Source: Sphingomonas jeddahensis (lineage in GTDB: Bacteria; Pseudomonadota; Alphaproteobacteria; Sphingomonadales; Sphingomonadaceae). From it: a DNA stretch of 64,000 bases. This document shows, in pieces, positions 1-64,000 of this stretch. The stretch spans positions 62,001 through 126,000 of the forward strand of contig NZ_MPSB01000001.1 in the NCBI RefSeq assembly GCF_001981525.1, read 5' to 3'. How positions within the stretch are numbered: position 1 is the stretch's first letter; every line of letters begins with the position of its first letter. Below the pieces are notes generated by a model. The model was not told the DNA's origin. It searched no databases and was given only the letters and a program-made list of their open reading frames with translations. The translations under genes and the position numbers were made by a program.

Positions 1-57
1 AAGCGGGATTCGGACGTAATGTTCGAGCGGGGGCGCGGAGGATTGGGGCTTGGCTGA
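1..57 (+). CDS. possible 3' end of an upstream gene (partial)
   Basis: A frame is open from the first base of the window to a TGA at 55-57 and would overlap the TTG start of folB at 50-52. Such an overlap is typical of co-translated genes. Only 18 residues are visible, so the family cannot be read. In sphingomonads a short-chain dehydrogenase often precedes folB, but nothing here proves that. Confidence 0.25.
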   Translation, partial: KRDSDVMFERGRGGLGLG

Positions 58-400
58 CTATACGATCATCCTGGAACGGTTCGAGGTGCCGATCCGCCTC
101 GGCATTCATCCGCACGAGGCGGAGCCGCAACGCGTTCGGCTCACCATTGAGATGACCGCCTCATACCCCGGAGCGCCGCGTGCGGATGCGATCGAGGAGG
201 TACTCGACTACGACTTTGTGCGCGAAGGCGTGCTGGCGCTCGCCGCGGGACCGGGGTTTGCCCTGCAAGAAACGCTGGTGGACGCAGTGGCGGCGCTTTG
301 CCTCGCCGACGCGCGCGTACGCCAAGTGCGCGTCCGATCGATGAAGCTCGATGTATATCCCGACGCGCGGGTTGGATGCGAGGTGGTGCGCGGACGGTGA
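50..400 (+). CDS. folB: dihydroneopterin aldolase
   Basis: FolB makes 6-hydroxymethyl-dihydropterin from dihydroneopterin in cytoplasmic folate synthesis. The 116 residues match the usual family length. The N-terminus has the family pattern of a Gly-Ile-His-Pro-His-Glu stretch (the catalytic Glu region, about residues 18-23), and the C-terminal half has the MKLDVYPDA segment that carries the conserved Lys. The start is a TTG, chosen because GGAGGA lies seven bases upstream (37-42) and because the N-terminus then begins right at the conserved beta strand. It may be co-translated with the gene that ends at 57. The next gene, leuA, converges on it from the other strand. Confidence 0.88.
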   Translation: MADYTIILERFEVPIRLGIHPHEAEPQRVRLTIEMTASYPGAPRADAIEEVLDYDFVREGVLALAAGPGFALQETLVDAVAALCLADARVRQVRVRSMKLDVYPDARVGCEVVRGR

Positions 401-623
401 AGCCGTTGTTCGTTCGAGCTCGGGGCGGCGCCGTGTTCGCCGTCCGCTAGGATCGGTGGATGCGAGGGCAGCGTGCCGAACGCGCGCCGTCCTCTGCCTC
501 TCGTTTGGGACCTAGTGCTGGCATAATCGGGCGGTCGCCGCGCCCCGCCCGGATGAATGTTTGGGGGCCGCCGGACAGGGAAGCAGTGTTTCGGCTATTT
601 TCCTTTTCCGGCGCCCGTCGAAC

Positions 624-2282
624 TCAGCTTCGATTCGCCGCGCTCAGCACTGCGCGCACACTGGCAGTCGCGATATCGGTATCGATACCGACGCCCCACA
701 CCGTCCGGCCGTCGGCGGTGCGGCACTCCAGATACGCCGCCGCCTGCGCGCCGGCACCGTGCCCGATGGCGTGTTCGGCATAGTCGATCACGTCGAGGCT
801 GGGCCCCGTCGAGTCCGCCAGCGCTGCGATCACGCCCGAGATCAGGCCGTTGCCGCGCCCGGACAGTGAGCGTTCCTCGCCGTCGATTGCGATCCGACCC
901 ACGAACAGGCGATCGCCCGCGCTGCCGGTCTCGTCATAATCGCGCAGCACAAAACGATCACTCTCACCCGGCAGATAGGCACGTTCGAACGCACCCCAGA
1001 TATCGGCGGCGTTGAGCTCGCGGCTCGTCTCGTCGGCGAGCGCCTGGACGTGGCGGCTGAAATCGCTCTGTAGCCGCTTCGGAAGCTTCAGTCCCTTGTC
1101 CTGCTCGATCACCCAGGCAACGCCGCCCTTGCCGCTCTGCGAATTGACGCGGATCACCGCTTCGTAGCTGCGCCCGAGATCGGCGGGGTCGATGGGAAGG
1201 TAAGGCACCTCCCAAAGATCGTCGTTGCGCGCTTCCTGCGCGGCGAAGCCCTTCTTGATAGCGTCCTGGTGGCTGCCCGAGAACGCCGTGAACACGAGAT
1301 CGCCGGCATAGGGTGTGCGCGGGTGCACCGGGATGTTGGTGGCATATTCCACCGTCTTCACGATCGCGTCGATGTCGCTGAGGTCCAGCTGCGGGTCGAC
1401 GCCCTGCGTGTACATGTTGAGCGCCACAGTCACGAGATCGCAATTGCCGGTGCGCTCGCCATTGCCGAGCAGGCAACCCTCGACGCGATCGGCGCCGGCC
1501 ATCAGCCCCAGCTCCGCCGCCGCCACGCCGGTGCCGCGGTCGTTGTGCGTGTGCAGGCTGATCACCACCGCTTCGCGATTGGGGATGTGACGGCCGAAAT
1601 ATTCGATCTGGTCGGCATAGACGTTGGGCGTCGCGCACTCGACCGTGGCGGGCAGGTTGAGGATCAGCGGATGCTCGGCGGTGGGGCGAAGTACGTCCAT
1701 CACCGCGGCGCAGACCTCGATGCTGAAATCCACTTCGGCGGTGGAGAAGGTTTCCGGGCTATATTCGAAATGCCAGTCGACATTCGGCTGCTTGGCCGCC
1801 TCGTCGCGCAGCACCTTGGCGCCTTCGATCGCGATCGCCTTCACCTCCTCGCGGCTCATGCCGAACACGATGCGGCGCCAGGCAGGACTGACCGCATTGT
1901 AGAGGTGGACGATCGCCGAATGCGCGCCTTCGAGGCTGCGAAAGCTCGTCTCGATCAGGTCGCGGCGCGACTGGGTGAGGACCTGGATCTTCACGTCCTC
2001 GGGGATACGATTCTGCTTGATCAGCCCGGAGATGAAATCGAATTCGGTCGCCCCGGCGGAGGGGAAGCCGACCTCGATTTCCTTCAGGCCGACCTTCACC
2101 AGCAGGTCGAAGAAGCGGGTCTTCTTCTCGGCATCCATCGGATCGATCAGCGCCTGATTGCCGTCGCGCAGGTCGGTCGAGAGCCAGCGCGGCGCGCGGG
2201 TGATCGTTTTGGAAGGCCAGGTGCGGTCGGCGATCTGGATCGGCGGAAAGGGACGGTACTTGGTCGATGGGTCGCGCAGCAT
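624..2282 (-). CDS. leuA: 2-isopropylmalate synthase (long, actinobacterial-type form)
   Basis: This enzyme condenses acetyl-CoA with 2-ketoisovalerate, the first committed step of leucine synthesis. At 552 residues it is the long LeuA form with an extended N-terminus. The catalytic TIM barrel opens with LSTDLRDGNQALIDPM (about residues 34-49), and the metal-binding HTHNDRG and GNGERTGNCDL motifs follow. The C-terminal part is the leucine-sensing regulatory domain. The ATG has no clear Shine-Dalgarno sequence. A Leu-rich leader peptide lies about 100 bases upstream (2382-2426), followed by a long inverted repeat, so control by leucine supply through attenuation is likely. The ilv genes are on the same strand upstream but separated by other genes. 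Confidence 0.95.
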   Translation of the reverse strand: MLRDPSTKYRPFPPIQIADRTWPSKTITRAPRWLSTDLRDGNQALIDPMDAEKKTRFFDLLVKVGLKEIEVGFPSAGATEFDFISGLIKQNRIPEDVKIQVLTQSRRDLIETSFRSLEGAHSAIVHLYNAVSPAWRRIVFGMSREEVKAIAIEGAKVLRDEAAKQPNVDWHFEYSPETFSTAEVDFSIEVCAAVMDVLRPTAEHPLILNLPATVECATPNVYADQIEYFGRHIPNREAVVISLHTHNDRGTGVAAAELGLMAGADRVEGCLLGNGERTGNCDLVTVALNMYTQGVDPQLDLSDIDAIVKTVEYATNIPVHPRTPYAGDLVFTAFSGSHQDAIKKGFAAQEARNDDLWEVPYLPIDPADLGRSYEAVIRVNSQSGKGGVAWVIEQDKGLKLPKRLQSDFSRHVQALADETSRELNAADIWGAFERAYLPGESDRFVLRDYDETGSAGDRLFVGRIAIDGEERSLSGRGNGLISGVIAALADSTGPSLDVIDYAEHAIGHGAGAQAAAYLECRTADGRTVWGVGIDTDIATASVRAVLSAANRS

Positions 2283-2330
2283 GGTTCGGCTCGCTTCGCT
2301 CGAAGGGGGCGGGGAAGGTCGGTTCGGCTG

Positions 2331-2389
2331 GCCCTTAGGCGGTTCGCGTGCCGCCCGATAGGCGCACCGCGGTGGTCGCGCCTAAGGGC
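2331..2389 (-). promoter_or_regulatory. inverted repeat in leuA leader
   Basis: Perfect 11-base arms (2331-2341 and 2379-2389, core CCTTAGG) enclose 37 bases that themselves contain the 10-base palindrome CACCGCGGTG at 2365-2374, so alternative pairings are possible. The leader peptide stop codon is inside the arm at 2379-2389. There is no U-run after the stem, so this is more likely the alternative or anti-terminating stem than a simple intrinsic terminator. Confidence 0.5.
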
Positions 2390-2426
2390 GCGTAAGTCGC
2401 AGGAGAAGGCCGAGTGCCCGGATCAT
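2382..2426 (-). promoter_or_regulatory. leuL: putative leuA leader peptide (attenuator)
   Basis: On the leuA strand an ATG at 2426 opens a 14-codon frame reading MIRALGLLLRLTRP and ending in TAG. Five of the 14 residues are leucine, four of them within LGLLLRL, which is the signature of a leucine attenuation leader. The stop codon lies inside the first arm of an 11-base inverted repeat that precedes leuA. No convincing ribosome binding site is visible, which is the main weakness of the call. Confidence 0.65.
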
Positions 2427-2545
2427 CGACGCCAAAGGTGCCCAAATATCGCCATCCTGTCCACCCTGAAGAAATTTGACGTTTTCGTAAGGGGTTGGCC
2501 GATAGGCATCGGCTTTCGCTCCAGCGGCGGCTTGAAAGGACCAGC

Positions 2546-2941
2546 GTGAGGCAGCTTCTCTACATCAGCACGGCCACGCCGGGCACCACCATCGATACTG
2601 TGGGTATCTTGGCGGCTTCACTGCGCAACAATCGGCGCGAAGGCGTCACCGGCCTGCTGTGGACCGACGATCGTCGCTTCCTGCAAGTCCTGGAGGGGGA
2701 GGACGCCGCAGTGCAGGGCGTGTTCGACCGGATCAAGGCCGATCCACGGCATCGTGCGATCGTCGTGCTCCACGATCGCACGATCGCGGTGCGTGAATTC
2801 GGCGCATGGGAGATGGCGCGCCGCGGCCCGTCGGACACCAGCGATGCCTTTGACACGAAGATGCGGCACCATCTTGCCGCCGCATCGCCGGCGGTACGCG
2901 GCACGTTCGAGGGGCTGATCGCCGCCCGGCGCGCCGCGTAG
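2546..2941 (+). CDS. short BLUF-domain blue-light sensor protein
   Basis: BLUF domains bind FAD and signal blue light by changing the hydrogen bonds around the flavin. With the GTG start at 2546 the protein begins RQLLYIST, the canonical first strand. Key residues are all present: Tyr6, Asn29, Gln47, Trp88 and Met90, with spacings from Asn onward equal to those in AppA. The protein is 131 residues, a bare BLUF domain with a short C-terminal cap and no fused output domain. GTG is preferred over an upstream in-frame ATG at 2495 because AAAGGA sits five bases before it and the extra 17 residues match nothing in the family. No obvious partner gene adjoins it; it diverges from the leuA leader and converges with the YceI gene. 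Confidence 0.88.
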   Translation: MRQLLYISTATPGTTIDTVGILAASLRNNRREGVTGLLWTDDRRFLQVLEGEDAAVQGVFDRIKADPRHRAIVVLHDRTIAVREFGAWEMARRGPSDTSDAFDTKMRHHLAAASPAVRGTFEGLIAARRAA

Positions 2942-2954
2942 CGCCTGCCGCCGC

Positions 2955-3596
2955 TTACTTCTGGAAGGCGGCGGTGATCTTCAGCTTCACCTCGTCCGAC
3001 ACCATCGGAATGCCGTAACCGACGTTGAACGCACTGCGCTGAATGCTGGTCTTGGCGGTAAAGCCGATATTCTCCTTGCCGCCCATCGGGGCCGGCGCCT
3101 TGCCCGCACCGTAGAATTCGGCATCCAGCGTCACCGGCTTGGTCACGCCGTTGAGCGTCAGATTGCCCTCGATCTTGGCCGTCTGGCCGTTCGGCGTTAC
3201 GCGGGTCGAGACGAAGCGGGCGGGCGCAGGGGCAGCGCCGAAGAAGTCGGCCTGCTTGCCGGCCTCGGCAGGCTTCAGCAGATGCTTGGTCAGGCCAGCG
3301 CTGGCGGTGGTCACTTCGGCGACCGGGATCGTGACATCGACCTTCGCCGCCGCCGGATTCTTCGGATCAAGCGTCAGCGTGCCGGTGACATTGCCGAACA
3401 GCCCGAAATAGGGGCTGAAGCCGAGGTGATCGACCGACCATTCCACCAACGTGTGGCCGGCATCGACGGTATAGGTGCCGCCGGTGATCGCGGCGGGGTT
3501 CTTCTGCCCTGGCGTGGTGGTCGGCGCCTGTGGGGCGGCGATGGCCACGGTGCCGGTGAGCAGGGCGGACAGGATGAAAGCGTGTGCGATGCGCAT
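2955..3596 (-). CDS. YceI family periplasmic protein
   Basis: YceI proteins are lipocalin-like periplasmic beta barrels that bind polyisoprenoid-type ligands; the exact role is usually unknown. The 213-residue product starts with a signal peptide (MRIAHAFILSALLTGTVAIAA, cleavage probably after the AIAA). It then has the YceI hallmarks: a YTVDAGHT strand, HLGFSPYFGLFGNVTGTL, and the C-terminal NVGYGIPMVSDEVKLKI. GGGAGG eight bases before the ATG supports the start. It ends 14 bases from the convergent BLUF gene. Confidence 0.87.
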   Translation of the reverse strand: MRIAHAFILSALLTGTVAIAAPQAPTTTPGQKNPAAITGGTYTVDAGHTLVEWSVDHLGFSPYFGLFGNVTGTLTLDPKNPAAAKVDVTIPVAEVTTASAGLTKHLLKPAEAGKQADFFGAAPAPARFVSTRVTPNGQTAKIEGNLTLNGVTKPVTLDAEFYGAGKAPAPMGGKENIGFTAKTSIQRSAFNVGYGIPMVSDEVKLKITAAFQK

Positions 3597-3683
3597 GAGA
3601 AGGCCTCCCGGAAAACGTCTGGCGCGGAGGAACCATAACGCGTGACGGCGGAAAAGTGCCGCGTCCGAAACGACCTGTTTCAG

Positions 3684-4448
3684 CTAGTTCGCCACGCCCA
3701 CGACGATATCGTATTTGATCCGCACCCAGGCCCCGATCAGCGGCTTGCCGTTCACCCGCGGCGGCCGCACCAGGAACTGCCACGACGCCCGCCTGAGGCC
3801 GCGCGCGATGCCCGATCCAGGCGTTTCGCCCATCTCGCGGCAGTCCTCGACGCGGTTGCGCTCGATGGTGCGGCAAGCGACGATGCCCCAGCCGCTTTGC
3901 TCGCGCTGCGGCAGGTAGGTGACCATCTCGGCGCGGGTTGGCTCGCGCACCCATTCGGCGGCATAGAGTGTCTCGCCGTTGGGGCCGCCGCCTGCCACAC
4001 CTTCGGCACCGCCGCCGGCATCGCCGGGCGGGCCGGATGCGCCACCCGGCGCCGGCGCGGCACGCGGAATCCGGCCGATGTCGGCTGCGGCATAGTCGTT
4101 CCGCGACAGCTTGATGACGCCGGGCAGTTCCAGTTCCGACAGCGGTACGGGCGGCAGCGGTGGTGGAGGTGGGGCGACGGGCGGTTGCTCCGCCGGCTTC
4201 TGATTCGCCTTGGGTTGCCGCTCACGGCGCTGTTGCCGCGACTGTTCCTGCTTCGGGCCGGGCGGGGAGACGTCGAAGGTCGACAGGATGCCGCCGTCAC
4301 CGGGCGGGCGGCCGGGCCATGCCCCCATGCGGATCAGCACCAGCACGAGCAGCGCGACGAGCAGCAGCGCGAACGACAGGGACAGCAGGCGGCTGCGCCA
4401 CGACGGACGGGCCAAATACGTCGCATGGATCTGGGACGACGGCCGCAT
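3684..4448 (-). CDS. membrane-anchored Pro-rich protein with TonB-like C-terminus
   Basis: I do not recognise a named family. The 254-residue product has a cytoplasmic N-terminus, one strong membrane segment (about residues 23-40), then a long Pro- and Gln/Arg-rich linker (about 60-105) and a second Gly/Pro-rich stretch. The last 50 residues, WQFLVRPPRVNGKPLIGAW and what follows, resemble the final strands of a TonB C-terminal domain. Two Cys in the C-terminal domain could form a disulphide in the periplasm. The topology is that of a TonB-type energy transducer or a cell-envelope linker protein. It lies downstream of ilvC on the same strand with a repeat between them. No exbB or exbD is nearby. 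Confidence 0.6.
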   Translation of the reverse strand: MRPSSQIHATYLARPSWRSRLLSLSFALLLVALLVLVLIRMGAWPGRPPGDGGILSTFDVSPPGPKQEQSRQQRRERQPKANQKPAEQPPVAPPPPPLPPVPLSELELPGVIKLSRNDYAAADIGRIPRAAPAPGGASGPPGDAGGGAEGVAGGGPNGETLYAAEWVREPTRAEMVTYLPQREQSGWGIVACRTIERNRVEDCREMGETPGSGIARGLRRASWQFLVRPPRVNGKPLIGAWVRIKYDIVVGVAN

Positions 4449-4517
4449 CGTCCGGCGCGCGTAGCGGGTTGAGGGTAGGGCGACAATGGCAGTCGCACCA
4501 AGATGAGAACTCTATTC

Positions 4518-4598
4518 CGCTCGCACTGAGCTTGTCGAAGTGCGTGCCAAGCGCGCTTTCGCTTGTGACACGCCCTTCGACAGGCTCCGGGCGAACGG
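4518..4598. repeat. dispersed repeat, family A (inverted pair)
   Basis: Two diverged inverted copies of the unit CTTCGACAGGCTC-N-GGCGAACGG (4518-4540 reverse, 4573-4598 forward) flank about 32 bases, between ilvC and the Pro-rich gene. The same unit recurs at 35991-36021 and 53025-53103, and a degenerate relative lies inside treZ. Confidence 0.7.
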
Positions 4599-4632
4599 GG
4601 AAGGGTGGTTCCCTTCCCCGTGTGCTAGCGGA

Positions 4633-5768
<1,136 letters not shown>

Positions 5769-5787
5769 GGTGTGGTGGCGGATAGGT

Positions 5788-6303
5788 TCAGGCGGCGTCC
5801 TTGCCGCGGGCGATGGCGACGATGCCGGTGCGGGCGACCTCGATCAGGCCGACTTCGCCCATCAGCTCGACGAACTTGTCGATCTTCTCGATGCCGCCGG
5901 TCACTTCGAACACGAAGCTCGACGTGGTCGCATCGACTACGCGGGCGCGATAGACGTCGGCGAGGCGAAGCGCCTCGATGCGGTGATCGCCGGTGCCGCG
6001 CACCTTCACCAGTGCGAGCTCGCGCTCGACGTGCGGCCCCTCCGCGGTCAGATCGCGGACGGTGTGCACCGGCACGAGCCGATCGAGCTGGGCGACGATC
6101 TGTTCCAGCATCGGCTTGCTCGCCGACGTCACGATGGTAATCCGGCTGACCGCCTTGTCGGCGGTGATCTCGCTCACCGTCAGGCTTTCGATATTATAGC
6201 CGCGCGCGGTGAACAGGCCGGCGATCCGGGCGAGGATACCGGGTTCGTTGTCGACGATGACGGCAAGCGTATGCCGCTCGGCGGTTTCGGATTTGATGTG
6301 CAT
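5788..6303 (-). CDS. ilvH: acetolactate synthase regulatory (small) subunit
   Basis: The small subunit activates acetolactate synthase and confers valine feedback. The 171 residues comprise an N-terminal ACT domain (HTLAVIVDNEPGILARIAGLF, about residues 11-31) and the usual C-terminal domain that ends in RTGIVAIARG. It is separated from ilvB by 111 bases that are almost wholly a palindromic repeat (family D). The only Shine-Dalgarno-like sequence, GGGGAG, comes from the arm of that repeat. Confidence 0.95.
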   Translation of the reverse strand: MHIKSETAERHTLAVIVDNEPGILARIAGLFTARGYNIESLTVSEITADKAVSRITIVTSASKPMLEQIVAQLDRLVPVHTVRDLTAEGPHVERELALVKVRGTGDHRIEALRLADVYRARVVDATTSSFVFEVTGGIEKIDKFVELMGEVGLIEVARTGIVAIARGKDAA

Positions 6304-6315
6304 GTCGATCTCACT

Positions 6316-6411
6316 CCCCTCCCGCTTGCGGGAGGGGTTGGGGGTGGGAAGGCGGCAGGCGATGCGGAGGCGGACAAGCCCACCCCCAGCCCCTCCCGCA
6401 AGCGGGAGGGG
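6316..6411. repeat. nested palindromic repeat, family D
   Basis: Two perfect stem-loops with 10-base arms CCCCTCCCGC / GCGGGAGGGG (6316-6337 and 6390-6411) stand as inverted copies. They are joined by a further inverted pair (TTGGGGGTGGG with CCCACCCCCAG), so the whole 96 bases can fold as one large cruciform. It lies between ilvB and ilvH and ends four bases before the ilvB stop codon. Confidence 0.8.
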
Positions 6412-6414
6412 GGA

Positions 6415-8166
6415 TCAGACCAGCGCCTTGGCCTCGTCGTCCATCGTGCCCGACACTTCGTTCGCCTGAAGGATCATGTCGGTATGCGCCGCACCCGACG
6501 GGATCATCGGGAAACAGTTGGCGAGCTTCGCCACCATGCAATCCACCATCACCGGGCCGTCATGCGCGAGCATGTCGGCGATCCCCTGCTCCAACTGGTC
6601 GGGATGCTCGATGCGGATGCCCTTCCATCCGTATGCCTCGGCCAGCTTCACGAAATCGGGCAGCGAATCCGAATAGCTTTCGGCATAGCGGCTCTCATAA
6701 GTGAGCTCCTGCCACTGGCGGACCATGCCCATATATTCGTTGTTGAGGATGAAGACCTTCACCGGGAGGCGATATTGCGTCGCCGTCGCCAGTTCCTGGA
6801 TGTTCATCTGGATCGAGGCTTCGCCGGCGATGTCGATCACCAGCGCGTTGGGATTGCCCATCTGCGCACCAATCGCGGCGGGGAGGCCATAGCCCATCGT
6901 GCCGAGCCCACCGGAGGTCAGCCACTTGTTCGGCTTCTCGAACCCGAAATGCTGCGCGGCCCACATCTGGTGCTGACCGACCTCGGTGGTGATGATCGGA
7001 TCGCGGGCATGCGTCGCCTCCCACAGCGCGCGCACCGCGCGTTGCGGCATGATGACCTGATCGTCCTTCGGGAAGTTCAGGCACTGGACCGCGCGCCATC
7101 CCTCGATCCGCCGCCACCACTCGCGCGTATCGGGCTTGGGATGCTGGCGCGCCTTCCAGATGCGCAGCATGTCCTCCATCGCATGGCCAGCATCGGCGAC
7201 GATGCCCAAGTCGATGCGCACCGTCTTGTTGATGCTCGACCGATCGATGTCGATGTGTACCTTACGGCTGTTCGGCGAAAAGGCGTCGAGCCGGCCCGTA
7301 ACGCGATCGTCGAAGCGCGCGCCGATCGCGACGATCAGGTCCGCCTGGTTCATCGCCATATTGGCTTCATAGGTGCCGTGCATGCCCAGCATCCCCAGCC
7401 ATTGCGGCGAGGTGGCGGGCAGGGCGCCAAGCCCCATCAGCGTCGAGGTGACCGGCGCGCCGGTGACGCGCGCCAGCTCGATCAGCAGCTGCGACGCCGC
7501 AGGGCCCGCGTTGATCACGCCGCCGCCGGTGTAGAAGATCGGGCGTTCGGCCGCGGCGAGCATGTCGACCAGTTGCTCGATCTCGCTGCGATCCGCCTTA
7601 AGCGCCGGACGATAGGTCTTGTGCTGGATCGGGCCGGGCTTCTGATATTTGGCGGTTGCGACCTGCACGTCCTTGGGGATGTCGACCACGACCGGGCCGG
7701 GGCGACCCGAGGTGGCGATATGGAACGCCTCGTGGATCACGCTGCCGAGGATCGCCGGGTCCTTCACCAGATAATTATGCTTGGTGCAGTGACGCGTGAT
7801 GCCGATCGTGTCGGCCTCCTGAAACGCGTCCGAGCCGATCAGCGCGGTCGGCACCTGTCCGGTGATTACCACCATCGGGATCGAATCGAGCAGCGCATCG
7901 GTGATGCCGGTGACGGCGTTGGTCGCACCGGGGCCGGAGGTGACGAGCACCACGCCCGGCTTGCCGGTGGAGCGGGCATAACCTTCCGCCGCATGCGTTG
8001 CTGCCTGCTCGTGGCGTACAAGGATGTGGCGAATGCGCTTGGACCGGAAGAGGGCGTCGTAGATCGGTAAAACGGCACCGCCCGGATAGCCGAAGATGAC
8101 GTCCACGCCGAGATCGCACAGCGCCTCGACCAGGATGTCTGCTCCGCTCTTCTCAATCACTTTCAT
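6415..8166 (-). CDS. ilvB: acetolactate synthase catalytic (large) subunit
   Basis: This ThDP- and FAD-dependent enzyme condenses pyruvate with pyruvate or 2-ketobutyrate, the first common step of valine and isoleucine synthesis. It has the N-terminal GYPGGAVLPIYDAL and RHEQAATHAAEGYAR motifs with the cofactor-activating Glu, the FAD domain, and the C-terminal ThDP domain. The Mg/ThDP motif reads DIAGEASIQMN, where Glu-Ala replaces the classical Asp-Gly, a variant known from alphaproteobacteria. The start at 8166 gives MKVIEKSGADILVEAL; an in-frame ATG at 8199 would add 11 residues and cannot be excluded. miaA ends 38 bases upstream of 8199, so ilvB is probably read with miaA or from a promoter inside it. 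Confidence 0.95.
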   Translation of the reverse strand: MKVIEKSGADILVEALCDLGVDVIFGYPGGAVLPIYDALFRSKRIRHILVRHEQAATHAAEGYARSTGKPGVVLVTSGPGATNAVTGITDALLDSIPMVVITGQVPTALIGSDAFQEADTIGITRHCTKHNYLVKDPAILGSVIHEAFHIATSGRPGPVVVDIPKDVQVATAKYQKPGPIQHKTYRPALKADRSEIEQLVDMLAAAERPIFYTGGGVINAGPAASQLLIELARVTGAPVTSTLMGLGALPATSPQWLGMLGMHGTYEANMAMNQADLIVAIGARFDDRVTGRLDAFSPNSRKVHIDIDRSSINKTVRIDLGIVADAGHAMEDMLRIWKARQHPKPDTREWWRRIEGWRAVQCLNFPKDDQVIMPQRAVRALWEATHARDPIITTEVGQHQMWAAQHFGFEKPNKWLTSGGLGTMGYGLPAAIGAQMGNPNALVIDIAGEASIQMNIQELATATQYRLPVKVFILNNEYMGMVRQWQELTYESRYAESYSDSLPDFVKLAEAYGWKGIRIEHPDQLEQGIADMLAHDGPVMVDCMVAKLANCFPMIPSGAAHTDMILQANEVSGTMDDEAKALV

Positions 8167-8236
8167 TCCCCTTTCATGATAGACACGGTCGCGTGCCACT
8201 CGGGTGGCGGCGCGCTACGGCAATGAAAATTACGCG

Positions 8237-9163
8237 TCAAGACGGAAGATTGAAATAATATTCCAACTCAGCCGCAGGTAGCTGGTCCACGCGCCGCCAG
8301 TGCGGCGGCGGCTGATGCCGGAACCACGTATATTGGCGCTTGGCGTACCGCCGGGTCGCAAGTGCCGCGCGGGTCAGCGCCGTCTCGCGATCGATATCAC
8401 CTGCCAGCATGGCCGCGATCTCCGGCACGCCAATCGCGCGACGCACCGGCGCCGCTTCATCCACGTCGTTGCGGGTAAGCAGAGCCTCCACTTCCATGAT
8501 CGCGCCGCTGGCGAACATTTGGTTCAGGCGCTGATCGATGCGTTCGTTCAGGTCTGCGCGATCGGGCAAGACGATCAACGGTGCGAGATCGACCTGATCG
8601 CCGATCCCCCCAACCCGCTCCGCCTGCCATGCCGCAAGGGGCCGGCCCGTTGATCGCACCACCTCAAGCGCGCGCGCGACGCGCGTGGTGTCGGCCGGGG
8701 CCAGCCGCTGCGCAGCGCCCGGATCGGCCACCGTCAGTTCGGCATAGGCCTTCGCCACCGGCAAGGCGCGTACGGCCTCCCGGATCGACGGATCGATCGG
8801 CGGCACCGGTGCGATGCCCTCCAGCAAGGTGCGCATATAGAGCCCAGTCCCGCCGGTGAGGATTGGCAGTCGCCCTTCCGCGATGATTGCCATGATCTGC
8901 TCGCGAGCCTCGGCCGCCCATTGCGCGGCCGACCAATGCGTGGCGCCATCGATATGGCCGTACAGCCGGTGCTCGGCCCGCGCCTCGTCCGCCGATGTCG
9001 GCCGCGCGCTGATCACCCGCAAGTCGCGATACACTTGGCTGGCATCGGCGTTGACGATGACGCCGCCGGTCCGCTCGGCCAGCGCAAGCGCGAGCGATGA
9101 CTTGCCGCTCGCGGTTGGCCCTGCAATGAGCGCCAGCTTCGAAAGGGGATCACGCTTGTTCAC
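8237..9163 (-). CDS. miaA: tRNA dimethylallyltransferase
   Basis: MiaA prenylates A37 of tRNAs that read codons beginning with U. The 308-residue product starts at a GTG (VNKRDPLSKLALIAGPTASGKSS); the P-loop GPTASGKSS falls at residues 12-20 as in homologues. The DASQVYRDL motif follows, and the C-terminal KRQYTWFRHQ motif is clear. The longer open frame upstream is an artefact of serB antisense coding. The start overlaps the divergent serB start by eight bases and shows no Shine-Dalgarno sequence. ilvB follows downstream on the same strand. Confidence 0.93.
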   Translation of the reverse strand: MNKRDPLSKLALIAGPTASGKSSLALALAERTGGVIVNADASQVYRDLRVISARPTSADEARAEHRLYGHIDGATHWSAAQWAAEAREQIMAIIAEGRLPILTGGTGLYMRTLLEGIAPVPPIDPSIREAVRALPVAKAYAELTVADPGAAQRLAPADTTRVARALEVVRSTGRPLAAWQAERVGGIGDQVDLAPLIVLPDRADLNERIDQRLNQMFASGAIMEVEALLTRNDVDEAAPVRRAIGVPEIAAMLAGDIDRETALTRAALATRRYAKRQYTWFRHQPPPHWRRVDQLPAAELEYYFNLPS

Positions 9164-10037
9164 CGCGACGCTGATAGCAGCCGGGCGCCTGTCGCCCCAG
9201 ACCCTCTCTGACGCGCAGGAGCGGCTTGCGGCTGCCGGCTGCGCTCCGGTCGCCGCCGGCTGGCTCGACGAAGGGGATGCGGCGGACATTCCGTTCGGCC
9301 TGTCTCCCGATGCTGCCCGCCAAGCGCTGGAAGGCGCCCTTGATCGCGTCGATGTGGTCGTCCAGCCGCTGGCCGGGCGCGAGAAGCGCCTGCTGGTCGC
9401 GGACATGGATTCCACCATGATCACCGTCGAATGCATCGACGAACTCGCGGACTATGCCGGCATCAAGCCGCAGATCGCCGAGATTACCGAGGCGGCGATG
9501 CGCGGCGAACTCGATTTTGCCGCCGCGCTCGACGCGCGGGTCGCGTTGCTGAAAGATCTTGGCGCTGACGCGATCGATCGCTGCCGCGCGGAACGGGTGA
9601 AGCTGATGCCGGGTGCTGTGACGCTGGTGCGCACCATGCGCGCGCGCGGCGCCACCAGCATTCTCGTTTCCGGCGGCTTCACCGCTTTCGCCGATGCAGT
9701 GGGCGAAGAAATCGGCTTCAATCGGGTAATTGCAAACAGGCTGGAGGTTAAGGACGGCAAGCTCGCCGGTACTGTAATCAAACCGATCGTCGATTCCGCC
9801 ACCAAGGAGCGCACCTTGCGCGAAGCGCGCGTCGAACTCGGGCTGGCGGAGGAGGCCACGCTGGCGGTGGGGGATGGCGCCAACGATCTGGCGATGATCA
9901 ACATCGCAGGACTTGGCGTGGCTTATCACGCCAAGCCGATCGTCGCCGCGGCGGCTGGCGCACGGATCGACCATAATGATCTTACCGCGCTACTCTGGGC
10001 GCAAGGCTTGCCGCGCCGGGAGTGGGTGGCAGGCTGA
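9156..10037 (+). CDS. serB: phosphoserine phosphatase
   Basis: SerB removes phosphate from phosphoserine in the last step of serine synthesis. It is a HAD-family enzyme: the nucleophile motif DMDSTMI (about residue 86 on), the SGGFTAFAD motif, and the GDGANDLAMI motif are all intact, behind an N-terminal ACT-like region. The TTG start at 9156 is chosen because GAAAGGGG lies five to six bases upstream and the resulting N-terminus LFTATLIAAG matches the family. The start overlaps the divergent miaA start, so each gene's promoter must lie inside the other's coding region. Confidence 0.93.
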   Translation: MFTATLIAAGRLSPQTLSDAQERLAAAGCAPVAAGWLDEGDAADIPFGLSPDAARQALEGALDRVDVVVQPLAGREKRLLVADMDSTMITVECIDELADYAGIKPQIAEITEAAMRGELDFAAALDARVALLKDLGADAIDRCRAERVKLMPGAVTLVRTMRARGATSILVSGGFTAFADAVGEEIGFNRVIANRLEVKDGKLAGTVIKPIVDSATKERTLREARVELGLAEEATLAVGDGANDLAMINIAGLGVAYHAKPIVAAAAGARIDHNDLTALLWAQGLPRREWVAG

Positions 10038-10124
10038 CCTGTCCCGGGCGCACATGCCTGTCCTACTCACCGTGGTTTGTGGCATGTGGGTGGGCATGAT
10101 TGCGTCCCCCACAACTCATCCGCT

Positions 10125-10175
10125 CGCGAATGTTGAGACAGGTGTGCCAGAGCCTCAACTTCCTCAACATTCGCG
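10125..10175. promoter_or_regulatory. 13-base inverted repeat before the glycosyltransferase
   Basis: Perfect arms CGCGAATGTTGAG (10125-10137) and CTCAACATTCGCG (10163-10175) enclose 25 bases and end seven bases before the GTG of the next gene. There is no T-run, so it does not look like an intrinsic terminator. It could be an operator or an RNA hairpin that controls translation. Confidence 0.5.
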
Positions 10176-10181
10176 CGCTAA

Positions 10182-11330
10182 GTGACTGATCCGATGTCGC
10201 CACCGATCAATATTCTCCATCTCCATTCCACCTTCGATCTTGGTGGCAAGGAGGCGCGCGCCGTACGGCTGATGAACGCGTTCGGCGATCGTGCTCGCCA
10301 CACGATCGTGTCGGGGATGGAGGGGCGCTACGGCGCGCGCGAGCGGATCGCCAAGGGCATCAAGTATGAGATCGCGCAGAATCCTCCACCGCTGCAAGGG
10401 CGCCCCTCCGTGGCGCGCTACGAAGCGATCGCCCGCTACATGCGCCGCTTCGACTTGGTCCTGACGTATAATTGGGGTGCGATCGACGGTGTCATGGCAC
10501 GGCGCGTGTTCGGCCGTGGCACGCCGCCGGTCGTTCATCACGAAGACGGCTTCAACGAGGACGAGGCGGGCGGACTGAAGCGAGAGCGCAACCTCTACCG
10601 CCGCCTTGCCCTGAGTGCCGCACATGGCCTGGCGGTTCCCTCGACGACGCTGGAACGCATCGCGCTGGAAACATGGAAGCAGCCGCGCGCCAAGGTCCAT
10701 CGCATCGTCAACGGAATTGCCACCGATCTTTATACCAAACGCCCCGATCCCAAGGCGATCCCCGGCTTCGTCCGCAAACCGAGGGAGACGGTGATCGGCA
10801 CCGTCGCCGGTCTGCGCGCGGTCAAGGATCTACCCGCGCTGGTTCGCGCCGTGGGCGGGCTGTCCACCCGCTTTCGCCTCGTCATCATTGGCGAGGGGCC
10901 GGAACGCGCCGCGATCGAGCAGGCCGCGCTGGCGATGGGAATCGAGGATCAGCTCATCATGCCAGGGTTCCTGGATCGGCCCTATCGCTTTCTGGGGCTT
11001 TTCGATCTGCTGGCGCTGTCGTCCCGCTCGGAGCAATTCCCGATTTCGGTGGTTGAAGCGATGGCTGCCGGCCTGCCGATCGTCGCTCCACCAGTCGGTG
11101 ACGTGCCGGCGATGGTGGCGCCGGAGAATGCGCCGTTCATCACCGACTATCCCGGTGAAGTGCGGCTGCGCGATGCAATGCAGGCGCTGATCGCCGACCC
11201 CGAACTGCGGCGCAGCGTGGGGGAGGCGAACCGCCGCAAGGCACAAACGGAGTATGATGAGGACCGGATGATCGCTCGCTACGCGGCGCTTTATGAAGGG
11301 GCAATGGAGCGGCCGGGGTCATTGTTCTGA
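10182..11330 (+). CDS. glycosyltransferase family 4 protein
   Basis: A GT-B fold retaining glycosyltransferase of 382 residues. The N-terminal domain carries the HSTFDLGGKEARAVRLMNAF segment (acceptor side Gly-Gly loop). The C-terminal domain has IGTVAGLRAVKDLPALVRAV and IIGEGPERAAIEQAA, then the E-x7-E nucleotide-sugar motif in SEQFPISVVEAMAAGLPIVA. It resembles enzymes of exopolysaccharide gene sets, but no other polysaccharide genes adjoin it and the sugar cannot be predicted. The GTG at 10182 has no clear ribosome binding site; an ATG at 10194 (MSPPINILHLHS) is an equally good start. Confidence 0.88.
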   Translation: MTDPMSPPINILHLHSTFDLGGKEARAVRLMNAFGDRARHTIVSGMEGRYGARERIAKGIKYEIAQNPPPLQGRPSVARYEAIARYMRRFDLVLTYNWGAIDGVMARRVFGRGTPPVVHHEDGFNEDEAGGLKRERNLYRRLALSAAHGLAVPSTTLERIALETWKQPRAKVHRIVNGIATDLYTKRPDPKAIPGFVRKPRETVIGTVAGLRAVKDLPALVRAVGGLSTRFRLVIIGEGPERAAIEQAALAMGIEDQLIMPGFLDRPYRFLGLFDLLALSSRSEQFPISVVEAMAAGLPIVAPPVGDVPAMVAPENAPFITDYPGEVRLRDAMQALIADPELRRSVGEANRRKAQTEYDEDRMIARYAALYEGAMERPGSLF

Positions 11331-11394
11331 AACCAAAAGGCTCGCGCGACGAAACCTTTCTCGCTAGGGCGCCTTATCCGTTTGCAAGAGGTGA

Positions 11395-12819
11395 TTGAAG
11401 CTCGTGGCCACTGCCGTTTTCAAGGGGCTGAAGCCCATTATCTACAACGGCCGCGAAGTGTGGCCGCTGGTGGAGGGCGGCAAAGGTGTTGCAGCGACCA
11501 ACCATGCCTCCGCGGGTGCATGGGCCGCGGCCGGCGGCATCGGCACGGTCAGCGCGGTCAATGCCGACAGCTACGATCCCGAGGGCAAGATCGTGCCGCA
11601 GGTGTATCACGCCGCCACTCGGCGCGAGCGGCATGAGGAACTGATCGCCTACGCCATCGAAGGTGCTGTTCAGCAGGTGCAGCGCGCCTGGGAGATCGCT
11701 GGCGGCAAGGGCGCGATCAACATCAACGTCCTGTGGGAGATGGGCGGCGCGCAGCGTGTGCTGCAAGGCGTGCTGGAGCGCACCCGTGGGCTGGTGGCTG
11801 GCGTCACCTGCGGCGCAGGCATGCCGTACAAGCTGAGCGAAATCGCCGCTTCGTACAACGTCAACTATCTGCCGATCGTCTCCTCGGGGCGTGCCTTCCG
11901 GGCGCTTTGGAAGCGCGCCTATTCAAAGGTTTCCGAACTGCTGGGCGCGGTGGTTTATGAAGATCCATGGCTCGCAGGTGGGCACAACGGTTTGTCGAAT
12001 GCCGAGGATCCGCTGAAGCCGGAGGATCCCTATCCCCGCGTCAAGGCACTGCGAGAGACGATGCGCGAGGGCGGCATCCCGGATTCGACGCCGATCATCA
12101 TGGCCGGCGGTGTGTGGTACTTGCGCGACTGGAACAACTGGATCGACAATCCCGAACTGGGTGCGATCGCCTTCCAGTACGGCACGCGCCCGCTGCTGAC
12201 GCAGGAAAGCCCGATTCCGCAGGAGTGGAAGGAGCGGCTGATGACGATTGAGGAGGGCGACGTCCTCCTGCATCGTTTCTCGCCCACTGGTTTTTACTCG
12301 TCCGCGGTGCGCAATCCGTTTCTCCGCAGCCTGGAGGCCAGGTCCGAGCGGCAGATTGCGTTCTCCACCCAGGAAGCGGGCGACCACGTCTTCCAGCTCG
12401 ATGTGGGTGTGAAGGGCAAGAACTTCTGGGTCACCAAGGGCGATCTGATGCGCGCCCGCGAGTGGTTCGGCCACGGCTTCACCGATGCACTGAAGACGCC
12501 GGACAACACGTTGGTGTTCGTCAATCCGCAGGAAAAGGCAGAAATCCGCAAGGATCAGGCGGATTGCATGGGCTGCCTGAGCCAATGTCTGTTCTCGAGC
12601 TGGGCCGATACGGAGACCAACTCCACCGGTCGCTTGGCCGATCCGCGCAGTTTCTGCATTCAAAAGACGCTGCAGGACATCGCCCATGGCGGCGACACCG
12701 AGGCGAATCTGATGTTCGCCGGGCATGCCGCGTATAACTTCAAGCGTGATCCGTTCTATTCCAACGGATTCGTACCCACCGTGAAGCAGCTAGTGGATCG
12801 CATTCTGACCGGGGATTGA
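11395..12819 (+). CDS. FMN-dependent oxidoreductase, nitronate monooxygenase family, long form
   Basis: The N-terminal two thirds match the nitronate monooxygenase/2-nitropropane dioxygenase TIM barrel (GLVAGVTCGAGMP, DSTPIIMAGGVWYLRDW, GAIAFQYGTRPLLTQES, with flavin phosphate-binding Gly residues). At 474 residues it is more than 100 longer than the classical enzyme. The extra C-terminus contains a Cys cluster, C-x2-C-x3-C in DCMGCLSQC, and a further Cys in RSFCIQ, which suggests metal or Fe-S binding. The TTG at 11395 follows AAGAGGTG closely; a GTG at 11404 is an alternative. It stands alone, and the substrate is unknown. Confidence 0.82.
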   Translation: MKLVATAVFKGLKPIIYNGREVWPLVEGGKGVAATNHASAGAWAAAGGIGTVSAVNADSYDPEGKIVPQVYHAATRRERHEELIAYAIEGAVQQVQRAWEIAGGKGAININVLWEMGGAQRVLQGVLERTRGLVAGVTCGAGMPYKLSEIAASYNVNYLPIVSSGRAFRALWKRAYSKVSELLGAVVYEDPWLAGGHNGLSNAEDPLKPEDPYPRVKALRETMREGGIPDSTPIIMAGGVWYLRDWNNWIDNPELGAIAFQYGTRPLLTQESPIPQEWKERLMTIEEGDVLLHRFSPTGFYSSAVRNPFLRSLEARSERQIAFSTQEAGDHVFQLDVGVKGKNFWVTKGDLMRAREWFGHGFTDALKTPDNTLVFVNPQEKAEIRKDQADCMGCLSQCLFSSWADTETNSTGRLADPRSFCIQKTLQDIAHGGDTEANLMFAGHAAYNFKRDPFYSNGFVPTVKQLVDRILTGD

Positions 12820-12912
12820 GACGCCCTTATCGGCAATGAGACTAGCGGCCATTGTTGCGGCCTCCGCCGCCCTGATCGAGCGGTGATGGTTGCAGCAGCG
12901 GTCGTTCAATCG

Positions 12913-13023
12913 TCATTGCGACCAGGTCGCCGCCGCGGGCAACTGAAATGCGCGCATGGCCCAGCGAACCGAGGTAGCGACGGCGGTTGCACCAAGCATC
13001 AGCAGAAGAATCGTCTTCTTCAT
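12913..13023 (-). CDS. small ORF with signal-peptide-like N-terminus
   Basis: An ATG at 13023 with GGAGAAA about six bases upstream opens a 36-codon frame that begins MKKTILLLMLGATAVATS, which has the n- and h-regions of a signal peptide. The rest (RWAMRAFQLPAAATWSQ) is short and shows no known domain. It lies 84 bases downstream of the 2-hydroxyacid dehydrogenase on the same strand. It may be a real small secreted or membrane peptide, or the remnant of a longer gene. The rest of the 288-base gap holds nothing I recognise. Confidence 0.35.
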   Translation of the reverse strand: MKKTILLLMLGATAVATSVRWAMRAFQLPAAATWSQ

Positions 13024-13107
13024 GATCGTTTCTCCATTTTCTGGGACGATCAAGAAATGTCGCAGCAGAGGTCGGCTCTGATCGGCATCTTGAATTAGCG
13101 CGCGGGT

Positions 13108-14106
13108 TCAGGCCCAGCCTTCAAGTACCTGGTCGGGCGGGCGGTGACCATCCGCCCACATCCGGATGTTGGCGATCACTTTTTCACCCGTCGCCAGTCG
13201 CCCTTCAAACGTAGCCGAGCCCATGTGCGGCGTCATGACGACATTAGGGAGCGCCAGCAGTCGCGGATCGATCGCGGGCTCGTGGGTCCAGACGTCGAGA
13301 CCAGCGCCAGCGAGGCGGCCCGCTTCCAGCGCATCGATCATTGCTTCCTCATCGACAATCCCGCCGCGGCTGGCGTTGATGAGGTGGACGTGCGGGCGCA
13401 GCAGGGCAATGCGATCTGCGCCGATCAGGTTGGCGCTATCTGCATTCAGCGGCGTGTGCATTGTCAGGATGTCAATGGCGCCGAGCATCTCATCGAGGTT
13501 CGGGTGCCATTGCGCCTGTAGCTCCGCCTCAACCACCTTCGGCAGGCGGTGGCGATTGTGATAGTGGATCGACAGGCCGAAGGCGCGCGCCCGGCGGGCG
13601 ACCGCCTGGCCGATGCGGCCCATGCCGACGATGCCTAATGCTTTGCCGCCGATACGGTGGCCGAGCATCCCGCCGGGGCTCCAGCCCTTCCACTCGCCGG
13701 AGCGGACCAGCTTCTCGCCTTCCGCCAGCCGGCGCGGAACCGAGACGATCAGCGCCATCGTCATGTCGGCGGTGTCTTCGGTGAGGACGCCCGGCGTGTT
13801 GGTGACGATGATGCCGCGCGCACGCGCCGCCCTGAGGTCGATATGGTTCACGCCCGCGCCGAAATTGGCGATCAGCTTCAGCCGCTCGCCAGCAGCGGCG
13901 ATCAGATCGGCATCGATCGTATCCACGACGGAGGGGACCAGCACGTCGCAATCAGCCATGGCGGCGGCGAGCTGATCGCGCGACATGGCGAGATCGCCGC
14001 GGTTGTTGACCGTATCGAACAGAGCCTCCAGCCGATCCATCGTGGCGTTCGGCAGCTCACGGGTGACGACCACCCGAGGGTTGGGGCAGCGGCGGGTATC
14101 GACCAT
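13108..14106 (-). CDS. D-isomer-specific 2-hydroxyacid dehydrogenase
   Basis: An NAD(P)-dependent dehydrogenase, probably a glyoxylate/hydroxypyruvate reductase (GyaR/GhrB-like). Visible motifs are the substrate loop FGAGVNHID, the nucleotide-binding LGIVGMGRIGQAVARRARAFG, the catalytic Arg in NASRGGIVDEEA, the Glu in GLDVWTHEP, and the catalytic His in TPHMGSAT. The ATG at 14106 gives MVDTRRCPNPRVVVTREL; a TTG at 14142 could add 12 residues. It diverges from the SH3/nadC operon across about 100 bases. Confidence 0.9.
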   Translation of the reverse strand: MVDTRRCPNPRVVVTRELPNATMDRLEALFDTVNNRGDLAMSRDQLAAAMADCDVLVPSVVDTIDADLIAAAGERLKLIANFGAGVNHIDLRAARARGIIVTNTPGVLTEDTADMTMALIVSVPRRLAEGEKLVRSGEWKGWSPGGMLGHRIGGKALGIVGMGRIGQAVARRARAFGLSIHYHNRHRLPKVVEAELQAQWHPNLDEMLGAIDILTMHTPLNADSANLIGADRIALLRPHVHLINASRGGIVDEEAMIDALEAGRLAGAGLDVWTHEPAIDPRLLALPNVVMTPHMGSATFEGRLATGEKVIANIRMWADGHRPPDQVLEGWA

Positions 14107-14202
14107 GACGCCAGGATTGGCGAAGCGACGCGCAGGCGTCAACGATCGGTTGATGGCAGGGCGTCGGCGCGGCTACAGGGGCGGCTTGGTCGAAGGGGTC
14201 AG

Positions 14203-14697
14203 ATGATGCGGCGTTGGACGGTATCGATTGCTATCGCCGCATGTGTCGGGCTGGTCGCAGGTGCGCAGGCACAGAGCAACAAGGACAAGCCCAAGCCACC
14301 CTATTTCGCCTCGATCGGTGCGGGCAAGGCGCGGATGCGGTCGGGGCCGGGGCGCAGCTATCCGGCGACCTGGCTGTACGTGCGCGCCGATCTGCCGGTG
14401 CGCGTGGTCGATGTGTTCAAAGACTGGCGCAAGGTGGAAGATCCCGGCGGCACGCAGGGCTGGATGCTCGGCACGTTGATCAGCCGGACGCGAACCGCGG
14501 TGGTGCAGGGGGCGATCACCGAATTGCGCGAGCGGCCGGCATTCGGCGCGCGCGTCCTGTGGCGGGCGGAGCCGGGCGTAGTGGGGCGATTGAGCCAGTG
14601 CGCGCGCGGCTGGTGCCGTTTCGACGTGCGGGGGCAGGCGGGCTTTGTCGAGATCAGCCGCTTGTGGGGCGTCGCGTCGGAGGAGACTCTGCCGTGA
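14203..14697 (+). CDS. secreted SH3-domain protein
   Basis: The product (about 164 residues) has a signal peptide (MMRRWTVSIAIAACVGLVAGAQAQ) and two bacterial SH3-like repeats: ASIGAGKARMRSGPGRSYPATW... and AITELRERPAF...RGQAGFVEISRLWG. Such proteins act in the cell envelope, often near peptidoglycan. AAGGGG lies five bases before the first of two tandem ATGs (14203, 14206). Its TGA overlaps the GTG of nadC, so the two are translationally coupled. Confidence 0.85.
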   Translation: MMRRWTVSIAIAACVGLVAGAQAQSNKDKPKPPYFASIGAGKARMRSGPGRSYPATWLYVRADLPVRVVDVFKDWRKVEDPGGTQGWMLGTLISRTRTAVVQGAITELRERPAFGARVLWRAEPGVVGRLSQCARGWCRFDVRGQAGFVEISRLWGVASEETLP

Positions 14698-15530
14698 TCG
14701 AAGGCTTCGATATCGGCGCGTTCGTTTCCGCGACATTAGCGGAGGATTTAGGACCGGGGAGGGATGTCACGTCCGAAGCCGTCATCCCCGCGAACGCGCG
14801 GTTCGATGCGGTCATGGATACGCGGGACGCCATTACGGTGGCGGGGCTGGAGATCGCAGCGGCGTTCTTCCGCCGGCTCGATCCAAATGCGGCGGTGGTG
14901 CGCCTTGTTGCCGATGGCGAGCGGGTGCCTGCGGGAACCGAGATCATGCGTGTCGCAGGCGGAGCGCGGGCGCTGCTGACCGCGGAGCGATCGGCGCTCA
15001 ACACGGTGCAGCATCTGTCGGGAATCGCGACACTCACCGCGCGTTACGTCGACCAGATCGCCGGAACGGGCGCGGTGTTGCTTGACACCCGCAAGACGAT
15101 CCCCGGCCTCCGCCTGCTGGAGAAATATGCCACGCGGATGGGTGGGGCGCAGAACCACCGCATGGGGCTGTGGGATGCGGCGATGATCAAGGACAATCAC
15201 GTCGCAGTTGCCGGCGACGTGGGCGAGGCGGTACGCCGCGCGCGTGCGGCCGGGGTGGCGGAGATCATCGTCGAGGTGGACCGGGTGGAGCAGATCGAGC
15301 CGGCACTAGCGGCCGGCGCCACGCGGCTGCTGCTCGACAATATGCCACCAGCCGTGCTGCGCGGCGCGGTGACATTGGTCGGCGGGCGCGTGAAGACCGA
15401 GGCATCGGGCGGCGTGACGCTGGAGACGATCCGCGCCATTGCTGAAACCGGTGTCGATTACATCAGCGTCGGCCGGCTGACGCAGTCAGCACCGGCGGCC
15501 GATATCGGCCTCGATTTCGCGCTCACTTGA
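14694..15530 (+). CDS. nadC: nicotinate-nucleotide pyrophosphorylase (carboxylating)
   Basis: NadC converts quinolinate and PRPP to nicotinate mononucleotide in de novo NAD synthesis. The 278 residues carry the family signatures LAEDLGPGRDVTS near the N-terminus, DTRKTIPGLRLLEKYATRMGG, QNHRMGLWDAAMIKDNH (substrate-binding basic residues), and the C-terminal EASGGVTLETI...YISVGRLT. It starts at a GTG that overlaps the SH3 gene's stop (GTGA). No nadA or nadB is in the window. Confidence 0.95.
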   Translation: MIEGFDIGAFVSATLAEDLGPGRDVTSEAVIPANARFDAVMDTRDAITVAGLEIAAAFFRRLDPNAAVVRLVADGERVPAGTEIMRVAGGARALLTAERSALNTVQHLSGIATLTARYVDQIAGTGAVLLDTRKTIPGLRLLEKYATRMGGAQNHRMGLWDAAMIKDNHVAVAGDVGEAVRRARAAGVAEIIVEVDRVEQIEPALAAGATRLLLDNMPPAVLRGAVTLVGGRVKTEASGGVTLETIRAIAETGVDYISVGRLTQSAPAADIGLDFALT

Positions 15531-15544
15531 GGACGCTGCTTTCC

Positions 15545-15985
15545 ATGACACGCCCGTTGTCGATCCAACGCTATGAGCGGCTGTATCTTCTTGCCCTGGC
15601 GCTCGGTGTCGGGAGCACGATGCTGGACTGGCCGCAGCGGGCGGCGAGCTTCGCGCGTGACCCGATCCTAGCCGAAATGGGGTGGATGCTGCCGGCCTCG
15701 TTGGTGGTGAATGTCCTGCTGCGACTCACCCTTTGGTTCTACACCGCGCGTCGGGCCAATCGGGCGGCCAAGTGGTTCGTCGTGCTGCTCGCGGGGATTG
15801 CGCTGGTCCTGCTTCTGTTCAGCCTCACCGCGCTGATCGCCGGCGCAACGCCGTCGCTCGCGGCTTCGCTGACCGGCATCATCTCGGGCGCGCTGTATAT
15901 CGCGGCGACGGCCTATCTGTTTCGCGGCGACGCGCGGGCGTGGTTCGGCGAAGAGGTTCATGGGGAAGGGGAGTTGGAGCTATGA
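15545..15985 (+). CDS. four-helix integral membrane protein, unknown function
   Basis: The 146-residue product has four hydrophobic segments (about residues 15-32, 47-67, 78-100 and 105-127) and short loops, ending in an acidic tail. No family is recognisable. The ATG at 15545 has GAGGA 11 bases upstream; a TTG at 15527 that overlaps the nadC stop would add six residues. The stop overlaps the start of the RNase T2 gene (ATGA). It is therefore the third gene of the SH3/nadC operon. Confidence 0.7.
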   Translation: MTRPLSIQRYERLYLLALALGVGSTMLDWPQRAASFARDPILAEMGWMLPASLVVNVLLRLTLWFYTARRANRAAKWFVVLLAGIALVLLLFSLTALIAGATPSLAASLTGIISGALYIAATAYLFRGDARAWFGEEVHGEGELEL

Positions 15986-16692
15986 TCCGGGGTTTGGCGG
16001 TGGCGCTGGCCTTCGTGCCGGGGCTCGCGGCGGCGCAGGCGTATCAATGTTCGGTGCCGGATACGGCCGCGCTGACGGTGCGACCCGATCTGCCGAGCGA
16101 GCGGGAGCCCAAGCGGCTGCTGCCGATCGGGCATTACACGCTGGCGATCAGCTGGTCGCCGCAATATTGTCGTAAGCCGGACGCCATAACGCGGTCGCGC
16201 TTCCAGTGCGGCAGTAGTAATCGCTTCGGCTTCGTGCTGCATGGCCTGTGGCCCGACGGCGTTGGCAAGGAGTGGCCGCAATATTGCAAGGCGACGCCGC
16301 TGATCTCGCCGGCGACGGTGCGCGCCAACATCTGCTCGACGCCCTCGGCGCAGCTGTTGCAGCATGAGTGGGCGAAGCATGGAACGTGCATGGCCGGCGA
16401 GACGCCGGAGAGCTACTTCGCCAAGTCCACGTCTTTGTACCGCAAGCTGCGCTACCCCGATATGGTGTCGTTGTCCCGCCAGCCGCTGAGCGCGGGGAAG
16501 CTCGCGGCGGCGATCGCGCGGGTCAATCCGGGGATGCGGGCGGACAATATGCGGATCACCACCGATCGGCAGGGCTGGCTGGACGAGGTGTGGATCTGTC
16601 TGGACAAGCGTTTCCGTTATGCGCGCTGTCCAGCGCATCAGGGTGGGGTCAAGGCGAACGCCCGGGTGCGGATCTGGCGCGGGCGGCGGTAA
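15982..16692 (+). CDS. secreted ribonuclease T2 family protein
   Basis: RNase T2 enzymes cleave RNA to 3'-phosphates outside the cytoplasm. The 236-residue product has a signal peptide (MIRGLAVALAFVPGLAAAQA) and both active-site blocks: HGLWPDG (CAS I) and HEWAKHGTC (CAS II), plus paired Cys that fit disulphides. It is the last gene of the operon and is followed by an intrinsic terminator. Confidence 0.93.
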   Translation: MIRGLAVALAFVPGLAAAQAYQCSVPDTAALTVRPDLPSEREPKRLLPIGHYTLAISWSPQYCRKPDAITRSRFQCGSSNRFGFVLHGLWPDGVGKEWPQYCKATPLISPATVRANICSTPSAQLLQHEWAKHGTCMAGETPESYFAKSTSLYRKLRYPDMVSLSRQPLSAGKLAAAIARVNPGMRADNMRITTDRQGWLDEVWICLDKRFRYARCPAHQGGVKANARVRIWRGRR

Positions 16693-16707
16693 GATAAGGG
16701 GCAAGCG

Positions 16708-16733
16708 CCTCCCCTCTAGGGGAGGAGCTTTTT
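16708..16733 (+). terminator. intrinsic terminator after the RNase T2 gene
   Basis: A perfect 7-base stem CCTCCCC/GGGGAGG with the loop TCTA is followed by AGCTTTTT. An outer pair, GCAAGCG (16701-16707) with CGCTTGC (16742-16748), can enclose it, and the outer right arm lies inside the convergent gene's 3' end. Confidence 0.75.
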
Positions 16734-16737
16734 CCCC

Positions 16738-17916
16738 TCAGCGCTTGCGCGTCAGCTCGCGCATCGCGTCGTCGAGACCTTCCAGCGTCAACGGGTACAT
16801 GCGGTCGTTCATCAGCTCGCGGATGACCTTCACCGATTGCGAATAGCCCCATTGCGCCTGCGCGACCGGGTTCAGCCATACCGCTGCCGGGTAGGTGGTC
16901 GTAAGCCGGTGCATCCACACTGCGCCCGATTCCTCGTTGAAATGCTCGACCGATCCACCCGGATGGGTGATCTCGTACGGGCTCATCGAGGCGTCGCCGA
17001 CGAACACGAGCTTATAATCGTGCGGGAACTTGTGCAGCACGTCCCACATCGGCGTGCGCTCCGCGAAGCGGCGCTTGTTGTCCTTCCACACGCCTTCGTA
17101 GGGGCAATTGTGAAAGTAGAAGAATTCGAGATTCTTGAACTCGGTCGTCGCAGCGGAGAACAGTTCCTCGCAGAGCTTGACGAACGGGTCCATCGAGCCC
17201 CCGACGTCGAGGAACAGCAGCAATTTCACCGCATTGCGCCGCTCTGGCCGCATGTGAACGTCGAGCCAGCCCTGCCGCGCGGTGCCGTCGATCGTCGCGT
17301 CGATGTCGAGCTCGTCAGCGGCGCCTTCGCGGGCGAACTTGCGCAGGCGGCGTAGCGCGATCTTGATGTTGCGGGTGCCAAGCTCGCGGGTGTTGTCGAG
17401 GTTCTTGAACTCGCGTTGGTCCCAGACCTTGAGCGCGCGCTTGTTCTTCGATTCGCCGCCAATGCGCACGCCTTCGGGATTGTAGCCCGAATTGCCGAAC
17501 GGGCTGGTGCCGCCGGTACCGATCCACTTGTTGCCGCCCTGGTGGCGCTTCTGCTGTTCCTCGAGCCGCTTCTTCAGCGTCTCCATGATTTCGTCCCAAG
17601 AGCCGAGCGACTTGATCGCTTCCATCTCCTCGGGGGTCAGGAACTTCTCGGTGATGGCTTTCAGCCAATCTTCCGGGATCTCGGCGCCCTGCTGGGCAAA
17701 GCTCGTCTCCAAGCCCTTGAAAACCTTGGCGAAGACTTGGTCGAATTTATCGAGCAGCCCCTCGTCCTTCACGTACACCGAGCGGGAGAGATAGTAGAAA
17801 TCCTCCGGCGTGCGATCGATCACCTCCTTGTCGAGCGCTTCGAGCAGCAGGAGGTGCTCCTTGAGGCTCGCGGGGATGCCCGCCACGCGCAGCTCATCTA
17901 GGAAGTTGAGGAACAT
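16738..17916 (-). CDS. CoxE-like VWA domain protein
   Basis: The 392-residue protein belongs to the CoxE/VWA family that works with MoxR-type AAA+ ATPases. The N-terminal helical region (FLNFLDELRVAGIPASLKEHLLLLEAL) and the charged linker LKKRLEEQQKRHQGG precede the VWA domain. The metal site is LDVGGSMDPF, a DxGxS MIDAS with Gly in place of the usual Ser at the third position. It is unusual that no MoxR ATPase gene adjoins it. It converges with the RNase T2 gene and diverges from otsB. Confidence 0.83.
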   Translation of the reverse strand: MFLNFLDELRVAGIPASLKEHLLLLEALDKEVIDRTPEDFYYLSRSVYVKDEGLLDKFDQVFAKVFKGLETSFAQQGAEIPEDWLKAITEKFLTPEEMEAIKSLGSWDEIMETLKKRLEEQQKRHQGGNKWIGTGGTSPFGNSGYNPEGVRIGGESKNKRALKVWDQREFKNLDNTRELGTRNIKIALRRLRKFAREGAADELDIDATIDGTARQGWLDVHMRPERRNAVKLLLFLDVGGSMDPFVKLCEELFSAATTEFKNLEFFYFHNCPYEGVWKDNKRRFAERTPMWDVLHKFPHDYKLVFVGDASMSPYEITHPGGSVEHFNEESGAVWMHRLTTTYPAAVWLNPVAQAQWGYSQSVKVIRELMNDRMYPLTLEGLDDAMRELTRKR

Positions 17917-18021
17917 CGGCCATCCGCTCCGGTATCTGTTTGCGGTCTTGATGCCAGAGTATCACGCCGGGTGAAAGCGGGGGCGCTGACGGATGCATCA
18001 GGCGCCGCTAGAGAGCGCGCC

Positions 18022-18768
18022 ATGCTCACTGCCGCCGCCACGCTACCGCCCCCGCCGCCGCTCGTTGCCGCGGGTCACTGCCTCCTGCTCGACTTCGATG
18101 GCACGCTTGTCGATCTGGTCGATCGGCCCGACGCAGTGGTCGTGGATGCGGATCTCGTTGCGCTTATGCAACATCTGGTGGGAACCTTTGCCGGGCGGTG
18201 CGCCTTAGTGAGTGGACGGTCGGTGGCGCAGATCGAGGGCTTTCTCGGCGGCGCCGTACCAGGACTGGCGGTGGTCGGCAGCCATGGTGCCGAACTCCGG
18301 CTTCCCGGTGCGCAAATTGCGCCCGACCGGCCCGCGGCGCTGCATGAGGCGGAGCGGGTGTTCACCGCGGCGTTCGCCGGCGAGCAGGGGGTGTTGATTG
18401 AGGTGAAGTCTCTGGGGGTTGCAGTTCATTACCGCATGGCGCCCGAGCGCGCCGCGGAGGCGCATCGCCTCGCCGAGCAATTCGCCGGGGCTGACGGCAT
18501 CGTGCTTCAGCAAGGCAAGATGATGGTCGAGCTGCGCGCTGGCGGCAATGACAAGGGTACCGGCATCGCCGCGCTGCTGCGCCATGCGCCGTTCGCGGGG
18601 CAGGTGCCGGTGTTCGCGGGTGACGACGTGACGGACGAGGCGGGGCTGAAGGTGGTCGCCGATCTTGGCGGCGTTGGCGTGCTGGTCGGGCCGCAGCGCG
18701 ATACGGCGGCGGCATACCGTCTCGATGATGTCGCCGCGGTGCGCGGCTGGCTGGAGACGGCGGCATGA
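18022..18768 (+). CDS. otsB: trehalose-6-phosphate phosphatase
   Basis: OtsB dephosphorylates trehalose-6-phosphate made by OtsA. The 248-residue HAD-family protein shows the nucleophile motif LLLDFDGTLVD (residues about 20-30), the SGR motif, and the Mg-binding GDDVTDEAGLKVV near the C-terminus. ATG 18022 is chosen; a GTG at 17971 would add 17 residues without homology. The stop overlaps the next start (ATGA), the first of two such overlaps in otsB-GH15-otsA. Confidence 0.93.
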   Translation: MLTAAATLPPPPPLVAAGHCLLLDFDGTLVDLVDRPDAVVVDADLVALMQHLVGTFAGRCALVSGRSVAQIEGFLGGAVPGLAVVGSHGAELRLPGAQIAPDRPAALHEAERVFTAAFAGEQGVLIEVKSLGVAVHYRMAPERAAEAHRLAEQFAGADGIVLQQGKMMVELRAGGNDKGTGIAALLRHAPFAGQVPVFAGDDVTDEAGLKVVADLGGVGVLVGPQRDTAAAYRLDDVAAVRGWLETAA

Positions 18769-20561
18769 CGGCGACGATGGACCTGTGGCCGATCGGCAAT
18801 TGCCAGGTGTCGGCACTGGTCGACCGGGCTGGCCGGTTCGTTTGGGGCTGCACGCCGCGCGTCGACGGCGACCCGGCGTTCTGCTCGCTGCTCGATGACA
18901 AGCCGCCCGCGGGCGAGGATGCGTTCGGCTTTTGGGAGATCGATATCGATCGCCTGAAATCGACCACGCAATATTATCTGCGCAACACCCCCGTGCTTGT
19001 CACGCGGCACGAGGACGAGAATGGCAGCGCGATCGAAGTGATCGACTTCTGCCCGCGCTTCACCCGTAACGGGCGGCGCTATCGCCCGGTGGCATTCGCG
19101 CGGATCGTGCGGCCGGTGGCCGGAAGCCCGCGCGTGCGCGTGCGGTTGCGGCCGGCGGTAAACTGGGGCGCAGCGCAGGCGGAGACAACGCGTGGCTCGA
19201 ACCATATCCGCTATCTGCTGGACGATAGCGTGCTGCGGCTGTCCACGACGGCGCCCGTCGGGTGGATCGAGGACGAACGGATGTTCCGGGTCGAGCGTCC
19301 GCTGCACTTCTTCCTGGGGCCGGACGAGAGTTTCTCCGACAGCATCGAAGCATCGCTCGATAACATGCTCGATCGGACGATCGATGAATGGCGGCATTGG
19401 GTGCGCGGGCTGGCGACGCCGCACGAATGGCAGGAGGCGGTGATCCGCTCCGCCATCACGCTGAAGCTGTGCCAGCATGAGGAGACCGGCGCGATCGTCG
19501 CGGCGCTGACCACCTCGATCCCGGAACATGCCGACTCGCAGCGCAACTGGGACTATCGGTATTGCTGGGTGCGTGACGCTTATTACACGGTGCAGGCGCT
19601 CAACCGATTGGGCGCGCTCGACGTGCTGGAAAGCTATCTCGAATACCTCCGCAACATCGTCGACAATGCCAAGGACGGACATATCCAGCCGCTGTACGGC
19701 GTTGGCGGTGAGGCGACTCTGGTCGAGTGGGATGCACCAGCGCTTAATGGCTATCGCGGCATGGGGCCGGTGCGCGTCGGCAATCTGGCCTATGAGCAGG
19801 TCCAGCACGACGCTTACGGCCAGATCGTGCTATCCAACGCACAGGCGTTCTTCGATCACCGCCTGCTGCGCGTCGCGGGCGTGGAGGATTTCGAGGCGCT
19901 GGAGCCGGTGGGCGAGCGCGCCTGGGAGAAGTTCGACAAGCCTGACGCGGGACTGTGGGAGCTGCGCACCAAGAGCCACGTCCACACCTATTCCGCCGCC
20001 ATGTGCTGGGCGGCATGCGACCGGCTGGCCAATGCCGCGGAGGCGCTGGGGCTGTTCGAACGCTGCATCTTCTGGCGCGACCGGGCAGATACGATGCGCG
20101 CGCGGATCGAGGAAGCGGCGTGGCGGCCGGATACGGAGCGGATGTCGGCGACGTTCGGTGGCGACGATCTCGACGCCAGCCTGCTGCAATTGCTCGACCT
20201 GCGTTTTCTGGCGCCGGACGATCCCCGTTTCCGCGCGACGCTCGACGCGGTCGAGGGCGGGCTTCGGCGCGGATCGCACATGCTGCGCTATGCGACCGAG
20301 GATGATTTCGGTCTGCCGCATACGGCGTTCAACGTCTGCACCTTCTGGCTGATCGAGGCCTTGCACTTCACCGGGCGCGATGCGGATGCGCGCGAATTGT
20401 TCGAAGAGATGCTGTCGCGCTGCACGCCGGCGGGGCTGTTGTCTGAGGATATCGATCCCGTGAGCGGGGAATTGTGGGGCAATTATCCCCAGACCTATTC
20501 ACTGGTGGGCGTCATCAACTGCGCCGTGCTGCTGAGCAAGCCATGGAGCGCCATACGATGA
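18765..20561 (+). CDS. glycoside hydrolase family 15 protein (glucoamylase/trehalase type)
   Basis: GH15 enzymes release glucose from alpha-glucans, dextran or trehalose with inversion. The 598-residue product has the beta-sandwich N-domain (LWPIGNCQVSALVDRAGRFVW) and an (alpha/alpha)6 catalytic domain with NWDYRYCWVRDAYYTVQAL, YRGMGPVRVGN and LLSEDIDPVSGELWGNYPQTYSLVG, which carry the two catalytic Glu regions. It has no signal peptide, so it is cytoplasmic. It overlaps otsB and otsA by four bases on each side. That position suggests a role in trehalose turnover, since mycobacterial GH15 homologues are trehalases, but glucan hydrolysis is equally possible. Confidence 0.88.
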   Translation: MTATMDLWPIGNCQVSALVDRAGRFVWGCTPRVDGDPAFCSLLDDKPPAGEDAFGFWEIDIDRLKSTTQYYLRNTPVLVTRHEDENGSAIEVIDFCPRFTRNGRRYRPVAFARIVRPVAGSPRVRVRLRPAVNWGAAQAETTRGSNHIRYLLDDSVLRLSTTAPVGWIEDERMFRVERPLHFFLGPDESFSDSIEASLDNMLDRTIDEWRHWVRGLATPHEWQEAVIRSAITLKLCQHEETGAIVAALTTSIPEHADSQRNWDYRYCWVRDAYYTVQALNRLGALDVLESYLEYLRNIVDNAKDGHIQPLYGVGGEATLVEWDAPALNGYRGMGPVRVGNLAYEQVQHDAYGQIVLSNAQAFFDHRLLRVAGVEDFEALEPVGERAWEKFDKPDAGLWELRTKSHVHTYSAAMCWAACDRLANAAEALGLFERCIFWRDRADTMRARIEEAAWRPDTERMSATFGGDDLDASLLQLLDLRFLAPDDPRFRATLDAVEGGLRRGSHMLRYATEDDFGLPHTAFNVCTFWLIEALHFTGRDADARELFEEMLSRCTPAGLLSEDIDPVSGELWGNYPQTYSLVGVINCAVLLSKPWSAIR

Positions 20562-21940
20562 GCCGATTGATCGTCATCTCCAACCGGGTATCCGCCCCCA
20601 CCGCCGAGCAGCCGAGCGCGCAGGGCGGCCTGGCGGTGGCGCTGACTGCTGCGCTGCGCGAGGCGGACGGAATCTGGTTCGGCTGGTCGGGTCAGACCGG
20701 TGAGACGGGCGATCTCAAGTTCGAGACCTATGACGGCGTCACCTCCGCGACGATCGACCTGCCTGAGCAGGATGTGGAGGAATATTATGACGGTTATGCC
20801 AATCGCACGCTGTGGCCGCTGTTCCATTACCGGCTGGGGCTGACCGAGTTCGAGCGCGATTTTCAAGGCGGCTACGAGCGCGTCAACCGGCTGTTTGCCG
20901 ACGTGATCAGCCCGCATATCGAACCCAACGATCTCGTCTGGGTGCATGATTACCATATGATACCGCTGGGCTGGATGCTGCGGCAGCAAGGGATCAAGAG
21001 CCGGCTGGGCTTCTTCCTGCACATCCCGTGGCCGCCGGCACGTCTGCTGATCGCGCTGCCCGAACATCGCCGGTTGGTGGAGGCGCTGTTCGGTTATGAC
21101 GTGGTCGGCTTCCAGACCCAGGAATGGCTGGAGACGTTCCACGACTATGTCGAGCGCGAGATGGGCGGCACGATCGGCGAGAACGGCGACGTGACGGTCG
21201 GCGGGCGCACGATCAAGGCCATCGCTTGCCCGATCGGGATCGACGCCAAGGAGTTTATCGCCAACGCCAACGGGCCGACGGCGCAGGCGACGCACGAGCG
21301 GATGATGGAAAGCGTCACGGGGCGCGACCTGATCGTCGGCGTCGATCGGCTGGATTACTCCAAAGGGATCGAGGAGCGCTTTAACGGCTACCAGCGCTAT
21401 CTGGAGACGCGGCCGGAGATGCGGACCAACGTCTCGCTGCTCCAGATCGCGCCGCCCTCCCGCGCGACGGTGCAAAGCTATCAGGAAATCCGCGCGACGC
21501 TGGATGCCTTGTCGGGCCGGATCAATGGTGCATTCGCCGAGATCGACTGGGTGCCGCTGCGCTACGTCAATCGCGGGCTGCCGCGTGACGTGCTGGCGGG
21601 GGCCTATCGCGCGGCGCGCGTGGGCCTCGTGACGCCACTGCGCGACGGCATGAACCTGGTGGCGAAGGAGTTCGTCGCGGCCCAGGATCCCGAGGATCCG
21701 GGCGTGCTGATCCTGTCTCGCTTCGCCGGCGCGGCGGAGCAGTTGACCGAGGCGTTGCTGATCAATCCGTACAGCCCGGATGAGATGGCCGATGCGATCG
21801 AACAGGCGCTCGCCATGCCGCCGGACGAGCGGATCGCGCGCTGGCGCAAGATGTACGACAATGTCGTCAACGAGGATGTGATCTGGTGGCGCAAGCGCTT
21901 TACCGACGTCCTGACGGCGGTGGAGCCGGTCGCGGCATAA
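20558..21940 (+). CDS. otsA: alpha,alpha-trehalose-phosphate synthase (UDP-forming)
   Basis: OtsA joins UDP-glucose and glucose-6-phosphate. The 460-residue GT20 enzyme begins MSRLIVISNRV and shows VWVHDYHMIPLGWMLR, GFFLHIPWP, the Arg/Lys donor-site motif VGVDRLDYSKGIEERF, and TPLRDGMNLVAKEFVAAQ. The ATG overlaps the GH15 stop (ATGA). It is the last gene of the operon; a 24-base-arm palindromic repeat follows. Confidence 0.95.
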   Translation: MSRLIVISNRVSAPTAEQPSAQGGLAVALTAALREADGIWFGWSGQTGETGDLKFETYDGVTSATIDLPEQDVEEYYDGYANRTLWPLFHYRLGLTEFERDFQGGYERVNRLFADVISPHIEPNDLVWVHDYHMIPLGWMLRQQGIKSRLGFFLHIPWPPARLLIALPEHRRLVEALFGYDVVGFQTQEWLETFHDYVEREMGGTIGENGDVTVGGRTIKAIACPIGIDAKEFIANANGPTAQATHERMMESVTGRDLIVGVDRLDYSKGIEERFNGYQRYLETRPEMRTNVSLLQIAPPSRATVQSYQEIRATLDALSGRINGAFAEIDWVPLRYVNRGLPRDVLAGAYRAARVGLVTPLRDGMNLVAKEFVAAQDPEDPGVLILSRFAGAAEQLTEALLINPYSPDEMADAIEQALAMPPDERIARWRKMYDNVVNEDVIWWRKRFTDVLTAVEPVAA

Positions 21941-21969
21941 TCGGGCCGGACGGGCAACAATCGTCCAAA

Positions 21970-22053
21970 CGTCACCCCGGACTTGATCCGGGGTTCAGCT
22001 TTTCACCATCGGCCGCGAAGACATCGGGCCCCCGGATCAAGTCCGGGGTGACG
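21970..22053. repeat. dispersed palindromic repeat, family B (perfect 24-base arms)
   Basis: The arms 21970-21993 and 22030-22053 are exact reverse complements over 24 bases (outer end CGTCACCCCGGACTTGATCC), separated by 36 bases. This is the best-preserved copy and the reference for the family in this window. It lies between otsA and the TonB receptor gene and could terminate or stabilise the otsA transcript. Confidence 0.9.
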
Positions 22054-22139
22054 ACGGTTGGATGGGGAGACGAGGAATCATGGCTCGTGGTACAAAGCGG
22101 TCGCTTGCTCCCGGTTTCCGTCCCGACCAAAGACCGCGC

Positions 22140-24185
22140 ATGACCTTCCGCATTCTTCCCCTCGGCCTGGCGCTGTCCGCGGTGCCTGCCGCTGCGCAGA
22201 CGGCGCCCGATATCGTCGTTACCGGGCGCGGGCTCGATGATCGGCCCGGCGATCGCACCGCTGACGTCGTGACCATCGACGCAGACCGGATCAGCGCCAA
22301 TGCGAGCGATCGGCTCGAAAGCGTGCTGGCGGATATCGCGGGGCTTCAGCAGTTCCGGCGATCCGACTCGCGCTCCGCCAATCCAACCAGCCAGGGCATT
22401 TCGCTGCGGGGGATCGGCGGCAATGCCTCCAGCCGCGCCTTGCTGGTACTGGACGGTGTGCCGCAGGCCGATCCATTCGGCGGCTGGGTGCCGTTCCCGG
22501 CCTATGCCACCGATCGGCTGGGACGCATCCGCGTGACGCGCGGCGGAGGCAGCGGCTATTTCGGTCCGGGGGCGCTGGCCGGGACGGTGGAGTTGGAGAG
22601 TGCCGATCCGCGTGACCAGCGATCGGTGCTGGGCAGCGTCGCCTACGGTAGTCGCGATTCGGTGGATGCGCAGGCGTCGGGCACGTTCGTGTCCGGGCCG
22701 GGGTTTGCGACTGTATCTGCGGCCTATGCGCGCGGCGATGGATTCGTGCCGATCGTGGCCGAATCTCGCGGGCCGGCGGATCGCCCGGCGCGCTACGAGC
22801 AGGCGTCGGGTGCGGTGCGTGGGGTGATCCGGGTGGCGCCAGGCACCGAGCTTCAGGCGAACCTCAGCGCCTTCACCGACTCGCGCGAGCGCGGCACGGC
22901 TTTCACGGCCAACCGCAGCGAGGGGGCGGATGCGAGCATTCGGCTGATTGGGCGGGGCGAGTGGGGCTTTTCGGCGTTGGCCTATCTGCAGACGCGCGCC
23001 TTCGCTTCGCAGTTCGCCAGCGTTTCCGCGGGACGCGCGAGTGCGAGCCAGACGCTCGACCAATACAACACGCCCGCGACCGGGCTGGGTGCGCGGTTCG
23101 AGGTCGTGCCGCCGGTCGGCGTCGGACGCGATCTGCGGATCGGCGTGGACGTGCGCGATGTGGAGGGGCGGACGCAGGAAAATTACACCTTTGTGGGCGG
23201 CGCACCGACGCGGCGACGGATAGCGGGGGGCAGCAGCCTTACCGCGGGGTTGTTCTTCGACGGCAGCGTGGAGGCGGGGGCCTGGACGCTGACGCTGGGC
23301 GGGCGCGTCGATCGCTGGCGGATCAGCGACGGGCGGCTGGACGAATATGCGCTGGCGACGGCTGCGCCGGTCACCGACGCCGATTTCGTGGATCGCAGCG
23401 GGACTGAATGGACCGGGCGGGCGGGCCTGGCCTTTGCGCCGGTCGACGCGGTGACGCTGCGGTTGAGTGGTTATCGCGGGTGGCGGCTGCCGACGCTGAA
23501 TGAGTTGTATCGCCCGTTCCGCGTCGGCGCTGATGCGACCGCCGCCAATGCCGCGCTCGATCCCGAGCGGCTGACGGGCGTGGATGGGGGGGTGACGATC
23601 ACCCCCGCCGCAAACGTCTCGATCGCCGCGACCGTGTTCTGGAACCGGCTGGAAGGGGCGATCGCCAACGTCACGCAGGCGCAAGGGCCGGGCAATTTCC
23701 CGGGGGTCGGCTTCGTCAACGGTGCTTATCGCGTGCGGCAGAATCTCGACGCGATCGAGTCGACGGGTGTTGAGGTGGATGCGCGCTGGCAGTCCGGCCC
23801 GGTGTTTGCCATCGCATCGTGGAGCCATGTCGATCCGCGGGTGGAGGCTTCGGGTGCGGCCGCGCCGCTCGACGGGCTGCGGCCGGCGCAGACCCCGCTC
23901 GATCAGGTGTCGGGAACGTTGGGGATCCGGCAGGGGCGATGGACAGCGTCGGCGACGCTGCGGCACGCTGCGCGGCAGTTCGAAGACGATCAGAACAGCC
24001 GCGCCCTGGCGCCGGCGACGACGCTCGATGGCTATCTCGCTGTGCCGCTGACGCCTGCGCTGGCGATCGAGGCGAGGGGCGAGAATCTGTTCGACGAGCG
24101 GGTCGAGGCAGGGATCAGCGGGGCGGACATCGTGGAGCAGGCGACGCCGCGCACCTTGTGGATCGGCCTGCGCGTGCGGGGGTGA
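22140..24185 (+). CDS. TonB-dependent outer membrane receptor
   Basis: The 681-residue product has a signal peptide (MTFRILPLGLALSAVPAAAQ), a TonB box-like start (PDIVVTGRG), the plug domain (LESVLADIAGLQQF, GISLRGIGGNASSRALLVLDGVPQADPFGGW), and a 22-strand barrel ending in a C-terminal aromatic-poor strand (LWIGLRVRG). Its length is on the short side, as in cobalamin/BtuB-like or small siderophore receptors. The ligand cannot be read. ATG 22140 is preferred because upstream in-frame ATGs (22062, 22080) would bury the signal peptide. Confidence 0.88.
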   Translation: MTFRILPLGLALSAVPAAAQTAPDIVVTGRGLDDRPGDRTADVVTIDADRISANASDRLESVLADIAGLQQFRRSDSRSANPTSQGISLRGIGGNASSRALLVLDGVPQADPFGGWVPFPAYATDRLGRIRVTRGGGSGYFGPGALAGTVELESADPRDQRSVLGSVAYGSRDSVDAQASGTFVSGPGFATVSAAYARGDGFVPIVAESRGPADRPARYEQASGAVRGVIRVAPGTELQANLSAFTDSRERGTAFTANRSEGADASIRLIGRGEWGFSALAYLQTRAFASQFASVSAGRASASQTLDQYNTPATGLGARFEVVPPVGVGRDLRIGVDVRDVEGRTQENYTFVGGAPTRRRIAGGSSLTAGLFFDGSVEAGAWTLTLGGRVDRWRISDGRLDEYALATAAPVTDADFVDRSGTEWTGRAGLAFAPVDAVTLRLSGYRGWRLPTLNELYRPFRVGADATAANAALDPERLTGVDGGVTITPAANVSIAATVFWNRLEGAIANVTQAQGPGNFPGVGFVNGAYRVRQNLDAIESTGVEVDARWQSGPVFAIASWSHVDPRVEASGAAAPLDGLRPAQTPLDQVSGTLGIRQGRWTASATLRHAARQFEDDQNSRALAPATTLDGYLAVPLTPALAIEARGENLFDERVEAGISGADIVEQATPRTLWIGLRVRG

Positions 24186-24212
24186 GCCGCCGAGGCGCGA
24201 TGCCGTCGTGGC

Positions 24213-24863
24213 CTACGCCGGCTGCTCCTCGCGCTGCAGCCCGTCGATGGCGGCGTTGATGCAGCCCATCAGCGACCGGATCGCCTCGCTGCTCGGCTGA
24301 TCCTGTTCGGTGATGCGGCGCTGGAAGACACCCGCGGCGATCGTCTGTATCATCTCGGCAACGCACTCGAAACGCGCGGGAGAGACAGACGCCGGCACCA
24401 GCAGGCGAAGCGCCGACGACAATTCCTGACTCATCCGCTCGTTCACGTTGCGGACGATCTCTGCGATGCGATCATTGCGCGAGGCCTCCGCCATGATCTC
24501 GGCCACCAGCCGACCGCCGCTTTCCGGCTCCTTGCACGCGACAAAGTTGCCGATCCACGCACGTACCGCTTCGGGGTCTCCGGCCGCGCCGGCGGCGCAC
24601 AACCCCTGTTCCGATAAGAAATCTTCCAAATCGCGTTCCACGATCGCCGCGACGATCGCTTCCTTGTTCGCGAAATCGCGATAGATCTGGCCCACGGCGA
24701 TGCCGGACGCATGGGCGATCTGTGCGACGCCGGTCCCATGAAAGCCATTGGCCGCAAACGCCTCACGCGCGGCTTGGATCAATTTCTCGCGTCGTGCGTT
24801 GGCCCGACCGATGCGAGCACTCGGCGGGGCAGGGCAGCATCCAATAACGACAACTCTCCTCAC
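24213..24863 (-). CDS. TetR family regulator of the RND efflux operon
   Basis: The 216-residue protein has the TetR N-terminal helix-turn-helix: RREKLIQAAREAFAANGFHGTGVAQIAHASGIAVGQIYRDFANKEAI (about residues 24-70). The ligand-binding C-domain is divergent. It is transcribed away from the RND adaptor gene, with a 22-base palindrome between them, the standard layout for a repressor of an efflux pump. The GTG start at 24863 is the only in-frame candidate before the HTH. Confidence 0.88.
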   Translation of the reverse strand: MRRVVVIGCCPAPPSARIGRANARREKLIQAAREAFAANGFHGTGVAQIAHASGIAVGQIYRDFANKEAIVAAIVERDLEDFLSEQGLCAAGAAGDPEAVRAWIGNFVACKEPESGGRLVAEIMAEASRNDRIAEIVRNVNERMSQELSSALRLLVPASVSPARFECVAEMIQTIAAGVFQRRITEQDQPSSEAIRSLMGCINAAIDGLQREEQPA

Positions 24864-24898
24864 GCTTGACCGTTCCGCCAGTTCGCAGTAGCAGCAAA

Positions 24899-24920
24899 CG
24901 TGAGTGAACGATCACTCACG
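24899..24920. promoter_or_regulatory. TetR-type operator palindrome
   Basis: Perfect 9-base arms CGTGAGTGA and TCACTCACG with the 4-base centre ACGA stand between the TetR start (24863) and the adaptor start (24939). The length and symmetry fit binding of two TetR-family protomers, so it is the likely operator for both divergent genes. Confidence 0.75.
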
Positions 24921-24938
24921 TATATCACAGAGAACAAT

Positions 24939-26159
24939 ATGTCATTCAAGAGGGTCGCGCTTACGGCGCTGCTGCTGGCCTCCGTGTCCGCGTGCGGGGG
25001 GCAGAACGATCAGGCGCAGCAGGCGCAACAGCAGGCAGGGCCGCCGCCGGTTGGCATCATCACGGTGCAGCCGCAGGCGGTGACGCTGACGACGACCCTC
25101 CCGGGCCGGACCTCCCCCTATGAGACGTCTGAAGTGCGTCCGCAGGTAAATGGCCTGATCGTCGAGCGTCTGTTCCGCGAGGGCGATCAGGTCCGCCGGG
25201 GCCAGCCGCTCTTCCGGGTTGACCAGCAACCATACATCGCTGCCGTGGCAAGCGCCCGTGCGGCGCTGGCGCGGGCACGCGCGGCGATCGCGTCGAGCGC
25301 GGCGCTCCAGCGGCGTTACGGCGAACTGGTGAAGATCAACGCCATCGCGCGCCAGGAGTATGAGAACGCGATCACCTCGGCGCAGCAGGCGCAGGCGGAT
25401 GTCGCGGCCCAGCAGGCGGCACTGCGTAGCGCGCAGATCGATCTGGAGCGTACGACGGTGCGCGCGCCGATCTCGGGCCGGATCGGCCGTGCGCTGGCGA
25501 CCACTGGCGCGCTGGTGACTTCCGGGCAGACGACCGCGTTGACCACCATTCAGCGGCTCGACCCGATCTATGTCGACGTGCCGCAATCGAGCGCGGACCT
25601 GTTGCGTCTGCGCCAGTCGATCGCGGCCGGCGACCTTTCGCGCGGCGGCGGTGCCGCGCGGGTGCGCCTGCGGTTGGAGGACGGCTCAGTCTATCCGGTC
25701 GAGGGCAGGTTGCAGTTCACCGACGTCAGCGTCGATCCCGCGACGGGCACGCAGACGATCCGCGCGATCTTCGACAATCCGCGCGGACTGCTGCTGCCGG
25801 GCATGTACGTGCGCGCCGAGCTGGTCGAGGGCACGCAAGGCGACGGCATCTTGGTGCCGCAGCGCGCGGTTCAGCGCAGCGAGCGCGGCGAGCCGACCGT
25901 GATGGTTGTTGGCCAGGGCAACAAGGTCGAGCAGCGGACGCTCAAGGCGGACCGTACGATTGGCGAGAACTGGCTCGTCACGAGCGGGCTCAAGGCCGGT
26001 GACCGCGTGATCGTGGAAGGCGGCGGCGGCATGCTGCGGCCGGGCATGCCCGTAGCACCCAAGCCGTGGAACCCCAATGCCAAGCCCGCAGGGCAGGGTG
26101 GTCAGCCCGGCACGCCCACGGGACAAGCGCCGCAGGGCAATCAGGCGCAGGCGAAGTAA
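24939..26159 (+). CDS. RND efflux pump periplasmic adaptor (AcrA/MexA type)
   Basis: This lipoprotein bridges the inner membrane pump and outer membrane channel. The N-terminus MSFKRVALTALLLASVSAC is a lipoprotein signal with the lipobox VSAC. After a Gln-rich linker come the barrel-sandwich/lipoyl half (VRPQVNGLIVERLFREGDQVRRGQPLF), the coiled-coil hairpin (about residues 90-165), the returning lipoyl half (DLERTTVRAPISGRIGRAL) and the beta-barrel domain. The C-terminal tail is Gly/Pro/Gln-rich and low in complexity. ATG 24939 is preferred over GTG 24900, which lies inside the operator. Confidence 0.93.
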   Translation: MSFKRVALTALLLASVSACGGQNDQAQQAQQQAGPPPVGIITVQPQAVTLTTTLPGRTSPYETSEVRPQVNGLIVERLFREGDQVRRGQPLFRVDQQPYIAAVASARAALARARAAIASSAALQRRYGELVKINAIARQEYENAITSAQQAQADVAAQQAALRSAQIDLERTTVRAPISGRIGRALATTGALVTSGQTTALTTIQRLDPIYVDVPQSSADLLRLRQSIAAGDLSRGGGAARVRLRLEDGSVYPVEGRLQFTDVSVDPATGTQTIRAIFDNPRGLLLPGMYVRAELVEGTQGDGILVPQRAVQRSERGEPTVMVVGQGNKVEQRTLKADRTIGENWLVTSGLKAGDRVIVEGGGGMLRPGMPVAPKPWNPNAKPAGQGGQPGTPTGQAPQGNQAQAK

Positions 26160-26165
26160 TCCCAG

Positions 26166-29100
26166 ATGGCACGCTATTTCATCGATCGACCCATCTTCGC
26201 ATGGGTGATCGCGATCGTCCTGATGCTGGCTGGCGCGATCGCCATCCGCTCGCTTCCCGTCGCCCAGTTTCCGGAGATCGCGCCACCGACGGTGTCGATC
26301 ACCGCGACCTATCCCGGTGCCGACGCCAACACGCTTGAACGCACCACCACGCAGATCATCGAGCAGCAACTGCGCGGGATCGACAATCTGCGCTATTTCT
26401 CGTCGTCGTCCTCCTCTTCGGGCGTGCTCACCATCACGCTGACGTTTGAACAGGGCACCGATCCTGACATCGCGCAGGTGCAGGTGCAGAACAAGCTGCA
26501 GGCGGCGACTCCCTTGCTGCCGCAAGAAGTGCAGCAGCAGGGCATCCAGGTGCAGAAGTCGGCGGCGAGCTTCCTGGTCATCGTTGGCCTGTATTCGCAG
26601 GACGGCTCGCACTCGATCACCGACCTGTCGGACATGGTTGTGTCGCGGCTCCAGGATCCAGTCAGCCGCGTCAACGGCGTGGGTGAGCTCCAGATCTTCG
26701 GTTCACAATATGCTATGCGCATTTGGATCGATCCGCTCAAGCTGAACAATTACCAGCTGACGATCGAGGACGTCTCGGCCGCAGTGCGTGCACAGAACGC
26801 ACAGGTTTCCGCCGGCCAGATCGGTGCGCAGCCGGCGCCCAAGGAGCAGATGCTCAACGCCACGGTCTCGGTTCAGTCGCGGTTGCAGACGCCTGAGGAA
26901 TTCGGCGCGATCCGCATGAAGACCGCCGCCAATGGCGCGGTGGTGCGGCTGCGGGATGTGGCGCGGATCGAGCTTGGTGCGGAAAACTATGGCTTCGATA
27001 CCAAGTTCAACGGCAAGCCCGCATCTGGCTTTGGCGTCCGCCTTGCCGCCGGCGCCAACGCGCTCGACACCGTCGATGCCGTCAAGGCCGAGGTCGAGTC
27101 GATCGCCAAGGGCTTCTCGGCCGACGTGAAGGTCGTTTATCCGTTCGACACCACGCCGTTCGTGCGCTTGTCGGTGGAGCAGGTGATCCACACGCTGGTC
27201 GAGGCGGTGGTGCTCGTCTTCCTGGTCATGTTCCTGTTCCTGCAGAACTGGCGTGCGACGATCATCCCGACAATCGCGGTCCCGGTGGTGCTGCTCGGCA
27301 CCTTCGCGGTGATGCAGATCGCGGGTTATTCGATCAACACGCTGACGCTGTTCGGCATGGTACTCGCCATCGGCTTGCTAGTGGACGACGCCATCGTTGT
27401 GGTGGAGAACGTCGAGCGTCTGATCGTGGACGAGGGGCTGAGCCCCAAGGACGCCGCGCGCAAGTCGATGGACGAGATCTCGGGCGCGCTGATCGGCATC
27501 GGCATGGTGCTGTCCGCGGTGTTCCTGCCGATGGCGTTCTTCGGCGGATCGACGGGCGTGATCTATCGCCAGTTCTCGATCACGATCGTCTCGGCGATGG
27601 TGCTCTCGGTGCTGGTTGCGTTGATCCTGACGCCGGCGCTGTGCGCCACCATCCTGAAGCCGCACGATACAACCAAGCACGAAGGCAACGGCATCTTTGC
27701 GCGCTTCTTCCGCTGGTTCAACCGAACCTTCGAAAAGGGCACGACCAAGTACGAAGGCGGCGTCAAGCGCACTGCACGTAGCTGGAAACGGTCGATGCTG
27801 GTCTATCTGTTGATCGTCGGCGGCATGGCGTTCCTGTTCGCACGCCTGCCGAGCGCCTTCCTGCCGGACGAAGACCAGGGCACGGTGGTGGCGCTGGTCC
27901 AGGGGCCGGCGGGCGCAACCTCCGCGCGCACCGACAAGGGCCTGGATCTGATCCGCAGCCACTTCCTGAAAGAGCCCGGCGTCGAATCGGTGTTCACGAT
28001 CAACGGCTTCAGCTTCGCGGGTCAGGGGCAGAATGCGGGCCTCGCCTTCATCAGCCTCAAGCCTTGGGAGGATCGCGAGGGCGTCGAGAACAAGGCGCAG
28101 ACGATCGCCGCGCGATCGATGGGTGCCTTCTCTCAGTATACCGACGGCATGATCTTTGCGCTGGTGCCGCCGGCGGTGCAGGAGCTGGGCAATGCGACTG
28201 GCTTCGACCTCCAGCTGGTCGATACGGCAGGAATCGGACACGAGAAACTGACCCAGGCGCGCAACATGCTGCTCGGCATGGCCGCGCAGGATCAACGCGT
28301 CGCGCAGGTCCGCCCGCTCAGCCTCGAGGACGCGCCGCAGCTCAAGATCGACATCGATCAAGACAAGGCGCGGGCGCTCGGCCTCGATCTCGCCACGGTG
28401 AACTCGACGCTGGCGACCGCATGGGGTGGATCGTACATCAACGACTTTATCGATCGTGGCCGTGTGAAGCGCGTCTATGTCCAGGCGGACACCCCTTATC
28501 GCCTGAAGCCGGAAGACCTTGCCAGCTTCTACGTCCGTGGCGCGGAAGGGCAGATGGTGCCGTTCACCGCCTTCTCGACGATCGAATGGGCGAACGCGCC
28601 GGTCTCGCTAACCCGCTATAATGGCCAGCCTGCGATGCAGCTTCAGGGTTCGCCGGGGCAGGGGCTCAGCACCGGCACCGCGATGGAGGCGCTGGAGGAG
28701 ATGCACGTGAAGCTGCCGCCGGGTACCGCGCTGGAGTGGACCGGCCTGTCCTATGAGGAACGGCTGTCGGGCGGTCAGGCGCCGGCACTCTACGCGCTGT
28801 CGCTGATGATCGTGTTCCTCTGCCTGGCCGCGCTGTACGAGAGCTGGTCGGTGCCGATCGCGGTGATGCTGGTGGTGCCGCTGGGCGTGATCGGTGCGCT
28901 GCTCGCGGCGATGCTGACGGGCCTTAGCAACGACATCTATCTGCAGGTCGGACTGATCACGACGATCGGCGTGTCGGCGAAGAACGCGATCCTAATCGTG
29001 GAATTTGCCGAGGAACGGATCGCCGAAGGGATGCGGCCGTTCGAGGCGGCAGTGGAAGCGGCACGGCTGCGTCTACGGCCGATCCTGATGACCAGCCTTG

Positions 29101-29369
29101 CCTTCATCTTCGGCGTCCTGCCGCTGGCGATCTCGACCGGTGCAGGTGCGGGCGGTCAGAATGCGATCGGTCGCGCGGTAGTCGGCGGCATGTTGTCTGC
29201 GACGGTGCTGGCGATCTTCTTCGTGCCGATGTTCTTCGTCGTCGTGTCGCGGCTGTTCGGTCACGGCAAGGGCGACGAGGGCGACCAGAATGTGAACAAC
29301 TACGAACCGCTGCACGACGATAGCAACGGTGGTGACCGTGGCCGCGGCCCGGCGCCGCAGGGAGCATGA
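26166..29369 (+). CDS. RND efflux pump inner membrane transporter (AcrB/MexB, HAE1 family)
   Basis: This proton-driven drug exporter has 1067 residues, normal for HAE1. It begins [20 protein letters not shown], has twelve membrane helices in two groups of six, and large periplasmic loops. The proton-relay Asp pair is in the TM4 segment [16 protein letters not shown], and the second half ends with [16 protein letters not shown] and [20 protein letters not shown]. It follows the adaptor by six bases and overlaps the outer membrane factor gene by four (ATGA). Confidence 0.96.
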
Positions 29370-30907
29370 GTAAGATGAACGGCCGTTTCCTCCTGTTGGC
29401 GCTCGCCGCAGCCACTGCGCTGTCGGGCTGCAACCTGGCGCCCAAGTACGTTCGCCCTGTCGGCGCCGCGCCGGCGACCCTGCCCGAGGGCGGAGTCTAT
29501 CCTCGCGCCGCCACCGATGCGCCGGACATCACTCAGATCGGCTGGCGCGATTTCTTCCTTGATCCGCGGCTCCAGCAGGTGATCGAGACCGGGCTCGCCA
29601 ACAACCGCGATCTCCGCATCGCGGCCGGCAACGTGCTTCAGGCCCGTGCGCAATATCGTGTGCAACGCGCGAACCTGGTGCCGTCCACGACGATATCGGG
29701 CTCGGGCACCTATACCAACAACGTCTTCGGTGCCGCAGGCGCTGCGGGCGGTGGCGGTCTAGGGGGCGGGACTGGCACGGGTGGCACGGGTATTGGAGGC
29801 ACCGGATCGGGGGCAGGTGGCGGCTCCGGGGGTGGCACGGGGGTTGGCGGCGGCGCCGGGATCGGCGGCGCTTCATCCAATCTCGAATTCTATTCGGTGA
29901 ACGCCGGCTTCTCGCAATTCGAGCTCGATCTTTTCGGCCGCGTGCGCAACCTGTCCCGTGCCGCGCTGGAGCAATATTTCGCCTCGGAGGAGGCGCAGCG
30001 CACCGCACGCATCAGCCTCATTGCGGAGATCGCCACCGCCTGGCTGACCATGGCATCGGACCAGGAACAGCTCCGCATCAGCCGCGAGACGCTGAAGGCG
30101 TTCGAACAGTCGTTGGAACTGACGCGTGCGCAGTTCCGGATCGGCGTCGCGTCCGAACTGGAGGCGCGCCAGGCGGAGACCAATTATCACGCCGCGCGCA
30201 ACGACATCGCGGCTCTGCAGACGCAGGTGGCGCGGGATCAGAACGCGCTCGATCTGCTCGCCGGCACCACGATCCCGGCGGAGCAACTGCCGGCGGAACT
30301 GGGCGCAATGGCAGTCACCCGCGACGCGCTGCCCGGCGATCTTTCGTCGGAGGTGCTTCTGCGCCGCCCGGATGTGCTCCGGGCCGAGCATCAGTTGATC
30401 GCCGAAAACGCCAATATCGGCGCAGCGCGCGCCGCCTTCTTCCCACGCATCTCGCTAACGGCGACGATTGGCACCATCTCGACCGCGCTGTCGGGCCTTT
30501 TCGCGGGTGGCAGCTTCACCTACAATGCCGCGCCTTCGATCGGGCTGCCGTTGTTCGACGGCGGGCGCAATGCGGCCAATCTCGATTATGCCAAGGCATC
30601 GCAGCAGGTGGCGGTCGCCACTTATGAGCGTGCCGTGCAAACCGCGTTCCGTGAAGTGTCCGACGCACTCGCGCAGCGCGGCACGATCGATGAGCAAGTG
30701 GCGGCACAGACCGCACGAGCCGAGGCGGCTAGTGTGGCGGCACGTCTGTCCGATGCGCGCTATCGCGCGGGCGTGGATTCATTCCTGGTGGCGCTTGATG
30801 CCCAGCGTACTGCTTATGCGGCGCAACAGCAGTTGGTGACCACACGCTTGGCGCGCGGCAATAATCTTGTTGAACTCTATCGTTCGCTCGGCGGCGGACT
30901 AAACTGA
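29366..30907 (+). CDS. RND outer membrane channel lipoprotein (OprM/NodT type)
   Basis: The third component of the tripartite pump. The N-terminus ([22 protein letters not shown]) is a lipoprotein signal with lipobox LSGC. Two repeated halves of the TolC-like fold follow ([28 protein letters not shown] and [28 protein letters not shown]). Between the first helix pair and the [13 protein letters not shown] motif lies a Gly/Thr/Ser-rich insert of nearly 50 residues (about 122-169) that typical OprM proteins lack. It falls where the first extracellular beta hairpin of the channel should be. Confidence 0.93.
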
Positions 30908-30967
30908 GGCTATTGCAAGACGGATCATTTCGCTTACTCTCCCGTTCTTAGGAAGAGGAGAGAGCCA

Positions 30968-31222
30968 ATGACGCCACAAGAGCGCGCGGGCGACGAATCA
31001 CTGGTGATCTTGCAGAGCCTGCTCTGCTTGCTTCGCGAGAAGAACGTGTTGACCCGCGCCGACATCGAAACACTTTGTGAGCGCGTCGCGATGCGCGCCA
31101 GTCAGGCCGAACGCGATCCGATTCCCTGCTGCGCCGAAGCGGCGCGCACTGCGGCAGAGGAAATGGCGAAGATCGCCGGCTATATCGGCCCGCATTATGG
31201 CGGAAAGCATCGCCGCGCCTGA
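30968..31222 (+). CDS. small hypothetical protein
   Basis: An 84-residue, probably cytoplasmic helical protein with no membrane segment. It contains one Cys near the N-terminus (LLCLL), one in TLCER, and a CC pair in PIPCCAEAARTAAEEM. AGGAAGAGGAGAGAGCC before the ATG is a strong ribosome binding site, which supports a real gene. It follows the RND operon by 60 bases and precedes a phosphoesterase. The function is unknown. Confidence 0.7.
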   Translation: MTPQERAGDESLVILQSLLCLLREKNVLTRADIETLCERVAMRASQAERDPIPCCAEAARTAAEEMAKIAGYIGPHYGGKHRRA

Positions 31223-31280
31223 TCATGTCTGACGCTGACGGCGCTTGCCTGCGAACCTTATCGCGGGCAGCGCGTTGGCG

Positions 31281-32066
31281 ATGCCGATGAAGCTATTCCA
31301 TGTCAGCGACGTGCATTTCGGGGCGGAAGATCCGAAGGCACTCGGTTGGTTCGCGCAATGTGTCGCGGACGAGAAGCCCGACGCAGTCATCATGACCGGC
31401 GATCTGACGATGCGTGCCAGGCGTCGCGAGTTCGACGCCGGCGGCAAGTGGCTCCGCTCGCTGGGCGTGCCGGTGACGATCGAGGTCGGCAACCACGATA
31501 TTCCATATTACTGGGATCCGCTGCGGCGGCTGTTCAGCCCCTACAAGCGCTATGGCGCGGCCGAGCGGATGATCGAGAAGACGCTCGATTTGCCCGGCAT
31601 CTCTATCGTTCCGCTGAAGACGACCGCGCGCGCGCAATGGCGCTGGAACTGGTCCAAAGGTTACGTGAGCCGTGGCGCGCTGCGAGACGCGTTGGAACTG
31701 GTCGCGGCCGCGCCTCGCGGCAATCTGATCTTCGTCGCCGGCCATCATCCGCTGATCGAAGGCGGCACCAAGGGAACGGCCAAGACGCGAAACGGCGATG
31801 CGGCGCTCGCGGCGCTGGCCGACGCCGGAGTTCATGCCGTCCTCTCAGGACACGTCCATGATCCGTTCGACAGGCCGGTGCGGTGCGGTGACTGGACGGT
31901 GCGGATGATCGGTGCCGGCACCCTGTCCAAGCGTTTGCGCGCATCACCACCGGCGTTCAACGAGATCCGCATCCACGGTGCGCGATTCGAGACACTGGCG
32001 CGCACACTCTCGCCGGAACCGAAGCATCCTATCAGCGCGACGTCCAACGCCGGCGACACCTACTGA
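31281..32066 (+). CDS. metallophosphoesterase family protein
   Basis: A calcineurin-like phosphoesterase with all five metal motifs: DVHFG (Asp-x-His), GDLT, GNHD, GHHP and GHVH. At about 261 residues it resembles Icc/CpdA-type cyclic nucleotide or phospholipid-related enzymes, but the substrate cannot be inferred. Two nearby ATGs, 31281 and 31287, are possible; the second begins exactly at the first strand (MKLFHVSDVHFG). It converges with the prp regulator. Confidence 0.88.
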   Translation: MPMKLFHVSDVHFGAEDPKALGWFAQCVADEKPDAVIMTGDLTMRARRREFDAGGKWLRSLGVPVTIEVGNHDIPYYWDPLRRLFSPYKRYGAAERMIEKTLDLPGISIVPLKTTARAQWRWNWSKGYVSRGALRDALELVAAAPRGNLIFVAGHHPLIEGGTKGTAKTRNGDAALAALADAGVHAVLSGHVHDPFDRPVRCGDWTVRMIGAGTLSKRLRASPPAFNEIRIHGARFETLARTLSPEPKHPISATSNAGDTY

Positions 32067-32093
32067 CCGGCATGCTGGCCGCGGACAGCCCGC

Positions 32094-33494
32094 TCAGCCG
32101 ACCGGATAGGGCGTGAGGGTCGCGCGGTTCTCGTCTGCGGCGACGGGGCGGCCGATCATGGGAAAGGCGCGTTGCGGGCAGGCGGTGCGCTCGCACACCT
32201 TGCAGCCGACGCCGATCGGGGTGGCGGCGCGAGGGTCGGTGAGGTCGAAGCCGCGCGAATAGACGAGGCGGTGCGCGTGGCGGATGTCGCAGCCGAGCGC
32301 GATGGCGAAGGTCTTGCCCGGTTCGCCGAACGCGCCGGCGGTGCGGCGAACGGTGCGCGCGACCCACAGATAGGTGCGGCCGTCGGGCATCTGCGCGACC
32401 TGGCGGAGCACGCGGCCGGGCTGGACGAAGGCTTCGTACACTTTCCACAAGGGGCAGCTGCCGCCGACGCGCGAGAAGTGGAAATCGGTGGCCGACTGAC
32501 GCTTGGAGATGTTGCCGGCCCGATCGACGCGGATGAAGAAGAAGGGGACGCCGCGCGCCTCGGGGCGCTGGAGGGTGGAGAGGCGGTGACAGATCGTCTC
32601 GAACCCGACGCCGAAGTGACGGCCGAGCTTTTCAATGTCGTACGCCTGCGCCTCTGCCTCGGCGAGGAAATCGGCGTAGGGGAGGAGGAGCGCGCCGGCG
32701 AAGTAATTGGCGAGACCGATGCGGGCTAGACGGCGCGCCTCGGGGCCGGTGAGGATCGGGTCGTCAGCCAGGCGGTCGATGAGGTCGCCGAGTTCAAGGA
32801 AGGCGAGCTGGGTCGCCATCTGAAACGCCTGCTGGCCAGCGCGCAGATCGGGCGAGATGTGCAGCGTCCGGGTAGCGGGGTCGTACCGGCGCTGGACGGC
32901 GCCGGGCTCCGACAGCGCCACGGTGATGCCGTGGCGGTCCTGGAGGCGCGCGATCAGGCCGGCGTGCACCCGGCGCGGGCCGAAGCGGGCTTCGCGGTAC
33001 AGCGCTTCGGCGGCTTGATCGAGCGGTTCGATATGGTTGTAATTGGCGTAGAACAGTTCGCGAACCTGCTCGAACGGCATGCGCGTGCCGCCGCCCTCGA
33101 TCCACTGGTCGCCGAGTTGCGCGGCCATCGCTTCGTTGCGTTCGGTGAGGTCGCGCTGGCGGCGGTGGAGCGCGATCAGCGTGCGCGCGACCGCGGGCAT
33201 GTTGGTGGCAAGTTCGCGGATCTCGGCCAGCGCGATCGGCTCGGGTGCTTCGGTCAGGCTGTCGCGCAGGTCGGTGATTAGGCGGGCTTCCTCGTCCTCC
33301 GAGAAAAGCTGGACGTCGATGCCGAAGACCTGGTTGATCTTGAGCAGGACGGGAACGGTGAGCGGGCGCTGGTTCTGCTCGATCTGGTTGAGGTAGCTGG
33401 TGGAGATGCCGAGTGCCTGGGCGAGCTCGACCTGTTTCAGGCGGCGTTCTTCGCGGAGGCGGCGCAGGCGCACGCCCATGAAGGTTTTCCGCAT
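32094..33494 (-). CDS. XRE/short-chain fatty acyl regulator of the 2-methylcitrate cycle (ScfR/RamB/PrpR type)
   Basis: The 466-residue protein has an N-terminal XRE helix-turn-helix (VRLRRLREERRLKQVELAQALGISTSYLNQIEQNQ, about residues 8-42), an IrrE/ImmA-like central region, and the C-terminal short-chain fatty acyl regulator domain. That domain has Cys in GGSCPLW, ALGCD, GCKVC and TACPQ, which in mycobacterial PrpR ligate an Fe-S cluster. It is last in the prp gene set, downstream of prpB. ATG 33494 is chosen over an upstream start at 33593 that lies in repeat-rich DNA. A repeated CCGCAA motif occurs before it and before acnD, pointing to autoregulation. Confidence 0.87.
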   Translation of the reverse strand: MRKTFMGVRLRRLREERRLKQVELAQALGISTSYLNQIEQNQRPLTVPVLLKINQVFGIDVQLFSEDEEARLITDLRDSLTEAPEPIALAEIRELATNMPAVARTLIALHRRQRDLTERNEAMAAQLGDQWIEGGGTRMPFEQVRELFYANYNHIEPLDQAAEALYREARFGPRRVHAGLIARLQDRHGITVALSEPGAVQRRYDPATRTLHISPDLRAGQQAFQMATQLAFLELGDLIDRLADDPILTGPEARRLARIGLANYFAGALLLPYADFLAEAEAQAYDIEKLGRHFGVGFETICHRLSTLQRPEARGVPFFFIRVDRAGNISKRQSATDFHFSRVGGSCPLWKVYEAFVQPGRVLRQVAQMPDGRTYLWVARTVRRTAGAFGEPGKTFAIALGCDIRHAHRLVYSRGFDLTDPRAATPIGVGCKVCERTACPQRAFPMIGRPVAADENRATLTPYPVG

Positions 33495-33535
33495 TCCTTC
33501 GCTTCCTTCGCTTTCGGGTAGACGTGGAAGAGATA

Positions 33536-33556
33536 GAGGTTTGCGGATGTTGCGGA
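33536..33556 (-). promoter_or_regulatory. putative regulator binding site before the prp regulator gene
   Basis: On the minus strand two TCCGCAA units stand in direct repeat with a 9-base period about 45-60 bases before the regulator start. On the plus strand the block reads GTTTGCGGATGTTG (33539-33552), and the same block with one change occurs at 40009-40022 upstream of acnD. It resembles the TTTGCAAA-type sites of RamB/PrpR regulators. Confidence 0.4.
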
Positions 33557-33568
33557 AAGTGCCGCGCT

Positions 33569-33597
33569 CGTCATGCCGGCACAAGGCCGGCATGACG
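33569..33597. repeat. short palindrome related to family B
   Basis: Perfect 12-base arms CGTCATGCCGGC / GCCGGCATGACG with a 5-base loop, upstream of the prp regulator. A near-identical stem-loop is at 58548-58576. Confidence 0.75.
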
Positions 33598-33625
33598 TTG
33601 GGGCGATGCCAGCGCTAGCTACTTG

Positions 33626-33721
33626 CGTCATCCCGGACTTGATCCGGGATCCATGCCGCCGCGTACACTTCGGCGTCAGCGTTCGCGGAACCTTGGACTC
33701 CGGCTCAGGGCCGGGGTGACG
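33626..33721. repeat. dispersed palindromic repeat, family B
   Basis: It begins CGTCATCCCGGACTTGATCC and ends in the reverse half GGGCCGGGGTGACG, with diverged arms. It lies between prpB and the regulator gene, 11 bases from the prpB stop. Confidence 0.8.
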
Positions 33722-33732
33722 GTGTTTGCAGG

Positions 33733-34650
33733 TCAGGCGTTGGGCATCACGGGGACGATCGTCTTGATGATGCTGGCGTCGAGCTCTTCGAAATCGTGCA
33801 GGCCGATCACGTCATACAGTTCCTGGCGGGTCTGCATGCGATCGACGTATTTGTGGGTGCCGCCGTTTTCCTTGATCGAAGCGTAAAGTTCGGCCTGCGC
33901 CTTGTTGGCAACGCGCAGTGAGGAGACCGGCCAGATCACCATTTTGTAGCCCATCTCCTCGAACTCGGTCGCGGTGTAGAAGGGGGTCTTGCCGAATTCG
34001 GTCATGTTGGCGAGCAGCGGCACGTTCGGCACCGCCTTCGCGAACTTCTCGAACATCTCGCGTGTGTTCAATGCTTCGGGGAAGATCGCGTCGGCGCCGG
34101 CGTCGACATACATCTTGGCGCGATCGACCGCGGCGTCGAAGCCCTCGACACCCGCGGCGTCGGTGCGGGCGACGATGACGATGTCGCGCGCCGCCTTCTT
34201 CGCGGCGGCGACCTTGGTGGCCATGTCCATCGCCGACACGAGGTTCTTGCCGTTCAGGTGGCCGCACTTCTTGGGCAGGATCTGGTCCTCGAGATGAACC
34301 GCGCCGGCGCCCGCGTCCTCGAAGGTGCGGACCATGTGCATGACATTGAGCGCCTCGCCATAGCCGGTGTCGCCGTCGACCAGCAGCGGGAGACCCGACG
34401 AGCGAGTGATCTGGCGGATGAAGAAGGCAACTTCATCGACGGTGATGATGCCGAGATCGGGCAGGCCCATCGATGCAGTCATCGCCGCGCCCGACAGGTA
34501 CAGGCCGTCGAACCCGGCATTGCGCGCCTGGATCGCCGCTTGGCCGTTATGCGCGCCCGGAAGCTGAAAGATGCCCGGCCGCTCCAGCCCCGCACGGAAG
34601 CGCTTGCCGGCGGATTCGGTCGGGAGGTCGGAGGCGAGGAGGTAGGGCAT
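33733..34650 (-). CDS. prpB: 2-methylisocitrate lyase
   Basis: PrpB cleaves 2-methylisocitrate to pyruvate and succinate, the last step of propionate breakdown by the 2-methylcitrate cycle. The 305-residue protein has the PEP mutase/isocitrate lyase barrel with the Mg site DGDTGYGEALNV, the catalytic loop LPKKCGHLNGK, and the ARTDA motif. Of two ATGs (34656 and 34650) the second is preferred: AAGGA lies directly against the first but six bases before the second. It sits between prpC and the regulator gene. Confidence 0.95.
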   Translation of the reverse strand: MPYLLASDLPTESAGKRFRAGLERPGIFQLPGAHNGQAAIQARNAGFDGLYLSGAAMTASMGLPDLGIITVDEVAFFIRQITRSSGLPLLVDGDTGYGEALNVMHMVRTFEDAGAGAVHLEDQILPKKCGHLNGKNLVSAMDMATKVAAAKKAARDIVIVARTDAAGVEGFDAAVDRAKMYVDAGADAIFPEALNTREMFEKFAKAVPNVPLLANMTEFGKTPFYTATEFEEMGYKMVIWPVSSLRVANKAQAELYASIKENGGTHKYVDRMQTRQELYDVIGLHDFEELDASIIKTIVPVMPNA

Positions 34651-34761
34651 TGTCATTCCTTGTGTATTCGGGCGTCTGGCTTGGCGCGCCTTAGCATGTG
34701 CAGCATGGCGCGGCCAATCTTGTGACGGCCGCGCCTGTAGTCCCTCGATGCGGGACCGAGC

Positions 34762-35919
34762 TTACTTCCGCTCGGCCAGCGGCACCCACTTGAGGTCTTC
34801 GGGGCCGGTGTAGTTCGCGCTCGGGCGGATGATCTTGTTGTCTTCGCGCTGCTCGATGACGTGCGCGGCCCAGCCGCTGGTGCGGGCGATCACGAACAAG
34901 GGCGTGAACATCGCGGTGGGGACGCCCATCATGTGGTAGGAGACGGCCGAGAACCAATCGAGGTTCGGGAACATCTTCTTCACGTCCATCATCACCGCTT
35001 CGAGGCGGTCGGCGATGTCGTACATCTTGGTCGAGCCGGCCTCATCCGACAGCTTCTTGGCGACGCGCTTGATGACGACGTTACGCGGATCGCTGATCGT
35101 ATAGACCGGGTGGCCGAAGCCGATGATGACTTCCTTGGCTTCCATCCGGCGGCGGATGTCGGCCTCGGCATCGTCGGGGTTCTGGTAGCGCTTCTGGATC
35201 TCGAACGCGACTTCGTTGGCGCCGCCGTGCTTGGGGCCGCGCAGCGCGCCGATCGCGCCGGTGATGCACGAATGCATGTCGGAGCCCGTGCCGGCGATTA
35301 CGCGGGCGGTGAAGGTCGAGGCGTTGAACTCATGCTCGGCATAGAGGATCAGCGAGGTGTGCATCGCCTGCACCCAGCTCTCGCTCGGCGCTTCGCCATG
35401 GAGCAGGTGGAGGAAGTGGCCGCCGATCGACTCGTCGTCGGTCTCGACCTCGATCTCCACGCCGTTGTTCGACAGGTGATACCAATAGAGCAGCATCGAG
35501 CCGAGGCTGGCCATCAGCCGGTCGGCGATGTCGCGCGCGGCTGGGGTGTTGTGATCGTCCTTCTCCGGCAGCGCGCAGCCGAGGGCGGAGACGCCGGTGC
35601 GCATCACGTCCATCGGGTGGGCAGCGGCGGGGAGCGCGGCAAGCGCTTCCTTCACGGCGATGGGGAGGCCGCGGAGTGCCTTGAGCTTGGCCTTGTACGC
35701 CTTGAGCTCGGCGGCATTGGGGAGCCAGCCGTGGACGAGGAGGTGGGCGATTTCCTCGAACTCCGCGCCTTCGGCGAAATCGAGGATGTCATAGCCGCGA
35801 TAGTGCAGGTCGTTGCCGGTGCGGCCGACGGTGCACAGCGCAGTGTTGCCAGCCGTGACGCCCGACAGGGCGACGGACTTCTTCGGCTTGAAGGTGGGAG
35901 CGGTGGCGGTGTCGGTCAT
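34762..35919 (-). CDS. prpC: 2-methylcitrate synthase
   Basis: PrpC condenses propionyl-CoA with oxaloacetate. The 385-residue protein has the citrate synthase fold with [24 protein letters not shown] (active His), [14 protein letters not shown] (second His) and the C-terminal [13 protein letters not shown]...RPSANYTGP region. Its length and its position between prpF and prpB identify it as the methylcitrate rather than the housekeeping citrate synthase. Confidence 0.94.
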
Positions 35920-35990
35920 GCTCTTTCGGTCCTCTTTCTTCTGTTCCGGTCACCCTGTGGCGGGCGTGTTACAAGCGCTACCGTTTGGGA

Positions 35991-36021
35991 CACGTGCTTC
36001 GGACAGGCTCAGCACGAACGG
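35991..36021. repeat. dispersed repeat, family A (single unit)
   Basis: One unit, CACGTGCTTCGGACAGGCTC followed by AGCACGAACGG, differs from the 53080 copy by one inserted G. It lies between prpF and prpC, nine bases from the prpF stop. Confidence 0.65.
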
Positions 36022-36027
36022 AGCTGG

Positions 36028-37218
36028 TTAGAAGCTTCCTTCCGGCACGCGGACGTGGCCTTCCATCAGGATGCGGGCGCTTCGGCTCATGATCGCCTTG
36101 GTGACGGTCCATTGGCCATCGACTTGGCGAGCCTCGGCGCCGACACGCAGCGTGCCCGAGGGGTGGCCGAAGCGGACCGACTGGCGCTCGCCGCCACCCG
36201 CCGCCTGGTTGACGAGCGTGCCGGGGACGGCCGCCGCCGTGGCGATGGCCACCGAAGCGGTGCCCATCATCGCGTGGTGGAGCTTGCCCATCGACATGGC
36301 GCGAACGAGCAAATCGATGTCGTCACCCTTCACGATCTTGCCGCTCGATGACGGGTAATCGGTCGGCGGAGCGACAAAGGCGATCTTGGGGGTGTGCTGG
36401 CGCTTGGCGGCTTCCTCGGGCGACTTGATGAGGCCCATCTTGATCGCGCCGATCGTGCGTAGTGCCTCGAAGCGGCGGAGCGTGTCGGGATTGGTGTTGA
36501 TCGTCTCGCGCAGCTCAGTGCCGGTGAAGCCGATATCGGCGGCGTTCACGAAGATCGTCGGGATGCCCGCGGTGATCATCGTCGCCTTGAGCTTGCCGCC
36601 GGGCACGATTTCTTCCGGCACATCCAGTTCGTCGACGAGATTGCCGGTGGGGAACATCGATCCACCCTCGTCGCCGTCGTCGGCGGGATCGACGAATTCG
36701 AGGACGATCTCGGCCGCCGGGAAGGTGACGCCATCGAGTTCGAAGTCACCGGTTTCCTGCACTTCACCGTTGGCAACGGGGACATGGGCGATGATCGTCT
36801 TGCCAATGTTCGCCTGCCAGATGCGGACGGTGCAGACGCCGTTCTCGGCACGGTTCGCATCGACATAGCCGGCATGGATCGCGAAGGCGCCCGCACCGGT
36901 GGAGAGATTGCCGCAATTACCCGACCAGTCGACGAAATCGGTATCGATCGAGACCTGGCCGTAGAGATAGTCGACGTCGTGATCGGGCTGGGTGCTGGGC
37001 GAGATGATCACGCACTTGCTGGTGCTTGAGGTCGCCCCGCCCATGCCGTCGATCTGCGCGGCATAGGGGTCGGGGCTGCCGATGACTCGCTGGAAGAGCT
37101 TGTCGCGGGCGGTGCCGGGGGTGCGGGCGGATTCGGGGAGGTCTTCGAGGCGGAAGAATACGCCCTTGCTGGTGCCGCCGCGCATGTAGGTGGCGGGGAT
37201 GCGGGTCTGGCCGGTCAT
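36028..37218 (-). CDS. prpF: 2-methylaconitate cis-trans isomerase
   Basis: PrpF isomerises the 2-methylaconitate that AcnD makes so that aconitase can rehydrate it. The 396-residue protein starts RIPATYMRGGTSKGVFF, has the diaminopimelate epimerase-like fold, and contains the GGATSSTSKCVIIS and DWSGNCGNLSTGAGAFA segments with the conserved Cys/Ser residues. Its ATG overlaps the acnD stop by one base (TAATG), so the two are translationally coupled. Confidence 0.94.
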   Translation of the reverse strand: MTGQTRIPATYMRGGTSKGVFFRLEDLPESARTPGTARDKLFQRVIGSPDPYAAQIDGMGGATSSTSKCVIISPSTQPDHDVDYLYGQVSIDTDFVDWSGNCGNLSTGAGAFAIHAGYVDANRAENGVCTVRIWQANIGKTIIAHVPVANGEVQETGDFELDGVTFPAAEIVLEFVDPADDGDEGGSMFPTGNLVDELDVPEEIVPGGKLKATMITAGIPTIFVNAADIGFTGTELRETINTNPDTLRRFEALRTIGAIKMGLIKSPEEAAKRQHTPKIAFVAPPTDYPSSSGKIVKGDDIDLLVRAMSMGKLHHAMMGTASVAIATAAAVPGTLVNQAAGGGERQSVRFGHPSGTLRVGAEARQVDGQWTVTKAIMSRSARILMEGHVRVPEGSF

Positions 37219-39842
37219 TATGCGGCTGCCGCTTCCGAGGCGAGGAAGTCCTGGGCGAAGCGCTGGAGAACGCCGCCGGCTTCGTAGATCAGCGATTCCT
37301 CGGCGGTGTCGAGGCGGCAGGTGACGGGTACTTCCTCCGTCGTGCCATCCTTGCGGCGGATGATCAGCGTGAGGTCCGCACGCGGGCGGCGGTCGCCGAT
37401 CACGTCATAGGTTTCGGTGCCGTCGAGGCCGAGCGTCAGCCGGGTGGTGCCCGGCTTGAACTCGCACGGCAGCACGCCCATGCCGATCAGGTTGGTGCGG
37501 TGGATGCGCTCGAAGCCCTCCGCGACGATCGCCTCGACGCCGGCGAGGCGGACGCCCTTGGCGGCCCAGTCACGCGAGGAGCCCTGGCCGTAATCGGCGC
37601 CGGCGATGATGATCAGCGGCTGCTTGCGCTGCGCATAGGTCTCCATCGCTTCCCACATGCGCATGACGGTGCCGTCGGGCTCGACGCGGGCGAGGCTGCC
37701 GCGCTTCACCTGGCCGTCGACCACCGCCATCTCGTTGACGAGCTGCGGATTTGCGAAGGTGGCGCGCATCGCGGTGAGGTGATCGCCACGGTGGGTGGCG
37801 TAGGAGTTAAAGTCCTCCTCTGGCACGCCCATCTTCGTCAGGTATTCGCCCGCCGCGGAGCTGGCGAGGATCGCGTTGGACGGGGACAGGTGATCGGTCG
37901 TGATGTTGTCCGGCAGGATCGCGAGCGGGCGCATGTCCTTGAGCGTGCGCGGATGCGCCGCCAGCGCGCCGACGCCCTGCGTGTCCCAATAAGGCGGGCG
38001 GCGGATGTAGGTCGACATCGGGCGCCAGTCGTAGAGCGGGCTGATCTTGTCCGCCGAACGGGCGCGCGCGCCGAACATCGGCTCGTAGACCTTGCGGAAC
38101 TGCTCCGGCTTCACATGCGCGGCGACGATCGCGTCGATCTCCTCGTCGGTCGGCCACAGATCCTTGAGGCGGATCTCCTTGCCGTCGACCACACCGAGCA
38201 CGTCCCGTTCGATGTCGAAGCGGATCGTGCCGGCGATCGCATAGGCCACCACCAGCGGCGGCGAGGCAAGGAACGCCTGTTTGGCATAGGGGTGGATTCG
38301 GCCGTCGAAGTTGCGGTTACCCGAGAGAACGGCGGTGGCGTAGAGATCGCGGTCGATGATCTCCTGCTGGATCTTGGGATCGAGCGCGCCCGACATGCCA
38401 TTGCAGGTGGTGCAGGCAAAGGCGACGATGCCGAAGCCGAGCTTTTCGAGCTCGGGCAGCAGGCCGGCCTCCTCGAGATAGAGGCGGGCGACGATCGAGC
38501 CGGGGGCGAAGCTGGACTTGACCCAAGGCTTGCGGACGAGGCCGAGCGCGTTGGCCTTCTTGGCGACGAGACCGGCGGCGACGACGTTGCGCGGGTTCGA
38601 CGTGTTGGTGCAGCTGGTGATCGCGGCGATGATCACCGCGCCGTCGGGGAGCAGTCCCTCGCGCTCCTGCGCCTGCGCCTTGTCGAGATCGACGGCGATG
38701 CCGGTCTCTTCCAGCGCCGAGGTCGGCAGGCGGCGGTGCGGGTTGGACGGGCCGGCGAGGTTGCGGACGACGGTGGAGAGGTCGAATTCGAGCACGCGCT
38801 CGTACTCGGCGGTCTTGAGCGCGTCGGCCCACAGGCCGGTGTGCTTGGCGTAGGTCTCGACCAGCTTGACCTGATCGGTTTCGCGGCCGGTGAGCAGGAG
38901 ATAGTCGATCGTCTGCTGGTCGATGTAGAACATCGACGCGGTGGCGCCATATTCGGGGCACATGTTGGAGATGGTCGCGCGGTCGCCGATCGTCAGGCTG
39001 TCCGCGCCCTCGCCGAAGAACTCGAGCCAGGCGCCGACCACGCGCTCCTTGCGGAGGAATTCGGTGATCGCGAGGACGATGTCGGTGGCGGTGATGCCGG
39101 GCTGGCGCTTGCCGGTGAGGCGGACGCCGACGATGTCCGGCAGGCGCATCATCGAGGCGCGGCCGAGCATCACCGTCTCGGCCTCAAGCCCGCCGACGCC
39201 GATCGCGATCACACCGAGCGCGTCGACGTGCGGCGTGTGGCTGTCGGTGCCGACGCAGGTGTCGGGGAAAGCGACGCCGTCCCGTAGCTGGATAACGGGC
39301 GACATCTTCTCCAGGTTGATCTGGTGCATGATGCCGTTGCCGGCGGGGATCACGTCGACGTTCTGGAACGCCTCCTTGGTCCATTCGATGAAGTGGAAGC
39401 GATCCTCGTTACGACGATCCTCAATCGCGCGGTTTTTCTCGAAGGCATTCGGATCGAAGCCGCCATGCTCGACCGCGAGGCTGTGGTCGACGATCAGCTG
39501 GGTGGGGACGACCGGGTTGACCTTGGCGGGGTCGCCGCCCTGGTCGGCGATGGCGTCGCGCAGGCCGGCGAGATCGACGAGCGCGGTCTGGCCGAGGATG
39601 TCGTGGCAGACGACGCGGGCGGGATACCAGGGGAAGTCGAGATCGCGCTTGCGCTCGACGATCTGGGTCAGCGCGTCGGTGAGAAGCGCGGGATCGCAGC
39701 GACGAACGAGCTGTTCGGCCAACACGCGCGACACGTAGGGCAGGCCGTCATAGGCGCCGGGGCGGATCGCCTCGATCGCCTCGCGGGTGTCGAAATAGTC
39801 GACCTGGGTGCCGGGGAGCTGCTTGCGGTGGGCGCGGTTCAT
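37218..39842 (-). CDS. acnD: Fe/S-dependent 2-methylcitrate dehydratase
   Basis: AcnD dehydrates 2-methylcitrate; with PrpF it replaces PrpD. The 874-residue aconitase-fold protein has the cluster-ligand Cys motifs ITSCTNTSNP and CTTCNGMSG, the CVGTDSHTPHVDALG motif, and the swivel domain with GSSRDWAAKG and NLIGMGVLP. The start at 39842 (MNRAHRKQLPGTQVDYF) is preferred over one at 39914 that adds unmatched residues. As first gene of acnD-prpF-prpC-prpB-regulator it is the likely site of the operon promoter. Confidence 0.95.
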   Translation of the reverse strand: MNRAHRKQLPGTQVDYFDTREAIEAIRPGAYDGLPYVSRVLAEQLVRRCDPALLTDALTQIVERKRDLDFPWYPARVVCHDILGQTALVDLAGLRDAIADQGGDPAKVNPVVPTQLIVDHSLAVEHGGFDPNAFEKNRAIEDRRNEDRFHFIEWTKEAFQNVDVIPAGNGIMHQINLEKMSPVIQLRDGVAFPDTCVGTDSHTPHVDALGVIAIGVGGLEAETVMLGRASMMRLPDIVGVRLTGKRQPGITATDIVLAITEFLRKERVVGAWLEFFGEGADSLTIGDRATISNMCPEYGATASMFYIDQQTIDYLLLTGRETDQVKLVETYAKHTGLWADALKTAEYERVLEFDLSTVVRNLAGPSNPHRRLPTSALEETGIAVDLDKAQAQEREGLLPDGAVIIAAITSCTNTSNPRNVVAAGLVAKKANALGLVRKPWVKSSFAPGSIVARLYLEEAGLLPELEKLGFGIVAFACTTCNGMSGALDPKIQQEIIDRDLYATAVLSGNRNFDGRIHPYAKQAFLASPPLVVAYAIAGTIRFDIERDVLGVVDGKEIRLKDLWPTDEEIDAIVAAHVKPEQFRKVYEPMFGARARSADKISPLYDWRPMSTYIRRPPYWDTQGVGALAAHPRTLKDMRPLAILPDNITTDHLSPSNAILASSAAGEYLTKMGVPEEDFNSYATHRGDHLTAMRATFANPQLVNEMAVVDGQVKRGSLARVEPDGTVMRMWEAMETYAQRKQPLIIIAGADYGQGSSRDWAAKGVRLAGVEAIVAEGFERIHRTNLIGMGVLPCEFKPGTTRLTLGLDGTETYDVIGDRRPRADLTLIIRRKDGTTEEVPVTCRLDTAEESLIYEAGGVLQRFAQDFLASEAAAA

Positions 39843-39934
39843 GGCTGGGACTCTTGTTTGGCGCCGCGCACCGGACGGAGACTCTCCCGTGTGCGCGTCG
39901 CTTCGTACGATCACGGGTTACCATTTGTGCATTA

Positions 39935-40022
39935 TCCGCAACGGCGCAACCCGTGGCGGCGGTTTAAAGGGCGAAGATCGGCGGATGCCGCTGGGGTGAG
40001 GCTGCGAAGTTTGCGAATGTTG
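39935..40022. promoter_or_regulatory. prp operon control region
   Basis: The gap between acnD and queH is about 357 bases. It holds two copies of a CGCAA direct-repeat element: 39935-39950 (TCCGCAACGGCGCAAC) and 40009-40022 (GTTTGCGAATGTTG on the plus strand, matching 33539-33552). A family B repeat (40048-40141) fills the far end. I see no other gene in this gap. Confidence 0.4.
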
Positions 40023-40047
40023 ATGCTCGCTACTCCGTTACGGAGCG

Positions 40048-40141
40048 GTCATCCCGGACTTGATCCGGGATCGATCGTGCCGCGTACGCAGGTGCGTCAG
40101 TGTACGCGGGACCTTGGGTCCCGGATCAAGTCCGGATGACG
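40048..40141. repeat. dispersed palindromic repeat, family B
   Basis: The outer arms GTCATCCCGGACTTGATCC and GGATCAAGTCCGGATGAC are almost exact reverse complements. An inner inverted pair of GCGTACGC type surrounds the centre. It lies between the prp promoter region and queH. Confidence 0.85.
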
Positions 40142-40211
40142 GGGGATGGGTGGTGAGTGCTGCGGCTCAAACGCCTGTGAACGCCGGGCGTTTTGCTATA
40201 TGGCGGGCGCT

Positions 40212-40895
40212 ATGACCAAGCCCGTTGTAACCGACATCGAACGCCCGATCCTGACGCCCCCCGATGGCCACAAGAAGGTGCTGCTGCACAGTTGCTGCGC
40301 GCCGTGTTCGGGAGAAGTGATGGAAGCGATGACGGCGAGCGGAATTGATTACACGATCTTCTTCTACAACCCGAACATCCACCCCAAGGAGGAATACATC
40401 CTTCGCAAGGAGGAGAATATCCGCTTTGCCGAAGCGCACAACGTGCCGTTCGTCGATGCCGATTACGACACGGTGAACTGGTTCAAGCGCGCCAAGGGAA
40501 TGGAGCACGAGCCCGAGCGCGGCATCCGCTGCACCATGTGCTTCGACATGCGGTTTGAGCGGACGGCGCTTTATGCGCATGAGAACGGCTTTCCGGTGAT
40601 CACCTCGTCACTCGGGATCTCGCGCTGGAAGGACATGAACCAGATCAACGGCAGCGGTGAGCGGGCAGCGTCGCATTACCCCGATCTCAGCTATTGGACG
40701 TTCAACTGGCGCAAGGGCGGCGGCGCGGCGCGGATGATCGACATTTCCAAGCGTGAGCAATTTTATCAGCAGGAATATTGCGGCTGCGTCTATTCGCTGC
40801 GCGACACCAATGCACATCGGGTGTCGCAGGGGCGGCCGGAGATCGAGATTGGCAAGCTGTTCTACGGGGTGGACGAGCCTTCAGCGTCAAACTGA
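40212..40895 (+). CDS. queH: epoxyqueuosine reductase QueH
   Basis: QueH reduces epoxyqueuosine to queuosine in tRNA and is the B12-independent replacement of QueG. The 227-residue protein has the DUF208 Cys pattern: HSCCAPCSG near the N-terminus, RCTMCFDMR in the middle and YCGCVYS near the C-terminus, which bind an Fe-S cluster and a second metal. ATG 40212 ([10 protein letters not shown]) or 40200 are the plausible starts; the longer frame from 40146 is Cys-rich without homology. A cobalamin riboswitch begins about 30 bases after the stop. Confidence 0.9.
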
Positions 40896-40925
40896 CATAA
40901 AGCCATAAAGATACCGTTATACCGC

Positions 40926-41100
40926 GGTTCGAGGCTCCCGGTGCGGGGCTAAGACGGGAGGCGGGTGGCGTGTCCGTGAGGGCCCGCAGTCCGGCGCCGC
41001 CTCTGCAACTGTAAGGGGAGCGGCGGCTTCATCTCGTGCCGCAAGCATGCCTGGCAGGCCCGGACCGTTTTGTTGATCCGTGACCAGGAGACCTGCCTTC
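40926..41100 (+). ncRNA. cobalamin riboswitch (orphan)
   Basis: The stretch has the conserved parts of an AdoCbl-type aptamer in order: the 5' GGTTCGAGGCTCCCGG start, the GGGGCTAAGACGGGAGGCGGGTG core, the CTGCAACTGTAAGGGGAGC block (ACTGTAA at 41008-41014) and the B12 box GACCAGGAGACCTGCC at 41082-41097. All are on the plus strand. No plus-strand gene follows: treY begins to converge from 41250, and the 150 bases in between hold no supported ORF. The element is therefore an orphan or the remains of a lost B12-regulated gene. Confidence 0.88.
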
Positions 41101-41249
41101 GCCGCAACCGCGCTCCTTGTAAGGGGGTTCCTCCGGTGGATCGCGCCGGGCGCTGCGCGCCGCGACCTGGGAGCGACAGAAGGCATTGGGCATCGCAGTG
41201 ATCCCCTCGAACGACCTTCCCCTCTCTCCTCCTGGGGAAGAGGAAGCGA
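41101..41249. other. gene-free spacer after the riboswitch
   Basis: The whole queH-treY gap (40896-41249) contains no coding region that I can support. After the B12 box there are GC-rich segments and a small hairpin (CTCCTTGTAAGGGGGTTCCTCC region) but no T-run. Plus-strand frames here run antisense into treY and look like shadows. Confidence 0.5.
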
Positions 41250-43562
41250 TCACCCCGGCGTGACGTCGAACCACACTGGTGACGCGCCAAGCACCTCCAC
41301 CGCATCGTGCCGCGCGCCCGAAGCAAAGTGGATCGTGGCCCTGTCGAACTCGCCACCTAGTGCTACGGCAACCCGCAGCGCCTTTCTCTCATACCTCCTT
41401 TCGAAGGCGAGCAGCCGTGCGCTTTCTGGAGTGTGGATCTCGGCCGGTTCGTAGCTTCCGTGCTCAAACAGTGCGCGATGTTGGCGACGCAGGCCGAGTA
41501 GGTCGATGAGCAGCCGCATCTTGGGCGCTGGGACATCGAGAGCGGCCGCGCGGGCGGCATAATCAACCGGGCGGCGGTTGTCAGGGTCGACAAGGCTGAG
41601 ATCCGCAAATTCCCGGCCCTGGTACAGGTCCGGCACCCCGGGCAGCGTGCAGCGAAGCGCAACCTGGATCAGGCTGTTGCGGTTCGCCGCGGAGGCGATC
41701 TCCGCCAGGAAGCCGTCGATAGCGCTTCGATAGGCGGGGTTGGCGATCAAGGCACGTGCGAGATCGTTGCAGCGGGCCTCGTACGCTTCGTCCGGCGCTT
41801 CCCATGACGAGCGCAGCTTGGCTTCCCGGAGTGCCTTAGTTTGCCAATCGGCGATGCGGTCGCTGAACTCTTCGGTGAGCCGATCCGGCCAGGCACCGAG
41901 GAGAGCCTGAAACAGCATGTAACGGTCGCCGCCATCGACATCCAATGAATGACTTGCCGCGATCTCTTCCCACCGGCTGACCACTTCGCGCCAACGGTCG
42001 GGTATGGCGCTGAGCACCGCCAGCCTGGCGCGGGAGTCCTCGCCGCGTTTGTGATCGTGGGTGGCGGTGGTAAGCATCGCGTGTGGCCAGTGCGTGGCGC
42101 GAGCTTGCATGCGTGCGTGGAAGGCCGCGGGGGCCAGCGCGAAAAGGCCGGCGTCAAAGCCGACGTCGTTACGGGAAAGCAAGCGACCGTGGCGGTAGAA
42201 AGCGGTGTCTTCCAATGCCTTGGCAGCGATCGGTGCCGAAAGCTGTTGAAAACGACGCGCTGCCTCGGCGCGTAGGCCGATGTCGCCGGAACCGGCACCG
42301 GCAAGCCAATCGAGCACCAGGTGAACGACCTCCTTCTCTCCGGGAGGTACGTGCGGCTCAACTCGTCGTCGTACCGTGTCCCGCACCGCTGCATCGCTGA
42401 CGGGAGCGTCGGGGCCGTAGGTGCGATAGACCGGGAAAACCCACAGCAGTCGCTCCAAAGCTCGGCGGAGCATGGCGCGGGTGATGCCGTCGGAAGCGAT
42501 CGCATGGAAGGCGTCAGTGCAGGCTTCAAGCTGACCGGTGAATTGCCATGCGAGGAGTTGCTGGCGGGCGAGCAGTTCTTCCGCTTCGAGGCCGACGGGG
42601 CGGTCACTGATCGCGTGCCATAGCTGGCCGAGCGGTTCGGCACCAGTCGGATCGTGGATTAGAGCGGAAACATCCTCCATGAAATCATAGCCGCTCGTGC
42701 CATTTACTGCCCATTCCTTCGACAGCTGCTCACCGGGGCCGAGAATCTTTTCGATGACGATCCATGCTTTGTCGCCGAGCCGGTCGCGGAGCTGGCGGCA
42801 ATAGCCGAGCGGGTCAGTGAGGCCGTCGACATGATCGATCCGGACCCCGTCGATCAGCCCCTCGTCGTGGAGGCGGAAGTAGAGGCTGTGGGTGCGTTCG
42901 AAGACCTGCGGGTCCTCGATGCGGACGCCGGCGAGCTCGTTGATTGCGAAGAAGCGGCGCCAGTTGAGCTCGTCGTTAGCGGTGCGCCAGAGCGCGAGGC
43001 GGTAATGCTGGCGGCTGAGCAGGGCTTTGATTGGCTCCTTCTCCGGTGCTTGCTGGTCTTGGTCGCGGAGAGGGAAGCGCTTGTTACCATAAGCAGTTAG
43101 CCACCAACGTTCGTCCTGATGCTCAACCTTCAGAACGCCGTCTTCGATCGCTTGGGCGAGAGAGGTGCCGAGAACCGGCAGGACGATCGGCCTTGACCAG
43201 TCGATGTCGAAGACGTCGGCGTATCGGCTAGCCCGGCCGTGGCGCAGGATGTCGTTCCACCAGGGGTTCGTGTCGCCGGCGACGCCCATGTGGTTAGGAA
43301 CGATGTCGATGATCATGCCCATGTCGCGCGCGCGCAAGGCATTGACGAGGCTGCGGAATCCTTCCTCGCCACCCAGCTCGGGATTGATGCGCGTGGGGTC
43401 GACCACGTCATAGCCATGGGTGGAGCCGGGCGCGGCGGTGGTGATGGGGGAGGCGTAGATGTGGCTGATGCCGAGTTGGTCTAGGTAGGGCACAATCGCC
43501 TCCGCATCGGCGAAGGTGAATTCCTTATGGAATTGAAGGCGATAGGTGGCGCGCGGGATCAT
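41250..43562 (-). CDS. treY: malto-oligosyltrehalose synthase
   Basis: TreY turns the reducing-end linkage of maltodextrins into a trehalose unit. The 770-residue GH13 protein begins MIPRATYRLQFHKEFTF and has the barrel motifs IDIVPNHMGV, the nucleophile segment GVRIDHVDGLTDP, the acid/base segment WIVIEKILGPGE, and TATHDHKRGEDSRAR. It starts within the malQ stop (four-base overlap) and is the last gene of glgX-treZ-malQ-treY. Its 3' end faces an orphan riboswitch. Confidence 0.95.
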   Translation of the reverse strand: MIPRATYRLQFHKEFTFADAEAIVPYLDQLGISHIYASPITTAAPGSTHGYDVVDPTRINPELGGEEGFRSLVNALRARDMGMIIDIVPNHMGVAGDTNPWWNDILRHGRASRYADVFDIDWSRPIVLPVLGTSLAQAIEDGVLKVEHQDERWWLTAYGNKRFPLRDQDQQAPEKEPIKALLSRQHYRLALWRTANDELNWRRFFAINELAGVRIEDPQVFERTHSLYFRLHDEGLIDGVRIDHVDGLTDPLGYCRQLRDRLGDKAWIVIEKILGPGEQLSKEWAVNGTSGYDFMEDVSALIHDPTGAEPLGQLWHAISDRPVGLEAEELLARQQLLAWQFTGQLEACTDAFHAIASDGITRAMLRRALERLLWVFPVYRTYGPDAPVSDAAVRDTVRRRVEPHVPPGEKEVVHLVLDWLAGAGSGDIGLRAEAARRFQQLSAPIAAKALEDTAFYRHGRLLSRNDVGFDAGLFALAPAAFHARMQARATHWPHAMLTTATHDHKRGEDSRARLAVLSAIPDRWREVVSRWEEIAASHSLDVDGGDRYMLFQALLGAWPDRLTEEFSDRIADWQTKALREAKLRSSWEAPDEAYEARCNDLARALIANPAYRSAIDGFLAEIASAANRNSLIQVALRCTLPGVPDLYQGREFADLSLVDPDNRRPVDYAARAAALDVPAPKMRLLIDLLGLRRQHRALFEHGSYEPAEIHTPESARLLAFERRYERKALRVAVALGGEFDRATIHFASGARHDAVEVLGASPVWFDVTPG

Positions 43563-45424
43563 CCAGGCCTCTTGGCGGTGAGTATGTGGGTACGCTGCGC
43601 GACGGCGGGGCGGGCGAGCAAAGCGGCTGTGTTGTCAGGCATGCGGCGCCGCCAGTTGGGGTGCTCGTCGACGGTGCCGGGGAGGTTAGGTTGTTCCTCA
43701 ATGCCGAGCAGGTCTTCCAACGGGAAGATCGCGAGGGGAGCGGGGGAACCGGCCACGGCTTCGAGTACCTGATCGAGCGGTGGTTCTTCGGGTGCTGTTC
43801 CAGACACATCAAGTGCTTGCGCCAGGGAGTTGCGTTCCTTTGTACGCTCTTCAAGGTTGGCGGGTTGGCCGCTGATGGCGGCGCGCCATTCGACGTCGCG
43901 ACCCTTCCACCAGCCGACGACGGTGGGGGTGTCGTGGGTGCCGGTCATTGCGACGGCATCGCTATCCCATTGAGCGGCGGAGACAAATCCGCCCTGTTTG
44001 TCTCGTTCGAAGGGGAGGACACGCATGCCGAGCATGCCGCGGCGGGAGAGGTCTTCGCGCAGGCCGGGGGGGACGGTGCCGAGATCCTCTGCAATGACGA
44101 TCGCGCCCGCGCGACGTGCCTCTATTGCCACGATATTCTTGAGCGTTTCGCCGGGCATGTCGAGGTAGGCGCCGTCGGCGGCGGTGGCGTGGTCGGGAAC
44201 GATCCAGAGGCGGTCGAGGCCGATGGCGTGATCGATGCGGAGGCCGCCGGCGTGGCGCAGGGCGGTGCGTATCGTGTTGATAAACGGGGCAAAGCCGCTG
44301 CGCGCGAGGGCGAAGGGATCGAGCGCGGAGATGCCCCAGTTCTGGCCGTCAGGGCCGAGCGGATCGGGGGGGGCGCCGATGGTAACGCCGGTGAGCAGAT
44401 CCCGCGGGTCGCTCCAGCCGTGGCTGCCGCCGCGATCGGTGCCGACGGCGAGGTCGGCGATGAGGCCGATGGCCATATGCTCGCGGGCGGACTTCTGGGC
44501 GTTTGCAAGGCCTTGGTCGGCGAGCCATTGTAAGAATGTGAAGAAGGCGACGTCCTGCGCGTGCTCGGCGGCGAAGCGCTGAACGGCTGGGCTGGCGGGA
44601 TCGCGCAATTCGGTGGGCCAGTGCGAGCCAGCGCGGACGTTCATGTGCCACTGGAGGGCGTCGAAGCGGGCGTGATCGATCAGCGGCGGGCCGTGCTGTG
44701 CTGCATAAGCAGAGACCGCGGCCTCGATTTCCGGTCCGGCGCTTTCGAAAGCGAAACGCAGGTGTTTCAAACGAAAGCGCTGGGCATCGGGCCAGTCGAT
44801 GAGGTCGGGGGCGGGCTCCGTCGGGAACGGCATGCCGATCAGCGAAGGGTCGGCGAGGGCGACGTTGTGGAAGAGGCGAGAAGAGGGGGCGTAGGGGCTG
44901 AAGCGGGTCGGGTCGGCGGGGAAGAGGGCGTGGGTGGGGCTGATCGCGAGCGCGGTGGCGCCGGAGCGGCCGAAGGCGGCGGCGGCTTTGGCTAGGGTCG
45001 CGTAGCTGCCGTAGGCGGTGGGGTGATCGTCACGGAGCGAGGGGATCTGGATGGCGAGGCCCCAGCCGCGGCCGGGGGGCTGGGGGCAGCGCGCGGGCGC
45101 GACGGCGATCGTGTAGGATCGGCGGCCGAGCTGGAGGTGGTGGTAGCCGATCTGGGTGATCGTGTCCTGGCCGAGGGCGAGCGGGATTGCCGTGCCGTCT
45201 TCCAGCGTCAGGTCGGCGGTGCCGGTGGGGGCGCCGGGGAGGTGGACGGGTTCGCCGGCGGTGATCGACAGGAACGGGGTCTCGGGTGGGGTCAGGTCGA
45301 GGCAGGCGAGCAGGGCTTCGAGCACCGCGCCGTCGACGTGCTGGGGGCGGCCGGTGGCGTCGGTCCAGTCGCGCTTGAGGCCGGCGGCCGCCGCGGCGGC
45401 TTGGAGAGGGGTTACGCGATCCAT
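43559..45424 (-). CDS. malQ: 4-alpha-glucanotransferase
   Basis: MalQ disproportionates maltodextrins and would lengthen chains for TreY. The 621-residue GH77 protein has the family motifs GLRIDHAIGLDRLW (nucleophile Asp), VIAEDLGTVPPGLRE (acid/base Glu) and MTGTHDTPTVVGWWKG (third carboxylate). It overlaps treZ by 13 bases and treY by four, so the operon is tightly coupled. The N-terminal 150 residues are GC-rich and poorly conserved, as is usual in this family. Confidence 0.93.
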   Translation of the reverse strand: MDRVTPLQAAAAAAGLKRDWTDATGRPQHVDGAVLEALLACLDLTPPETPFLSITAGEPVHLPGAPTGTADLTLEDGTAIPLALGQDTITQIGYHHLQLGRRSYTIAVAPARCPQPPGRGWGLAIQIPSLRDDHPTAYGSYATLAKAAAAFGRSGATALAISPTHALFPADPTRFSPYAPSSRLFHNVALADPSLIGMPFPTEPAPDLIDWPDAQRFRLKHLRFAFESAGPEIEAAVSAYAAQHGPPLIDHARFDALQWHMNVRAGSHWPTELRDPASPAVQRFAAEHAQDVAFFTFLQWLADQGLANAQKSAREHMAIGLIADLAVGTDRGGSHGWSDPRDLLTGVTIGAPPDPLGPDGQNWGISALDPFALARSGFAPFINTIRTALRHAGGLRIDHAIGLDRLWIVPDHATAADGAYLDMPGETLKNIVAIEARRAGAIVIAEDLGTVPPGLREDLSRRGMLGMRVLPFERDKQGGFVSAAQWDSDAVAMTGTHDTPTVVGWWKGRDVEWRAAISGQPANLEERTKERNSLAQALDVSGTAPEEPPLDQVLEAVAGSPAPLAIFPLEDLLGIEEQPNLPGTVDEHPNWRRRMPDNTAALLARPAVAQRTHILTAKRPG

Positions 45425-47415
45425 GCGGCGAAGCGGTTGTCGGTGGTGAAAAGGGGTTCGCTCACCTTTCGTGCCTCGACTTCGCTCGGCACTAACGGAG
45501 GGGTGGGGAGCGGGGCCGGGGTGTCGGACAGGTCGACGACGATGGTGAGGGTCTTTCCGTCCGTTAGGCGCCAGCTGGCGGTTACCGCGGCGAGGCTGGT
45601 GGCCCGGGCGCCCAAGCTTTGGACTGACGTGTCGTCACCCCGGACTTGATCCGGGGTCCCGCTTACTGGCGCAGTTGGAGAGGAGAAGCGGGATCCCGGC
45701 TCGTGGCCGGGATGACGGGTGGGGTGGGCTTCCACTTCGGCTTTCCCGACTGGGCCCCGGCCTTCGCCGGGGTGCAGTTCGGGAGTGGTCGCGAGGCGGG
45801 GGGTGATGTGCTGGCGGCGGAGGCGGAGCAGGTTCTGGTAGAAGGTGCGCCAAGCCGGGGCTTCGGGGCCGGGGTGCGGGATCGAGGCGGTGAAGGTGTT
45901 TTCCGCATTGGGATCGGGGATCTGCTCGCGGGCGCTTTCGTCGGCGAAGGCGGCGAATTTGGCGAATTCCTTGCGGCGGCCGGTGCGAACGGCGTCCGCG
46001 AGCTCGTCGTGGAAATCGGTGAAGAACAGGAACGGGCTCTCGCTGCCTTCCTCGTCGCCCATGAAGAGGAGCGGGATCTGCGGCGCGAGAAGCAGCAGCG
46101 CGGTGGCGGCGCGGAGCTTGGCGGGATCGGTGAGGAGCGTCAGGCGCTCGCCCAGCGCACGGTTGCCGATCTGGTCGTGGTTCTGGAGGAAGCTGACGAA
46201 GCGCGTCGGTGGCAGGTGCGCGCTGGGAGTGCCGCGCGGCTTGCCTTCGTGATTGGGCGAGGGGTCGCCCTGGTAGATAAAACCTTCCGACAAGCAGCGG
46301 GCGAGGCGCTCGGCGGGCTTGTCGGCGAAGTCGCCGTAATAGGCGCTGGTTTCTCCGGTGAGGAGGACGTGGAGGACGTTGTGAAAATCGTCGTTCCATT
46401 GCGCGTCATAGGCGTCCGGGCGTAGACGGGCGGCGTCGTTGCTCTCGTTCTCCAGGACCAAGTGGGTGTGGCGGTCGGGGAGGGCGGCGCGGATTTCGGC
46501 GGCCATCGTGTCGAGGAACGTGGGGTTGTCGATCGCGTGGACGGCGTCGAAGCGCAGGCCGTCGAAGCGATAGTCCTTGAGCCACATCAGAGCGTTGTCG
46601 ATGAAGAAGCGCGCGACCGGCGGCTCATCGACCGCGACCGCCCCGCCCCAGGGGGTGGCGACGTCGCGGTGAAAGAAGCGGTCGGCGTAGAGGCCGAGGT
46701 AGTTACCGTCGGGGCCGAAGTGATTGTACACCACGTCGAGGAAGACGCTGAGGCCGAGTTCGTGCGCGGCGTCGATGAGGGCGCGCAGTTCGTCGGGCGA
46801 GCCATAGGCCTCATGGATCGCGTAGGGGAGGACGCCGTCATAGCCCCACCCGCGGTTCCCGCCAAACGCGTTGATCGGCATGAGCTCGATCGCGGTGACG
46901 CCGAGTGCGGCAATTGACGGGAGGCGCTGGAGAACACCGCTGAAGCCGCCGAGGGTGCCGGCGTGAAGCTCCATGATGACCATTTCGTGCCATGGGCGCC
47001 CGCGCCAGTGGGGAGTGCGCCAATGGTAGGTATGGTCGGGGACGATGCTCCAGCCGTTCACGCCGCCGTGCTGACGGCGGGAGGCGGGATCGGGGACGGA
47101 GGTGTCGCCGATGTGGAAGCGGTAGCGGGTGCCGGCGCCGGCGGGGAGGGTGGTTTCCCACCAGCCGTTTTCAGTGGGGTTGAGGGGGCGGCGTGCTTCT
47201 TCCGCTGTTCCCCGGCGGAGGTCGGGGTCCAGTTGGGGGGCGTTTCGGGCTGCCTCGTGAGCTTTCCCGACTGGGCCCCGGCCTTCGCCGGGGAACAGGT
47301 TGCGGGGTGGGCCGTCGATCTCGATTGCCACCGCGTCCGCATCGGGTGCCCAGAGGCGGAAGCGGGTGGTGCCGTCCGTTAGCGGTTCGGGGCCCCAGGC
47401 GTTCAGGCTTCCCAT
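45412..47415 (-). CDS. treZ: malto-oligosyltrehalose trehalohydrolase with translated repeat insertions
   Basis: TreZ releases trehalose from the product of TreY. The GH13 barrel is intact: FLDVVYNHFGPDG, the nucleophile segment FDGLRFDAVHAID, the LVLENE acid/base and FLQNHDQIGN. The N-terminal CBM48-like domain ends in PDPASRRQHGGVNG. At 667 residues it is some 70-90 longer than usual. The excess comes from dispersed repeats that read through in frame: PGEGRGPVGKA occurs at about residues 42-52 and again near 547-557, a family B repeat encodes about 567-595, and a family A-like unit encodes about 639-650. These fall in loops outside the barrel, so activity is probably kept. Confidence 0.92.
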   Translation of the reverse strand: MGSLNAWGPEPLTDGTTRFRLWAPDADAVAIEIDGPPRNLFPGEGRGPVGKAHEAARNAPQLDPDLRRGTAEEARRPLNPTENGWWETTLPAGAGTRYRFHIGDTSVPDPASRRQHGGVNGWSIVPDHTYHWRTPHWRGRPWHEMVIMELHAGTLGGFSGVLQRLPSIAALGVTAIELMPINAFGGNRGWGYDGVLPYAIHEAYGSPDELRALIDAAHELGLSVFLDVVYNHFGPDGNYLGLYADRFFHRDVATPWGGAVAVDEPPVARFFIDNALMWLKDYRFDGLRFDAVHAIDNPTFLDTMAAEIRAALPDRHTHLVLENESNDAARLRPDAYDAQWNDDFHNVLHVLLTGETSAYYGDFADKPAERLARCLSEGFIYQGDPSPNHEGKPRGTPSAHLPPTRFVSFLQNHDQIGNRALGERLTLLTDPAKLRAATALLLLAPQIPLLFMGDEEGSESPFLFFTDFHDELADAVRTGRRKEFAKFAAFADESAREQIPDPNAENTFTASIPHPGPEAPAWRTFYQNLLRLRRQHITPRLATTPELHPGEGRGPVGKAEVEAHPTRHPGHEPGSRFSSPTAPVSGTPDQVRGDDTSVQSLGARATSLAAVTASWRLTDGKTLTIVVDLSDTPAPLPTPPLVPSEVEARKVSEPLFTTDNRFAAWIA
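45466..45500. repeat. repeat inside treZ (family A-like)
   Basis: The block CCTTTCGTGCCTCGACTTCG followed by CTCGGCACTAACGG resembles a degenerate family A unit. On the treZ strand it encodes LVPSEVEARKV near the C-terminus. Confidence 0.5.
45633..45717. repeat. dispersed palindromic repeat, family B, inside treZ
   Basis: It begins CGTCACCCCGGACTTGATCC, as do the intergenic copies at 21970 and 56824, and ends GGCCGGGATGACG. It is read in frame within treZ (residues about 567-595, containing GTPDQVRGDD). Confidence 0.9.
45738..45780. repeat. repeat inside treZ, family C, copy 1
   Basis: The block CTTTCCCGACTGGGCCCCGG then CCTTCGCCGGGG encodes PGEGRGPVGKA on the treZ strand. The same DNA block occurs at 47262-47303. 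Confidence 0.85.
47205..47303. repeat. repeat inside treZ, family C, copy 2 (inverted pair)
   Basis: The forward unit (47262-47303) matches the copy at 45738-45780 almost base for base; about 20 bases away an inverted, diverged unit (TTCCCCGGCGGAGGTCGGGG) completes a palindromic element. In frame it encodes about residues 38-70 of TreZ. Confidence 0.8.
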
Positions 47416-49505
47416 GCGCTGGTCCAGCTGAGCAGCACCGCGCCTTGTGGGGCGACTTCATATTCGTTCTCGATGTCGACCTCGCCTTGGTCGGGCTTGG
47501 CGCTGTCGATCAGGACGGTGCGGCGGGTGTCGGGCTTGGGCAGGTGGAAGGTGATCGGTGCCTCGCTAGCGTTGAGGAGGAGCGAGACGGTTTCCACCTC
47601 GCCTGCCTCGGTGCGCATCGCGCGGCGCATCATCAGCGCGCGTCCTTCGGGGTTCTGCCAATCCTCGTCGCTCAGCCGCTCGCCGCGCTCGTCCCACCAT
47701 TCGACGTCGTTGACACCGTGGCCGGGGGAATCCTGGCCGTAGAGGAAGGTCGGTGCGCGCAGCACGGCGAAGCGGCGGCGCAGTTCGGTCAAGCGGGCGG
47801 TGAAGTCGATCTGCTGCTGACCCTCCGGGCTGGCGGCGGCCTTCCAGTCGAGCCAGCTGATCTCGTTATCCTGGCAATAGGCATTGTTGTTGCCGCCCTG
47901 CGTACGGCCGAACTCGTCCCCGGCGACCAGCATCGGGGTGCCGAGCGACGCCAAAAGTGTGGTGAGCATGGAGCGCATGACGCGGCCGCGGGCGTCGTTG
48001 ATCGCGGGATCGTCGGTGGGGCCTTCCGCGCCCCAGTTGCGCGAATGATTGTTATCGTGGCCGTCGCGATTGTCCTCGCCATTGGCCTCGTTGTGGCGTT
48101 CCTCATACATCACCGTGTCGGCGAGGGTGAAGCCGTCGTGCGCGACAAGGAAGTTGACGCTGGCCCAGGGGCGGCGGGCGCGACGGTCGAACAGGTCGCC
48201 CGAGCCGGACAGGCGCGCGGCAAGGTCACCGCGCTTGCCCGCGTCACCCTTCCAATAGCTGCGGACGGTGTCGCGGTATTTGTCGTTCCATTCGGCAAAG
48301 CCGGGCGGGAAGTTGCCGAGCTGATAGCCGCCGGGGCCGACGTCCCATGGCTCGGCGATCAGCTTGAGCTGGCTCAAGACGGGATCCTGGCGGACGACGT
48401 CGAAGAAGGCCGCGCCCGGGTCGAAGCCGGTTGCCTCGCGGCCGAGCGTCAGGCCGAGATCGAAACGGAAGCCGTCGATGCCGAAGCTGGTGGCCCAGTA
48501 GCGCAAGCTGTCCGCGACCATCTGGATCACGCGGGCCTTGCTCATGTTGAGCGTGTTGCCGGTGCCGGTGTCGTTGATCGTGTAGCGCGGATTATCGTGG
48601 ACGAGGCGGTAGTAGCTGGCGTTGTCGAGGCCGCGCCACGATAGCGTCGGGCCCTTCTCCGAGCCTTCGCAGGTGTGGTTGTAAACCACGTCCATGATGA
48701 CTTCGATGCCGGCGTTGTGGAGGCGGTGGACGGCGCGGCGAAGCTCGTCCTGATGCTGGCTGGCCATATAGGCCTGCTCTGGGGCGAAGAAGCCGAGCGT
48801 GTTATAGCCCCAGTAGTTGCGCAGGCCTTTTTCTTGCAGGAACCGGTCCTGGGTAAAGGCTTGGATCGGGAGCAACTCGATCGCGGTGACGCCGAGGCGC
48901 TGGAGGTGGCGGATAACCGCTGGGTGCCCGAGCGCGGCATAAGTGCCGCGTTCGCGCGCCGGCACCTCCTCCATCAGTTTGGTTAAGCCCTTGGTGTGCG
49001 CTTCATAAATGATCGTTTCGGACCAAGGGGTTTTGGGGCGCCGATCGCGCGACCAGTCCCAATGATCGTCAACCACCACGCTCTTGGGCATGGCGGGGGC
49101 GCTGTCGCGTTTGTCGAAGGAGAGATCCTCCCGGCGGTGGCCGATGCGATAGCCGTGTAGCGCGTCGGTCCATTTGATTTGGCCGTGCAGCTTGCGCGCG
49201 TAGGGATCGAGCAGCAGCTTGTTCGGATTGAAGCGGTGGCCGGCCTCAGGCTCGTAGCGGCCGTGTGCGCGATAGCCGTAGAGGAGACCCGGCTCGACGT
49301 CGGGCAGGTAGCCGTGAAACACCTCGTCGGTGCATTCGGGCAGCCAGAAGCGCTTGAGCTCGCGCTTGCCCGCAGGGTCGAACAGACACAACTCGATCGC
49401 GTCGGCGTTGGCGGAGAAGACGGCAAAGTTGACGCCAAGGCCGTCGAAGGTGGCGCCGAGCGGGTAAGGGGTGCCGGGCTGGAGCCGGTCGACGGAGAAG
49501 GGCAC
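47403..49505 (-). CDS. glgX: glycogen debranching enzyme
   Basis: GlgX cleaves alpha-1,6 branches of phosphorylase-limited glycogen and supplies linear maltodextrins to MalQ, TreY and TreZ. The 700-residue GH13 protein has an N-terminal CBM48 domain (YPLGATFDGLGVNFAVFSANA), DVVYNHTCEG, the nucleophile region GIDGFRFDLGLTLGR, LIAEPWDVGPGGYQLG and VAHDGFTLADTV. It starts at a GTG and overlaps treZ by 13 bases. It is the first gene of the operon, so the promoter should lie in 49506-49663. Confidence 0.95.
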   Translation of the reverse strand: MPFSVDRLQPGTPYPLGATFDGLGVNFAVFSANADAIELCLFDPAGKRELKRFWLPECTDEVFHGYLPDVEPGLLYGYRAHGRYEPEAGHRFNPNKLLLDPYARKLHGQIKWTDALHGYRIGHRREDLSFDKRDSAPAMPKSVVVDDHWDWSRDRRPKTPWSETIIYEAHTKGLTKLMEEVPARERGTYAALGHPAVIRHLQRLGVTAIELLPIQAFTQDRFLQEKGLRNYWGYNTLGFFAPEQAYMASQHQDELRRAVHRLHNAGIEVIMDVVYNHTCEGSEKGPTLSWRGLDNASYYRLVHDNPRYTINDTGTGNTLNMSKARVIQMVADSLRYWATSFGIDGFRFDLGLTLGREATGFDPGAAFFDVVRQDPVLSQLKLIAEPWDVGPGGYQLGNFPPGFAEWNDKYRDTVRSYWKGDAGKRGDLAARLSGSGDLFDRRARRPWASVNFLVAHDGFTLADTVMYEERHNEANGEDNRDGHDNNHSRNWGAEGPTDDPAINDARGRVMRSMLTTLLASLGTPMLVAGDEFGRTQGGNNNAYCQDNEISWLDWKAAASPEGQQQIDFTARLTELRRRFAVLRAPTFLYGQDSPGHGVNDVEWWDERGERLSDEDWQNPEGRALMMRRAMRTEAGEVETVSLLLNASEAPITFHLPKPDTRRTVLIDSAKPDQGEVDIENEYEVAPQGAVLLSWTSAWEA

Positions 49506-49541
49506 GGTTATTGGGCCTCGTGGTTGGCAGGTCGTGCAAGT

Positions 49542-49636
49542 CGTCAGGATGGTCTGGTTCCGGCATCCACCGTGCCGCGCCTCCTACGCCGTTGTGTGTG
49601 CGGCGCAGTGGACCCCGGCACTGGACCGGGGTGACG
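49542..49636. repeat. dispersed palindromic repeat, family B (diverged)
   Basis: A weaker copy that begins CGTCAGGATGG and ends CTGGACCGGGGTGACGG, with an internal CCACCGTGCCGCG segment shared with the 5678 copy. It fills most of the gap between the DUF2934 gene and glgX. Confidence 0.55.
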
Positions 49637-49663
49637 GATCGTTGGTGGAGCGGTTGCCGCCTG

Positions 49664-50092
49664 TCAGTTGCTGGTCTTAGTCCGAACCTTGCCGCGGGCG
49701 CCCTTTTTGGTCGGCGCGGCGGCTGCGGGCGGCTCGATGGCGCCTGATGCGCTCGCGACGCGCGTTTCGGGAGCGCCGCCGGCCGTCGACTCGGCGGCGG
49801 TCGTTTGCGGCGGGGCAGTTTGGAGCTGATCGCTGTCGGTCTGCGCAGCTTGTTCGTCCGCGGCACCGGTGTCCGCCGGCTCGCCGAAGGGCAGGTCCGC
49901 GCCGGCGTCGCTGATCAGCGCATCGCGATAGGCGGGTTCGTTGTCTGCAAGATCAGTGCTGACGTCATCGCCGGTGCCATGTTCCTGCTCAGCCTGGGCC
50001 CAATGCGCCTGTTCGCGACCCTCCGGCTGGCCCTCGTCCTGCCAGATCCTGTAGGCGCGTTCCCTGATCTTGTGTTCCCGCTCATCGGCCAA
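49664..50092 (-). CDS. DUF2934 domain protein
   Basis: The N-terminus REHKIRERAYRIWQDEGQPEGREQAHWAQAEQE matches DUF2934, a short helical motif found in alphaproteobacterial and rhizobial proteins of unknown function. The remaining 100 residues are acidic and Ala/Thr-rich and end in a basic tail (TKKGARGKVRTKTSN). The TTG start at 50092 has AGGGAGA six bases upstream. It lies between the PilZ gene and the glgX operon on the same strand. Confidence 0.8.
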   Translation of the reverse strand: MADEREHKIRERAYRIWQDEGQPEGREQAHWAQAEQEHGTGDDVSTDLADNEPAYRDALISDAGADLPFGEPADTGAADEQAAQTDSDQLQTAPPQTTAAESTAGGAPETRVASASGAIEPPAAAAPTKKGARGKVRTKTSN

Positions 50093-50164
50093 GTCGGTTC
50101 TCCCTCTTTGTGCGGGAGGAACGCGCGGGCGGCGAAATCGCCCCAGCGCACGGGAAATATTTGC

Positions 50165-50590
50165 CTAGCGCCGATAGGGGTTCTGAAGACCGGGCATCCA
50201 GCCGGCGGTCGCGCCCGCATCTGGTGTTCGGGCCGACGCCGGTCGCGGCGCCACGGCCGCCTTGGCCCGCGCGGCGTCCGGATCGATCGGCTCCGCGAAT
50301 TCGATGCCGGCCGCGCCGTCACGCGCCCACACCACCGTGGCGCCGACGGCCTCAAGCGCGCCAACGGTGACCAGAACAGTGGCGCCGGGCCTGAGCCCCA
50401 CCGCCTGATCGATGCGCATGCCGCCGGTCGAGAGATCGCGGACCCGATGCTTGCTAGGCGCGGTGCCGCCGAAACGTTGCACCGTGGCGCTCAGGAAGAC
50501 GCTGTGGCGCGGCGCGCGCACAGTCGGTTCGCTGGTGGGCGGCGTATCAGGCGATAACGCTCCGGCCGAGGGGAGGTCCGGCTTCGACAT
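50165..50590 (-). CDS. PilZ domain protein
   Basis: PilZ domains bind cyclic di-GMP. The 141-residue protein has RAPRHSVFLSATVQRFG with the N-terminal Arg-containing motif and HRVRDLSTGGMRI, matching the D/N-x-S-x-x-G motif, followed by the beta-barrel strands ending GIEFAEPI. It is a single-domain adaptor. ATG 50590 (MSKPDLPSAG) is preferred to an upstream start at 50629. Confidence 0.78.
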   Translation of the reverse strand: MSKPDLPSAGALSPDTPPTSEPTVRAPRHSVFLSATVQRFGGTAPSKHRVRDLSTGGMRIDQAVGLRPGATVLVTVGALEAVGATVVWARDGAAGIEFAEPIDPDAARAKAAVAPRPASARTPDAGATAGWMPGLQNPYRR

Positions 50591-50658
50591 GGCGCGCAAG
50601 TGGGATGTGCGTGCCGCGGACGCAACCATGTTTTTCTGTGACAGAATGCTTCTGCATT

Positions 50659-50671
50659 GTAACGTTATTAC
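50659..50671. promoter_or_regulatory. AT-rich palindrome before the ZnuD-like receptor gene
   Basis: GTAACGTTATTAC has GTAA/TTAC ends around a TAACGTTA palindrome, 44 bases before the TTG start. In a GC-rich genome it stands out. It loosely resembles Zur boxes, which would fit a zinc receptor, but the match is too weak for a firm call. Confidence 0.3.
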
Positions 50672-50714
50672 GTCCCAGCTAGGTAGTGGCGCTCCATCGT
50701 AGAAGGGTTACCCG

Positions 50715-52901
50715 TTGAAGACCTTTGCCTTTTTGCTGGCCGGCAGCGCGCTGGCGACGACGCCCGCCGCTGCGCAGACAACAGCCAGCCCCGTCGAAGG
50801 GTCAAGCGCCCCCACGCGCTCCGGCCATGTCGAGGCGGATCGCGACATCGTCATCACGGCCCCGTTCGTACGCGATCTCAACATTCTGGCGGGCAAATCT
50901 GTGGTGACCGGCGACGAACTGGTACGCGACATCCGGCCGCAGATCGGCGACACGCTGACGCGCCAGCCGGGCGTGTCGGCGACGTCGTTCGGCCCCGGTG
51001 CGTCGCGGCCCGTGCTGCGTGGTTTCCAAGGCGAGCGCGTGCGGGTGCTGACGGATGGGCTCGGTTCGCTCGACGTGTCGAACACCTCGACCGATCACGG
51101 CGTGACGATCGATCCGCTGACCGCCGAGCGGATCGAGGTGCTGCGCGGGCCGGCGGTGCTGCTGTTCGGAAGCCAGGCGATCGGTGGCGCGGTGAACGTG
51201 ATTGACCGGCGGATCCCGCGTGGTGTGCCCGAGAATGGCTATCACGTCGACGCGATCGGCACCTATGGCTCGACCGCCGACGAGCGTAGCGGCGGGGCGG
51301 GCCTCGATGTTGCGCTGTCGAACCAAATTGTGGCGCATGTCGATGGCAGCTATCGCAAGAGCGACGACCTCGGGATCGGCGGCTATCAGCTGTCGCCGAG
51401 CTTCCGGCGCGAGCAGCTGGATATCGCGGCGGAGGAAGCCGAAGAGGGGCATGCCGATGAAGCCGCGGAGGCGACCGCGCGCGCCAACCAGCGCGGGCGG
51501 GTGCTGAACAGCGGCACCGAGACCTATACGTTGGGCGCCGGGCTGGCGGTGATCAACGACGGCGGGAGCCTGGGCTTTTCGGTCGGCTATTACGACAGCA
51601 ATTATGGCGTGCCGGAGCGACCCGGCTCGGCGCATGCGCATGGCGAGGAGGACCATGACCATGACGATGACCACGAGGAGGGAGGTCACGATCACGGCGA
51701 CGTGACGATCGCCATGAAGCAGTTTCGCGCGGACATGCGCGGCGAGCTGAACGTGGATGGCGGGCTTCTCGACAAGGTCCGCTTCCGCGCGGGCTTTGCC
51801 GATTACGAGCACACCGAGTTCGAGGGTGCCGAGGTCGGCACCGTGTTCAACTCGCAGGCGTTCGAGGGCCGGCTGGAACTGGTGCAAGCGGACCGCAGCG
51901 GCTGGCGCGGAGTGACAGGATTCCAGGGCTTTACGCGCGACTTCTCGGCAATCGGTGAAGAAGCGTTCGTGCCGCCAAACACCACCGACCAATACGGCCT
52001 GTTCACGTTGCAGGAAATCAACCGGGGCAATTGGGAGGTCGAATTCGCCGGCCGTTACGAGCACACCGACGTGCATTCCCGGAGCGTCCGGGTGGGGCTG
52101 GACGAGGATGTCGCGCCAATCGCCGTGAGCCGTGATTTCAATTCCCTCTCGGGCGCGCTTGGCCTGTCCTACGCGGTCGCGCCCGAGGTGAAGATCGGCA
52201 TCAACGGATCGCGCGCGGTGCGTGCGCCTTCAGCGGAGGAATTGTTCTCCAATGGGCCACATATCGCGACACAGGCGTATGAGATTGGAAATCCGAACTT
52301 CAAGACCGAGAAGAGCTGGGGATTGGAGCTGTACGCGCGCGGACGGACAGGGCCGTTCCGTTTCCAGGTGAGCGGCTATGCGACCTGGTTCGACGATTAC
52401 ATCTTCGAGAATGCGACTGGCGCGGAGCGCGACGGTCTGCCGGTGTTCCAGTATTTCCAGGCGAGCGCACGCTATTATGGCGTGGAGGGCGAACTGACCG
52501 CCGAGTTGATCCGCAGCGGCGCGTTCGAACTCGATGGCAATTTGGTGGCCGATTACGTCAACGCCGAGCTGACGGGCGACCGCGGGCCGGTGCCGCGCAT
52601 TCCGCCGCTGCGCGTGCTGGGCGGGCTGAGCGCGCGGATGGGCGATTTCGGCGCTCGGGCCGAGGTGGAACATGTGACGCCGCAGAACCGCGTGGCGGCG
52701 TTCGAGACGCGCACCGATGATTTCACGCTGGTCAACGGATCGGTATCGTTCAAGCCGTTCGGGCACGACAGCGAAACGACGCTGATCGTGTCGGCGAACA
52801 ACATCTTCGACGTCGATGCACGGCGGCATGCGTCGTTCACCAAGGATTATGTGCCGCTTGCCGGGCGCGACATTCGTGTGGCGGCGCGGGTTAGTTTTTG
52901 A
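50715..52901 (+). CDS. TonB-dependent receptor, ZnuD-like, with His-rich segment
   Basis: The 728-residue outer membrane receptor has a signal peptide (LKTFAFLLAGSALATTPAAAQ), a plug (LTRQPGVSATSFGPGASRPVLRGFQGERVRVLTDGL) and a barrel that ends in RVAARVSF with the terminal Phe. A His/Asp/Glu-rich stretch HAHGEEDHDHDDDHEEGGHD (from residue 307) lies in a predicted surface loop. His-rich loops and the SAEELFSNGPHIAT motif are typical of ZnuD-like zinc receptors. The TTG start is supported by AGAAGGG seven bases upstream. The ligand assignment is inferred from family resemblance. Confidence 0.87.
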   Translation: MKTFAFLLAGSALATTPAAAQTTASPVEGSSAPTRSGHVEADRDIVITAPFVRDLNILAGKSVVTGDELVRDIRPQIGDTLTRQPGVSATSFGPGASRPVLRGFQGERVRVLTDGLGSLDVSNTSTDHGVTIDPLTAERIEVLRGPAVLLFGSQAIGGAVNVIDRRIPRGVPENGYHVDAIGTYGSTADERSGGAGLDVALSNQIVAHVDGSYRKSDDLGIGGYQLSPSFRREQLDIAAEEAEEGHADEAAEATARANQRGRVLNSGTETYTLGAGLAVINDGGSLGFSVGYYDSNYGVPERPGSAHAHGEEDHDHDDDHEEGGHDHGDVTIAMKQFRADMRGELNVDGGLLDKVRFRAGFADYEHTEFEGAEVGTVFNSQAFEGRLELVQADRSGWRGVTGFQGFTRDFSAIGEEAFVPPNTTDQYGLFTLQEINRGNWEVEFAGRYEHTDVHSRSVRVGLDEDVAPIAVSRDFNSLSGALGLSYAVAPEVKIGINGSRAVRAPSAEELFSNGPHIATQAYEIGNPNFKTEKSWGLELYARGRTGPFRFQVSGYATWFDDYIFENATGAERDGLPVFQYFQASARYYGVEGELTAELIRSGAFELDGNLVADYVNAELTGDRGPVPRIPPLRVLGGLSARMGDFGARAEVEHVTPQNRVAAFETRTDDFTLVNGSVSFKPFGHDSETTLIVSANNIFDVDARRHASFTKDYVPLAGRDIRVAARVSF

Positions 52902-52908
52902 ACTAACC

Positions 52909-52994
52909 CGTCACCCCGGCCTTGAGCCGGGGTCCCGCTATCTGGCCTGAGGCTAGAAGAAGAAGCGGGACCCCGGATCAAGTCCGGGGTGACG
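52909..52994. repeat. dispersed palindromic repeat, family B
   Basis: The arms CGTCACCCCGGCCTTGAGCC and the reverse half ending AAGTCCGGGGTGACG sit directly after the receptor stop codon. It could serve as a transcript-end hairpin. Confidence 0.85.
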
Positions 52995-53024
52995 TAGCTA
53001 TTTCGGCAAGCGTCGGCTTCATTT

Positions 53025-53103
53025 CGTTCGCCCTGAGCTTGTCGAAGCGTGCCGCATGCGGGATCGCGTGTGACACGTGCTTCGACAGGCTCAGCACGAA
53101 CGG
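53025..53103. repeat. dispersed repeat, family A (inverted pair)
   Basis: CGTTCGCCCTGAGCTTGTCG (53025 on) and CTTCGACAGGCTCAGCACG (53080 on) are inverted copies around about 30 bases, between the ZnuD-like gene and cpaF, 115 bases after a family B copy. Confidence 0.85.
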
Positions 53104-53127
53104 GCAGGGGTGGCGAGCCGGTCAGTC

Positions 53128-54672
53128 TTACAGGCAAGCCTCGAGGAACGCCTGGTCGAAGCCGAACTGCTTCGCCTTGTCGATCGTGTAAGGGCGAAGT
53201 CCCATGGCGCGGTATTCGCCGATGATCTTGCCGTCGGCGGTTTCGTCAAGATACTCGAACTTGAAGAGTTCCTGCGTGACGATCACCGGGCCTTCCATGC
53301 CAATCACTTCGGTGACGTTCGTCACGCGGCGCGAGCCGTCTCGCAGGCGCTTCACCTGGATGATCATGTCGACCGAGTCGGCGATCTGGCGGCTGATCGC
53401 TTCCTTGGGCACCTTGATGTCCGACATCATCACCATGTTCTCCATACGCGCCAGCGCCTCGCGCGGGGAGTTGGAGTGAAGCGTACACATCGAGCCGTCG
53501 TGGCCGGTGTTCATCGCCGAGAGCATGTCGAAACACTCGCTGCCACGAATTTCGCCCAGGATGATGCGGTCCGGGCGCATACGCAGCGCGTTCTTGACGA
53601 GATCGCGGATGCTGATTTCGCCCTGACCTTCGAGGTTCGCGGGACGCGTTTCGAGCGGGAGCCAATGCGGCTGCTGCAAGCGAAGTTCGGCGGCGTCCTC
53701 GATCGTCAGCACGCGCTCGCCCGGGTCGATCATCTTCGACAGCGCGTTGAGCATGGTGGTCTTGCCCGAGCCGGTGCCGCCCGAGATGACGATGTTGAAG
53801 CGGCAAGCGCCGGCGATCTTCAGCGCGGTCGCCATCTTCGGCGACATCGAGCCGAAGCCCGCCATCATGTCGAGCGTGATCGGCTTGGCCGAGAACTTAC
53901 GGATCGAGATCGCCGTGCCCTTGAGGCTCAGCGGCGGCACGATGACGTTGACGCGGCTGCCGTCCTTCAGGCGCGCGTCGGCGAGTGGCGTGGTTTGGTC
54001 GACGCGGCGGCCGACCGAGTTGCAGATGCGCTGCGCGATCTGGAACAGATGCTCCTCGTCGCGGAACTGGATCTGCGCGAGCTGAAGCTTGCCCTTCTTT
54101 TCGATAAACGTCTGGTCGGGGCCGTTGACCATGATGTCGGAGATTTCCGGGTCGGCGAGCAGCTCCTCGAGTGGGCCAAGGCCGAGCAACTCGTCGACCA
54201 GCACCTTCTCAAGCGCGAACTGTTCGCGGCGGTTGAGGGTCAGCTTGAGCTCGGCGAGAACTTCTCCAATGATTGGTCGGAATTCCTCGGCAAGCTCGTC
54301 CTTGCCGAGCGTCGCGGCGGCTTCGGGATCGACGCGCTCCAGGAGGCGGGGAAGCACTTGTTCCTTGATCTTGTGGATCGAGGTCTCAAACCCCTCCATG
54401 CGGCTGCTGCCCGCCTCGCCGGACGCCGCCTGACGGTCGGCAAGGCGCTGCATGGCGTTCTGCTGCAGGACGGGCATGTTGCCACCGTGCTCGGGCGCGG
54501 CGAGTTCGCCGGGTAGCGGGAGCGTGTCGAGCGAGGGGAATTGCTCGCCGCCGGGCTCGGCGCGCGGCGAATTGTTGTCCGGCCGAGGGGCGCCGCCCTG
54601 CATGGGCCGCGCCACGCCGAAGCCGGGCCGTGCTGCCGTTCCCACACCATTTCTACGCCCGAACGCGTTCAT
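53128..54672 (-). CDS. cpaF: CpaF family pilus assembly ATPase
   Basis: CpaF/TadA powers Flp-type pilus assembly. The 514-residue protein has a long disordered N-terminus (about 130 residues), the N-terminal domain, and the RecA-like domain with Walker A GGTGSGKTT (about residue 298), the Asp box, Walker B-like RIILGEIRGSE and the His box AMNTGHDGSMCTLHSNSP. ATG 54672 is chosen. None of the other cpa/tad genes adjoin it: the neighbours are a receptor, ada and repeats. The repeat E hairpins lie just upstream. Confidence 0.9.
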   Translation of the reverse strand: MNAFGRRNGVGTAARPGFGVARPMQGGAPRPDNNSPRAEPGGEQFPSLDTLPLPGELAAPEHGGNMPVLQQNAMQRLADRQAASGEAGSSRMEGFETSIHKIKEQVLPRLLERVDPEAAATLGKDELAEEFRPIIGEVLAELKLTLNRREQFALEKVLVDELLGLGPLEELLADPEISDIMVNGPDQTFIEKKGKLQLAQIQFRDEEHLFQIAQRICNSVGRRVDQTTPLADARLKDGSRVNVIVPPLSLKGTAISIRKFSAKPITLDMMAGFGSMSPKMATALKIAGACRFNIVISGGTGSGKTTMLNALSKMIDPGERVLTIEDAAELRLQQPHWLPLETRPANLEGQGEISIRDLVKNALRMRPDRIILGEIRGSECFDMLSAMNTGHDGSMCTLHSNSPREALARMENMVMMSDIKVPKEAISRQIADSVDMIIQVKRLRDGSRRVTNVTEVIGMEGPVIVTQELFKFEYLDETADGKIIGEYRAMGLRPYTIDKAKQFGFDQAFLEACL

Positions 54673-54756
54673 GCCAAACAGTCCTGCTAGTCCTGGGGCC
54701 GAAGCGGTAAATGGGAAGGCTTTAGATTTGCCTAACCAATGGTGGGAGCTGCCGTC

Positions 54757-54894
54757 CTCCCTATGCGCAGCATGGAGAGGGGGACCGCCGCCGAAGGCGG
54801 GGGTGGAGGGGACTGTCACGAGGGGCAGCGTTCGTGGATTTCCCCTCCACCAGCTTCGCTGGTCTCCCTCCCCATCTGCGATGGGGAGGATGAG
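54757..54894. repeat. paired stem-loop repeat, family E
   Basis: Two related stem-loops (TCCTCCCTATGCGCAGCATGGAGAGGG-type at 54757 and CTCCCCATCTGCGATGGGGAG at 54870-54892) flank an inverted GGTGGAGGGG/CCCCTCCACC pair. The element separates cpaF from ada, and its end touches the ada stop codon. Confidence 0.65.
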
Positions 54895-55959
54895 TTAGCG
54901 CTTCCGTTCCCGCTCAAGCAGCGTCTGCTTGCGCTCGGGGCCGTGGGCGTAGCCGCCGATCGTGCCATCGCTCTTCGTCACGCGGTGGCAGGGGATGAGG
55001 ACGGGGACGTGATTGGCGCCGCAGGCTGTGCCGGCTGCGCGAACGGCGCCGGGGCGGCCGGCGAGCGCGGCGAGCTGGGCATAGGAGCGGGTTTCGCCGG
55101 GTGGGATGGTGCGCAAGGCCTGCCAGATCGCTTCCTGGAAGGCGGTGCCGCGAACGTCGAGGGGCAAATCATGGTTGCGATCGGGGGATTCCACCGCCGC
55201 GATTACCCGTGCTGCCAGGTCGGACAGGGCTTCGCCACCAGCGATGAGCTCGGCCGCGGGGAAGCAGGCGCGCAGGTTCGCGCCATCCTCCTCAAAGGCG
55301 AGGCGGCAGATGCCGCGGTCGGTGGCGGCGATCAGGAGCGGGCCTAAGCTGGTAGAGGCGATCGTCCAGCGGATCGTTACGCCGGCGCCGCCGCGGCTCC
55401 ACGCGCTGGGGCTCATGCCGAGGCGCGGCGCTGCGTGTTCGTAGAAGCGGCTGGGAGCGGAATAGCCGCTGTCGTAGATCGCCTCCGTAACGGAAGCGCC
55501 ATCGGCGAGCGCGGCGGCGGCGCGGTGGGCCTTGCGGGCGCGGGCGTAAGCGGCCGGGGTGATGCCGGTGGCGCGCTTGAACAAGCGGTGGAAATGATGG
55601 GGCGCGTAGCCGACGCGCGCCGCAAGCTGGTCGAGCGAAGGCGCTTCATCCGCGGTTTCGAGCAGGGCGATGGCGTCGGCGACAGCAGTGCGGTCGCGCC
55701 CGAGCTCATCGGGGCGGCAGCGCAGGCAAGCGCGATAGCCAGCAGCCAGCGCTTCGGCCGGGCCGGCGTGGAAGGAGACGTTCTCGCGGCGCGGATGGCG
55801 CGCGGGACAGCTCGGCTTGCAATAGATGCCGGTGGTGCGCACCGCGACGACGAAGCGGCCGTCTGCGGCGCGATCGCGCGCTTCGAAGGCGGCCCAGGCG
55901 GCGGCAGGATCGATGGCGGCGCGCGCTGCGGGGTCGATGGCGTCACTCATGGGCGTCAT
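54895..55959 (-). CDS. ada: bifunctional Ada: alkyl-phosphotriester sensor and O6-methylguanine-DNA methyltransferase
   Basis: Ada repairs methylated DNA and activates the adaptive response. Counting from ATG 55959, the N-terminal zinc site has Cys47, Cys51, Cys78 and Cys81, with spacings 4-27-3 identical to E. coli Cys38/42/69/72. The AraC-type helix-turn-helix follows (PSLDQLAARVGYAPHHFHRLFKRATGITPAAY). The C-terminal methyltransferase has the acceptor Cys in VPVLIPCHRVTKSDG and the final GGYAHG motif. Starts at 55950, 55959 and 55968 are all possible. It diverges from the crotonase gene. Confidence 0.93.
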   Translation of the reverse strand: MTPMSDAIDPAARAAIDPAAAWAAFEARDRAADGRFVVAVRTTGIYCKPSCPARHPRRENVSFHAGPAEALAAGYRACLRCRPDELGRDRTAVADAIALLETADEAPSLDQLAARVGYAPHHFHRLFKRATGITPAAYARARKAHRAAAALADGASVTEAIYDSGYSAPSRFYEHAAPRLGMSPSAWSRGGAGVTIRWTIASTSLGPLLIAATDRGICRLAFEEDGANLRACFPAAELIAGGEALSDLAARVIAAVESPDRNHDLPLDVRGTAFQEAIWQALRTIPPGETRSYAQLAALAGRPGAVRAAGTACGANHVPVLIPCHRVTKSDGTIGGYAHGPERKQTLLERERKR

Positions 55960-56033
55960 GTAGGACATGGCGTGGGCGCGGGCATCCCGTGGCTTACGAT
56001 CAAAACAAACTGTCAAAAGATTGGGAGAGGGTG

Positions 56034-56813
56034 ATGGACGATCTGGTGCTGCTGGAGGTTGCCGATGGCGTGGCGACGGTGACGTTGAACCGGCCCGGGG
56101 CGATGAACGCGCTGTCCAAGGCGCTGCGTTCGCGATTGTACGAGGTCATGACCATGGTCGATGGCGACGATGATGTGCGCGCGGTGGTGCTGACCGGCGC
56201 GGGTGAGCGGGCGTTCACTGCGGGGCTGGACCTCAAGGAACTTGGGTCGCAGGCGGGGGCGCTGGGGTCGGCGAATGCGACGGGCGCGGACGAGAATCCG
56301 GTCAAGGCGATCGAGCTGTGCCGCAAGCCAGTGGTGGGCGCGATCAACGGCGTGGCGATCACCGGCGGGTTCGAGGTGGCGCTGGCATGCGACATATTGA
56401 TCGCCAGCGAGAATGCGCGGTTTGCCGATACGCATGCGCGCGTTGGCGTCATGCCGGGTTGGGGGCTGAGCCAGAAGCTGTCGCGGCTGATCGGGATTTC
56501 GCGCGCGAAGGAATTGTCGCTGAGCGGGAATTTTCTGGATGCGGCGACAGCGGAGCGCTGGGGGCTGGTCAATCGCGTGGTGCCGGCTGGGGAATTGCTG
56601 GCGGTCGCGCGCAAGCTGGCGAGCGATATCGCCTCGGCGGATGCGGGGTTCATTGCCGCGTACAAGCGGCTGATCGATGACGGATTTGCGCGGCCGTTCG
56701 GGGAGGCGATGGCGCTGGAGCATGAGCGCTCGTCTGCGGCGAACCGCGCGGTGACGCCGGAGGCGGTCGAGGCGCGGCGCGCGGCCGTGCAGGCGCGGGG
56801 GCGGGCGCAGTAG
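56034..56813 (+). CDS. enoyl-CoA hydratase/isomerase (crotonase) family protein
   Basis: The 259-residue protein has the crotonase fold: oxyanion-hole segments ERAFTAGLDLKEL and GAINGVAITGGFEVALACDILIA. The Glu in GGFEVA matches the first catalytic Glu of rat enoyl-CoA hydratase. At the second position HARVGVMPGWG has no Glu, so simple hydratase activity is doubtful and an isomerase, hydrolase or other crotonase reaction is possible. ATG 56034 with GAGAGG five bases upstream is preferred to 55989. Its start region faces ada. Confidence 0.88.
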   Translation: MDDLVLLEVADGVATVTLNRPGAMNALSKALRSRLYEVMTMVDGDDDVRAVVLTGAGERAFTAGLDLKELGSQAGALGSANATGADENPVKAIELCRKPVVGAINGVAITGGFEVALACDILIASENARFADTHARVGVMPGWGLSQKLSRLIGISRAKELSLSGNFLDAATAERWGLVNRVVPAGELLAVARKLASDIASADAGFIAAYKRLIDDGFARPFGEAMALEHERSSAANRAVTPEAVEARRAAVQARGRAQ

Positions 56814-56823
56814 ATCACGCGTC

Positions 56824-56930
56824 CGTCACCCCGGACTTGATCCGGGGTCCATCCGCCCGCAAGCGCTGCCGTGCATCATGAGCCGCAGCGCTCGCGGCAC
56901 CTTGGATCTCGGGCCAAGCCCGGGATGACG
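56824..56930. repeat. dispersed palindromic repeat, family B
   Basis: It begins CGTCACCCCGGACTTGATCC and ends AAGCCCGGGATGACG, with an inner hairpin around AGCGCTGCCG / CGCAGCGCT. It lies between the crotonase and the HExxH protein genes. Confidence 0.85.
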
Positions 56931-56999
56931 GATGTGGTTGGGGCTTCTCACGGCGCCAACAGCGGATAAGCTGTCTCTGGAGAAGGAAGAGGGGAACGG

Positions 57000-58541
57000 A
57001 TGATCTGGCGGTGGCTGGTGGCGCTGGGGTGCGCGTTGGCGGCGGCGACGTCAGCACAAGCGGAGTGGCTGGAGGCGCGGTCGCGGCATTTCGTGCTCTA
57101 TTCGGACACGAGCGAGGCGACGTTGCGCAAACAATCGGAGGCGCTGGAGCGGCTCGACTGGGGGCTTCGGCGCTTCATGGCGGTGGAGGAAGAGCCCGAG
57201 ATCGCCTCGCGCAAGCTGACCGTGTTCATGGTCGAGGATCGTGACGTCAAACGGCTATGCCGGTGCAGCAATGCCGCCGGCTTCTACCATTCGCGGGTGA
57301 GCGGATCGGTGGCCTATAGCGGGCGCGGCGGGTGGACCGATGCGAACAATTGGGGCCGCGTGGTGCTGTTCCACGAATATGCCCATCATTTCATGTTCGG
57401 CAGCTATGATGTCGCCTTTCCGGCCTGGTATGCGGAAGGGTTCGCCGAGTTCGCCTCCACCATGCGGATTTCGGACGATCAGGCGGTGATCGGCTACCCT
57501 GCCCAGCATCGCGCCAATGGGCTGATGATGGGTGAGCGGCTGACGGCGGCGCAGCTGTTCGACCCCGCGAACCGCGCGCGCTGGTCCGCGCAGCAGATGG
57601 ATGTGTTCTACGGGCGCGGCTGGCTGATGACCCATTATCTCAGCTTCGATCGGGACCGGTTCATCAAGTTCCAGAATTACCTCAAGGCGATCAACCGCGG
57701 GGTGCCGGGCGTCGAGGCGGGGCAGCAGGCCTTTGGTGACCTGAAGGCGCTCGACAAGGAACTGGCGCGGTATCTGCGGCAGAGCCGGTTGCCAGGCTTG
57801 CCGATGCGGTTCGAAGGCGCGGCGGTACCGCCAGTGGCGATCCGCCGCCTGAGTGCGGGCGAAGCGGCGCTGATCGACGAGCGGATGACGTCGGTGCGGG
57901 GCGTCAATCGCGAAAGCGGGCGCAAGCTGTTCGGAAAAGCCGCGCCAATTGCGGCGCGCTACCCCGACGATCCGGTGGTGCAGGGATGGCTTGCCGAGAT
58001 GGCGTATGATGCGGGCGACTTTCCGGCGGCGCTTGCGGCGGCGGATCGGGCTCTGTCGCGCGATCCCAAATCCGTACAGGCGCTGCTGTACCGCGGCATG
58101 ACGAAGCTGCGGCAGGTGAATGATGCCAAGTCCGAGGATGCGGCTGCCTGGGCGGAGGCGCGGCGCGCGATCGTGGCTGCGAATCGTGCCGACCCGAACG
58201 ATGCGGAGCCCTTGTGGTGGTTCTGGCAGAGCTTCGGGATGCAGGGGATCGAGCCGACGCCCTCGGCCGTCGCTGGGCTGCACCGCGCGCAGGAACTCGC
58301 CCCGCAGGACGAATCGGTGCGATTCGCGGCGGCGATGGTGCGGTTGAAGGCGGAGGAGCTGCCGCAGGCCAAGCGGCTGCTACGGCCGATCGCCTATCAC
58401 CCGCATGCGCCCGCGGACAATCCGGCGAGCCGGATGGTGGCGGCGCTGGATGCGGGGAAGAAGGGGGCTGAGGTGATGGCGATCGGCGCGGCGGCGATGA
58501 TGGAAAAGGCGATCATGCGAGCCGGTGAGGGCGGGGACTAG
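57000..58541 (+). CDS. secreted putative zinc metallopeptidase with TPR-like C-terminus
   Basis: I recognise no named family beyond resemblance to peptidase MA-like/DUF1570 proteins. The 513-residue product has a signal peptide (MIWRWLVALGCALAAATSAQA), then a domain with the zinc-protease motif HEYAHHFM (about residues 125-132) and a downstream Glu in WYAEGFAEFAST that can be the third ligand. The last 200 residues hold helical repeats of TPR type (AYDAGDFPAALAAADRALSRDPKSVQALLYRGM). AGAGGGGA precedes the ATG. Confidence 0.78.
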   Translation: MIWRWLVALGCALAAATSAQAEWLEARSRHFVLYSDTSEATLRKQSEALERLDWGLRRFMAVEEEPEIASRKLTVFMVEDRDVKRLCRCSNAAGFYHSRVSGSVAYSGRGGWTDANNWGRVVLFHEYAHHFMFGSYDVAFPAWYAEGFAEFASTMRISDDQAVIGYPAQHRANGLMMGERLTAAQLFDPANRARWSAQQMDVFYGRGWLMTHYLSFDRDRFIKFQNYLKAINRGVPGVEAGQQAFGDLKALDKELARYLRQSRLPGLPMRFEGAAVPPVAIRRLSAGEAALIDERMTSVRGVNRESGRKLFGKAAPIAARYPDDPVVQGWLAEMAYDAGDFPAALAAADRALSRDPKSVQALLYRGMTKLRQVNDAKSEDAAAWAEARRAIVAANRADPNDAEPLWWFWQSFGMQGIEPTPSAVAGLHRAQELAPQDESVRFAAAMVRLKAEELPQAKRLLRPIAYHPHAPADNPASRMVAALDAGKKGAEVMAIGAAAMMEKAIMRAGEGGD

Positions 58542-58547
58542 CTTTCA

Positions 58548-58576
58548 CGTCATGCCGGGCTCGTCCCGGCATGACG
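58548..58576. repeat. short palindrome related to family B
   Basis: Perfect 12-base arms CGTCATGCCGGG / CCCGGCATGACG with the loop CTCGT. It sits between two convergent genes and may end transcription on both strands, although no T-run is present. Confidence 0.75.
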
Positions 58577-58584
58577 ATGGTGGC

Positions 58585-59262
58585 TTAGCCGCCGTTTTCG
58601 CGAAACAGCGTCAGCGTGCGGTCTCTTGCGAGCTCGGCCGAGGGCTCGTGATAATCCTTGCGGCGATCAGAGTTGAAGCCGTGGCCCGCTTCGTAGATGT
58701 GCACCTCGGCGAGCGGGAATTGCTTTGCGACCACCGCTTCGACCCCTTCCATGGGAATGCCGCGATCGTAGCGGCCGAAGTGCGCGATCACCGGCACGCG
58801 CGGCGCCGCTTCCTCCGCGATGGCCGGCACCATGCTGCCGTAATAGGCCGAGGCTGCCGCCACGCCATCGAGCTTGGTCGCGGCGGCCCAGGCGATCGAG
58901 CCGCCGTAGCAATAGCCAACCACGAACACCGGGCCCTTTGCCCGGAGCGCGTCGATGCAGGTCTGCGTGTCCTTGAGCGACAGGTCAAAGGGGTGCAGCG
59001 TACGGGCGAGTTCCACCGCGCGCTCGAAATCGGGGCCGCTGTAACCCGCTTCGAATCCGGGATGCTCGCGATCGAACAGAGCGGGGGAGAGGACCTCATA
59101 GCCTTCGCTGGCATAGTCATCCGCCATCTCGCGGATGTGATCGGTGACCCCGAATATTTCCTGCACCAGCACCACCCCGCCGCGGCGCTCGCCCTCGGGC
59201 TTGGCGTGATAGACGGCGATCTCGGCGCCGTCGCTCATCGTCATTCGGATCATGTCACCCAT
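58585..59262 (-). CDS. dienelactone hydrolase family protein
   Basis: An alpha/beta hydrolase of 225 residues. The nucleophile is the Cys in GYCYGG, and the Asp in FGRYDRGIP and the His in AGHGFN complete the DLH triad. The family hydrolyses carboxymethylenebutenolide-like lactones, but most members have unknown substrates and no aromatic degradation genes are nearby. GGGAGG lies before the ATG. It diverges from the ATP synthase operon. Confidence 0.9.
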   Translation of the reverse strand: MGDMIRMTMSDGAEIAVYHAKPEGERRGGVVLVQEIFGVTDHIREMADDYASEGYEVLSPALFDREHPGFEAGYSGPDFERAVELARTLHPFDLSLKDTQTCIDALRAKGPVFVVGYCYGGSIAWAAATKLDGVAAASAYYGSMVPAIAEEAAPRVPVIAHFGRYDRGIPMEGVEAVVAKQFPLAEVHIYEAGHGFNSDRRKDYHEPSAELARDRTLTLFRENGG

Positions 59263-59400
59263 CGTTCATCCTCCCGTCACGGATTGTTGCATAGCGGCTA
59301 CCCCTTTGCTACGCGCCGGCCAACCCAAGCGTCGGCCACGTTCGTGCGCCGTGTTTTCGCATGGGGGTTTAACCTTAGTGCGAACGGGGATTCGACTCGC

Positions 59401-61505
<2,105 letters not shown>

Positions 61506-61531
61506 GAGCGGGACAGGCGGCAACACACATC

Positions 61532-61622
61532 CGTCACCCTGAACCCGTTTCAGGGTCCACCCTTCCACCAGCGACGGCGTCGCGAGCGGAGGGGTGGGTG
61601 CTGAAACAAGGTCAGCATGACG
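61532..61622. repeat. dispersed palindromic repeat, family B variant, inside the atp operon
   Basis: It begins CGTCACCCTGAACCCGTTTC and ends AACAAGGTCAGCATGACG, related to the 5678 copy. It lies between atpA and atpG and could alter transcript stability between the two subunits. Confidence 0.75.
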
Positions 61623-61647
61623 GCGCTGGGGAAGTGACGAAGCATCA

Positions 61648-62532
61648 ATGGCAAGCCTAAAGGCCCTCAAGATCCGCATCGGCTCAGTGAAGTCGACGCA
61701 GAAGATCACCAAGGCGATGAAGATGGTCGCGGCGGCCAAGCTGCGTCGTGCGCAGGAGGCGGCCATCGCCGGCCGTCCATATGCCGAGCGGCTCGAAGCA
61801 GTGATGGCGAGCCTCGCGTCCAAGGTAGGCGTCACCGAGGGCAGCTCGAAGCTGCTCGCCGGCACCGGCCGGGATCAGGTGCATCTGCTGGTGGTCGCGA
61901 CGTCGGAGCGCGGCCTGGCGGGTGCGTTCAACACCAATATCGTGCGTGCCGCGCGCAAGAAGGCGGAAGAGCTGGAAGCCGCAGGCAAGACTGTGCGCTT
62001 CTATCTCGCCGGCAAGAAGGGCCGCGTGCTGCGCCGTTTTTACCCGAATGCGATCGCCGCCGACCATGAGCTGGGCCAGCACAAGGTGCTTGGGTTCGAC
62101 CAGGCGCGCGAAGTAGCGGATGATCTGATCGCGCGCTTCGAGGCGGGCGAGTTCGACGTCGCCCATCTGTTTTACGCCAAGTTCCAGTCGGCGTTGGTGC
62201 AGATCCCCACCGGGCAACAGATCATTCCGGTGTCGGTGCCCGCCGGGAGCAGCGTTGAGATGGCGAACGATGGGGACGCCACGGTCGAGTATGAGCCCGA
62301 CGAGGAAGCGATCCTCGCCGAGCTGCTGCCGCGCAACGTAGCAATTCAGATTTTCCGCGCGATGCAGGAAAACGCCGCCTCCGAGCAGGGCAGCCGCATG
62401 ACCGCGATGGACAATGCGACGCGCAACGCCGGCGACATGATCAAGCGGCTCTCCATCCAGTACAATCGCGCGCGTCAAGCCGCGATCACGACCGAGCTGG
62501 TCGAGATCATCTCGGGCGCCGAAGCGCTGTGA
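61648..62532 (+). CDS. atpG: ATP synthase F1 subunit gamma
   Basis: Gamma is the central rotor shaft. The 294-residue protein has the terminal coiled coils: [32 protein letters not shown] at the N-terminus and [46 protein letters not shown] at the C-terminus. Its stop overlaps the next gene's ATG by one base. Confidence 0.97.
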
Positions 62533-63152
62533 TGAAGACGGGCATCCTGCTGGCGGGTGCGCTCGCCGTGGCGGGCTGCTCGGGCACGCCGGCCGGGAAC
62601 GAGACGGCGATCGCCAATGCGCTTGACAGCAATGTGACGGATGGGGACTCGTTCGTTTCGCCCAACCTTGCCGGCGGCAGCTGGGAGGGCGTGTGGAAGG
62701 ATCCGGCCAAGTCGATCGAGAACTTCAGCCGCATCGGGCTTCGACCCGGTTCGTATGAGAAGAAGGGCGAGGTGTGGCGCTCCGACGCGGAGCCGACGCC
62801 ACTGACCGATCCTTCGGGTGACCATGTCGTGACGGCCTATTTCGCCGCCTCCGGCGACGAGGAATCGCTCGACAAGGTCGCGTTCACGCTGGTCGAGCCG
62901 CAGCTGTCGAATGATCAGCAAGCGCGTGACCAGTTCGAAAAGTGGGTGACCCAGGCGCTGACGCAGCTGGGCGTGACCGGCGGCGACACGGTGGTGAAGG
63001 CGATCCATGGCGAGAAGCGCATGGAGGGCAAGCTGAAGGGTGGCGCCGATTACGCGGTGACGCGTGAGACGAATGCCAAGGAGCGACGGCTGACCGTGAC
63101 CTTCGCGCGCGCCGCGCCTATATTGAACGGGACCGATCCGACCGCGCGCTGA
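62532..63152 (+). CDS. hypothetical lipoprotein within the atp operon
   Basis: A 206-residue product with a lipoprotein signal peptide ([18 protein letters not shown], lipobox VAGC). No domain is recognisable. The mature part is acidic near its start and has a mixed alpha/beta pattern. The start overlaps the atpG stop (TGATG), and atpD starts 74 bases after its stop, so it is surely co-transcribed with the F1 genes. The standard alphaproteobacterial order is atpHAGDC without an intervening gene. Confidence 0.82.
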   Translation: MKTGILLAGALAVAGCSGTPAGNETAIANALDSNVTDGDSFVSPNLAGGSWEGVWKDPAKSIENFSRIGLRPGSYEKKGEVWRSDAEPTPLTDPSGDHVVTAYFAASGDEESLDKVAFTLVEPQLSNDQQARDQFEKWVTQALTQLGVTGGDTVVKAIHGEKRMEGKLKGGADYAVTRETNAKERRLTVTFARAAPILNGTDPTAR

Positions 63153-63184
63153 CGTGGCGAGGGTTCCGAAACGCAACGAGATAA

Positions 63185-64000
<816 letters not shown>

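Follow-up and report, generated by a model that had tools for sequence, protein, structure and literature searches.

Probable remains of a metE transcription unit with its cobalamin riboswitch between queH and treY in Sphingomonas jeddahensis

A cobalamin riboswitch normally precedes a gene on its own strand, and the question raised by the locus described here is why such an element should lie between queH and a convergent treY-like gene with nothing intact to control. The window, a 64,000-nucleotide contig stretch of Sphingomonas jeddahensis, belongs to a genome of 3.11 Mb in 28 contigs that was rated 100% complete. A sequence-only reading had described the element as a functional-looking sensor, with all conserved aptamer parts present, that was either left behind by the recent loss of a B12-dependent gene or controls a small RNA or a transcript antisense to treY. 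Our analyses indicate that the element is very probably a decaying remnant of a metE transcription unit that B12 repressed (Table 1), considering the homology, synteny, deletion footprint and decay observed at the locus and the lack of the gene in the rest of the genome.

Table 1. Coordinates of the features at the queH-treY locus, as positions in the window.
Feature	Position	Strand	Evidence
queH, epoxyqueuosine reductase	40212..40895	+	PF02677, E 4e-64
Relic of cobalamin riboswitch aptamer	40917..41111	+	RF00174 36.5 bits; 32/160 near-invariant columns changed; B12 box one base short after 41083
Remnant of 3' leader, probable expression platform	41112..41146	+	Homology limit at 41146; conserved in metE- and mesX-type leaders
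Deletion joint, leader / metE codon 41	41144..41150	+	Side-by-side sequences; relatives have GCCAG on both sides (short direct repeat)
metE relic, codons 41-66 (RALRAATWERQKALGIAVIPSNDLPL)	41147..41224	+	tblastn, DNA identity, Pfam, null test; without in-frame upstream start codon
treY-like glycosidase, convergent neighbour, intact	41250..43562	-	PF00128

Screening of the whole window against Rfam returned a single match, to RF00174 at 40917-41111 on the + strand (36.5 bits, E 1.2e-5), which exceeds the gathering score of 31.5 bits and bears out the earlier identification of a cobalamin riboswitch facing right. A DNA search of a genus sample of 295 genomes, one per species, placed the element in a riboswitch subfamily that occurs in many Sphingomonas genomes, with 73-76% identity across some 200 nt (E down to 5e-34). 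The genome of the window carries a second, strong cobalamin riboswitch (96 bits); it is located on contig C10, at the 5' end of an open frame for a btuB-like TonB receptor, a label that comes from reading the sequence and not from a family search.

The state of the aptamer was assessed by aligning the window with 38 non-redundant homologues and considering the 160 columns with at least 95% conservation among these, each homologue being scored against the others. The window deviates at 32 of these 160 near-invariant columns, while the homologues deviate at 1.5 on average and at 9 at most, and ten homologues scored 103-119 bits against RF00174 as compared to 36.5 bits for the window. The near-invariant core, including the B12 box AGCCAGGAGACC, is thus not preserved: the box reads GAGCCAGGAGACC in relatives and GA-CCAGGAGACC in the window, one base having been deleted, while GCCCCCG is changed to GCCTCTG, GGGAAGG to TGGCAGG, and the CACTG motif is absent. 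Deviation at conserved columns was used as the measure of decay because counts of broken consensus pairs (about 6 in the window and about 2-6 in the homologues) did not separate the relic from intact members; RNA folding of the region gave a z of +1.4. Neither the completeness of the aptamer nor its functional appearance, as claimed from the first inspection, is upheld by these data. The alignment indicates that the element is a decayed descendant of an RF00174 riboswitch, not an intact member of the family, and its pattern of change may be read as decay without strong selection. Weak residual selection is possible, given the score above the gathering value and the exact match of positions 41123-41145 to the leader consensus in the alignment with homologues, and some residual ligand binding by the aptamer is likewise possible, although we infer that no functional RNA is left.

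The DNA homology to relatives runs beyond the aptamer and stops at query position 257, which corresponds to 41146, so that the 3' leader is also covered. Directly past the aptamer, GGGGGTTCCTCCGGTGGATCGCGC is almost invariant across metE- and mesX-type leaders. Judging from its sequence, the leader stretch may be an expression platform in which CCTCC could pair with a Shine-Dalgarno sequence.

Immediately after this conserved leader, and fused directly to it, lies a scrap of metE of 26 codons. Comparison of the window with the intact MetE of the Sphingomonas MAG RGIG596 (L007) by tblastn gave one strong match, in which 41147-41224 encodes MetE residues 41-66 with 81% identity (E 2e-8). This match reached 44.7 bits, as compared to 23.9 bits for the best among 2000 segments of equal size generated under a Markov null. 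At the DNA level, the scrap matches metE of four genomes (G210, G261, G272, and G048) at 82-84%, with 84% over 62 nt in G210, and its sole Pfam match, weak but in register (39-61), is to the MetE N-terminal domain PF08267 (E 0.03). The footprint of the deletion is visible when the sequences are set side by side, as the leader of RGIG596 reads ...GATCGCGCCAG..., its metE reads ...GCCAGGGCGCTG..., and the window reads ...GATCGCGCCGGGCGCTG... across the joint. From the upstream stop codon at 41120 up to the scrap, the reading frame contains no ATG, GTG or TTG; the scrap therefore is not translatable as MetE from a start of its own, and only 25 bases separate its end from the treY stop codon. Being in register with MetE, and on the strand and in the place of the intact metE of RGIG596 and Sphingopyxis panaciterrae (L021), the scrap has the properties of a pseudogene. 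The possibility that 41140-41250 belongs to a dispersed repeat was ruled out, as no other good copy was found in the genome.

These observations modify two of the original claims. The riboswitch indeed has no intact + strand gene downstream, the first gene annotated to its right being treY, on the other strand, but a recognizable metE fragment does follow it. Likewise, a gene was lost as proposed, although it was not a B12-dependent one, since metE encodes the B12-independent methionine synthase.

The genes found behind related riboswitches point in the same direction. In the classified loci, with the window's own element excluded, every sufficiently complete riboswitch homologue had metE or mesX downstream on the same strand, mostly within about 120 nt and up to about 270 nt from the leader end. 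MesX was found behind the riboswitch in nine relatives among the nearest DNA matches and was confirmed with Pfam at two riboswitch loci (PF08908, E about 1e-160). Since the nearest DNA matches carry MesX, mesX was considered as the lost gene and was ruled out by the metE scrap and by the queH-riboswitch-metE order in RGIG596 and S. panaciterrae. Together, MesX and MesD make up a methionine synthase that requires neither B12 nor folate, as genetic work in Sphingomonas koreensis showed (PMC7857596); a text search of that article found no mention of riboswitches. The mesX-mesD riboswitch of Sphingomonas has a leader homologous to that of the window, and B12-switched, B12-independent methionine synthesis is presumed in both, but the downstream gene family differs, the scrap in the window being metE and not mesX.

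The comparison of sister loci suggested for this element was carried out and did reveal metE at the corresponding place. In S. panaciterrae the order is acnA, queH, riboswitch, and intact metE, with acnA on the far side of queH, and RGIG596 likewise has queH, riboswitch, and intact metE, while the window shows acnA, queH, riboswitch, metE scrap, and treY. The element thus shares with these two metE riboswitches of Sphingomonadales its strand, its position after queH, and a homologous aptamer and 3' leader, and differs from them in its degenerate aptamer and in the loss of all but 26 codons of metE. In Sphingomonas sp. Ag1 (L005), queH is followed by a frame of 423 amino acids corresponding to the N-terminal half of MetE and then by treY, without a riboswitch. 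This frame (L005:6884-8155) matches PF08267 (E 2e-75), is 49% identical to the MetE of RGIG596, lacks the catalytic domain, and is either a half-gene being lost or a re-used domain. In S. mucosissima (L003), S. dokdonensis (L048), and Sphingomonas sp. IC-11 (L004), queH directly adjoins treY, with neither riboswitch nor metE. This series represents states across living species and not a demonstrated order within one lineage.

Some related loci present further arrangements. In two of them (L222 in G148 and L223 in G215), riboswitch-mesX-mesD and not riboswitch-metE comes after queH, so that this slot is occupied by one or the other of the B12-independent methionine synthases. In a third (L224, G272:C3:24000-40000, with the same sequence as the RGIG596 genome), queH-riboswitch-metE and riboswitch-mesXD occur on one strand at a distance of about 10 kb, and recombination between the two homologous switches could exchange metE for mesXD. 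Besides, a different contig of the RGIG596 genome (L142, G179:C6) encodes a further full-length MetE with 64% identity, of a type common in other Sphingomonas.

The queH gene itself is part of this inherited arrangement. Its product shares 90-94% identity with QueH proteins from, among others, S. dokdonensis and S. mucosissima. As no QueG was found in the genome, it presumably is the sole epoxyqueuosine reductase there. The earlier remark on the proximity of the element to a B12-independent substitute for QueG was apt, except that queH lies upstream of the riboswitch and is not the gene into which it leads; from the comparison of loci, the adjacency is inherited synteny. Contigs labelled Bacillus subtilis (SK7B5 and SK6B4; L026 and L053) encode QueH 77-78% identical to that of the window, and these assemblies look mislabelled or contaminated.

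The ancestral locus would have had acnA on the - strand followed by queH, riboswitch, and metE on the + strand. Riboswitches of metE generally repress it in the presence of B12, when MetH is active. With B12 plentiful, the riboswitch would accordingly have kept metE off, methionine being made by MetH, a regulatory direction that we infer, as we do the order of the deletions. One deletion would have joined the riboswitch leader to codon 41 of metE, removing the ribosome site and the start codon, and another would have taken everything from about codon 66 to the 3' end of treY. If B12 was regularly available, metE would have been dispensable and lost, and the riboswitch would then have been free to drift.

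Among the other explanations, the one that fares best, though highly improbable, is that a still working riboswitch drives a transcript antisense to treY and so links B12 to trehalose synthesis. The + strand element converges on the 3' end of treY, its score exceeds the RF00174 cut-off, and antisense-acting cobalamin riboswitches have been described (PMC9943018). The antisense riboswitch of Listeria pocR likewise points toward the 3' end of an opposite-strand gene (PMC9943018), but the aptamer in the window is decayed and its position is explained by a deleted sense gene; antisense-placed riboswitches beside pseudogenes are also reported (PMC9943018). Moreover, the decay extends to the B12 box and other near-invariant positions, and the riboswitch is missing altogether from three near relatives that have the same treY. 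A scan found no sigma-70-like promoter or terminator, and the metE scrap offers a simpler reason for the position of the element. The treY product aligns to its end with 72-75% identity over residues 1-768 in S. mucosissima, IC-11, and S. dokdonensis. Antisense control of treY is unlikely, and there is an equally slim chance that the degenerate riboswitch was re-used, after metE was lost, in an antisense or small RNA that responds to B12 and acts on treY. The proposal that the element controls such an RNA found no backing, also because the examined loci contained no homologue lacking both metE and mesX.

Even less probable is that the riboswitch controls an unrecognized small gene or sRNA, for example the open frame of 124 amino acids at 41080-41454, which is the sole sizeable + strand ORF there. 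The frame exists, but it has no Pfam match, differs from the frame of the metE scrap, and runs antisense into treY, where DNA rich in G+C commonly contains long frames by chance, as it does many times here; besides, the homologous leaders all carry metE or mesX. Least credible of all is a chance or low-quality covariance match: the score does lie only 5 bits above the gathering score, but the 200-nt DNA homology is to Sphingomonas riboswitches that, where scored, reach 103-119 bits, and the placement relative to queH is that of RGIG596 and S. panaciterrae.

The reading of the element as remains of a metE unit is accompanied by a consistent picture of methionine and B12 physiology. MetH was found in the genome, while the catalytic domain PF01717 (Meth_synt_2) of any MetE or Mes family was absent from the whole genome, as would be the case if metE were a pseudogene, and a family search of the genome returned no Meth_synt_1, the MetE N-terminal domain. 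Neither CobN nor CobH/CbiC was found in the genome. Based on this gene content, the strain is a predicted B12 auxotroph, which would depend on B12 from outside, or on methionine. S. mucosissima, S. dokdonensis, and Ag1 retain riboswitch-mesXD elsewhere in their genomes and would thereby escape the need for B12.

Overall, the locus represents a traceable but ordinary gene loss and not a working orphan sensor, and the window and its relatives display, at one locus, states by which B12 dependence can arise, which comprise an intact queH-riboswitch-metE, a riboswitch with a metE scrap, the MetE half of Ag1, and a clean queH-treY junction. A riboswitch call above threshold without a gene can be a relic, and this status is settled by comparing the conserved positions with those of homologues and by looking for leftover pieces of the gene that is normally controlled.
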